Source of the DNA: Planctomycetota bacterium
Lineage (GTDB): Bacteria; Planctomycetota; Planctomycetia; Pirellulales; Pirellulaceae
Length of the DNA stretch: 32,479 nucleotides
Direction: 5' to 3'
Assembly: GCA_024276655.1 (NCBI GenBank)
Contig: JAJRWU010000035.1
Coordinates: 1-32,479 of the forward strand
Shown here: positions 1 to 32,479 of the stretch, piece by piece
Layout of the letters: each line of letters starts with the position of its first letter
Numbering within the stretch: the first letter of the stretch is position 1
Made by a program: the position numbers and the translations under genes
The notes under the pieces: generated by a model
The model's input: the letters and a program-made list of their open reading frames with translations, nothing else
Told to the model about the DNA's origin: nothing
The model's database searches: none

Positions 1-94
1 GCCCCGGCCGCCCATTCCACCCAAACGTCCAAGCAACTCCGCCAAATATGGCCACCTAAAAAAAGGAGCCGGTTCCTGCACCCTATCTACCGCT

Positions 95-240
95 CACGGT
101 TGAAAATGACACTTTTTTCGTTTAACGGCAAGCCGAAGGCGGCTGTGTTTTGAGCCCACGCGTACTGGCAAGACAGGAAAACGCAGTCGCCTTCGGCTTG
201 CCGTTAAACGAGCCATTGCTATCCGCGTGAAGTATAGCGC
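95..240 (-). repeat. Palindromic dispersed repeat, family 1, copy A
   Basis: Two arms of about 33 nt (118-150 and 178-211), each with the GTTTAACGGCAAGCCGAAGG core, flank a ~27-nt loop. The same element recurs at 22321-22479. There the loop and both outer flanks match only when reverse-complemented, so the two copies lie in opposite orientation. Similarity runs past the palindrome on both sides (around 95-117 and 212-240). This is most of the 341-nt stretch before the first gene; nothing else convincing is seen in positions 1-94. It could be a REP/MITE-like element or a structured RNA segment. No transposase is nearby. Confidence 0.8.
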
Positions 241-290
241 GGCGTCAAAATCGAGGTTGACCGCCCAGCCGCCGCTCTGTAGATTTGCAT

Positions 291-312
291 AACCAAATTT
301 GATTAACCAAAT
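291..312 (+). promoter_or_regulatory. Possible operator: direct repeat upstream of blaI-type gene
   Basis: The 8-mer AACCAAAT occurs at 291-298 and again at 305-312, with CAAATTTG between and around them. The pair is AT-rich compared with its surroundings and lies 30-50 nt before the start of the BlaI-type repressor gene. Autoregulation is usual for BlaI/MecI repressors, so this is a plausible operator or promoter region. It does not show the classical TACA/TGTA BlaI box, so the call is speculative. Confidence 0.25.
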
Positions 313-341
313 AACTTCTCGATGGACGGTGGTGAAACACA

Positions 342-725
342 ATGGTCAGACCCATTGCGAAAGAGTTGACCCAGCGTGAGTTGGAGGTCATGCACGTGTT
401 TTGGGAACATGGCGAATCGACCGCGAAACAGGTTCGCGACCAACTGGCGCAAACCGGCATCGACCGCGCGTATGTAACGGTGGCGAATCTGGTTCGGCTG
501 TTGGTGGAAAAAGGGTTTTTGGAGGCGGCGAACGCCGAACGCCCGTTTCGGTATAAGGTGATACGCTCCTTCCAAGACGTCTCGCGGAATCTATTGCAAG
601 ATATGCTAGGCCGCGTGTTTGGCGGTTCGCGGGAGAAGTTGTTGGTCTGCCTACTGGAGCAAAAGTCGCTTTCGGACACAGAGCGGGCGACTTTGGAAAA
701 CCTCTTGAAGGAGCAAGACCAATGA
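342..725 (+). CDS. BlaI/MecI/CopY-family transcriptional repressor
   Basis: The 127-residue protein has the BlaI/Penicillinase_R layout. Residues about 8-75 form a winged helix-turn-helix (LTQRELEVMHVFWEHGESTA, then a YVTVANLVRLLVEKGFL recognition and wing region), followed by a helical C-terminal dimerisation part. Family members bind DNA as dimers and are inactivated by proteolysis when a partner M56 membrane protease signals. The partner gene starts within the stop codon (ATGA overlap at 722-725), so the two are almost certainly co-transcribed and translationally coupled. In planctomycetes such pairs are common and rarely concern beta-lactams, and no beta-lactamase is seen here. The length is normal for the family. 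The ATG start follows a weak GGTGG-type ribosome site. Confidence 0.9.
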   Translation: MVRPIAKELTQRELEVMHVFWEHGESTAKQVRDQLAQTGIDRAYVTVANLVRLLVEKGFLEAANAERPFRYKVIRSFQDVSRNLLQDMLGRVFGGSREKLLVCLLEQKSLSDTERATLENLLKEQDQ

Positions 726-3013
726 CTGCATCCATCACCACCGCTCTGATGATGTGCGTTGTTCAAGTTTCGCTGGTGGCGGCGTTTGCATTGTTGTTGC
801 ACGGCCTGCTTCCCAAACGTTGGACGAGCATTCGCGCTTCGATTGCCGCCACGGCGGTATTGTCTATCGTTATCTTGACTCCGCTCGCTTTTTGCCCGCT
901 GCCCAGTTGGTGGAATGTGTGGCCGATTCTGAATGCCGGTGTTGCCGGTGAAGAAGTTTCGCAACCGGCGGAAGCAGCCGTGGCGATGTCGCCGCGAATC
1001 CGAACCTCTCGCAATACGCCAGCGTCGCAAGTTAAAAACACGTCCACCGAAAGCGGCGGATTTTTCTTTACCATTCGCTCGCCGCTTGAACAACTTTCCC
1101 GCCTTGCAGACCCATCCAAGACCAAGCACGGCCAAACGGCTGTGTCGCTGCTAAGCAGTGTTTTCCTACTCGTGTTGGGGATTTCCCTGGCCCGGCTTTT
1201 GTGGAGTCTGTGGGAAATCCGCCAAATTCGGCGCGAGAGCAGGCCGATTCTCGATGCGGAAATCGCGGCCATGGTTCACCGGTTCGAGCAAGCACACGAT
1301 ACCACCCGCCGTATTTCGCTGGCTGAAAGTAGTCGCATTCACACGGCGGCCACGATTGGCTGGCGGCGGCCTCTCATCTTATTACCCGCCGGTTGGCGAG
1401 ATTGGTCGGCCGCTGAATTGCAGGTTGTGTTGGCGCACGAAGTTTCGCATATCGCACGGGGCGATTACCCGCTGCGGCTGGCGGCGTTTGTGAGTTTGGC
1501 GCTGCATGCGTACCACCCGTTGGTGCATTGGCTGGTCCGCCGGCTGATTAGCGAACAGGAGTTGGCGGCCGATGCGCTGGCCGCGCCTTTGGCGGGCGGC
1601 CGCTCGCGCTACCTGCAAGCTTTATCTCGATTGGCTTTGCGGCAAGACGGCCGAATCGGCGCGTGTCCGACGGCTTTCGCCTTGCCGGTTTCTTCTAGTT
1701 TTCTCATGAGGAGAATTGATATGTTGCGAGCAAAGGATGGCTCAGTGGGCCGCCGAACGGGCGGTGCAATTCAGGCCACGGTCATTTTGGTTTTGGTGCT
1801 GGCCGCGACCGGCGCCACGGCAATTCGCACTTGGGCCCAACCGCCCGCTGAAAAACCGGCGGCGCGTGTGGCCAACAAGAACGTCGGTCCAAGTGCGCCC
1901 GCGCCGTCGGCCCTGGAAAACAAAACGGCTGCGGAAAAACAACCGTCGCCGGCGGACCAGCCGTTCCAGAGAAAACCGTTTGACCCGGCGATGATTCTTT
2001 CCGACGAACCGGGCGCGTTCGTAGTGCGGCCAGCGGCGTTATTCGTTCGGCCCGAATTACGCGCCTATGCCGCCGCGCTTCACGCCGGGTATACAAAAAT
2101 GCTGAGAGACATCAATCCTGGCGAAAACATCCTTCTGCCTCGCATTCAAGACATCGAACTGATCGCCGGCGACCTCCGGACAGAAGTGCGCAATCCGCAC
2201 AACCCCAACCAAAATGTCGCCCTGCAAGTCGGCGCCACCAACGTGCTCTTTCGCACCAAAACGCCCTTCGATTGGCGAACCGTCTTGCTGAAAATGTGGC
2301 CGGCGGCGGAAGCCCTGGAGCAGCATGGACATGGCTACCTCAAAATGCCGGTCTTTCCGGCGTTTGGGCCAGACCGACTCAAAGTCTGCTTTCCCGACGA
2401 CCGCACCATGCTCTGGCTACTGGGAGAAGACGACCTGGAGCGAATGCTGGCGGCCGATTTTCGTCTCCCGCCAAGCCGTTCCTTCGCCCAGCCTTGGGCA
2501 ACACTGAGCCGGGGCGTGCTTGCCGTGTCGCTCGACAACACCGCAGGCCAACTGCTCGAAGCGGTGTCGACAACGCCCGCCTGGCTGGCTTATGTGGGAC
2601 CGAAATTGACGGCCGTTCGCTCGATATCGTTGGGCCTTGATTGGTCGGAGACCACCGACCAACTTTCACTCCAAACGCACATCGTCTGTAAGAAGGCGAA
2701 GGCCGACAACATCGAACAAACCTGCCAATCGCTATTACATACGGCGCACCTACTGGCCGACCAGCTCACTCCCCACGGTGAACAGGGCGAAGTGTTGGTA
2801 AGCGTGCTGCTAAAGCTTCTGGGGAACGCACGGGTCGATACGAAACCGCTCTCGGAAAAGGAATCGGTGGTCGTGACACATACTTCGGCGCCGCTGGTGG
2901 CGGACTTAGTCGAGAGGTTGCTCATCCCCGTCACTGAACAAGAGGATCGAGCTTCTGAACAAGCGGGCACAACCCAAGAAGCCGCCCAGCAAGACGGCAT
3001 CGAACGCCGATAG
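722..3013 (+). CDS. M56 family (BlaR1-like) membrane metallopeptidase with a large unidentified C-terminal domain
   Basis: The 763-residue protein has N-terminal membrane helices (about 10-30, 37-57 and 140-165) and a zinc protease motif HEVSH at residues 239-243. A downstream RRLISEQELAADALA segment supplies the usual third-ligand region. A further helix lies at about 345-365. This is the M56/BlaR1 arrangement, in which the cytosolic protease cleaves or inactivates the BlaI partner. The roughly 390 residues after the last helix, expected outside the membrane, do not look like the penicillin-binding sensor of true BlaR1: I see no SxxK or KTG context. They form an unrecognised domain preceded by a Pro/Ala-rich linker. 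The inducing signal is therefore unknown. The gene overlaps the repressor gene by 4 nt. Confidence 0.88.
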   Translation: MTASITTALMMCVVQVSLVAAFALLLHGLLPKRWTSIRASIAATAVLSIVILTPLAFCPLPSWWNVWPILNAGVAGEEVSQPAEAAVAMSPRIRTSRNTPASQVKNTSTESGGFFFTIRSPLEQLSRLADPSKTKHGQTAVSLLSSVFLLVLGISLARLLWSLWEIRQIRRESRPILDAEIAAMVHRFEQAHDTTRRISLAESSRIHTAATIGWRRPLILLPAGWRDWSAAELQVVLAHEVSHIARGDYPLRLAAFVSLALHAYHPLVHWLVRRLISEQELAADALAAPLAGGRSRYLQALSRLALRQDGRIGACPTAFALPVSSSFLMRRIDMLRAKDGSVGRRTGGAIQATVILVLVLAATGATAIRTWAQPPAEKPAARVANKNVGPSAPAPSALENKTAAEKQPSPADQPFQRKPFDPAMILSDEPGAFVVRPAALFVRPELRAYAAALHAGYTKMLRDINPGENILLPRIQDIELIAGDLRTEVRNPHNPNQNVALQVGATNVLFRTKTPFDWRTVLLKMWPAAEALEQHGHGYLKMPVFPAFGPDRLKVCFPDDRTMLWLLGEDDLERMLAADFRLPPSRSFAQPWATLSRGVLAVSLDNTAGQLLEAVSTTPAWLAYVGPKLTAVRSISLGLDWSETTDQLSLQTHIVCKKAKADNIEQTCQSLLHTAHLLADQLTPHGEQGEVLVSVLLKLLGNARVDTKPLSEKESVVVTHTSAPLVADLVERLLIPVTEQEDRASEQAGTTQEAAQQDGIERR

Positions 3014-3482
3014 GGAGGTCGGCCAAACCTATTCTCACCATCGGGCGTTGGCGATTTCAGTTGCCGCGCCCGATTGCCGTTGCGGCCACGGACTGCTGTG
3101 TAAAGCAAGGTTGCAAAAACTTGTTTTTTCAACCAGGTTTTTCGGAATCATCGTTTTGAAGCAGCGGCAACCTCTTCGTCTCGCATGAACAAATCATGCA
3201 ATGAATTTGCCACGGAGGACACCGAGTACTCAGAGTTCGAAACGACGAGCGGCGTCGTCGGTTTATGAAGTTCCGCATTCCTCTTCGCCGCGCCCTCCGT
3301 GCTCTCTGTGTGCTCTGTGGCAAAAACGTCTTTTTGGCAACGGCCAACGGCGGCGCTATGGTCTCGCAGCTCTCTGTGGTAAAAATGACTTTGAAGAACC
3401 TCCCCAAGTCGCTTTTGGAAATCGACGCCCATGAGCTTTTGTTCAGGTAAACACAACCGTTTTCGCTAAAGGCGGCAGATTC
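3014..3482. repeat. Intergenic stretch with degenerate cacagag-type inverted repeats
   Basis: No convincing gene is seen in this 469-nt gap. It holds an imperfect inverted repeat. The left arm at 3204-3238 begins TTTGCCACGGAGGACACCGA. The right arm at 3291-3326 reads CTCTCTGTGTGCTCTGTGGC and then runs into A-rich sequence. A third partial arm, CTCTCTGTGGTAAAAA, lies near 3370-3386. The arms resemble a low-complexity intergenic repeat based on cacagag/ctctgtg units, and relatives occur at 26074-26118 and 32221-32269. Short open frames across it are products of the repeat. Confidence 0.65.
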
Positions 3483-3896
3483 GTGCAACCCAAATATTGG
3501 ATTCTCCTGGCCTCCTTGCTGGGCGCTTCGGGCGTGGCGCTCGGCGCTTTTCAAGCTCACGGTTTGGAGCCGTTCCTCGCGCGGCAAGGTTTGACGGGTG
3601 AAGAACTCGCCAAAAGAATGAACAACTGCGAAGTCGGCGTGCGTTACCAAATGTATCACGCCTTGGCGCTGTTGGCGGTGGCGTGGGTGGTTTCGCAGAC
3701 CGGCGGAGGCGCGGCGCAAACGGCGGGTTTCTGCTTGTTCGCCGGCGTGCTGATTTTCTCCGGCTGCTTGTATGGTATTGTTTTTACGGGCGTCAAAATT
3801 CTTGGCGCCATCGTGCCGATTGGAGGCTTGCTGATGATTATCGGCTGGCTTTCGCTGGCCGTGGCGGCTTGGAGTTGGCCGCAGAGCGGCGGGTGA
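3483..3896 (+). CDS. DUF423 family small integral membrane protein
   Basis: The 137-residue protein starts at GTG and is almost entirely hydrophobic, with about four predicted helices (near 4-22, 58-78, 84-103 and 107-132). The N-terminal GASGVALGAFQAHGLE motif and the later YQMYHALALLAVAW segment are the hallmarks of DUF423 (YgdD-like) proteins, whose biochemical role is not established. The length matches the family. It ends 5 nt before the next gene, so the two probably form an operon. The GTG start is chosen because the family's first helix begins directly after it. Confidence 0.88.
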   Translation: MQPKYWILLASLLGASGVALGAFQAHGLEPFLARQGLTGEELAKRMNNCEVGVRYQMYHALALLAVAWVVSQTGGGAAQTAGFCLFAGVLIFSGCLYGIVFTGVKILGAIVPIGGLLMIIGWLSLAVAAWSWPQSGG

Positions 3897-3901
3897 CGCC
3901 A

Positions 3902-6166
3902 ATGTTTGGCCAACGGACGAAATCAACCGTGCTCATGCAGGCCAGCGCCGTGGCGGTCGGCGCGATGCTGGCGTTGGGCGCGGCGTGGGTTCGTCGCGAG
4001 GCGCTGGGCGGGTCGGCCTATCTGATTTATTTCGGCGCCGTTTTGGCGCTCACCGCGATTGTCTCGTTGGCTTTCTCGTTGTTGTTCGACCGTTCCGATG
4101 ATCGCACCACCCAGCAATCAGCGGCCACGACGCCGGAAGAACAATTAGATTCGCTCCGGCAAGAGTTGGAAGACGCCGCCAATCGCCTCAACCAACGCGA
4201 ACAAGCGTTGGCCGAAAAACTGGTCGCCTTTCAAGAATGGATGGAATTCCCACAGGCCTTGGAAACGCTGGAAGCGAATTCCGCCGCCGCCGAGAACGCC
4301 GCCAGAAAGAACGACGCCGGAAAAGAACACGCGTCCGCCGAAGCATTTGAAACACTCACCGACGCCGAGTTGCAAGAACTGGCTCGTAAAGACCGCCTCG
4401 TCATGACCCTGCTCGACGAAGAGGCCAAGCGGCTCTTCGAGAACATTCGCGAAAATAAGTTCACCGTCGAGGGAAAATTCCAACCGCTGGTGCTGCGCGA
4501 TCAGGCCTTCGATTTGATGATTCGCGTGGCCCGCGTTTACCAACCCGACGCCAAAAATCCTCTTCTGGAAACCAGCCTGGAGCAAGTGCTGCGTTCGGGC
4601 GGGCGGATCTGTTTGCATCTGCTGGTGGTGATGGAGCAGTTGCCGCTCAAAACGCAGCAGTACAACATGGCCACGCTTTATAGCTACGTGCAGCGGGCGA
4701 TTGCGGCGTATGTGTTGTATCAGGGCGCGCAGCCGTTTTTGCCGTACATTTCCAGTGCGTTCTATCTGGGGCGATTCGCCATGGGCGCCAACCCGGTATC
4801 GTTGGCGGCTTGGCGACTGGCGAACGAACTGGGCATGCGGGGCGCCAAGTCGTTGGCCACCCAGGTAATGAACAAACACGTGCTTGCGCTCGCCAGCGAT
4901 ATCGTGCGTGTGATCGGTTTCGAGGTGGCGAATGTGTACGGCGGGGAGTTTCGCTATCGCGACGCCAATTGGATTTTCGCCGCCGAGGTGGTGGAGTTGG
5001 CCCATGTTTTCTCGCCAGACTCCCACAGCCTCCAGCGGGCGCTGACGGAAATCGGTTCGCTGCAATTGCGCAGCGAGTACGACAGAATTTACCTGTATCG
5101 CTGCGCCGCCGCCGGTCGTTCTCCGCAGCCGCAGCGTTATCGCGCCCAGGCCGTACTTTCGGCCGAGGAGCGGGCTGCTATCGCTCGTCGGCTGGAGCGT
5201 TTCGCCGCCTCCTTCGCCAAGGGCGCCGCAACGGAAGCCCCGTCGCGCGAACTGTTGCGTTGGCGGCAACAAGCTGAAAAGCGTTTACAGGTGAAACTGA
5301 AAATAGCCACCACGCCGGCAACGGAAAACCAAGCGGAGCAAATGGTGGAAGCCGGCCGCGCTCTGGCCAGTTTTTTACTGGCCGCCAAGGAACGGGAGCC
5401 GGAGGAAATAGAAGCGTTGTTGGCGCCAACGGCGGTATTCCAGGCGTTTTCTCCCGACCAACGCCAGAGCCTGTTGGACGACCTCCAAGAGAACCCTCCC
5501 TTTTTTCTGGAGCAGCCCGATCTTGCCATGGGCGGTCAGACGGCCAAGCTGTTCCTCCAAGACCTAGCTTTGCTGGCCGTCAATACGCCGCCCCACGCCG
5601 GGCCCTGGCAGTCTTTTCTGGACGACGCAGCCGCCTGCTTGGGCGAATCGACCAGCGACGCCCGCACCTTGCTCGACAAGCAATACACAGCCTGGATTCG
5701 CACCCGCTTCCCCGCCGACGCCCCCACCGGCAAACTCAACGCAACAATCGGCCGCGCCCTGGCGCCGTTGGCCGATGTATCAAACGCCTTCCGTTTCCTC
5801 TACCACGGCGTTTCGCTGGAGGCCGGAGCAAACAATTTGCCCGCTTCGGAATACGCTCTCGTCGGCTGCGAGGAAGAGTTGGCGTTGGTGCATCTGGAAG
5901 ATTTGGGGAATATCGTTTGGGCGGCCGACGCAGGCAGCGTTCACCTGGAGGAAGTGCGCGGTTATTTGCGCAACGATTGCCGCCTCAGCGGCGGACATTT
6001 CCTCTCCCCAGACGACTCCGCCACTCTCTCCGCCGCCCCCACCTCCAACCCCACAACGCCGGTATTGCGCATCGCCGGCGCGGTTTCCCAAAGTTACGCC
6101 AAATACTTCGCGCCGCTCCAGCCCGGCGCAACCACCGAAACGGTCGAACCTCCCGACGATGCGTGA
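3902..6166 (+). CDS. Hypothetical membrane-anchored coiled-coil protein (754 aa)
   Basis: I do not recognise this family. From the ATG at 3902 the protein has two hydrophobic helices (about 13-30 and 39-62), an acidic, Glu/Gln-rich probable coiled coil (about 79-112), and then a long soluble part. A hydrophobic Gly/Ala-rich segment near 280-345 could touch the membrane. The C-terminal part is again acidic, with a VGCEEELALVHLEDLGNIVW stretch. The reading frame is open for 219 nt further upstream, but that part overlaps the DUF423 gene out of frame, so the later ATG is preferred. It begins 5 nt after DUF423 and is probably co-expressed with it. A structural or envelope role is possible, but nothing in the sequence shows an enzyme active site. 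Confidence 0.75.
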   Translation: MFGQRTKSTVLMQASAVAVGAMLALGAAWVRREALGGSAYLIYFGAVLALTAIVSLAFSLLFDRSDDRTTQQSAATTPEEQLDSLRQELEDAANRLNQREQALAEKLVAFQEWMEFPQALETLEANSAAAENAARKNDAGKEHASAEAFETLTDAELQELARKDRLVMTLLDEEAKRLFENIRENKFTVEGKFQPLVLRDQAFDLMIRVARVYQPDAKNPLLETSLEQVLRSGGRICLHLLVVMEQLPLKTQQYNMATLYSYVQRAIAAYVLYQGAQPFLPYISSAFYLGRFAMGANPVSLAAWRLANELGMRGAKSLATQVMNKHVLALASDIVRVIGFEVANVYGGEFRYRDANWIFAAEVVELAHVFSPDSHSLQRALTEIGSLQLRSEYDRIYLYRCAAAGRSPQPQRYRAQAVLSAEERAAIARRLERFAASFAKGAATEAPSRELLRWRQQAEKRLQVKLKIATTPATENQAEQMVEAGRALASFLLAAKEREPEEIEALLAPTAVFQAFSPDQRQSLLDDLQENPPFFLEQPDLAMGGQTAKLFLQDLALLAVNTPPHAGPWQSFLDDAAACLGESTSDARTLLDKQYTAWIRTRFPADAPTGKLNATIGRALAPLADVSNAFRFLYHGVSLEAGANNLPASEYALVGCEEELALVHLEDLGNIVWAADAGSVHLEEVRGYLRNDCRLSGGHFLSPDDSATLSAAPTSNPTTPVLRIAGAVSQSYAKYFAPLQPGATTETVEPPDDA

Positions 6167-6315
6167 ACGTTGGAGTTCATGCGTTAGCATGTTTTTCGCG
6201 TCGCGCGCTACCGTGTGCATTCCAACTGCCGGCCTTGTTTGCACTGAACGAGAGAAGGTTTGTACAATTCAAATTCATTGTTGAAGCAATGCTAAAACAT
6301 TGAGGGAGAAGCTTG
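6167..6315. repeat. Gap with degenerate GTTGGAGTTCA-type palindrome
   Basis: The sequence GTTGGAGTTCATGCGTTAGC begins near 6171, and a partial reverse complement (GCATTCCAAC) lies near 6219-6228. This is a weak relative of the perfect 29-bp inverted-repeat pair at 30527-30741. No promoter could be assigned for the next gene. Confidence 0.4.
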
Positions 6316-8898
6316 GTGTCCTATCAAAAACCTGATCGTCCCGACGCTGGCTCCCCTGCGAAAACGACGTGGCCAGCAGCCTTTGAGTCAGGCTTTTTCT
6401 TCCTGGTTTGCATGGCAATTCCGCTGATTATTTTATTGATTGTGTTCGCCTTCTTTTTTTGGTGGAATTTCCCAGGACGCGTTCCGGTATGGCCGCACAT
6501 GCTGAGGACGCTGGTCTGTTTCTCTTTCGCGTTTCTTGCCATTTCCATATTATCTCGCTTGCGCAACGCGGGCGCGTTTGACCTTGAAGGAGCAATGCGC
6601 GAACTTACCGGCGAATCCGCCTTCGACCGCTATGAGAAGCACATGCTTCACTATTTTCTTATCGGCTTGGTTTGCCTGATTTTCCTCGCGAGCACATTCT
6701 ACCGGCTGGATGGCGTTCACCGCGAACCGTACGACGCCGTGCTCGGCGGCGCCAGAAATGCAGCCATTACCTACTATGGAGAAGGCGCCTTTCCCCGGCA
6801 GGAAAAAGTCATTGATTATTGCGACCGCTGGTCCTATAAAAAAAATGGAAAAACCAACGACGACTATTCAAGTGACCTCTGGTTGACTCTCGATAACGAC
6901 TGGATTCCGAGCAGCAGTTCAGTTCCCGTCACTGCGGTGTTGTTGTGGGTCGATGAAACCGTTGTCGGCGAATATGTGCCTGAGGGTGGCGGTTCGAGGC
7001 TACGAGATGCGGTCCAGATCCACATAAACATGGTGGCCTACGACTCGCCTAGCGGGCTACACAAGCGGTTTACCTTTTCTGGACCGACACCCAAGCCGAC
7101 TCTCCGTTCCGACGAATACAATCCCAGCGTTCGAGAGTTGGTTCGGGAAAAGATTGAATCGTGGCCGCTTGCCTCCGCAAGCCCTAGTGCGAGCAAGCCG
7201 CCACAGGATTCTTCCTCCCACGACGCATCTCGCGGCGAGCAAGAAGAGCCCCCCTCTCCCCCGCCAGCGGAGCCCGACGACAGCCCTCGCTTGCTTGCGC
7301 AGAAAAACACTCTGTTGGACCGAGTCTCGCCAGGAAAGTCATTCACCGCGACGATTACTCAGACGGCCGTCAGTCAAGCAATCATGACCGTGATTGAGGC
7401 GACGGAAGACGGTTCTGTCGTGATTGTGGAGTTTGAAAACCCCGAAGATGAATCGGAGCGACGGCGCTACGCGGGTAAACTTGGAAACGCCCCGGTTGCA
7501 CCGGGTGAAGCAACACTGAAACGTTGGGATATCACGCTTCGAGGAACCGGAAGCGGCGCCTACCCTTTTAACGCCGCCGACCAAACGCTCCTGTTGTATA
7601 TAGACGCCTCCAACAACGTGTTACGGGGTTCAAACGGCATTGCCAAACTTTCCTTCCAGGCGGGCGAATCGCCGATTTCCACGCCATCCCGATTCAGGAA
7701 ACTTTTAGCGTCGCGTAGCAAGAGTATCCGACCAGGAGCGGTCTACAAGGGTGTCATCAAAAATTACGATTCCGAGCCGATTTCATTGACGTTCACCGCC
7801 CTGCGTGATGGCGGGCAATATGTCAGGGCGTTCGCTCGGTTGGAAAACGACGAATGGGCGGTTGCCGTTTACGAGGGCGCTTTGCCGACGGTGAACGAAA
7901 CACGCATGAAACTCAGACGAAATTTTACGGCTGGGAGCCACGCGCTCTCGAACAAACAAGCGGGAGAATTACTACTCTCTTTTCTCGACAATGGCGACTT
8001 GGCCGGCGACGCCGGCGGGGTTCGCATTCTTTTGAGCCCATCGAAGGTGGTTGATCCGCCACCAGTAATGGTCGATCAGTTACTGGCGGCGATGACGTCT
8101 GGGCGGCGCTGGGAGGGGAGATACGACGATCGAATGTCGCCGCCAGAAAATGTCGTGCTGACATTCGCCGAAACGCGCAATCAAGGCGACTATCTTCGAG
8201 CAACATTAACTTTTGACAGTAGGCCGCACCTGATCACTGTTTTCGAAGGAGCGTTAGATTCCAAGGAGAGCCAGATCGAGGGCTACCCTGTTCATTTGCT
8301 AAATCAGCCCACCGTTGTCGGCCCCAAATTCCTGCAGACAGCGCCTTTTCAAACACGCATCCGCCGCGTCTACCTGAGAATCTCCTACGATGGCCAAACA
8401 CTGTACGCTTATACGAGCGACGGCAGCCGCCTCAAACTCACTCCGCTCGCAGACAAACTCCCGTTGCCCGATTTGAGCAGGCCGGCGGTAGCTCGGGCAA
8501 TTCGTGAAGTGGTTGTCGAAAACACCAACTGGGAAGGCGTTCTCTCCAATCTTGCGGCGGCCAAGTCGATTCCCGTCGAACTCAAATTTGGAGCCGTAAG
8601 CGACGACGGCACGGAGGTGCGCGCCATTGTTAGTTCTAAGAAAGTAGGAAACCGGAAAGGCAAAATCCGTTACCAGGGCTCTTTGCGGCTCGATGATCAA
8701 CACATCAACGAATATCCGATCGCCTTAAAGAAAGTGGGCGGCGGTGTCCGACCGCTAAAAAGCACGACTTTCGGCGCGACCGATTCCACGCTGTATTTGC
8801 GACTGTCCTCCGATAAAAAACGCCTCACCGGCTGGACCGACTACGAGGTATTTGAATTTTTCCAGGTCGAGAAACAAAAAAGAGCGGCCGAAGAATAG
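6316..8898 (+). CDS. Hypothetical multi-repeat membrane protein (860 aa)
   Basis: I do not recognise the family. The N-terminal third has three strong hydrophobic helices (about 22-48, 57-80 and 110-130). A Pro/Ser-rich linker follows near 290-330. The rest, from about 334 to the end, appears to be four diverged copies of one beta-rich domain of 110-125 residues, at about 334-453, 459-576, 587-711 and 734-860. Each copy has a G-x-x-(Y/F)-x-G opening, a P-x-x-LTF-like strand, a DGxxVRA-like strand, a (Y/F)xGxL segment and a closing LYLRLS/LLLYID-like strand. Proteins of this shape may display the repeats outside or inside the membrane; the topology is not resolved here. GTG at 6316 is preferred over TTG at 6313 because GGGAGAAG is then at normal spacing. 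Confidence 0.75.
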   Translation: MSYQKPDRPDAGSPAKTTWPAAFESGFFFLVCMAIPLIILLIVFAFFFWWNFPGRVPVWPHMLRTLVCFSFAFLAISILSRLRNAGAFDLEGAMRELTGESAFDRYEKHMLHYFLIGLVCLIFLASTFYRLDGVHREPYDAVLGGARNAAITYYGEGAFPRQEKVIDYCDRWSYKKNGKTNDDYSSDLWLTLDNDWIPSSSSVPVTAVLLWVDETVVGEYVPEGGGSRLRDAVQIHINMVAYDSPSGLHKRFTFSGPTPKPTLRSDEYNPSVRELVREKIESWPLASASPSASKPPQDSSSHDASRGEQEEPPSPPPAEPDDSPRLLAQKNTLLDRVSPGKSFTATITQTAVSQAIMTVIEATEDGSVVIVEFENPEDESERRRYAGKLGNAPVAPGEATLKRWDITLRGTGSGAYPFNAADQTLLLYIDASNNVLRGSNGIAKLSFQAGESPISTPSRFRKLLASRSKSIRPGAVYKGVIKNYDSEPISLTFTALRDGGQYVRAFARLENDEWAVAVYEGALPTVNETRMKLRRNFTAGSHALSNKQAGELLLSFLDNGDLAGDAGGVRILLSPSKVVDPPPVMVDQLLAAMTSGRRWEGRYDDRMSPPENVVLTFAETRNQGDYLRATLTFDSRPHLITVFEGALDSKESQIEGYPVHLLNQPTVVGPKFLQTAPFQTRIRRVYLRISYDGQTLYAYTSDGSRLKLTPLADKLPLPDLSRPAVARAIREVVVENTNWEGVLSNLAAAKSIPVELKFGAVSDDGTEVRAIVSSKKVGNRKGKIRYQGSLRLDDQHINEYPIALKKVGGGVRPLKSTTFGATDSTLYLRLSSDKKRLTGWTDYEVFEFFQVEKQKRAAEE

Positions 8899-9134
8899 CA
8901 GACTCGTTGTCACACTATCATTGTTAATGGCCATATCTGGAATGTGGGCGCCTCCGGTCGTGCAAAGAGACCGATCCACGCCGGGCGTTTCCTTCGCGCG
9001 GAAAATTCCTATTCCTCTTTCCCGGTGTGTTCGGTGCTCTCCAGGACGCCGCCCATGGACGCCCATACACGCGAATTTCCCAAGCAGCAACCTTTCCGCC
9101 ATCGTTTGCGGCGAACAAGATCACACCGGTTTGA

Positions 9135-10478
9135 TCAACCCAGTTCAGGAATGGGCCGGCCATCTTGTTGCACAATCGGAATGGGGCGGCCTCGATGGTT
9201 GACCCAAAACGATTTCAAGCCGATGCCCAAATGCCGGAACGTGGTGGCGGCCAGATCTTGAGGCCGCACTAGGCCGCTTTTTACATCGGCGCCGCGACGG
9301 TCGGTTGAACCGATGGCTTGCCCGTGCCGCAATCCGCCGCCCGCCATGAGCATCGACATGACGTTCGTCCAATGGTCGCGGCCGGCTTGCTTGTTGATCA
9401 CCGGGGAACGGCCGAATTCGCCCATCATCATGACCAGCGTATCGTCGAGCAGGCCGCGTTGTTCGAGGTCGGTGATCAAACCGTAAAGCGCGCGGTCGAC
9501 GCGCGGCAGCAACGGCTTCAAGCCTTTGTTGATGCCGCCCCAACGAACGTTATTGCCGTGGTGATCGAAATACCCCCAGGCCCCGCTGATCAGCACGAAC
9601 GTCACGCCCGATTCCACCAGACGCCGGGCAAGCAACGCTTTCTGGCCCACGCTTTCGTTTCCGTAAAGCTGTTTGGTGGCGTCTGACTCTTCAGCCAGAT
9701 TGAACGCTTGCTCCACTTTTCCAGACACCACCATTTCGTAGGCTTGCTTGGTGGCGCGATCAAACTGATCGAAGGCGCCGTTCTCCTCGACCCGGCGCCG
9801 TAGCTGCTCAAACTGGCTGCGCAAGGCGTCGCGGTTTTGCAAACGAGCAACCGCCACGCCCGCCGGGAGCTTGAATTTACCCGCCAATTCCATTCCCTTG
9901 ACCGGTTCATAATTCGCCCCCATGTGGCCGGCGCCCCAAACATCGGCCGCCCAGGCAGGAGCCAAACCGACAAACGCCGGCAGGTCGGGGTGGTTGGCGC
10001 CGCGAAACTTCGCCGCCACCGAACCCATCGAGGGAAAACCGGCGCCGTCCTTGCCATCGTTGGTGCGCCGCGCCAGCGGGTTGCCCGCCTGCATCGTGAT
10101 CGGCGTATGGTTGCTGGCTTTGCAATCGACCGAGCGAATCACGGAAAGCCGGTCGGCTATTGAAGCTTGGAGCGGCAGGTGCTCCGTGAACTGAATGCCG
10201 GGAACGGCGGTGGATATCGTCGAAAAAGGACTGCGGATTTCACTCGGCGCGTCGGGTTTGGGGTCCCACATGTCGATGTGGCTTGGTCCGCCCGAAAGCC
10301 AAAACAAAATTACCGCTTTTCGTTTCCCAGGCCCAGATTTAGCCGATGCCGACTCAGCCGAAGCCGCCTGAACCCGCGATTGCAAAAATGCGGGCAGCGC
10401 CACACCGGCGGCGCCAGCCATGCCGGCTTCCAGGAACCAGCGGCGCGAACCGACGCGGAGCATTGGATGATCATCCAT
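9135..10478 (-). CDS. DUF1501 domain protein, Tat-exported
   Basis: The 447-residue protein begins with a twin-arginine signal (SRRWFLEAGMAGAAGVALPA). A DUF1501 (sulfatase/alkaline-phosphatase-like fold) domain follows, with typical landmarks: ILFWLSGGPSHIDMWDPKPD, a MGSVAAKFRG region, GEFGRSP, and AGRDHW near the C-terminus. Proteins of this family are abundant in planctomycetes and have unknown substrates. Their gene usually follows one for a DUF1549/DUF1553 cytochrome-like protein, but no such gene is next to it here. The ATG at 10478 is chosen because AGAGGA lies about 7 nt before it; an ATG 18 nt further upstream has no ribosome site. The stop codon faces the preceding plus-strand gene across a 236-nt gap in which I see no gene. 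Confidence 0.9.
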   Translation of the reverse strand: MDDHPMLRVGSRRWFLEAGMAGAAGVALPAFLQSRVQAASAESASAKSGPGKRKAVILFWLSGGPSHIDMWDPKPDAPSEIRSPFSTISTAVPGIQFTEHLPLQASIADRLSVIRSVDCKASNHTPITMQAGNPLARRTNDGKDGAGFPSMGSVAAKFRGANHPDLPAFVGLAPAWAADVWGAGHMGANYEPVKGMELAGKFKLPAGVAVARLQNRDALRSQFEQLRRRVEENGAFDQFDRATKQAYEMVVSGKVEQAFNLAEESDATKQLYGNESVGQKALLARRLVESGVTFVLISGAWGYFDHHGNNVRWGGINKGLKPLLPRVDRALYGLITDLEQRGLLDDTLVMMMGEFGRSPVINKQAGRDHWTNVMSMLMAGGGLRHGQAIGSTDRRGADVKSGLVRPQDLAATTFRHLGIGLKSFWVNHRGRPIPIVQQDGRPIPELG

Positions 10479-10702
10479 GTTACGTTCCTCTGTCATTTAT
10501 TCGCGCGTTTGACTGTGGGAAAGAAAGAACGAAAGCTGGTCGAAACCGCCTTGTGTATCCAACGTGTATTTTGGCCGATTTACCCGCCGATGGCCAGCGT
10601 ATTTCGGGAGAAATTTCGTCCGTTTTTCGAATGTTCGACTTATCCGGCTGGGGCGAATATCTGGCAAGCGCCCGCTGTGCGTGCAAGAACGGGTTTCGCC
10701 GA

Positions 10703-11926
10703 TCACTCTTTCGCTTCAGCCGGTTCGCTCACGAGGTTGTCGGCGACGATCGAATCTGGCAGATTGTCGTGATCGCTCTCGGCGTCGACCAGAACATTAT
10801 TTGCGAAAACGATGCGTCGCGTTTTGCCTCTCACTTCGAATGCCTTGGGGCGCACACTGGAAAATACGTTGCCGCTGACAACGATATTCTCCGCGCCATC
10901 GATCACCAAACCGGCGGCCGCTAAATCGTCTTGCCTGCGGCGCACCTTGTTCTTACCGATATAACTGTTGCAGAAACTATTGCCCGCCACCGCGATTCGG
11001 CCGCTCCCAGGCCCTATATACAGGGCGTTTGCCTTCATGAGGGTGAAGGTGTTGGCGCTCACCGCGCAACCGTGGGCGTCGGCCAACAAAATGCCCTCGC
11101 CGTTATGAGCGACGACGTTCGCACTCAGCGTGATGCCGTAACAATCGCGATCCAACACGATGGCCGCGCCAACGCACTCTTCAATCATGTTGCCGGAAAC
11201 CACCGAACCGTACGTGTTCTCGATCACCACGCCCCGACCCAGGTGATCGTCCAGGTTGTTGCCCGTCATGGTCAAATTGAATGCGTCGATGCAGTGGAGC
11301 GCGTCTTGATTTTCTTCAAACTGGTTCGCCGAAACCACGATATCGTGGCAGCCGTGAAGATTCAGCCCGGTTCCCTTATTATAGGTGAGCAGGGAATCGC
11401 ATACGCGAGGATCTTCATAACAAAAATAAAGGTGGATGCCATCGGACCCATGCTCGCTGACCGTTACGCCGTCGATAAATATTTCGTTGACATGCCGCGC
11501 CTCGATTCCGGCGCCGCTCAGCGGATTTCCGGTAACGCGGAAGTTCGCCAGCCGCACGCGCCAAAGCGAATTTTTGCGGCTGGCGCCCTGGGCGTGTTCG
11601 ACAAGAATTGCCGGTTTTCCCTCCGTGTTGGTGTTCTTGATATGGGTGGCGGCGCCAGCGCCTTCAATGGTGATGTCGTTGCCGCGAATGACGATTGGCT
11701 CGCTGATTTCAAATTGCCCAGCCGGCAAACGCACCAGTCCGCCGCCTTCGCCGAGGGCGTCGAAGGCGGCCTGCAAAGTGAAATACGCGCCGGCGTCGAT
11801 CACTGGCCGCGCACCAGGTAGTTTGATCGCATTCTCTTGGGCGGGCGCCGTGAGCGGCATTGCCGCCGCAAACATCAGCACGAAAAACAAAACAGATATT
11901 TGTCGCATGGAGAGAGTGGGCGTCAT
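10703..11926 (-). CDS. Exported right-handed parallel beta-helix protein (pectate-lyase-like fold)
   Basis: The 407-residue protein has a signal peptide (about 7-29, ending TAPAQ) and then a pectate-lyase-type beginning (YFTLQAAFDALGEGGGLVRL). It continues with many repeated coils of about 22-25 residues carrying V-S-x-N and I-x-x-x-G-N motifs (for example VVSANQFEENQ, LTMTGNNLDD, VVSGNMIEEC, TLSANVVAHN). This is the parallel beta-helix/NosD-like pattern of polysaccharide lyases, epimerases and carbohydrate-binding proteins. The catalytic class cannot be told from sequence alone. It is transcribed divergently from the C45 hydrolase gene and lies 224 nt upstream of, and on the same strand as, the DUF1501 gene. 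The start may be 6 codons later (ATG at 11908). Confidence 0.85.
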   Translation of the reverse strand: MTPTLSMRQISVLFFVLMFAAAMPLTAPAQENAIKLPGARPVIDAGAYFTLQAAFDALGEGGGLVRLPAGQFEISEPIVIRGNDITIEGAGAATHIKNTNTEGKPAILVEHAQGASRKNSLWRVRLANFRVTGNPLSGAGIEARHVNEIFIDGVTVSEHGSDGIHLYFCYEDPRVCDSLLTYNKGTGLNLHGCHDIVVSANQFEENQDALHCIDAFNLTMTGNNLDDHLGRGVVIENTYGSVVSGNMIEECVGAAIVLDRDCYGITLSANVVAHNGEGILLADAHGCAVSANTFTLMKANALYIGPGSGRIAVAGNSFCNSYIGKNKVRRRQDDLAAAGLVIDGAENIVVSGNVFSSVRPKAFEVRGKTRRIVFANNVLVDAESDHDNLPDSIVADNLVSEPAEAKE

Positions 11927-12201
11927 GACGCGATACCGTTTGAAAAATAGGGCGGGACAAAAGGAGAAAGGGATTCCTACCGTTTGAGTTGACCGATTAT
12001 AGACTCAAGCCAAACGCATCACAAAACAAGGCTATGCTTTTCCACGCATCCCAAAATGTTACAGTGTTCTCCAAACGAAACGCCCGCCTGACTTTGCCTA
12101 GCGGGGGAGTCCGGCAAGTGACGGAGTGGTGAAATCGCCCCGTCAGTCCGCACGAAAAATCGACTATCGATCAACACACGCAACCTTTTCGGGACAAATG
12201 C

Positions 12202-13281
12202 ATGGCCGACAACACACGCTATCTGGAGTACGACGTTTGCGGTTCTCCGCGCGAGTTGGGGCGGCAAATCGGCGAGGCGGCGGGCGAGCAGGTTCGCGGG
12301 TTTTGCGCCGCGGCGATGGAAATGATTCATCGCTCCGTGCAAATTTCCGCGGCATCGGCAATGCTGGCGGCGAACGAAAGCATGTCTTTCGTGGAAGCAT
12401 ACGCACCCCACATGCTGGAAGAGTTGCGAGGCGTGGCCGACGCATCGGGCGTTACGGTGGAAGAGTTGATGTTGCTGCAAATTCGCAATCAACTTCAAGC
12501 CGACGATTCCGGTTGCACGGCCTTTTCGCTCGGCGGTCCTTGGCGAATGGGCTCGGTCGTGGCCCAGAATTGGGATAACGACCCCGCGCTCGACGCATTT
12601 ACGATTGTCTTGACGCGCCGCCCCGAGGGAAAACCGGCCTTCACCACGGTCACGCAGGCGGGTTTGATTTCCTACATCGGGTTCAACGACGCCGGCATGG
12701 GCGTTTGTGTGAACTCGCTGCCGGCGCCAAGTCGAAAGCTGGGCGTTCCGCATTATTTTACGATGCGCGGCATCTATGAAGCCGATTCCCTCGAAGCCGC
12801 CGTACACGCCGTGCGCCGCGCCGAACGCGCGATTCCGGCCAATATCGTCATGAGCACGCCGCAAGGTCCGGCCGATTTGGAAGTCACGCTCGACGATGTT
12901 CGCCTGTTAACCGCCGCCGATGGCCTGCTCACGCATACGAACCATTGCGAGCATGCCGAGCTGCTCGAAATAAACACCCGCTTTCCGGAGTTGATCCAAT
13001 CACATGCGAGAAAACGCCGCATTGAGGAACTGTTGCGGGGCCAGGGAGAAGACGACGAAGCAAGTGGTGGCGAAAACGGCGCGTCGCTAGAACTTCTGAA
13101 AACCGCGCTGCGCGATCATCAAGATTACCCTCGTTCGATTTGTCGACATACGAACGACGACCCCCACACCGGTTTCTGGCAGACGGTGCTCTCGGTCATC
13201 ATTGAGCCGAACGAGCGCCGCATGCATATCACGCGCGGCGCGCCCTGCGAAAACCCTTACGAAACGTATGTGCTGCGTTAG
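12202..13281 (+). CDS. C45 family autoproteolytic acyltransferase/hydrolase
   Basis: The 359-residue protein resembles the peptidase C45 / acyl-CoA:6-aminopenicillanic-acid acyltransferase group, which are Ntn hydrolases that cut themselves before a catalytic Cys. That site is visible as DDSGC-TAFS, with Cys105 as the expected N-terminal nucleophile. It is followed by VVAQNWDND (the family's NWD motif) and GLISYIGFNDAGMGVCVNSL. The early part (SPRELGRQIGEAAGEQVRG) and the EELRGVADASGV segment are also typical. No signal peptide is obvious. Substrates of bacterial members are mostly unknown; amide bonds of N-acyl amino acids or peptides are likely. The stop codon directly abuts a palindromic repeat. 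Confidence 0.88.
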   Translation: MADNTRYLEYDVCGSPRELGRQIGEAAGEQVRGFCAAAMEMIHRSVQISAASAMLAANESMSFVEAYAPHMLEELRGVADASGVTVEELMLLQIRNQLQADDSGCTAFSLGGPWRMGSVVAQNWDNDPALDAFTIVLTRRPEGKPAFTTVTQAGLISYIGFNDAGMGVCVNSLPAPSRKLGVPHYFTMRGIYEADSLEAAVHAVRRAERAIPANIVMSTPQGPADLEVTLDDVRLLTAADGLLTHTNHCEHAELLEINTRFPELIQSHARKRRIEELLRGQGEDDEASGGENGASLELLKTALRDHQDYPRSICRHTNDDPHTGFWQTVLSVIIEPNERRMHITRGAPCENPYETYVLR

Positions 13282-13403
13282 CACCGCTCGATAAAGAACT
13301 GTCGCATTTGTGTAGCCATCGTCGCCATACGGTGGGTGAGCGGTGAACCATCCCACGCTCTGGCGACGATGGCTACGACACTAATTTTCCGCTCGATGCT
13401 TTA
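13281..13403 (+). repeat. Palindromic dispersed repeat, family 2, copy 1
   Basis: The element reads GCACCGCTCGATAAAGAACT at its left end and GACACTAATTTTCCGCTCGA near its right end. Inside it are arms TAGCCATCGTCGCCA and TGGCGACGATGGCTA around GGTGGGTGAGCGGTGAACCA. It recurs reverse-complemented at 30551-30674 with roughly nine in ten bases identical by eye. The left edge touches the stop codon of the preceding gene, so it may also act as a transcript 3' end. The far right edge merges with a family 4 half-site (13399-13421). Confidence 0.85.
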
Positions 13404-13451
13404 GAAATAGTCCTGAATTACAACTAGTAACTTTTTTAAGAATTGGAAATT

Positions 13452-14465
13452 ATGGAATATCGCACGTTAGGCCGGGCGGGGGTGAAGGTTTCGCCCCTGT
13501 GTTTGGGGACCATGATGTTCGGCGGCCCCGCCAGCGAACAAGATTCCATTCGCATTATTCACCACGCACTCGATTTAGGCGTTAATTTTGTCGACACGGC
13601 GAATATGTATAACGCGGGTCAGTCGGAAGTCGTGGTGGGTAAGGCGATTGCCGACCGCCGCGGGCAGGTGGTGCTGGCCACCAAGGGCCGGCAAAAAATG
13701 GGCGATGGCCCCAACGATATCGGCGCCAGCCGCGTCCATCTGCTGCGCGAACTGGAAGCCAGCCTCCGCCGGCTGAAGGTGGACTGTGTCGATGTTTATT
13801 ATGTCCACGCTCCCGACCCCGATACGCCGATCGACGAAACCCTCCGCGCCCTCGACGACATGGTCCGGCAGGGCAAGGTGCATTATCTGGCCTGCTCGAA
13901 TTTTCGCGCCTGGATGCTCTGCCGCGCCCTCTGGACCGCCGACCAACACAACCTCCACGCCTTCGCTTGCGTGCAGCCGCTCTACAACATTGTGAATCGC
14001 GATATTGAAGTGGAACTGTTGCCGCTGTGCCGTGAGCGAGGATTGGGCGTGGTGAGTTACAGCCCGCTGGCGCGAGGCATTCTGACCGGCAAATACAAAG
14101 TGAGTGAACCGTTTCCCGAAGGCAGCCGCGCGGCCCGCAACGATGTGCGCATGCGACAAGCCGAACTTCGCGACGCCAGTCTGCACATTGCCGGAAAAAT
14201 TGTCGACTATTGCGCGAGCAAAAACGTGCCGCCTTCGCAATTCGCCTTGGCTTGGTGCTTGGCGAATGGGAATCTGACGTCGGTCATTTGCGGTCCTCGC
14301 ACCATGGAGCAGTTCGACGATAACATCGGCTGTTTGGACGTGCAGATATCCGCCGAAGACGAAGCCTTCATCGATGGCCTCGTGCCTCCTGGTGAACACT
14401 CAGGATTCGGTTTTCAAGACACGGCGTATCCTGTCGAGGGCCGCGTCGGGCGCGGGCCTGAATGA
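13452..14465 (+). CDS. Aldo/keto reductase
   Basis: The 337-residue protein is a typical NAD(P)H-dependent oxidoreductase of the TIM-barrel aldo/keto reductase superfamily. The catalytic tetrad is visible: Asp48 and Tyr53 (FVDTANMYNAGQSE), Lys78 (LATKGR) and His119 (VYYVHAPDPDTP). The cofactor-binding end is also normal (YSPLARGILTGKY and the later VICGPRTMEQFDDN). The length fits the YajO/YhdN-like soluble group. The substrate cannot be predicted. ATG at 13452 is preferred over an in-frame TTG 9 nt upstream because it has a TGGA sequence at suitable distance. It is a separate unit from the C45 gene, divided from it by a palindromic repeat. Confidence 0.93.
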   Translation: MEYRTLGRAGVKVSPLCLGTMMFGGPASEQDSIRIIHHALDLGVNFVDTANMYNAGQSEVVVGKAIADRRGQVVLATKGRQKMGDGPNDIGASRVHLLRELEASLRRLKVDCVDVYYVHAPDPDTPIDETLRALDDMVRQGKVHYLACSNFRAWMLCRALWTADQHNLHAFACVQPLYNIVNRDIEVELLPLCRERGLGVVSYSPLARGILTGKYKVSEPFPEGSRAARNDVRMRQAELRDASLHIAGKIVDYCASKNVPPSQFALAWCLANGNLTSVICGPRTMEQFDDNIGCLDVQISAEDEAFIDGLVPPGEHSGFGFQDTAYPVEGRVGRGPE

Positions 14466-14775
14466 GCATGAGAGTTCTTCAGCGGTTTTAATGGGTCGTG
14501 CTGGAATGCTGGCGCCTCATGCCGACCTTTGTCGAACTTGAGCGGGTATTTTCTGCGCGCCGCGCCGCTTTGCTCTCATCACCCCGAGTCATCCCAGTGA
14601 ATCGGACTGCAATCACCCACCAAAAACACCGAAGAACCGAGCAATTTAAGGCGAGGAAACATGATTGGTGTATTTCCAGTAGCCGCTCAGTTAGAATAGT
14701 GGAGCGTCGTTCACCAAATTTTGCTGCTGACATTTCACAACTCACAAGTTTCACAACCCACAAGGTAGTCGTCCG
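14466..14775. repeat. Gap containing a truncated copy of the fold-back MITE end
   Basis: Positions 14473-14495 match 19 of 23 bases of the terminal repeat of the element at 17376-17846. The resemblance continues to about 14525, including GGCGCCTCATGCC against GGGCACCTCATGCC in the reverse-complemented right end. No second end or target duplication is seen. The remaining ~250 nt hold no convincing gene. A GGTAG sequence shortly before 14776 may serve the next gene as a weak ribosome site. Confidence 0.55.
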
Positions 14776-15762
14776 ATGAAAACAACGTCTTTGTCATTGC
14801 TGGTGGTTCTTTTGATGTCGGCGTCCGGGCTGGCGGCGGAGCCCGAATTCAAAGTGGTTGACGGCTGGCTTTCCCCGGCTAAAGAGATGAATACGATCGG
14901 CCCTTTGCACGGCGATGTGGCTGTCAGTTCGAACGGCGAGGTGTATGTCAGCATTCTTTCGGGGCCGCGCGCCGGCATTCAGGTGTTCGGCAAAGATGGC
15001 AAATACCTGCGGAATGTGCCCGGCGCGCCAAACGATTTTCATGGCTTCGTGATCCACCAGGAAAACGGCGGCGAATTCATTTACGGCTCCCGGCTCAGCG
15101 GACAGACTATTTTGAAAATGCAACTGGATGGCAAAGTAGTGCTTCGCATTGAAGGCGACGCCATTCCCGACGATCTCAAACGCAAGAATAAGGGCAAGGC
15201 GTTCTTGCGTTTGACGGCGGTTGATGTCGCACAGGATGGCCGCATTTTCGTCGTTGACGGATACAGCACCGACCGCATTCATATTTTTGACGCAGAGGGC
15301 AAGTATCTCAAAACCTTGGCCGGCAAGGCGGCTCCGTATAACTTCAAAACGTGCCACAAAATTTGCATCGACAACCGCTACGAGCCGGCGCGCATTCTCT
15401 GTTGCGACCGCGAAGGCCGCCGTATGGTGCATCTTTCGCTGGACGGAAAAGTGTTGGGCGTGGTGCGAGAAATGAAGCGTCCGGCGGCGGTGGCCATTTA
15501 TGGCGACTGGGCGGCCGTGGGTGAAATCGAAGGCCGCGTCAGCCTGCTCGATAAGGCTGGGAAAACCGTGCTGACGCTGGGCTATAACAGCAACAAAAGT
15601 CAAACCGCCACCAATAAGGTAAAGCCGGCCGATTGGCGGCCCGGCATCTTTACCGCGCCGCACGGCGTGGCCTTCGACGACCAAGGAAATCTGTACGTGG
15701 CCGAGTACAACCAATTCGGCCGCGTTCTGCGATTCAACCGCACCGCCGATTCCGCGAAATAG
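14776..15762 (+). CDS. Exported NHL/six-bladed beta-propeller protein
   Basis: The 328-residue protein has a clean signal peptide (about 1-21, ending GLAA). Repeated propeller blades follow with an NHL-like rhythm: GDVAVSSNGEVYVS, IQVFGKDGKYLR, TAVDVAQDGRIFVVDGYSTD, IHIFDAEGKYLK, VSLLDKAGKTV, and PHGVAFDDQGNLYVAEYNQF. Exported NHL proteins of this kind are frequent in planctomycetes near sulfatases and other catabolic genes, and may bind ligands or have lyase activity. No catalytic residues can be assigned. It lies upstream of the sulfatase on the same strand, but a strong terminator sits between them, so they are probably separate transcripts. Confidence 0.85.
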   Translation: MKTTSLSLLVVLLMSASGLAAEPEFKVVDGWLSPAKEMNTIGPLHGDVAVSSNGEVYVSILSGPRAGIQVFGKDGKYLRNVPGAPNDFHGFVIHQENGGEFIYGSRLSGQTILKMQLDGKVVLRIEGDAIPDDLKRKNKGKAFLRLTAVDVAQDGRIFVVDGYSTDRIHIFDAEGKYLKTLAGKAAPYNFKTCHKICIDNRYEPARILCCDREGRRMVHLSLDGKVLGVVREMKRPAAVAIYGDWAAVGEIEGRVSLLDKAGKTVLTLGYNSNKSQTATNKVKPADWRPGIFTAPHGVAFDDQGNLYVAEYNQFGRVLRFNRTADSAK

Positions 15763-15796
15763 GGGCATCGGCTGCGTGAGATAACCTGCAAAGCTC

Positions 15797-15830
15797 AAAA
15801 GCCCGGCATTTTCAAAATGCCGGGCTTTTT
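15797..15830 (+). terminator. Rho-independent terminator after the beta-propeller gene
   Basis: A 16-bp perfect stem (AAAAGCCCGGCATTTT pairing with its complement across a single-base loop) is followed by a T run. It lies 34 nt after the stop codon. Because both stem ends are A/T-rich, it could act in both directions. The same core hairpin recurs at 20480-20514, 22781-22812 and 22981-23015. Confidence 0.85.
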
Positions 15831-15889
15831 CACGCAACGTTTTGGCGACGTTTTCCGTCGCCGCTCCTCCAAGAAAAGTAGCGCACAAT

Positions 15890-17290
15890 ATGAGCCAAGC
15901 AAGATTCCATCGGCCAACGTTTATTTTCGTGGCGACGATCCTTTCAGTCGTCGCCACGATTTCAGTGGTGGCAGCGCCCGTCGCAGCGCAAGAAAAACGG
16001 CCCACACGGCCCAACGTGTTGTTGATCTACACCGACGCCCAAGGTTCGGTCGACCTCAACTGCTACGGCGCCCAAGACCTCGCCACGCCGCATCTCGACG
16101 CACTCGCGGCGCGGGGCGTTCGCTTCACGCAAATGTACGCGCCCTCGGCCATTTGCTCGGCTTCTCGGGCCGGGCTTTTAACCGGCCGCTTTCCGGCCCG
16201 CTCGGGCGTTCCGGGGAATGTGTCGTCGCAAAAAGGCCGGCCCGGAATGCCGGCCGAACAAGTCACGATGGCCGAAATGTTCCAAGCCGCCGGATACGCC
16301 ACCGCCCATGTTGGTAAATGGCATCTCGGTTTTACACCCGAAACCATGCCCAACGGCCAAGGCTTCGAGCAGTCGTTCGGCCACATGGGCGGCTGCATCG
16401 ACAACTACTCGCACTTCTTTTATTGGAACGGTCCCAACCGGCACGACCTCTGGCGAAACGGCCAGGAAATTTGGGAAGACGGGAAATTCTTCCCCGACCT
16501 CATGGTCCGGGAGTGCTCGCACTTTCTAGAAACGCGAGCCGCCGGGAAACGCCCGTTCTTTCTGTATTGGGCGATCAACGTCCCGCATTATCCGCTGCAA
16601 GCGACGAAGCGTTGGCGTAAGCATTACGAGAAACTGGCCTCGCCCCGGCGGGAATACGCGGCCTTTGTCTCGACGATGGATGAACGCATAGGGCAAGTGT
16701 TGGCCAAGCTCGATTCCCTAGGCTTGCGCGAAAATACGATCGTCGTGTTTCAGTCCGACCACGGCCATTCCACCGAGGAACGCACGTTTTTCGGCGGCGG
16801 CAACGCCGGTCCGTATCGCGGCGCCGAGGCCTGTCTGTTTGAAGGAGGACTGCGCATCCCCTCGATCGCCGCTTTTCCCCACGTCATTCCCGCAGGCGAG
16901 GTGCGCGACCAATGGGCCACCGGTTGCGACTGGCTGCCCACGCTGGCCAAGCTCTGCCGGGTCGCGTTGCCGCAGCGCACGCTCGACGGCAAGGAGTTAA
17001 CCGCCGTGCTCAAATCGTCGGCGGCGCCGAGTCCTCATCAGCGCTTTTATTGGCGGTTGGGCGTTGGCGCCAAAGCACAGTGGGTGGTGCGGGAAGGCGA
17101 CTGGAAACTACTGGGCAATCCTCGCGATACGTCGGCTCCGCGCAATTCGCCGAAACTCGGGGTCCGGTTTTTGGTCAATTTGCAAACCGACATTGGCGAA
17201 ACGAAGAACGTGGCGGCGCAACACCCCGAAGTGCTGGCTCGCTTGGAAAATCTGCAACAGGAATTTGAAGCCAGCATCGCGAGCAAGTGA
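15890..17290 (+). CDS. Sulfatase (formylglycine type, arylsulfatase-like) with altered active-site positions
   Basis: The 466-residue protein has an N-terminal signal region (about 9-33, ending APVAAQ) and then the sulfatase fold: PNVLLIYTDAQG, ATPHLDALAARGVRFTQMYA, the modification site CSASR with Cys89, LLTGRFPARSGVPGN, HVGKWHLG (Lys143, His145), SDHGHSTEERTFFGGGNAGP and LFEGGLRIPS. Such enzymes remove sulfate esters from sulfated glycans after the Cys is converted to formylglycine. Two deviations are clear. The usual metal-binding Asp-Asp pair reads Asp49-Ala50, and the third position of the CxPxR motif is Ala. Activity is therefore uncertain. ATG at 15890 is chosen over a TTG 16 codons earlier because it gives a normal signal peptide. 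Confidence 0.9.
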   Translation: MSQARFHRPTFIFVATILSVVATISVVAAPVAAQEKRPTRPNVLLIYTDAQGSVDLNCYGAQDLATPHLDALAARGVRFTQMYAPSAICSASRAGLLTGRFPARSGVPGNVSSQKGRPGMPAEQVTMAEMFQAAGYATAHVGKWHLGFTPETMPNGQGFEQSFGHMGGCIDNYSHFFYWNGPNRHDLWRNGQEIWEDGKFFPDLMVRECSHFLETRAAGKRPFFLYWAINVPHYPLQATKRWRKHYEKLASPRREYAAFVSTMDERIGQVLAKLDSLGLRENTIVVFQSDHGHSTEERTFFGGGNAGPYRGAEACLFEGGLRIPSIAAFPHVIPAGEVRDQWATGCDWLPTLAKLCRVALPQRTLDGKELTAVLKSSAAPSPHQRFYWRLGVGAKAQWVVREGDWKLLGNPRDTSAPRNSPKLGVRFLVNLQTDIGETKNVAAQHPEVLARLENLQQEFEASIASK

Positions 17291-17298
17291 AACGCGAA

Positions 17299-17375
17299 TT
17301 GTTGGAGTTCCTACTTAAGCCTGTATTCCGTTGCTGAAAATCGTGAACGCGGCCTGAAGGCTGAACATCATGAAG
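17299..17375. repeat. Degenerate GTTGGAGTTC-type palindrome next to the MITE
   Basis: TTGGAGTTCCTACTTAAGCC near 17300 and CCTGAAGGCTGAACATCA near 17353-17370 form an imperfect inverted repeat. They resemble the outer inverted-repeat pair at 30527-30741. The fold-back element begins directly after it, so the MITE may have inserted at the edge of this older repeat. Confidence 0.4.
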
Positions 17376-17846
17376 GGTTCTTCACCGGTTTTAGTGGCTG
17401 TTTCCGTTCGCTTCCCATGGATGACGCGTGTTGTTGAGAACAAGGTGGATTGGCGTCGCGGAAACCCTCCGCTCAAGCTCGACAAAAGGGGCCCGCCCCT
17501 ACCGCCTTCTCTTTCGCACCGACCCCATGGAACGCGGGGCGAGGGCCGATGCGACAGCGAAGGCGAAAGGGGCTCGCGGGAGCCCCGTTTCAAAAGAAGA
17601 CTGAAATCACAGCCTCCCCAAGCGATTTGGTTGATGTTTCTCCGGCGTTGTACGACCTTGTTTTTATGTCCCACAAAGTTTTGCCGAGCCCCTTCGTCTT
17701 CGCCGTCACGTCGGTCCTGCGCCCCGCACTTGAGGGCCGGTGTGATGGCGAAGACGACAGGGGCGTCCCCCCTTTGTCGAGCCCGAACGGAGGGGGGCAT
17801 GAGGTGCCCACATTCAGGACCGGGCCACTAAAATCGGTGAAGAACC
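17376..17846. mobile_element. Fold-back MITE-like element with 23-bp TIRs and near-perfect 8-bp target duplication
   Basis: The ends are GGTTCTTCACCGGTTTTAGT (17376 on) and the reverse complement at 17824-17846, matching over 23 bp with one mismatch. The flanking octamers are TCATGAAG (17368-17375) and TCGTGAAG (17847-17854), 7 of 8 identical, consistent with a target duplication. The inverted repetition continues inward: GCTCGACAAA, the CCGCCTTCTCTTTCGC-type block and the GCGGGGCG...AAGGGGCTCG block all recur reverse-complemented on the other side. The whole element is thus an imperfect hairpin with a central ~100 nt unpaired part (about 17590-17690). No transposase frame is present. The 8-bp duplication would fit mobilisation by an ISL3-like transposase, but that is inference. 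A truncated relative lies at 14473-14525. Confidence 0.75.
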
Positions 17847-17954
17847 TCGTGAAGCAATCTGTTACACGCCCCACGCCTACTTTTGGGCTGGCGCTGCTTG
17901 TCACGGACCGTTCTCACAACGCGGGGCGAGATCACTGCGACATCGGCATGTGGT

Positions 17955-18242
17955 CTATTTATCATCATATGAATCGCGCACGGTTCTCAACAGCGTTCTG
18001 CCCTGAGCCGCTTCTCCGTCGCCGGCAAGGACGTCAACATCGAACCCTGGATAGTAACGCCTGAACCGTTGATTTATCCATTGTGCGACCGTCATGTTCT
18101 TCTTGGCCGCACGCTCCAAGTGAGTGTATGATGGGAGGCCTTGGCGATCTCCCCGTACGTCGCGACCGTCTTCGTAACGGATCGTGACCTCGAAGCCCTC
18201 CAAGTCCCAGATTTGCGTTTCGACTCGCTTGACCTTAGGCAT
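17955..18242 (-). CDS. Hypothetical 95-residue protein
   Basis: I do not recognise a domain. The protein starts MPKVKRVETQIWDLEGFEV and continues with a charged, basic body (GLPSYTHLERAAKKNMTVAQ, then a RFRRYYPGFDVDVL segment). It has no signal peptide or membrane helix. ATG at 18242 is preferred because AGGGG lies about 7 nt upstream; an in-frame ATG 17 codons earlier has no such site and gives an unlikely N-terminus. It stands alone between the MITE and uppS, on the strand opposite to both neighbouring genes. The composition looks like a real protein, and the lack of interruptions supports that, but no function can be offered. Confidence 0.6.
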   Translation of the reverse strand: MPKVKRVETQIWDLEGFEVTIRYEDGRDVRGDRQGLPSYTHLERAAKKNMTVAQWINQRFRRYYPGFDVDVLAGDGEAAQGRTLLRTVRDSYDDK

Positions 18243-18705
18243 TTCAACCCCTGTTGATTCATTTTTTGGACGCCTATCGTCTGACACTCTCAATCGAATA
18301 GATTGAGCGTACCAGATGCGGAAAACATGTCAAACTTTTGTCACGACGTGAGTTGCAGCGAATTTCGTTGCGCGAATGGACCGAGCAATTCTCGCGAGGC
18401 GGAAACAATATTGCCCTTGGCTACTTTGGGAACGCCGCTATTGTTTGCACCACGAAAAGCGCGAAAAAAAAGGCGATTCGGGGCGGCTCTCGGTTGGAAC
18501 TCGGGTTGCGGCTTGTGCCGTTGCCGGGGGCCCTATATATAAGTGTGGAAGGGGGCGGGCGGCGAGAGTGATCGATTCGGCCGCGCTTTACCATGCTCGG
18601 CCGGCCTGAATTTTCGTTTTGCTCCTGTAATATGTGCGGATATCTCTTTTTTGCCGTGTGGCGTAGATAACAACCACCCAGGCAATCCAACAAAAGTAAA
18701 GAATC
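18243..18705. other. 463-nt gap upstream of uppS: no gene seen
   Basis: The gap contains a perfect 7-bp inverted repeat CTCAATC-GAATA-GATTGAG at 18289-18307, near the start of the minus-strand small gene, and a candidate promoter at 18513-18541. Open frames in it lack ribosome sites and protein-like composition. A short AACAATA...TATTGTT inverted pair around 18405-18443 is noted without interpretation. Confidence 0.5.
18513..18541 (+). promoter_or_regulatory. Candidate promoter for uppS-cdsA
   Basis: TTGTGC (18513-18518) is followed after 17 nt by TATATA (18536-18541) in an otherwise GC-rich region. This resembles a sigma-70-type -35/-10 pair. It would leave a leader of about 155 nt before the GTG start of uppS. 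Planctomycete promoters are poorly defined, so confidence is low. Confidence 0.35.
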
Positions 18706-19455
18706 GTGACGGAATCGGATCTAGCCGACGAAGCGTTATTGTCGTTGCCGGCCGAACGGCGGCCGCGTCATATCGCGATCATCATGGACGGCAACGGCCG
18801 CTGGGCGCGGCGCCAAGGCCTGCCGCGCATCGAGGGCCATCGTCGAGGCGTGAGCAGCGTGCGCAATACGGTCGAAGAATGTGCGCGGCTCGATATCGAA
18901 CAACTCACGTTATACTGTTTGTCGAGCGAAAACTGGAAACGGCCGCAAATCGAGCTTGATTTTTTGATGCACCTGCTCGAACAGTACATGATCGAGGAGC
19001 GGGCCACGATCATGCGGCAGAATATTCGCGTGAGCATCATTGGCCGCCGCGACGGCATTCCAAAAGCGGTGTTTTCGGAAATGGAAAAGACGGTCGACTT
19101 GAGCGCCAACAACACGGGAACCCGGCTCTGTCTGGCGATCAATTACGGTGCTCGCGGAGAAATTGTCGACGCTGTCAAGAATATCGTCGCCGAAGCCCTG
19201 GCCGGCGAGATTGATCCCAACGAACTCGACGCCGACGCCATCTCGGCCCATTTGTATACCGCCGGAATGCCCGACCCCGATCTGCTCATTCGCACGGCCG
19301 GCGAAATGAGAATCAGCAATTTTCTGCTCTGGCAGATCAGCTACGCCGAGCTCTGGATCACCCAAAAATGTTGGCCAGAATTTCAGACGTCCGACTTACA
19401 CCAAGCCATTCAAGACTTCGCCAAACGCGACCGACGTTTTGGCGGACTCACCTAG
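18706..19455 (+). CDS. uppS: Isoprenyl transferase (undecaprenyl diphosphate synthase)
   Basis: The 249-residue protein is a cis-prenyltransferase that extends farnesyl diphosphate with isopentenyl diphosphate to make the C55 carrier lipid for envelope polymers. The family motifs are complete: HIAIIMDGNGRWA with catalytic Asp28, GHRRGVSSVR, LYCLSSENWKRP, AINYGARGEIVDA and DLLIRTAGEMRISNFLLWQ, with Ala where most relatives have Ser. The length is normal. It starts at GTG with a poor ribosome site; no better start lies nearby and the conserved part begins 20 residues later. Its last 17 nt overlap the start of cdsA, indicating coupled translation of two lipid-pathway enzymes, as in many bacteria. 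Confidence 0.95.
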   Translation: MTESDLADEALLSLPAERRPRHIAIIMDGNGRWARRQGLPRIEGHRRGVSSVRNTVEECARLDIEQLTLYCLSSENWKRPQIELDFLMHLLEQYMIEERATIMRQNIRVSIIGRRDGIPKAVFSEMEKTVDLSANNTGTRLCLAINYGARGEIVDAVKNIVAEALAGEIDPNELDADAISAHLYTAGMPDPDLLIRTAGEMRISNFLLWQISYAELWITQKCWPEFQTSDLHQAIQDFAKRDRRFGGLT

Positions 19456-20371
19456 GAACCTTGCCTTGCTGCGCTGGCGTCTGATATCGGCGGCGGTTAT
19501 TGTCGTCGTTCTGGCGGGGTTGGCGTATGTCGACTTCTTCCATAGCGGCGCCGCGACGGGCGTGTGGTTATTGGCGTTGGGGTTGCTCGCCTGCGTTATG
19601 AGCACCCGCGAACTGCTCGATATGTTCGCCGAGCGGAATCTACTTTTGCCTCGGCGGCTGTTGATCGCGAGCAACGTGGCCATTGTGCTCACGGCGAGCA
19701 TACCGGTTTGGGGCAAGTTGATTCCAAACTTTCCACTGCCTCGCACCGACGCTGAAGTGTTGGCCCTGACCATGTTCGCGCTGGCGGCCGCGATGTTGCT
19801 GGCGTTTGTCGTCGAGATGTGGCGTTTCGAGCAGCCCGGCGAGGCCACGGCGCGCGTCGGCTTGGCGGCGTTCACGCTGCTCTACGCGGGCTTGGCGTTT
19901 GTGTTTGTCGTGCTGCTGCGCACGTTTCAGTCGAACGAAGTCGGCATGGCGGCGCTGTTGTCGATGATTGTGGTGGTCAAAATGTCAGACATCGGCGCCT
20001 ACACGTTCGGCCGCTTGTTCGGCCGCCACAAAATGGCGCCGAAGCTGAGTCCTGGAAAAACGTGGGAGGGAGCCGCCGGCGGACTGGCCACCGCTTGCGT
20101 GGCCTCGTGGCTCGTTTTTGAATACCTCACGCCCAGCCTGACCGGCCAAGCGGCCGAAGTTCCGCTGCTGAGTCGGCTCTGCTTCGGCCTCTTGATCGCC
20201 GCCGCCGGCATGTTGGGCGACTTGGCGGAATCGTTAATCAAACGAGACATGCACTGCAAAGACTCCAGCCGTTGGCTGCCGGGTCTGGGCGGCGTACTCG
20301 ATATTCTCGACTCCCTGCTGGCGGCCGCGCCCTGGGCCTACCTTTGTTGGGCGACAGGTCTGGTGCGTTGA
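19439..20371 (+). CDS. cdsA: Phosphatidate cytidylyltransferase
   Basis: The 310-residue integral membrane protein has about eight hydrophobic segments. The C-terminal CdsA signature region includes KMSDIGAYTFGRLFGRHKMA, LSPGKTWEGAAGG, and SLIKRDMHCKDSSRWLPGLG followed by GVLDILDSLL. It makes CDP-diacylglycerol from phosphatidic acid and CTP, the branch point for phospholipids. In the signature, the usual PGHGG...DR positions read PGLGG...DI; I believe this variant is common in planctomycetes, but that is from memory. The TTG start at 19439 overlaps uppS by 17 nt. The dxr and rseP genes that often follow cdsA in bacteria are absent here; a palindromic terminator repeat follows instead. Confidence 0.92.
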   Translation: MADSPRNLALLRWRLISAAVIVVVLAGLAYVDFFHSGAATGVWLLALGLLACVMSTRELLDMFAERNLLLPRRLLIASNVAIVLTASIPVWGKLIPNFPLPRTDAEVLALTMFALAAAMLLAFVVEMWRFEQPGEATARVGLAAFTLLYAGLAFVFVVLLRTFQSNEVGMAALLSMIVVVKMSDIGAYTFGRLFGRHKMAPKLSPGKTWEGAAGGLATACVASWLVFEYLTPSLTGQAAEVPLLSRLCFGLLIAAAGMLGDLAESLIKRDMHCKDSSRWLPGLGGVLDILDSLLAAAPWAYLCWATGLVR

Positions 20372-20446
20372 ACAGCAGGTTCGACCAAGGGCCGTTCGGG
20401 CGATTAAGACCATTATTTTCGAACCTTCTCAAGCTGGTATCCGCTA

Positions 20447-20553
20447 CTAAGAAACAGTCCCGAAATTACATACCGAATTAAAAGCCCGGCATTTTGAAAA
20501 TGCCGGGCTTTTTTGAGCTACGGTCGGGAACTTATTTCGGGACTGTTCCTAAA
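20447..20553. repeat. Family 4 palindromic repeat with embedded terminator, copy 1
   Basis: The outer arms are CTAAGAAACAGTCCCGAAAT (left) and, reverse-complemented, TTTAGGAACAGTCCCGAAAT (right). Between them sits the AAAAGCCCGGCATTTT hairpin with a T run (20480-20514). It lies 76 nt past the cdsA stop and 70 nt past the stop of the opposing lipoprotein gene, so it is well placed to terminate both. A second full copy is at 22947-23052. Half-sites occur at 13399-13421 and 26333-26351. Confidence 0.8.
20480..20514. terminator. Bidirectional terminator between cdsA and the lipoprotein gene
   Basis: A perfect stem of 16 bp (AAAAGCCCGGCATTTT, one-base loop) is followed by T6 on the plus strand and preceded by an A run that gives a T run on the minus strand. 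It serves convergent genes. Confidence 0.8.
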
Positions 20554-20622
20554 TCCCCTGCCCTGAAAAGTTCTCTTCGGCGCCACATGGCTGCATTATT
20601 CCGCATGCGGCGCGGCGGCGTT

Positions 20623-21657
20623 TTATGGCAAACGGCGGAAGCCGCGATACTGAGGTGGTTGGAAGCGCGGCGGCTGACGATGCGGCGCCTGACGATGCAG
20701 CGGCTGAGCGTAAGAGGTCGGTTGCACATAGCCAACCGGCGGCGGCGATGTGGTTGGCGCATTCGGCGGCGCATTCGGCGGCGCGGTGGTTGGGGCGTTG
20801 GTCGGCGCATTCGGGTTGGCAAGATCCACCAGCGGATAGCCCGGAACATTGGGCATGGCCCAAAGCTGTTGGCCGGCGTCGGCGAGCTGATTGATCATAT
20901 ATTCTGCAACATCGACGGTGATCGCCAAGCCGGTCGGCGGCAGCTCCACCTCCACATGCAACGGCAGCGATGCATTCTGCGCGGCGTAATATCGATGTCG
21001 AGAAGCGCGGGCCGAAGCCAGCACTCGCCCGCCGGCGTCGAACAGGCGTTGCTCCACCACATAGCCAAAGGTTGCGTCGACCACCGTGACTTTCGACAAT
21101 TCGCCCCGGGGCGAGGCCAAGCGCGTTTTGATTTCCAGCCGTCCCTCTCCCGCAGGATACGGCCCTTCATGCACATCGCCGGGTTCAAACCGCGCCAGCC
21201 CCAAGGCTTCTATCAGCCAACTCGGCTCCACCGGCATCACATTTCGGACCGGGCTGCGCTCATATTCTTGGTGGCGGGCGAAATACATGACCGGCGGGTC
21301 GTTGTATTTCATCCAAAACCAAAACAGGTTGTCATTGCTGCCGATATCGAGTTCCTTGCCGGTAAAACTGGTGAGTTCCGCACTGAGGCGGAACCGGCGC
21401 GGGCGTTCCAAGGCGATGTCGGCTTGCAATTGCGGCAGACCTCGAACGGCGAGCGTCGCGCCTTGCGATTGCAACTGCCAAACGGCGTCGGTGTTGGCGT
21501 TCACCTTGGCAACCACTTGCTGCAAACTTGGCGGCTGGAGGAACGCCACCGGCGGCGGCATTTCCAATAACGCCGGCTTTCGCCACGCGCAGCCCGCGCC
21601 GCTCGCGATGAGCACCGCCGTGCAAGCAAATAGCATATTAATGGGGCGACGTTTCAA
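20623..21657 (-). CDS. Putative lipoprotein, LolA/outer-membrane-lipoprotein-sorting-like fold
   Basis: The 344-residue protein begins with a lipoprotein signal ending GAGC, with Cys23 as the lipidation site. The body has features of LolA/LolB-like or DUF4292-like domains: an amphipathic start (VVAKVNANTDAVWQLQSQGA), a run of alternating strands (LQADIALERPRRFRLSAELT, then SFTGKELDIGSNDNLFWFW) and later LEIKTRLASPRGELSKVTVV. This similarity is weak and judged by eye. The last ~75 residues are a Pro/Ala/Thr/Asn-rich tail with NAPTNAPTTAPPNAPPNAPT repeats, followed by a Gln/Pro/Arg-rich end, probably disordered. It is the last of three minus-strand genes and may lie in an operon with the next upstream gene, 23 nt away. 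Confidence 0.75.
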   Translation of the reverse strand: MKRRPINMLFACTAVLIASGAGCAWRKPALLEMPPPVAFLQPPSLQQVVAKVNANTDAVWQLQSQGATLAVRGLPQLQADIALERPRRFRLSAELTSFTGKELDIGSNDNLFWFWMKYNDPPVMYFARHQEYERSPVRNVMPVEPSWLIEALGLARFEPGDVHEGPYPAGEGRLEIKTRLASPRGELSKVTVVDATFGYVVEQRLFDAGGRVLASARASRHRYYAAQNASLPLHVEVELPPTGLAITVDVAEYMINQLADAGQQLWAMPNVPGYPLVDLANPNAPTNAPTTAPPNAPPNAPTTSPPPVGYVQPTSYAQPLHRQAPHRQPPRFQPPQYRGFRRLP

Positions 21658-21680
21658 TGCAGCATCCTTGCGAGAGCGCG

Positions 21681-22316
21681 TCAGTCGGGAGAGGCGTTTG
21701 TTTGAGGCGGGGATGTCTCGGAAGCGTTTTCAGCTTCATAGCTTTCAGTTTCGTTGCTTCCAGGCTTATTGTTTTCCGCATGGCTTTGGTCGGCATCTAT
21801 TTGATCGCCGAAGAGGAGCGCCGCAAGTTTGTTTTGAATCTCTTCGACGTTCGTCGGCTCGCGCGAAATCACTTGGTGTTCGGTTTCGTCGCGGGGGCAG
21901 AAAAGTGTCATCACCTCCTGGCCCTGTTCATCTTTTTCGGTTGCTTCCAGACGCAGGATGCGTCGGCGGATCATCAGCAACGTGAGCACGAACCGCAGAT
22001 CAAGCTGGTCGGGCGCATCAGGTAACTCATTGAAATAGTTCAAAATGACATCGTTGGGCGCCCAAGCGATGCGTTGCGATGTTGGCTCCGACGCTTTCGA
22101 TTTCCACCACCCGACCACATTCTCCGGCGGGCCTTTCCAAACGCTCTGGGCGTAATCGTTTCGCACCACTTCGCCGCTCTCTTGCGTGAGCACGGAGAAG
22201 TAGGTTTCGCCGAGTTTCAATTCGATTCCGCTTTCGGCGCAGCGGCGAGTGAAACGTTGTATATGAAAATCCAGCACGAAAGTTGGCTTTTCTGGAGCAA
22301 GCAGGCTTGGAAACAA
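21681..22316 (-). CDS. Hypothetical protein with ETYFSVL / GPPENVVGWWKSK motifs
   Basis: I cannot assign a function. The conserved-looking part begins about residue 14 with IQRFTRRCAESGIELKLGET, followed by YFSVLTQESGEVVRNDYAQS, GPPENVVGWWKSK, and a leucine-rich helix near the middle (LDLRFVLTLLMIRRRILRLE). The acidic, Asn/Ser/Glu-rich C-terminal 50 residues look disordered. I recall similar proteins in other planctomycetes, from memory only. No ATG begins the frame. A TTG at 22316 sits at the edge of a family 1 repeat, and a GTG at 22277 directly precedes the conserved part; the later start is at least as likely. It is probably co-transcribed with the downstream lipoprotein gene. Confidence 0.72.
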   Translation of the reverse strand: MFPSLLAPEKPTFVLDFHIQRFTRRCAESGIELKLGETYFSVLTQESGEVVRNDYAQSVWKGPPENVVGWWKSKASEPTSQRIAWAPNDVILNYFNELPDAPDQLDLRFVLTLLMIRRRILRLEATEKDEQGQEVMTLFCPRDETEHQVISREPTNVEEIQNKLAALLFGDQIDADQSHAENNKPGSNETESYEAENASETSPPQTNASPD

Positions 22317-22320
22317 GAAC

Positions 22321-22479
22321 GAGCCGCGAAGTACACTTCACACGGCTGGCAACAGCTCGTTTAACGGCAAGCCGAAGGCGACTGCGTTTTTCCGTCTTGC
22401 ACGAACGCATTGGCGCCAAACGCAGTCGCCTTCGGCTTGCCGTTAAACGAAAAACTCGCCATGTTCAACCGTGGGCGAG
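22321..22479 (+). repeat. Palindromic dispersed repeat, family 1, copy B
   Basis: Arms at 22357-22390 and 22417-22450 form a near-perfect inverted repeat (core GTTTAACGGCAAGCCGAAGG) around a ~26-nt loop. Loop and flanks match copy A (95-240) only after reverse complementation. The copy fills nearly all of the gap between two minus-strand genes and reaches the putative TTG start of the downstream one, so its arrival may have changed that gene's 5' end. Confidence 0.8.
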
Positions 22480-22504
22480 ATAGTACGCGAAACCCGGATA
22501 TAGC

Positions 22505-22732
22505 TCAATAGGCAGTGAAGAAACGCGCATCGTTGCCACCCTCGCCGATGCGCAACCGTATAGTACGAGCACACTTAGGGCAGGCGCCGCAATAGGCCGT
22601 TTGCTCCCGATTGCGGTAAATGCGGGCATAAACGCCGCAGCAAGCGAACTGAATCCCCACAAAACGAGCCGGTTCACGCTCCGCCGCCGGCGGATTAGGC
22701 TCGCTCGAAATATCGAGGCGGTCTTCGTGCAT
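22505..22732 (-). CDS. Small Cys-rich, probably zinc-binding protein
   Basis: The 75-residue protein has four Cys in a ribbon-like arrangement: FACCGVYARIY and TAYCGACPKC, then ARTIRLRIGEGGNDARFFTA. The first Cys pair is adjacent (CC) and the second group is C-x-x-C-x-x-C, which suggests a zinc ribbon. The N-terminal third is charged and Pro-rich, with no conserved look. I recall short planctomycete proteins with the same FVGIQF...CCGVY...RFF pattern, but this is memory, not a search. It lies upstream of the two other minus-strand genes, separated from them by a palindromic repeat. No strong ribosome site is seen before its ATG. Confidence 0.68.
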   Translation of the reverse strand: MHEDRLDISSEPNPPAAEREPARFVGIQFACCGVYARIYRNREQTAYCGACPKCARTIRLRIGEGGNDARFFTAY

Positions 22733-23041
22733 GATCGGAAATCGGGCTAGGAAAGCATGGAAAAGCGACTTCTCGGTTCAGAAGCCCGGCTTTTTCAAAA
22801 AGCCGGGCTTCTCAAACGCCAATGAAGACTGTGATTTTTTTTGGGGGGGTCGTCTATCTTGGAGCGTACCTCGATAAATCGGCCTAGTCCAGACGAATTG
22901 TCCGGGCTGAACGCGTAAAGCGTCGTTCGGGCTGGTGATCCCTTCGGCTTAGGAACCGTCCTGAATTTGCATGCCGAATTAAAAGCCCGGCATTTTCAAA
23001 ATGCCGGGCTTTTTTGAGCGACAGCCGGTAATTTATGAGGA
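22733..23041. other. 309-nt gap rich in hairpins: no gene
   Basis: The gap holds a terminator-like hairpin (22781-22812), an unusual T8G7 homopolymer junction at about 22835-22849, and the second full copy of the family 4 repeat (22947-23052), whose right arm reaches a few bases into the 3' end of the ThuA-like gene. No coding frame with a ribosome site is visible. Confidence 0.6.
22781..22812. terminator. Terminator-like hairpin
   Basis: GAAGCCCGGCTTTTT pairs with its complement around a one-base loop. The stem is a variant of the other GCCCGGC hairpins in the window, but no T run follows on the plus strand. It lies downstream of the minus-strand ThuA gene and upstream of the small Cys-rich gene. 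Confidence 0.55.
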
Positions 23042-23052
23042 CTATTCCTTAG
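22947..23052. repeat. Family 4 palindromic repeat with embedded terminator, copy 2
   Basis: The left arm is CTTAGGAACCGTCCTGAATT, the centre is the AAAGCCCGGCATTTT hairpin with T6 (22981-23015), and the right arm, reverse-complemented, is CGCTAAGGAATAGTCCTCAT. The layout and spacing equal those of copy 1 at 20447-20553. The right arm contains the stop codon region of the ThuA-like gene, whose last codons (ending HPAAKE) may derive from the repeat. Confidence 0.8.
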
Positions 23053-24826
23053 CGGCGGGATGTTCCTCGCCCAACGCGTGGGCTGTCCACAGTGCGGCGC
23101 GGCGGACAAGCCCCGCCACTTCGGGCGTTCGCAACGATTGCGCATCGTGCCCCAAGACGGTCTGAAAAACGCGCGCCGATTCATATTCATAAACAAACGC
23201 CATCGGCGCCCATTGGCCGATCACTTTCGATTTAGCGCGGGCCAGCACGCGTATCGGTAGGTCGCCTGCTTGACGAAAATAGAGTTCGTCGCGTGTTTCA
23301 AACGGCTTCATGCCGGCCGTGATAGGATGCACCGGATCGGCAATCTCGACGGTAAACAATCCGTAGCGGTCGTGCCCGCTCTTTCCCTGATGGTTCCACA
23401 CGCGGCGGCAGATTTTGCGGTACTCCGGCCAATCGGAATCACCCGCCTCGGGCAAGGAAAAATGAAAGGCGCCGTTGGAAAAGTGAATGAAACACACGCC
23501 GCCGCCGGCTCGCAGGTATTTGAGAAAGCCGGCTTTCGCGGCGTCGCTCAAACCGGGCGCCTTCCAGTTGCAATAGTTCACGATCAGCGTGTCGTATTTT
23601 GATATGCGCTCGGTGGCTAGGTCTTCTATATTCTCTGAGACGTCCGCTTCAATGCGCGGCTCGGCCGCTAGGGCGTCGAGAATGGCGGGGGTGGTTTTTT
23701 GCCACAGGTGGCCCGGGTATTGCGCTCCGGTGAGAATCAGCACGCGCACGGATGCCGTTTTCGGCGCTGCGGGTTTGGGCGTTACAGCCTTCGACGTTGT
23801 ATTGTTCGCCGCCGCCAACGCCGCGGTGATTTCCTCATGCGTATAAAAAGGCGCCTCGACGCCCTCGGCGGGGACGTCCGCCCCGGCGGTCCAGACGAGG
23901 GCGTTGAGCACGGTTTTTCGGAAGTCGGGATTCTTCCAGTTGACGTAGAAATGGCCCGCCGTGGTTCCGAAGCCTCTTCCGCCGCCGGCGCGTTGTTTGG
24001 CCCAAGCGACGACCCGCCCGTCGCGCGAACGTCCTGGCAAATCGGCCACCGACCAAATCGGCGCAAGCGATTTATCTTGAGGACGAAAGCGGATGTTGTA
24101 ATAGAACTCCTCCTTGATTTTGAACGGTTTCACGCCTCGCAGAACTTGGTGCTTCGGCGAACCGGGTTGCACTTCGGCCTCCAGCGTGGTGATCGCGGAG
24201 TACCACTTTCGCTTGCCGTTTTCCTCCCAATCGAAATAACCGCCGGTCCAATCCCAGCTTTCGTTGGCTCGGCTATCGGGACCGAACGTGGAAAAATGGA
24301 AGGTGATGAATCCACAACCTCGCTTGATCTGTCGGGCGATCAACTCCGTGCGAACGGCGCTGCGAAAATGCGGGGCCTCTTGGTATTTGTCGCCATCGCG
24401 GCCATCCGAAATGACCATGATCGTATCGGCGTCGTTCAAGGTGGATGCGTCTTGGGGCCAACCGTCGAGATGAAATTCGACGTCAAGCTGGTCAGCCACG
24501 TTGGAGTGTTCCAGCATCACTTTGAGCAGCTTGACCGACCACGGGTAATCGTGAATTCCATTTCCGACCGGTCCATGGCTTTTCACGCCCGCGATCAACA
24601 CCACCTTCTTTTTCTTGGGCGGCGCGGCTGTATCGGCGTCCGCCGCGTGGGCGGCGCTGGGTGGAAACAGCAGCAGAATCGCCGCCAGCAATATTGGCAT
24701 GACGAGGCCCGCGCGAGCCAATACTTGGCGTCGTCGGGCGAATACCATCGCAGCGCAGGTGACGATTTTTTTGATGGAAAACCGTAGGCTTGGCTGGGAA
24801 AAAACGTTGCTTGCTATTGGAATCAC
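23042..24826 (-). CDS. Exported protein with two tandem ThuA-like domains
   Basis: The 594-residue protein has a long N-region followed by a hydrophobic signal segment (about 40-62, ending AAHA). Two ThuA-like (class I glutamine amidotransferase-like fold) domains follow. The first is at about 72-315, with KKVVLIAGVKSHGPVGNGIH, MVISDGRDGDKYQ, CGFITFHFSTFGPD and VVAWAKQRAGGGRGFGTTAG. The second is at about 360-580, with RVLILTGAQYPGHLWQKTTP, DTLIVNYCNWKAPGLSDAAK, GGGVCFIHFSNGAFHF and HPITAGMKPFETRDELYFRQ. A Thr/Ala/Lys/Pro linker joins them. Such domains in planctomycetes are usually linked to sugar use; the reaction is unknown. The GTG start has GAGGG about 7 nt before it; an internal ATG 26 codons later would give a shorter signal peptide. 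Confidence 0.87.
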   Translation of the reverse strand: MIPIASNVFSQPSLRFSIKKIVTCAAMVFARRRQVLARAGLVMPILLAAILLLFPPSAAHAADADTAAPPKKKKVVLIAGVKSHGPVGNGIHDYPWSVKLLKVMLEHSNVADQLDVEFHLDGWPQDASTLNDADTIMVISDGRDGDKYQEAPHFRSAVRTELIARQIKRGCGFITFHFSTFGPDSRANESWDWTGGYFDWEENGKRKWYSAITTLEAEVQPGSPKHQVLRGVKPFKIKEEFYYNIRFRPQDKSLAPIWSVADLPGRSRDGRVVAWAKQRAGGGRGFGTTAGHFYVNWKNPDFRKTVLNALVWTAGADVPAEGVEAPFYTHEEITAALAAANNTTSKAVTPKPAAPKTASVRVLILTGAQYPGHLWQKTTPAILDALAAEPRIEADVSENIEDLATERISKYDTLIVNYCNWKAPGLSDAAKAGFLKYLRAGGGVCFIHFSNGAFHFSLPEAGDSDWPEYRKICRRVWNHQGKSGHDRYGLFTVEIADPVHPITAGMKPFETRDELYFRQAGDLPIRVLARAKSKVIGQWAPMAFVYEYESARVFQTVLGHDAQSLRTPEVAGLVRRAALWTAHALGEEHPAAKE

Positions 24827-25065
24827 GGCGAATCCCTCTACTGGGTGCGTGGCAATTTTTCATGGTGCTCTTCGCAGTGTACCGCCGCGGCGGCCCGAAA
24901 CAAGCGCCGCGATTTATTGCCAGCACTTTCGACGAACCAGCACATCGCCCTTTCCCTTTTCAGGAATGGAGGCGTAAAATAGAGCGGTGCTCCCGCTGGG
25001 CGCCGTTTTGCAGGAAAGGTCGGGCGTCGAGAAAGTTGGGCGGCGCTCTCAATGAAGAGGCAAAG

Positions 25066-25995
25066 ATGGGAATCTATGATCGGGGATATTACCGGGACGA
25101 TGACTCCCCGCCGGCGTGGGGCTCTGGCGGCGCGCGCCCATCGGGCGCTGCGGCGTGGTCGATCATCACGTGGCTGATCGTGATCAACGCCGTGATCTTT
25201 ATTATTGACGGGTTTTCGCCCCGGTTGCCTGTCCCGCCAGGATACCCGCTCGGCGCCAATGGTCGCTGGCTCAGCGGCGCGCTGGCGCTAAATTCCGACC
25301 TCTTCACGCATCCTTGGAATGCGTGGCAGTTGCTGACCTACGGTTTCTCCCACTCGTCCTTGGGAACGGAACTGGGCATCTGGCATGTGCTTTTCAACAT
25401 GTTCGGCCTCTGGATGTTCGGCCGCGAAATTGAAGAACGGCTGGGGCGGCGCGAATTTCTCACCTTTTATCTTTGCGCAATTGTTTTCGCCGGGCTGGTC
25501 TGGGTGATCGTCGCCGCCACAACGTATTCCTCGCCGGCATCGATGGTGGGCGCTTCGGGCGCCGTTTCCGCCGTGGTGATTCTATTTGCCGCCTATTTCC
25601 CTCAGCGAAAGGTTTTTATCTTCGGGGTGTTTCCCTTGCCGGCATTCGTAATGGCGATCGCCTTCGTGGGGATGGACCTGCTGGGCTCGCTTTCCGGAAA
25701 AGGCGGCACCGCCTTTGAAGCCCATTTGGCGGGTGCGGCGTTTGCCATGGTTTACTGGAAGTTCGGCTGGAATTTAAGCCGGTTTCTGCCGGCACTCGGT
25801 CGATTGCGATTGCCCTCGTTGAAATCTCGCACATCGCTCAAAATTCACGACCCCGAAGACGCCTACCACGAACAAGACTCCGCAGCCGACAAACTCCTGG
25901 ATAAAGTGCGAGTTTCGGGAGAAGCCAGCCTCACTCGCAAGGAACGCGCGCTTCTGGAAGCCTACAGCCGCCGCATGCGGCAGAAACATCGTTGA
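25066..25995 (+). CDS. Rhomboid family intramembrane serine protease
   Basis: The 309-residue protein has about six membrane helices from residue 30 on. The catalytic dyad is visible as Ser164 in SMVGASGAVSAV and His220 in AFEAHLAGAAFAM. The conserved HVLFNMFGLWMFGREIEERL segment carries His107 and Asn111 of the oxyanion-hole helix. Rhomboids cleave membrane-anchored proteins within or near their transmembrane helix. The C-terminal ~80 residues form a soluble, charged tail with SGEASLTRKERALLEAYSRR, a motif often found at the end of bacterial rhomboids. ATG at 25066 has AGAGG about 6 nt upstream; the frame is open 92 codons further upstream, but that part lacks protein character and overlaps the divergent gene's leader. 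Substrates are unknown. Confidence 0.92.
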   Translation: MGIYDRGYYRDDDSPPAWGSGGARPSGAAAWSIITWLIVINAVIFIIDGFSPRLPVPPGYPLGANGRWLSGALALNSDLFTHPWNAWQLLTYGFSHSSLGTELGIWHVLFNMFGLWMFGREIEERLGRREFLTFYLCAIVFAGLVWVIVAATTYSSPASMVGASGAVSAVVILFAAYFPQRKVFIFGVFPLPAFVMAIAFVGMDLLGSLSGKGGTAFEAHLAGAAFAMVYWKFGWNLSRFLPALGRLRLPSLKSRTSLKIHDPEDAYHEQDSAADKLLDKVRVSGEASLTRKERALLEAYSRRMRQKHR

Positions 25996-26611
25996 GAAAC
26001 ACCTTTTTTCGTAATTTTAATACGGCTGTGCGATTGCATTGCATCGTCAAATTGGGCCGAGATAATTGCAGCCTGTCCTCTGCGGCCCTCCGCGCCTTTG
26101 CGCTCTCTGCGTTGAAACGTCCGCCCAGAAACCGCCGAGCAATGTCTGAACTTCCGCCGGCGCCGCGGGAATTTGCGATAACATCCAGCCGACAGATCAG
26201 AATCGGTGAACGGTTGCCTGGAAACAAACGGACTGTTGGTGCTTCACACGGACTCTGGCACGAAGAAACGTGTTTCGCTTTTCGATGAGGGACCCAAAAG
26301 GCGGCTATACCACGCGTTGAATCGCGGGTAACCGTTCAGGGCTATTCTTTAGCGACCTCTGCATTTCCCTATCTTCGCAACCGTTTTGGGGATATTCGCT
26401 GCTGGCCAAACCTCTGGCCGGGCGCCGTTAAGCTGGAGGACGCCAGGCCGCAAAGTCGGCGCATTTATCCTGAATTCCCGTCTTGTGGCCGTATTGCGAG
26501 GATTTGCGGCCGAAAATTCTGTACATCCCGCATATTCGGGCAATCTTACCAGTTGCCTTGGGCCGAAAATAGAAACAGAGAACCGGCTATTGGTCTTCAC
26601 TGAGGCACCGA
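25996..26611. repeat. 616-nt gap with degenerate intergenic repeat; no gene
   Basis: Positions 26074-26118 read CTGTCCTCTGCGGCCCTCCG and continue CGCCTTTGCGCTCTCTGCGT. This is a relative of the sequence at 32221-32269 in reverse complement. A family 4 half-site (CAGGGCTATTCTTTAGCG) lies at 26333-26351. An open frame from 26386 has no ribosome site and no recognisable composition, so I do not call it. Confidence 0.6.
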
Positions 26612-29600
26612 GTGAGTTCAGATATGAGCATGCAGAATCTGGAAAAAGTCTGGCTGTTGACGGCAAATCTTTTGCGGCGGCGATTCCCAATACTGGTATT
26701 GGGAATGCTGTTGGCCAATGGCTTGGGCGGCAGCGCCGCTCAGGCGCAAAAGACACAATGGATTTGGCTTCCCGGCAGCCGACCATCGCCCTCGCAAGCC
26801 AGCCATTTTCGTCGAGTAATTCGGCTCATCAAACCACAACGCGTGCTGATGACCATCGCCGCCGACGACACCTACGAACTTTATATCAACGGGCGCCGCG
26901 TGGCCGCCGGTCCGAAAGACGATGATGTCGATAAATTCGACCTCTCGAAATACGTCCGGGAGGGAAAGAATCTTGTCGCGATCAAGGTGGTGAATCAAGA
27001 AGGAAAAACCGCCGGTTTGGCGGCCGAGATCAAAATAAATGAGAATAATCGGTGGCGCCAAGTGCCGACCGATCGTTCCTGGAAAGTGAGCGGACGTCCG
27101 CTGCCGCTCTGGACGTCGCCGCTTTACAACGATTCCGGCTGGGCCGCCTCTCGCGAGATCGGCGTGTTCAACGCCCCATCGGATTCAGAGGCGACCGCGA
27201 AGTCGGTGAAATCGTCATCAGGTCAGACCGTCGGCGCCTCGAAATCGTCTCGACCAACAACAGATGTAACAGAATCAGCCGCGTCGGAAGTGGCGCGTTT
27301 TCGAATTTCAGAGGAATTTGAAGTCTCGGAAATTGCCGGCGGCGATCTCACCGGCTCGTTAATCGCGATGGCTTTCGACGAATTCGGCCATCTGATCGTT
27401 TCGCGCGAAGGCGGCCCGCTGATGCTGGTCTACGACAGCAACAACGATGGCCAACAAGACAAAATGCGGACCTACTGCGAGAAAATAAAGAACTGCCAGG
27501 GCATTCTGCCGCTCAATGGCGATGTTTTCGCCATCGCCGACGGACCCGACGGCGCCGCGCTCTACCAACTCAGCGACAAAGACCAAGACGGAAAACTGGA
27601 AGACGTCAAAACGTTGCTGAAATTCAGGGGCGCGTTGGGAGAGCATGGCCCGCACGGCCTCACGCTCGGCCCCGACGGACTGATTTATATCGTGGTGGGA
27701 AATCATTCCGCGCCGGTGAAGGAATACGCCGCAAGCAGCCCCTTCGGCAATTACCACGAAGGCGACTTATTAACGCCCCGGTATGAGGATCCGGGTGGGC
27801 ATGCTGTTGGCGTGAAGGCGCCCGGTGGCGTCGTTATACGCACCAACACCAGCGGTGATACGGTGGAATTGGTGGCCGGAGGGCTCCGAAATCCTTATGA
27901 TTTGGCGTTCAACTCCGATGGCGAATTATTCACCTACGATTCCGATATGGAGTCGGACCAAGGCGCGGCGTGGTATCGCCCGACGCGCATGCTCCATGTA
28001 ACGCCCGGCGCCGAATTCGGCTGGCGCAGCGGTTGGGCGAAGTGGCCATCGTATTTCATCGACAGTCTGCCGGCGGCGGCCGACACGGGCCGTGGTTCGC
28101 CGACGGGCGTCGCGCTGTACGATCATTTCGCCTTTCCGGCGCGCTACCACAAATCGATGTTCGTCGCGGATTGGTCGGAAGGGCGAATCTTGTCGATGAA
28201 ACTCACCGAAGACGGCGCCTCGTACAAGGCCAAAGCGGAGCCCTTCCTCACGGGGCAACCCTTGAATGTTACCGATTTGGCGGTCGGCCCCGAAGGCGAT
28301 CTGTATTTCATCACGGGAGGCCGGGGAACCGCGGGCGGCATTTATCGCGTCTCTTGGCGGGGCGAGGTTCCCGATAACGTTAAAAATCTGGGCGACGGAA
28401 TCGAAGCCGTGATTCGGCAGCCCCAACTGCAAAGCGCCTGGGCCCGACAAGCCATCGCGACCGCCAGGGAAGAAGTCGGCGACGACTGGCGCCCGCTAAT
28501 TACCGAACAGGCCTTGGACCACGAAAACAGTCTGAAAAGGCGGCTACAAGCCTTGAACGTCTTGCGTTTGTTTGGCCCTTCGCCAGAAGCCGACGACCTC
28601 GACGCCCTAGCCGCGGACGACAACCCTGAAATCCGCATGCAGGCCGCCTGGCTCACCGTCGCGACCGAAGACGACGGGCGGCGAGCGCGGCTGCTGACGC
28701 TTCTCGGCGACGAAAATGCACGCGTCCGACGTTGTGCATGTGAGTCGCTGTTGAAGCTTTCCGAAGCGGTCGACTTCGAAACTCTCCGGCCGATGTTGCT
28801 TTCGCCCGATCGTTTTGAATCTTGGTCGGCTCGTAAGCTTTTGGAGCAAGGCGATGGCGAGCAATGGCGCGATGAAGTACTCGAAACCAAACAGGCGAGG
28901 CTCTTCGTTCAGGGCGCCTTGGCCCTCTTGATCACGCAGCCCGATAAACAAACCGCGCAGGCCATATTGGTGCGTGTGCAGGAGATGTTGGACGATTTTG
29001 TCTCCGATCGCGATTTTATCGACATCATGCGAATCACGCAGTTGGCGTTGATCCGAGGTGAATTCAAGGCCGAAGACGCACCCGATGTTCGCGCCGTTTT
29101 GGAATGGGAATATCCTTCGTCGAACCCCACCATGAACCGGGAGTTGGTGCGACTGCTGACTTTTTTGAAGTCGGAGAACCTCGCCGAAAAATTCATCGAA
29201 CAACTGGAGTCCGACATTCCGCTGGTGGAAAAAACACACTTGGCTTTCCATTTGCGGTTCATGGCGGAGAGTTTCACCAGCGAAGAGAAATTCAAAATCT
29301 TGCAGTTCTACGAAGACGCCCAGAAATTCGAGGGCGGCGCCAGTTATGATCGCTACCTGCAAAACTGCGCCAACGACTTCGCTCGCAGTCTGACACCCAA
29401 GGAAGCACGCAAGGCGTTGGCCCAAGGCGATCAAATGCCCAGCGCCGCGCTGGGCGCTTTATACCTGACGCCCCACACGCTCGACGCGGAGTTGCTAGAT
29501 ATCTTCGAGGAGCTGAACGGCAAAATCTTGGACGAAAAATCGTTTGCATACCGGCAACTCAAGAGCGGAATCGCGGCGGTGCTCGCACGCAGCGGAGACG

Positions 29601-30517
29601 AAGAATCGATGGCGTTGCTGCGGGATATTTGGGAAACCGACCCCGAACGCAGAGTCGTCGTGGCCATGGGATTGGCCCAAAAGCCCGATGGCGATAACTG
29701 GGATTACCTCCTCCGCTCCGCCCCCATTCTGGAAGGCCCCGCGGCGCGTGAAGTATTGCGAAAATTGCGAACAGTAAATTATGGGCCAGCCGACCCGGCG
29801 CACTATCGGCAGATCATTCTCTGTGGATTGCGATTGGAACGCCACGGCGCCCAGGACGCCGTCGCCTTGCTCGAACATTGGACGGGGGAATCGCGATCTG
29901 AAGCCGGCGACAACTGGAAAACCGCCATCGAAAAATGGCAGGCGTGGTTTGCCGAGCAATATCCTGATCGTCCTGCCGCCGAATTACCGCTCGCCGGCGA
30001 AGAGAGCAAGTGGAGTTTCGACGAACTCCTGGAGTGGATCAATGATACCGAAGCAGACGAGCCGCCGTCGAAAATTCGCGGCGAACTCGTGTTCACCAAA
30101 GCCAACTGCGCCAAGTGCCACCGATTTGGCGGCGCCGGCGAAGCCGTGGGACCCGACCTGAGCAGCGTCAGCAAACGCTTTATGCGGAAAGAGATTCTGC
30201 AGGCGTTGGTGTATCCGTCGCACGTGATTTCCGATCAATACGCGGCGAAAACCGTTGTGACGAAAAACGGACGCACTTTCACCGGACTCGTCGGCAAAGG
30301 CGCCAAGGGGGAGCTCACGATCGTCACCCCCGATGGCAAACGCCTGACCATCAAGGAAGCCAACGTGGAGGAAATCGAGCCTAGCAAAAAATCGGCCATG
30401 CCCGACGGCTTGCTCGACCAATTAGAGAAGCAAGAGATTGTCGATCTGTTTGAATACCTTTCCAACGCGCCGAAAAAGCGGCTCGTGATCAAGCCCCTAA
30501 CCAGCGGAACGCGCTAG
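26612..30517 (+). CDS. PVC-type membrane-bound dehydrogenase-like protein with CxxCH haem site (1301 aa)
   Basis: This very large exported protein has a signal segment (about 20-46, ending AAQAQ). A jelly-roll, sugar-binding-like domain follows (about 47-190, TQWIWLPGSRP...DDTYELYINGRRVA), then a Ser/Thr linker. A PVC-type beta-propeller comes next (about 230-590, with GALGEHGPHGLTLGPDGLIY and GLRNPYDLAFNSDGELFTYD). HEAT-like helical repeats occupy about 600-1130. A C-terminal cytochrome c-type module carries CAKCH (Cys1166, Cys1169, His1170) and ends in the usual GRTFTGLV and KSAMPDGLLDQL segments. Such proteins are typical of planctomycetes and are thought to oxidise carbohydrates and pass electrons on; this is family knowledge, not shown here. 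The GTG start at 26612 has GAGG 6 nt upstream; ATGs at 26624 and 26630 are alternatives. Confidence 0.92.
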   Translation: MSSDMSMQNLEKVWLLTANLLRRRFPILVLGMLLANGLGGSAAQAQKTQWIWLPGSRPSPSQASHFRRVIRLIKPQRVLMTIAADDTYELYINGRRVAAGPKDDDVDKFDLSKYVREGKNLVAIKVVNQEGKTAGLAAEIKINENNRWRQVPTDRSWKVSGRPLPLWTSPLYNDSGWAASREIGVFNAPSDSEATAKSVKSSSGQTVGASKSSRPTTDVTESAASEVARFRISEEFEVSEIAGGDLTGSLIAMAFDEFGHLIVSREGGPLMLVYDSNNDGQQDKMRTYCEKIKNCQGILPLNGDVFAIADGPDGAALYQLSDKDQDGKLEDVKTLLKFRGALGEHGPHGLTLGPDGLIYIVVGNHSAPVKEYAASSPFGNYHEGDLLTPRYEDPGGHAVGVKAPGGVVIRTNTSGDTVELVAGGLRNPYDLAFNSDGELFTYDSDMESDQGAAWYRPTRMLHVTPGAEFGWRSGWAKWPSYFIDSLPAAADTGRGSPTGVALYDHFAFPARYHKSMFVADWSEGRILSMKLTEDGASYKAKAEPFLTGQPLNVTDLAVGPEGDLYFITGGRGTAGGIYRVSWRGEVPDNVKNLGDGIEAVIRQPQLQSAWARQAIATAREEVGDDWRPLITEQALDHENSLKRRLQALNVLRLFGPSPEADDLDALAADDNPEIRMQAAWLTVATEDDGRRARLLTLLGDENARVRRCACESLLKLSEAVDFETLRPMLLSPDRFESWSARKLLEQGDGEQWRDEVLETKQARLFVQGALALLITQPDKQTAQAILVRVQEMLDDFVSDRDFIDIMRITQLALIRGEFKAEDAPDVRAVLEWEYPSSNPTMNRELVRLLTFLKSENLAEKFIEQLESDIPLVEKTHLAFHLRFMAESFTSEEKFKILQFYEDAQKFEGGASYDRYLQNCANDFARSLTPKEARKALAQGDQMPSAALGALYLTPHTLDAELLDIFEELNGKILDEKSFAYRQLKSGIAAVLARSGDEESMALLRDIWETDPERRVVVAMGLAQKPDGDNWDYLLRSAPILEGPAAREVLRKLRTVNYGPADPAHYRQIILCGLRLERHGAQDAVALLEHWTGESRSEAGDNWKTAIEKWQAWFAEQYPDRPAAELPLAGEESKWSFDELLEWINDTEADEPPSKIRGELVFTKANCAKCHRFGGAGEAVGPDLSSVSKRFMRKEILQALVYPSHVISDQYAAKTVVTKNGRTFTGLVGKGAKGELTIVTPDGKRLTIKEANVEEIEPSKKSAMPDGLLDQLEKQEIVDLFEYLSNAPKKRLVIKPLTSGTR

Positions 30518-30526
30518 TGCGTTGGA

Positions 30527-30741
30527 ATTCGCGCCGTTGGAGTTCAAGCTTTAGCATCAAGCGGAAAAATTAGTGTCGTAGCCATGCTCGCCAGAGCGTG
30601 GGATGGTTCACCGCTCACCCACCGTCTGGCGACGATGGCGACACAAATGCGACAGTTATTTATCGAGCGGTGCTTAGCTTGCTTTTTTATCGCGTTTCCC
30701 GGGGCAAAACAAGCTAAAGCTTGAACTCCAACGGCGCGAAT
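30527..30741. repeat. Perfect 29-bp inverted-repeat pair flanking a nested repeat
   Basis: Positions 30527-30555 (core GCGCCGTTGGAGTTCAAGCT) and 30713-30741 are exact reverse complements over 29 bp. Between them lies a family 2 palindrome (30551-30674) plus about 40 nt. Weaker relatives of the arm occur near 6171 and 17299. It looks like a small palindromic element into which another repeat has inserted. It also lies between the stop of the giant cytochrome gene and the stop of the opposing DUF1499 gene, so the hairpin may serve as a 3' end for both. Confidence 0.8.
30551..30674 (-). repeat. Palindromic dispersed repeat, family 2, copy 2
   Basis: Reverse-complemented, it matches 13281-13403 almost throughout, including the GCACCGCTCGATAAA end, the TGTCGCATTTGTGT segment, GGTGGGTGAGCGGTGAACCA and GACACTAATTTT. 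One inner arm differs (TGGCGAGCATGGCTA against TGGCGACGATGGCTA), so the inner palindrome is slightly broken in this copy. Confidence 0.85.
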
Positions 30742-30756
30742 CCTTTAGCGCACATG

Positions 30757-31143
30757 CTAACTCGAAGCGAATTCCTTACCAATGGCTTCCATGCGGGCTC
30801 GATTGGCGCCCATGTCGGAATAACCGGTGCGCGACGCCGAGCGAAAGTGAATCAGACCGGCTTCCATATCGATTAGGAATTCGACGTCGTCCACGAAGCC
30901 CAGGAACCGACTCTGGGCTTCAAATCGCAGGTAGTCGTCTTGTTCGGAAATGAGTCGGAGCCGGGCAATCGACTGGCAGGCTTGCTTCAACCGTTGCCGG
31001 GTTTCCTCCACCGACCCCGAAAATGGCAGGGGCGGCATGCGGCGAGATTCGCGGCTCGCCTGTGTGCAAACACAATTCGGCGAAGCGGGGCAGTCGGCCA
31101 AGCGGCCGTCGGGAGGACCTGTTTTTCCTGATTCAGAACGCAT
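30757..31143 (-). CDS. DUF1499 domain protein
   Basis: The 128-residue protein has the DUF1499 pattern: an N-terminal LADCPASPNCVCTQ motif, a central RLKQACQSIARLRLISEQDD-like helix and strand, YLRFEAQSRFLGFVDDVEFL, and the closing FRSASRTGYSDMGANRARME. The function of the family is not established. No signal peptide is seen. It is the last gene of a three-gene minus-strand cluster and begins 29 nt after the cupin stop codon. ATG at 31143 is preferred to a TTG 6 codons upstream, although neither has a strong ribosome site. Confidence 0.88.
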   Translation of the reverse strand: MRSESGKTGPPDGRLADCPASPNCVCTQASRESRRMPPLPFSGSVEETRQRLKQACQSIARLRLISEQDDYLRFEAQSRFLGFVDDVEFLIDMEAGLIHFRSASRTGYSDMGANRARMEAIGKEFASS

Positions 31144-31172
31144 CGTGTTTCGTCGCGGCAAAGCCAGGGAAG

Positions 31173-31523
31173 CTACTTCTTCAAAAGCAGCAGGAGCATC
31201 ACGACCGGAGTTTTTGTCTGCACGCTGTGTTTCAAATTGGCGGGCATGTGAATCCAGGTTCCCGGTTGTGCTTCAACGGTTTCGTCGCCGAGCGTTAAGA
31301 TTGCTTCGCCTTGAATGAAATGCAAGATGGCCGGCATCGACGCCGTGTGTTCCGACAACTCCTCTCCTTGCGCAAATCCAAAAATCACCGCCTTCACGTT
31401 GTCGTCGTTGAACAACGTGCGGGTGAGGATGCCGTTCTCAGGCGGCTCGACTTCCCTAGCGAGATCGAGAAACTGGGTGAATTTGTCGCTTGTTGCATCT
31501 TCGTTCATTGCTTTTTCGCTCAT
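31173..31523 (-). CDS. Cupin domain protein
   Basis: The 116-residue single-domain cupin shows a small beta-barrel: VKAVIFGFAQGEELSEHTAS (with one His of motif 1), MPAILHFIQGEAILTLGDET, then PGTWIHMPANLKHSV (His of motif 2) and a hydrophobic end. Motif 1 has only one of its usual two His, so metal binding may be altered or absent. The ATG at 31523 overlaps the last base of the hemerythrin stop codon (TAATG) and has AGAGG about 7 nt upstream inside that gene, so translation is very likely coupled. Small cupins of this type bind metals or small ligands; the role here is unknown. Confidence 0.87.
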   Translation of the reverse strand: MSEKAMNEDATSDKFTQFLDLAREVEPPENGILTRTLFNDDNVKAVIFGFAQGEELSEHTASMPAILHFIQGEAILTLGDETVEAQPGTWIHMPANLKHSVQTKTPVVMLLLLLKK

Positions 31524-32059
31524 TACATTGCCTCTTCCCAACGGACCACTTCCGCTTCGAACCGCTTATGGAGGCCGGCCAACTCGCGCTCAGTTTCGAC
31601 TTCGGCGAATCTGCCGGCCATGGCGTCGTCGTCGTCGTCGCTCATCACATGCCCCGCCATTTTGAACAGCACGTTGTTCTCCTTGAAGATATGCTGTCGC
31701 AAGAGCGGCGCGAACTCCTTGGCCGCCGCTGTAAACAGGGCTGCGTCGAATTCTTCTTGTGCGGAGGCTTCTCGCATTCGCCGCACGCAATCACGACCCA
31801 CGGTATGTTCGTGCAGCATGACGCCAATCGGCCCGCCTTCCTCCGGAATGCCCCGTTCCTTCAACAGAGGGAAGAAGAGGTCTTCCTCCTTGGCATGATG
31901 GCATTTGTCGGCGAATTGGCTGAAAAAACCGGCCGCCCATTCGGGGAAGCCAGCGGGCGCCGGCTGATCGGCTTCGAGCAACACAACCGATTTCTCCAGC
32001 AAGTCGAGCCCGCGCTCAATGAGGTCGTGTTCGTTGATCAGCCAGTCGACGGATTTCAT
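31523..32059 (-). CDS. Hemerythrin domain protein
   Basis: The 178-residue protein has the four-helix hemerythrin cation-binding pattern. Candidate di-iron ligands are His11 (LINEHDLIERG), His54/His55 with a nearby Glu (CHHAKEEDLFFPLL), His83 and/or His85 (MLHEHTVGRD), and His123 with Glu127 (LLRQHIFKENNVLF). Bacterial members bind O2, NO or iron and may sense or scavenge them. A run of five Asp (SDDDDDAM) encoded by a (GTC)5 tract on the plus strand lies in the C-terminal part. It is the first gene of a minus-strand cluster with the cupin and DUF1499 genes. AAGGAA is about 7 nt before the ATG. Confidence 0.92.
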   Translation of the reverse strand: MKSVDWLINEHDLIERGLDLLEKSVVLLEADQPAPAGFPEWAAGFFSQFADKCHHAKEEDLFFPLLKERGIPEEGGPIGVMLHEHTVGRDCVRRMREASAQEEFDAALFTAAAKEFAPLLRQHIFKENNVLFKMAGHVMSDDDDDAMAGRFAEVETERELAGLHKRFEAEVVRWEEAM

Positions 32060-32479
32060 GGCGTCATTCCTTATTCTTTTAACACGAGACCACCGAGCAG
32101 GAGGAGCCGGTAATTTTGTGACCGTTGTTCAGGAGTTTTGAACTGTCGGACAGATTACGATCGCAACTCCACTCGCCCTGGGCGGAAATTCAGACATTGC
32201 TAGTGGATGTTTTCAAGTGAGCATTTTAACGCAGAGAACACAAATGCGCGAAGGGCCGCAGAGGACGGAACACAGCACTCGATGTTCCACGGTTTTCTAG
32301 ACGCCGGTTCTCTTTTCGCAAGCATCAAATGCGTCAATACCAATAGTGTTCGGCACGGCAATAGCGGCATGGAGTGAAGTCGATTTTCAGGTCGTTTTTT
32401 AGCGGGAAAGAGCGGGAAAGAGCGGGAAAGAGCGGGAAAGAGCGGGAAAGAGCGGGAAAGAAACTGAGGTCGCGGCGAA
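32060..32479. other. 420-nt gap at the window end: repeats, no gene seen
   Basis: The gap contains a degenerate GCCGGTAATTTTGTGACC sequence near 32107 that resembles a family 4 arm. A cacagag-type repeat at 32221-32269 is the reverse complement of the one at 26074-26118. A 10-bp tandem array lies near the end. The promoter of the hemerythrin operon should be in the first ~100 nt, but I cannot identify it. Confidence 0.5.
32401..32460 (+). repeat. Tandem array: six perfect copies of AGCGGGAAAG
   Basis: Six identical 10-bp units run without a single mismatch from 32401 to 32460, then AAACTG follows. The period is close to one helical turn, so every unit would face the same side of the DNA. No open reading frame of note crosses it. 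The identity of the units suggests recent expansion by slippage, or selection as a binding array. A sequencing or assembly effect on copy number is also possible. Confidence 0.95.

What the first reader, a model, noticed from the sequence alone, without database searches (positions are those of the whole stretch)
17368..17854. Fold-back MITE with 8-bp target duplication and no transposase
The 471-bp element has 23-bp terminal inverted repeats with one mismatch, flanking octamers TCATGAAG/TCGTGAAG (7 of 8), and inverted repetition that continues far inward, so nearly the whole element can fold into one long imperfect hairpin. Long fold-back MITEs are uncommon in bacteria. The arm divergence suggests an old element or compensatory change. 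Mobilisation in trans by an ISL3-like transposase is inferred from the duplication length only.
Basis: partly seen in the sequence, partly recalled or inferred. Interest (0 to 1): 0.62.

Follow-up and report, generated by a model that had tools for sequence, protein, structure and literature searches.

The report
Jumping-DNA remnant with two hairpins
A 471-base stretch between two genes of an uncultured planctomycete is an old, gene-less jumping-DNA element whose ends match a known transposase family and whose inside carries two copies of a hairpin that also occurs alone and inside other jumping elements of related bacteria.

Summary
In detail: a 471-bp element (17376-17846) with 22/23 terminal inverted repeats, 7/8 flanking repeats, strong fold-back (z -8) and no recognisable gene. 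It belongs to a dispersed family: 15 further partial alignments in its genome (one to its own opposite arm), a full-length 85% copy with a perfect 9-bp flanking repeat in the one congeneric genome among 60 searched, and a 166-bp short form elsewhere in the window. Intact ISL3-family insertion sequences in relatives have similar ends (17-20 of 23), so mobilisation by an ISL3 transposase is well supported, though the ISL3 genes found in this genome are broken.

The hairpin's stem covaries (10 of 22 pairs in 18 copies) and it occurs in at least 27 of 196 genomes of the order: paired in ISL3-ended MITEs of four genera, single inside ISL3 elements, within IS110 elements, and as at least 16 solo copies in one genome. 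Whether the stem matters as DNA or RNA is undecided. Verdict: a new variant of a known kind (ISL3 MITE); the spread of the hairpin is the open point.

The parts
17376..17846 (.). 471-bp non-autonomous element (two-hairpin MITE with ISL3-type ends)
17376..17398 (+). left terminal inverted repeat GGTTCTTCACCGGTTTTAGTGGC
17824..17846 (-). right terminal inverted repeat (22/23)
17368..17375 (.). left flanking octamer TCATGAAG, probable target duplication
   Evidence: 7/8 match with the right one
17847..17854 (.). right flanking octamer TCGTGAAG, probable target duplication
17465..17579 (+). hairpin module, type A, read inward from the left end
   Evidence: (110 bits with model R1, which was built with this copy)
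17681..17794 (-). hairpin module, type B, read inward from the right end
   Evidence: (108 bits, same remark)
17580..17680 (.). spacer between the hairpins; alignable in the congeneric copy
14473..14638 (.). 166-bp short form with ends of the same family and no complete hairpin; same position in the congeneric genome G001 (contig C138, L112)
   Evidence: position and subterminal likeness read by eye

Best explanation
The element is a MITE: DNA with ISL3-type ends and no gene, moved in trans by an ISL3-family DDE transposase that cuts at the GG ends and leaves an 8-9-bp duplication. Shown: ends, copies, lack of a recognisable gene, similar ends on intact ISL3 elements in relatives. Inferred: the movement itself and which transposase did it; the G014/G028 type fits the ends best. 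Inside it carries two old hairpin modules, A and B, facing each other. The same module lies between the end and the transposase gene of another ISL3 group, so the element was probably built from two such end-plus-hairpin halves facing each other (inferred). The stem is kept by paired changes; the likeliest causes are palindrome correction during replication or a role of the hairpin DNA in transposition (inferred; an RNA role is not excluded). This copy is old and probably immobile now.
For: 22/23 ends and 7/8 flanking octamers. 18 places in the genome match the end pattern with at most one mismatch, 0 for the reversed control pattern. 15 further alignments of 73-93% in the genome, all partial, one to the element's own opposite arm (40 of 43 candidates scored). 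Full-length copy at 85% in G001 at another place, with CGGCAGTTC directly on both sides. Ends of ISL3 elements of G028 and G014: 17-20 of 23 bases as in the window's ends; a G014 end and an end of the G001 copy share ATTTTAGTGGCTGATTT. In G059 two-hairpin MITEs of 317-318 bp have perfect 8-bp repeats at two loci and 6/8 at a third, of ten loci looked at, and an ISL3 element of that genome has the GGTCCATCCGGGTTT end too. Hairpin between end and transposase gene, same reading direction, at two ISL3 loci of G059 and one of G039. No Pfam match in four frames across the element. Arms: A-A 93% and B-B 92% between the two congeneric copies, A-B 67-69% within a copy; the split of B types from the rest has support 87 (IQ-TREE) and 0.99 (FastTree), and in all seven two-armed elements in that tree (four genera) the arms lie on opposite sides.
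Against: No intact ISL3 gene in this genome: only C26 (two overlapping frames) and a fragment on C41, both nearest to the hairpin-bearing ISL3 of G059; the C26 end agrees at only 15 of 23. The best-matching ends (G014, G028) are on elements without a hairpin match. No clean empty site: in G001 left homology stops at 17366 and the right side is other sequence until about 18460. Flanking repeat only 7/8, 7/8 at a G001 copy (L111), and none at two other two-ended copies of this genome. Of 18 ISL3 loci searched for ends, clear ends came from seven loci of four genomes, and the G059 one has no good duplication (3/8). Origin by joining two halves is inference: the arms differ about as much as copies from different elements.
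Confidence: 0.85

Rival explanations
1. The hairpin is the real mobile unit: a palindromic repeat that spreads on its own and has also settled in ISL3, IS110 and MITE elements; the ISL3-ended MITE is one of its vehicles.
For: 17 loci of G193 aligned: conservation only over the module, flanks unrelated; 16 of the 17 hold one copy in the stretch fetched, L259 an inverted pair. Hairpin within the shared stretch of six of six aligned IS110-linked copies of G059, and a weaker match directly behind an IS110-like gene in G246. At least 27 of 196 genomes of the order (at most 19 candidates scored per genome).
Against: No duplication, end or transposase is known for the solo form; G193 and G157 have no Y1 (RAYT-type) match. 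The ISL3 ends suffice for the window element's own movement.
Confidence: 0.3
2. The stem is conserved because a transcript works as a regulatory RNA or terminator (for the ISL3 transposase or neighbours).
For: 10 of 22 pairs in 18 copies with changes on both sides, more than in any of 500 shuffles; 13 of 22 in 57 matches, an alignment fitted to the model and including six antisense matches. Imperfect pairs lean to one strand: 19 G.T against 28 A.C cells, but 16 of the 19 are at one pair; 9 of 10 pairs, and 20 of 27 pair-by-genome cases, lean to A.C, which is G.U on the reverse strand (sign tests about 0.02).
Against: That strand is opposite to the transposase gene in the ISL3 elements. Other mismatches (35) are as common as A.C (28). 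No Rfam family in the window. Cells share ancestry, so the tests are weak.
Confidence: 0.2
3. Degraded gene or chance palindrome, not a mobile element.
For: Open frames of 104-204 aa cross it.
Against: No Pfam match; 0 such inverted pairs in 40 shuffles; repeated family.
Confidence: 0.02

Closest known systems
187-nt MITE of Microcystis aeruginosa attributed to an ISL3-family transposase (PMC11448079, passages seen)
   Same: ISL3-type ends (there GGCTCTTCG), 8-nt direct repeats, stem-loop, no transposase gene
   Different: Ours is 471 bp, holds two covarying hairpin modules, looks old, and no intact partner was found in the genome
ISL3-family insertion sequences (PF01610) of planctomycetes, e.g. 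in G028, G014, G012, G059, G039
   Same: ends and repeat length; one group also carries the hairpin
   Different: those encode the transposase
REP palindromic repeats (PMC3733652, passages seen)
   Same: dispersed palindromes; reported in Planctomycetes too
   Different: REPs are 20-40 bp and often go with RAYT genes; ours is ~113 nt, and G193 and G157, with many copies, gave no Y1 match
QMITE2 of Coxiella burnetii (review PMC10969869, passages seen)
   Same: 23-29-bp ends, 7-9-bp repeats, stable fold; the review also tells of truncated Coxiella MITEs that resemble REPs
   Different: other sequence, core of 113-145 bp, other organism

Membership tests
MITE | terminal inverted repeats | tested here: met
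   22/23
MITE | target-site duplication | tested here: inconclusive
   7/8 here; 9/9 in the G001 copy; 7/8 at L111, 8/8 at two G059 loci; none at two other two-ended copies of this genome
MITE | no coding capacity | tested here: met
   no Pfam match in four frames
MITE | several copies per genome | tested here: met
   15 further partial alignments and 18 end matches in the genome; the only full-length copy found there is this one
MITE | shares ends with an autonomous element | tested here: met
   17-20 of 23 with G028 and G014 ends, in relatives; in this genome only a broken gene whose end agrees at 15 of 23
ISL3-derived element | ends beginning GG like those of ISL3 elements and an 8-bp duplication | tested here: met
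   duplication 7/8 here
ISL3-derived element | moved by an ISL3 transposase | not testable with these tools
   needs a transposition assay
REP/REPIN with RAYT | associated Y1 transposase | tested here: not met
   no PF01797 match in G193 and G157, which hold many copies of the hairpin; 6 of 8 genomes searched have a match, this genome included
Known structured RNA | match to an Rfam family | tested here: not met
   0 matches in the window at gathering score

The most novel reading that the evidence does not exclude
A ~113-nt hairpin, kept by paired changes, is an independent mobile palindrome of this planctomycete order that moves alone by an unknown, non-RAYT route and repeatedly becomes part of unrelated transposons (ISL3, IS110) and of their MITEs, perhaps as a shared aid or regulator of transposition.
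Probability: 0.25. Interest if true: 0.62.

Novelty: new variant of a known kind. Interest (0 to 1): 0.4.

Why it matters
ISL3-driven MITEs are in print, so the element itself extends a known kind to planctomycetes. If the hairpin spreads on its own or serves transposons of two unrelated families, it would be a new sort of shared mobile palindrome and a case for testing how hairpins are kept and used in transposition.

Tried and rejected
Plasmid collection, distant mode: no match. Rfam: nothing. Named genomes by the neighbouring sulfatase-like protein: 80 loci kept of 450; only one is close (90%, record QIKY01000404.1, isolate SZUA-33, whose contig length 13644 equals that of G001 contig C138), the rest are at 66% or less, too far for empty sites. 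Empty site in G001: locus found, but rearranged. Recent inverted duplication of one arm: rejected, since arms within an element are 62-73% alike while the same arm in two species is 92-93%. RAYT as mover of the solo hairpin: no Y1 match in G193 or G157. Phylum-wide search with model R1: 3 of 294 genomes, own included, at 1e-4 (12 candidates scored per genome, strict filters, so a lower bound).

Withdrawn on checking: I first read as showing no strand bias of wobble pairs and took that as evidence for a DNA role. One search shows that 16 of the 19 G.T cells come from one pair and that by pair and by genome the imperfect pairs lean to the reverse strand. The DNA reading is therefore only a preference, and I raised the odds of an RNA role from 0.12 to 0.2.

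Rows dropped: of 26 modules collected, 22 went into A1 (left out: L027, L108, two of L118), and 18 into A2 (left out: two G045 rows, G001 contig C101, one near-identical G059 row), before folding and model building. In some searches six antisense matches of 57 were removed (51 rows, 49 distinct, 19 genomes); one search counts all 57 (54 distinct). One search printed 0 for pairs spanning over 150 nt because of a sign error in my script; one search is the corrected count. One search failed before the tree was built and was repeated. Support labels were printed after re-rooting; one search reads them from the unrooted tree.

Full report
What is there. The window is contig C277 of a 5.96-Mb, 328-contig genome of a planctomycete (judged from its relatives: the closest named record found is a Planctomycetaceae MAG). 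Between a sulfatase-like gene (15842-17290; name recalled from its sequence) and the gene starting at 18706 lies a 471-bp stretch, 17376-17846, with 22/23 terminal inverted repeats and flanking octamers that agree at 7 of 8. It folds far better than shuffles (z -8.0 as DNA; z -12.3 as minus-strand RNA); 128 of 174 pairs join left and right halves. Four frames that cross it match no Pfam family.

It is a repeated element. It aligns to 15 further places in its genome at 73-93% identity, all partial, one of them its own opposite arm (40 of 43 candidates scored). The end pattern with at most one mismatch has 18 matches, the reversed control none. With both ends at no more than one mismatch, three whole elements appear: the 471-bp one, a 176-bp one on C53 and a 166-bp one in this window, 14473-14638. 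By eye the 166-bp form keeps both subterminal regions but not the hairpins and has a counterpart with matching flanks in G001, so it is older than the split of these two species. Of 60 genomes searched, own included, 8 have a match. G001, the one congeneric genome among them, has a full-length copy at 85% elsewhere, with CGGCAGTTC directly on both sides.

The ISL3 link. PF01610 (ISL3 transposase) occurs in 19 of 60 genomes, own included. I searched 18 loci for ends; clear ends came from seven loci of four genomes: G012 (2), G028 (3), G014 (1), G059 (1). G028 has 14 full-length genes, of which three loci were examined: right end GGCTCTTCGTCGGTTTTAGTGGC, 20 of 23 as in the window's left end, left end 17 of 23; repeat 8 of 8 at one, and CCCCCTGGG or its complement (9 bp) at two by reading across the two framings printed. 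G014 ends give 19 of 23 with the left and 20 of 23 with the right window end; its repeat is shifted by one base. G012 has two copies with perfect 8-bp duplications and a different end, GGTCCATCCGGGTTT. In G059 an ISL3 element with that end, but without a good duplication (3/8), coexists with 317-318-bp two-hairpin MITEs with the same end. Of ten G059 loci examined, two have perfect 8-bp duplications, one 6/8, six gave nothing, and L120 gave two matches that belong to a pair of IS110 copies. G130 and G083 have similar two-hairpin elements with such ends, read by eye; I saw no clear duplication there. In the window's own genome the ISL3 genes are broken: C26 (two overlapping frames) and a fragment on C41. 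Both are nearest to the hairpin-bearing ISL3 of G059 (C26 65% identity; C41), not to G014/G028; G001 has a 45-residue fragment nearest to G028 and one nearest to the G059 type. The C26 end agrees with the window end at 15 of 23. So the likely partner is gone, or was not assembled.

The hairpin module. Positions 95-215 and the complement of 305-427 of the 487-bp query recur in relatives without the rest of the element. A covariance model from 18 copies (R1) finds it in 27 of 196 genomes of the order at 1e-3 (at most 19 candidates scored per genome) and in 3 of 294 genomes across the phylum at 1e-4 (12 scored), own included in both; strict filters make these lower bounds. Settings seen: (a) two inverted copies inside ISL3-ended MITEs in g1 (G000, G001), G059, G130, G083; (b) one copy between the end and the transposase gene, read in the same direction, at two ISL3 loci of G059 and one of G039 (for the matches); (c) inside the stretch shared by six aligned IS110-linked copies of G059 (family by Pfam for one of them), with a weaker match (41 bits) directly behind an IS110-like gene in G246 (that family name is recalled); (d) in G193, 17 loci aligned, conserved only over the module, of which 16 hold one copy in the stretch fetched and one, L259, an inverted pair.

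How the hairpin is kept. In 18 copies 10 of 22 pairs have changes on both sides, covariation score 0.248 against 0.104 in shuffles; in 57 matches 13 of 22 (antisense matches included, alignment fitted to the model). In 49 distinct rows from 19 genomes the main stem has 795 Watson-Crick cells, 19 G.T, 28 A.C and 35 others. An RNA role should favour G.U on one strand. The totals are near even, but 16 of the 19 G.T cells are at one pair; 9 of 10 pairs lean to A.C, and counted by pair and genome it is 7 against 20 (sign tests about 0.02). This is a modest lean to a reverse-strand RNA, opposite to the transposase gene, and speaks against my preferred DNA reading (a DNA hairpin, or correction of imperfect palindromes by template switching; mechanism recalled, not tested). 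I leave it undecided with DNA somewhat ahead, because other mismatches are as common as wobble pairs and the cells share ancestry.

Age and origin of the two-arm form. Arm A is 93% and arm B 92% identical between the two species' copies; A and B are 67-69% alike within a copy. In a tree of 34 modules the B-type group has support 87 (IQ-TREE) and 0.99 (FastTree), and in the seven two-armed elements included (window, G001, three of G059, G130, G083) one arm is in it and the other outside. Either the two-arm form is old, or unlike halves were joined more than once; a recent fold-back duplication is excluded.

Empty site. In G001 the neighbouring genes are on contig C357; left homology ends at window 17366, right homology resumes near 18460, and other sequence lies between. 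The MITE is absent there, but the site is not a clean empty site.

Print. Nine full-text searches were made in an open-access library only. PMC11448079 (passages) describes a 187-nt MITE with ISL3-type ends and 8-nt repeats, so ISL3 MITEs are known. PMC10969869 (passages) reviews bacterial MITEs and its main text holds no 'ISL3'; PMC3733652 (passages) reports REPs in Planctomycetes. A 439-bp MITE is named in the abstract start of PMC3934969 (search listing). As far as listed titles and abstract starts show, none describes this hairpin module or a planctomycete MITE of this kind.

Noticed in passing
window 30527-30741: 29-nt perfect inverted repeat around a unit of about 127 bp (30551-30677) with 39 further long alignments at 87-98% identity in the genome (40 of 382 candidates scored): a very abundant, recent repeat.
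   Followed up: partly
window 17304-17366: Just left of the element lies what looks like a short inverted repeat (GTTGGAGTTC...GAACTCCAAC type); similar ends are seen around the copies in L105 and L106 and in the repeat at 30527-30741. The MITEs may favour it as a target (by eye).
   Followed up: no
L256 1954-2063; L293 1501-1609: IS110-type elements carry the hairpin upstream of the gene (G059) or a weaker match right behind it (G246), regions where IS110 bridge RNAs lie (recalled); overlap not tested.
   Followed up: no
L126 / L131: At the matching locus G001 has what looks like a Doc/Fic-type toxin-antitoxin pair (recalled from sequence, not searched) where the window has the MITE and a 112-aa frame without Pfam match.
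   Followed up: no
L273-L287, L259, L260 (G193): The hairpin copies of one genome come in more than one loop subtype.
   Followed up: no
alignment A4 (hairpin matches of the window and 39 loci), main stem: Imperfect pairs lean to wobble on the reverse strand except at one pair; cause unknown.
   Followed up: partly
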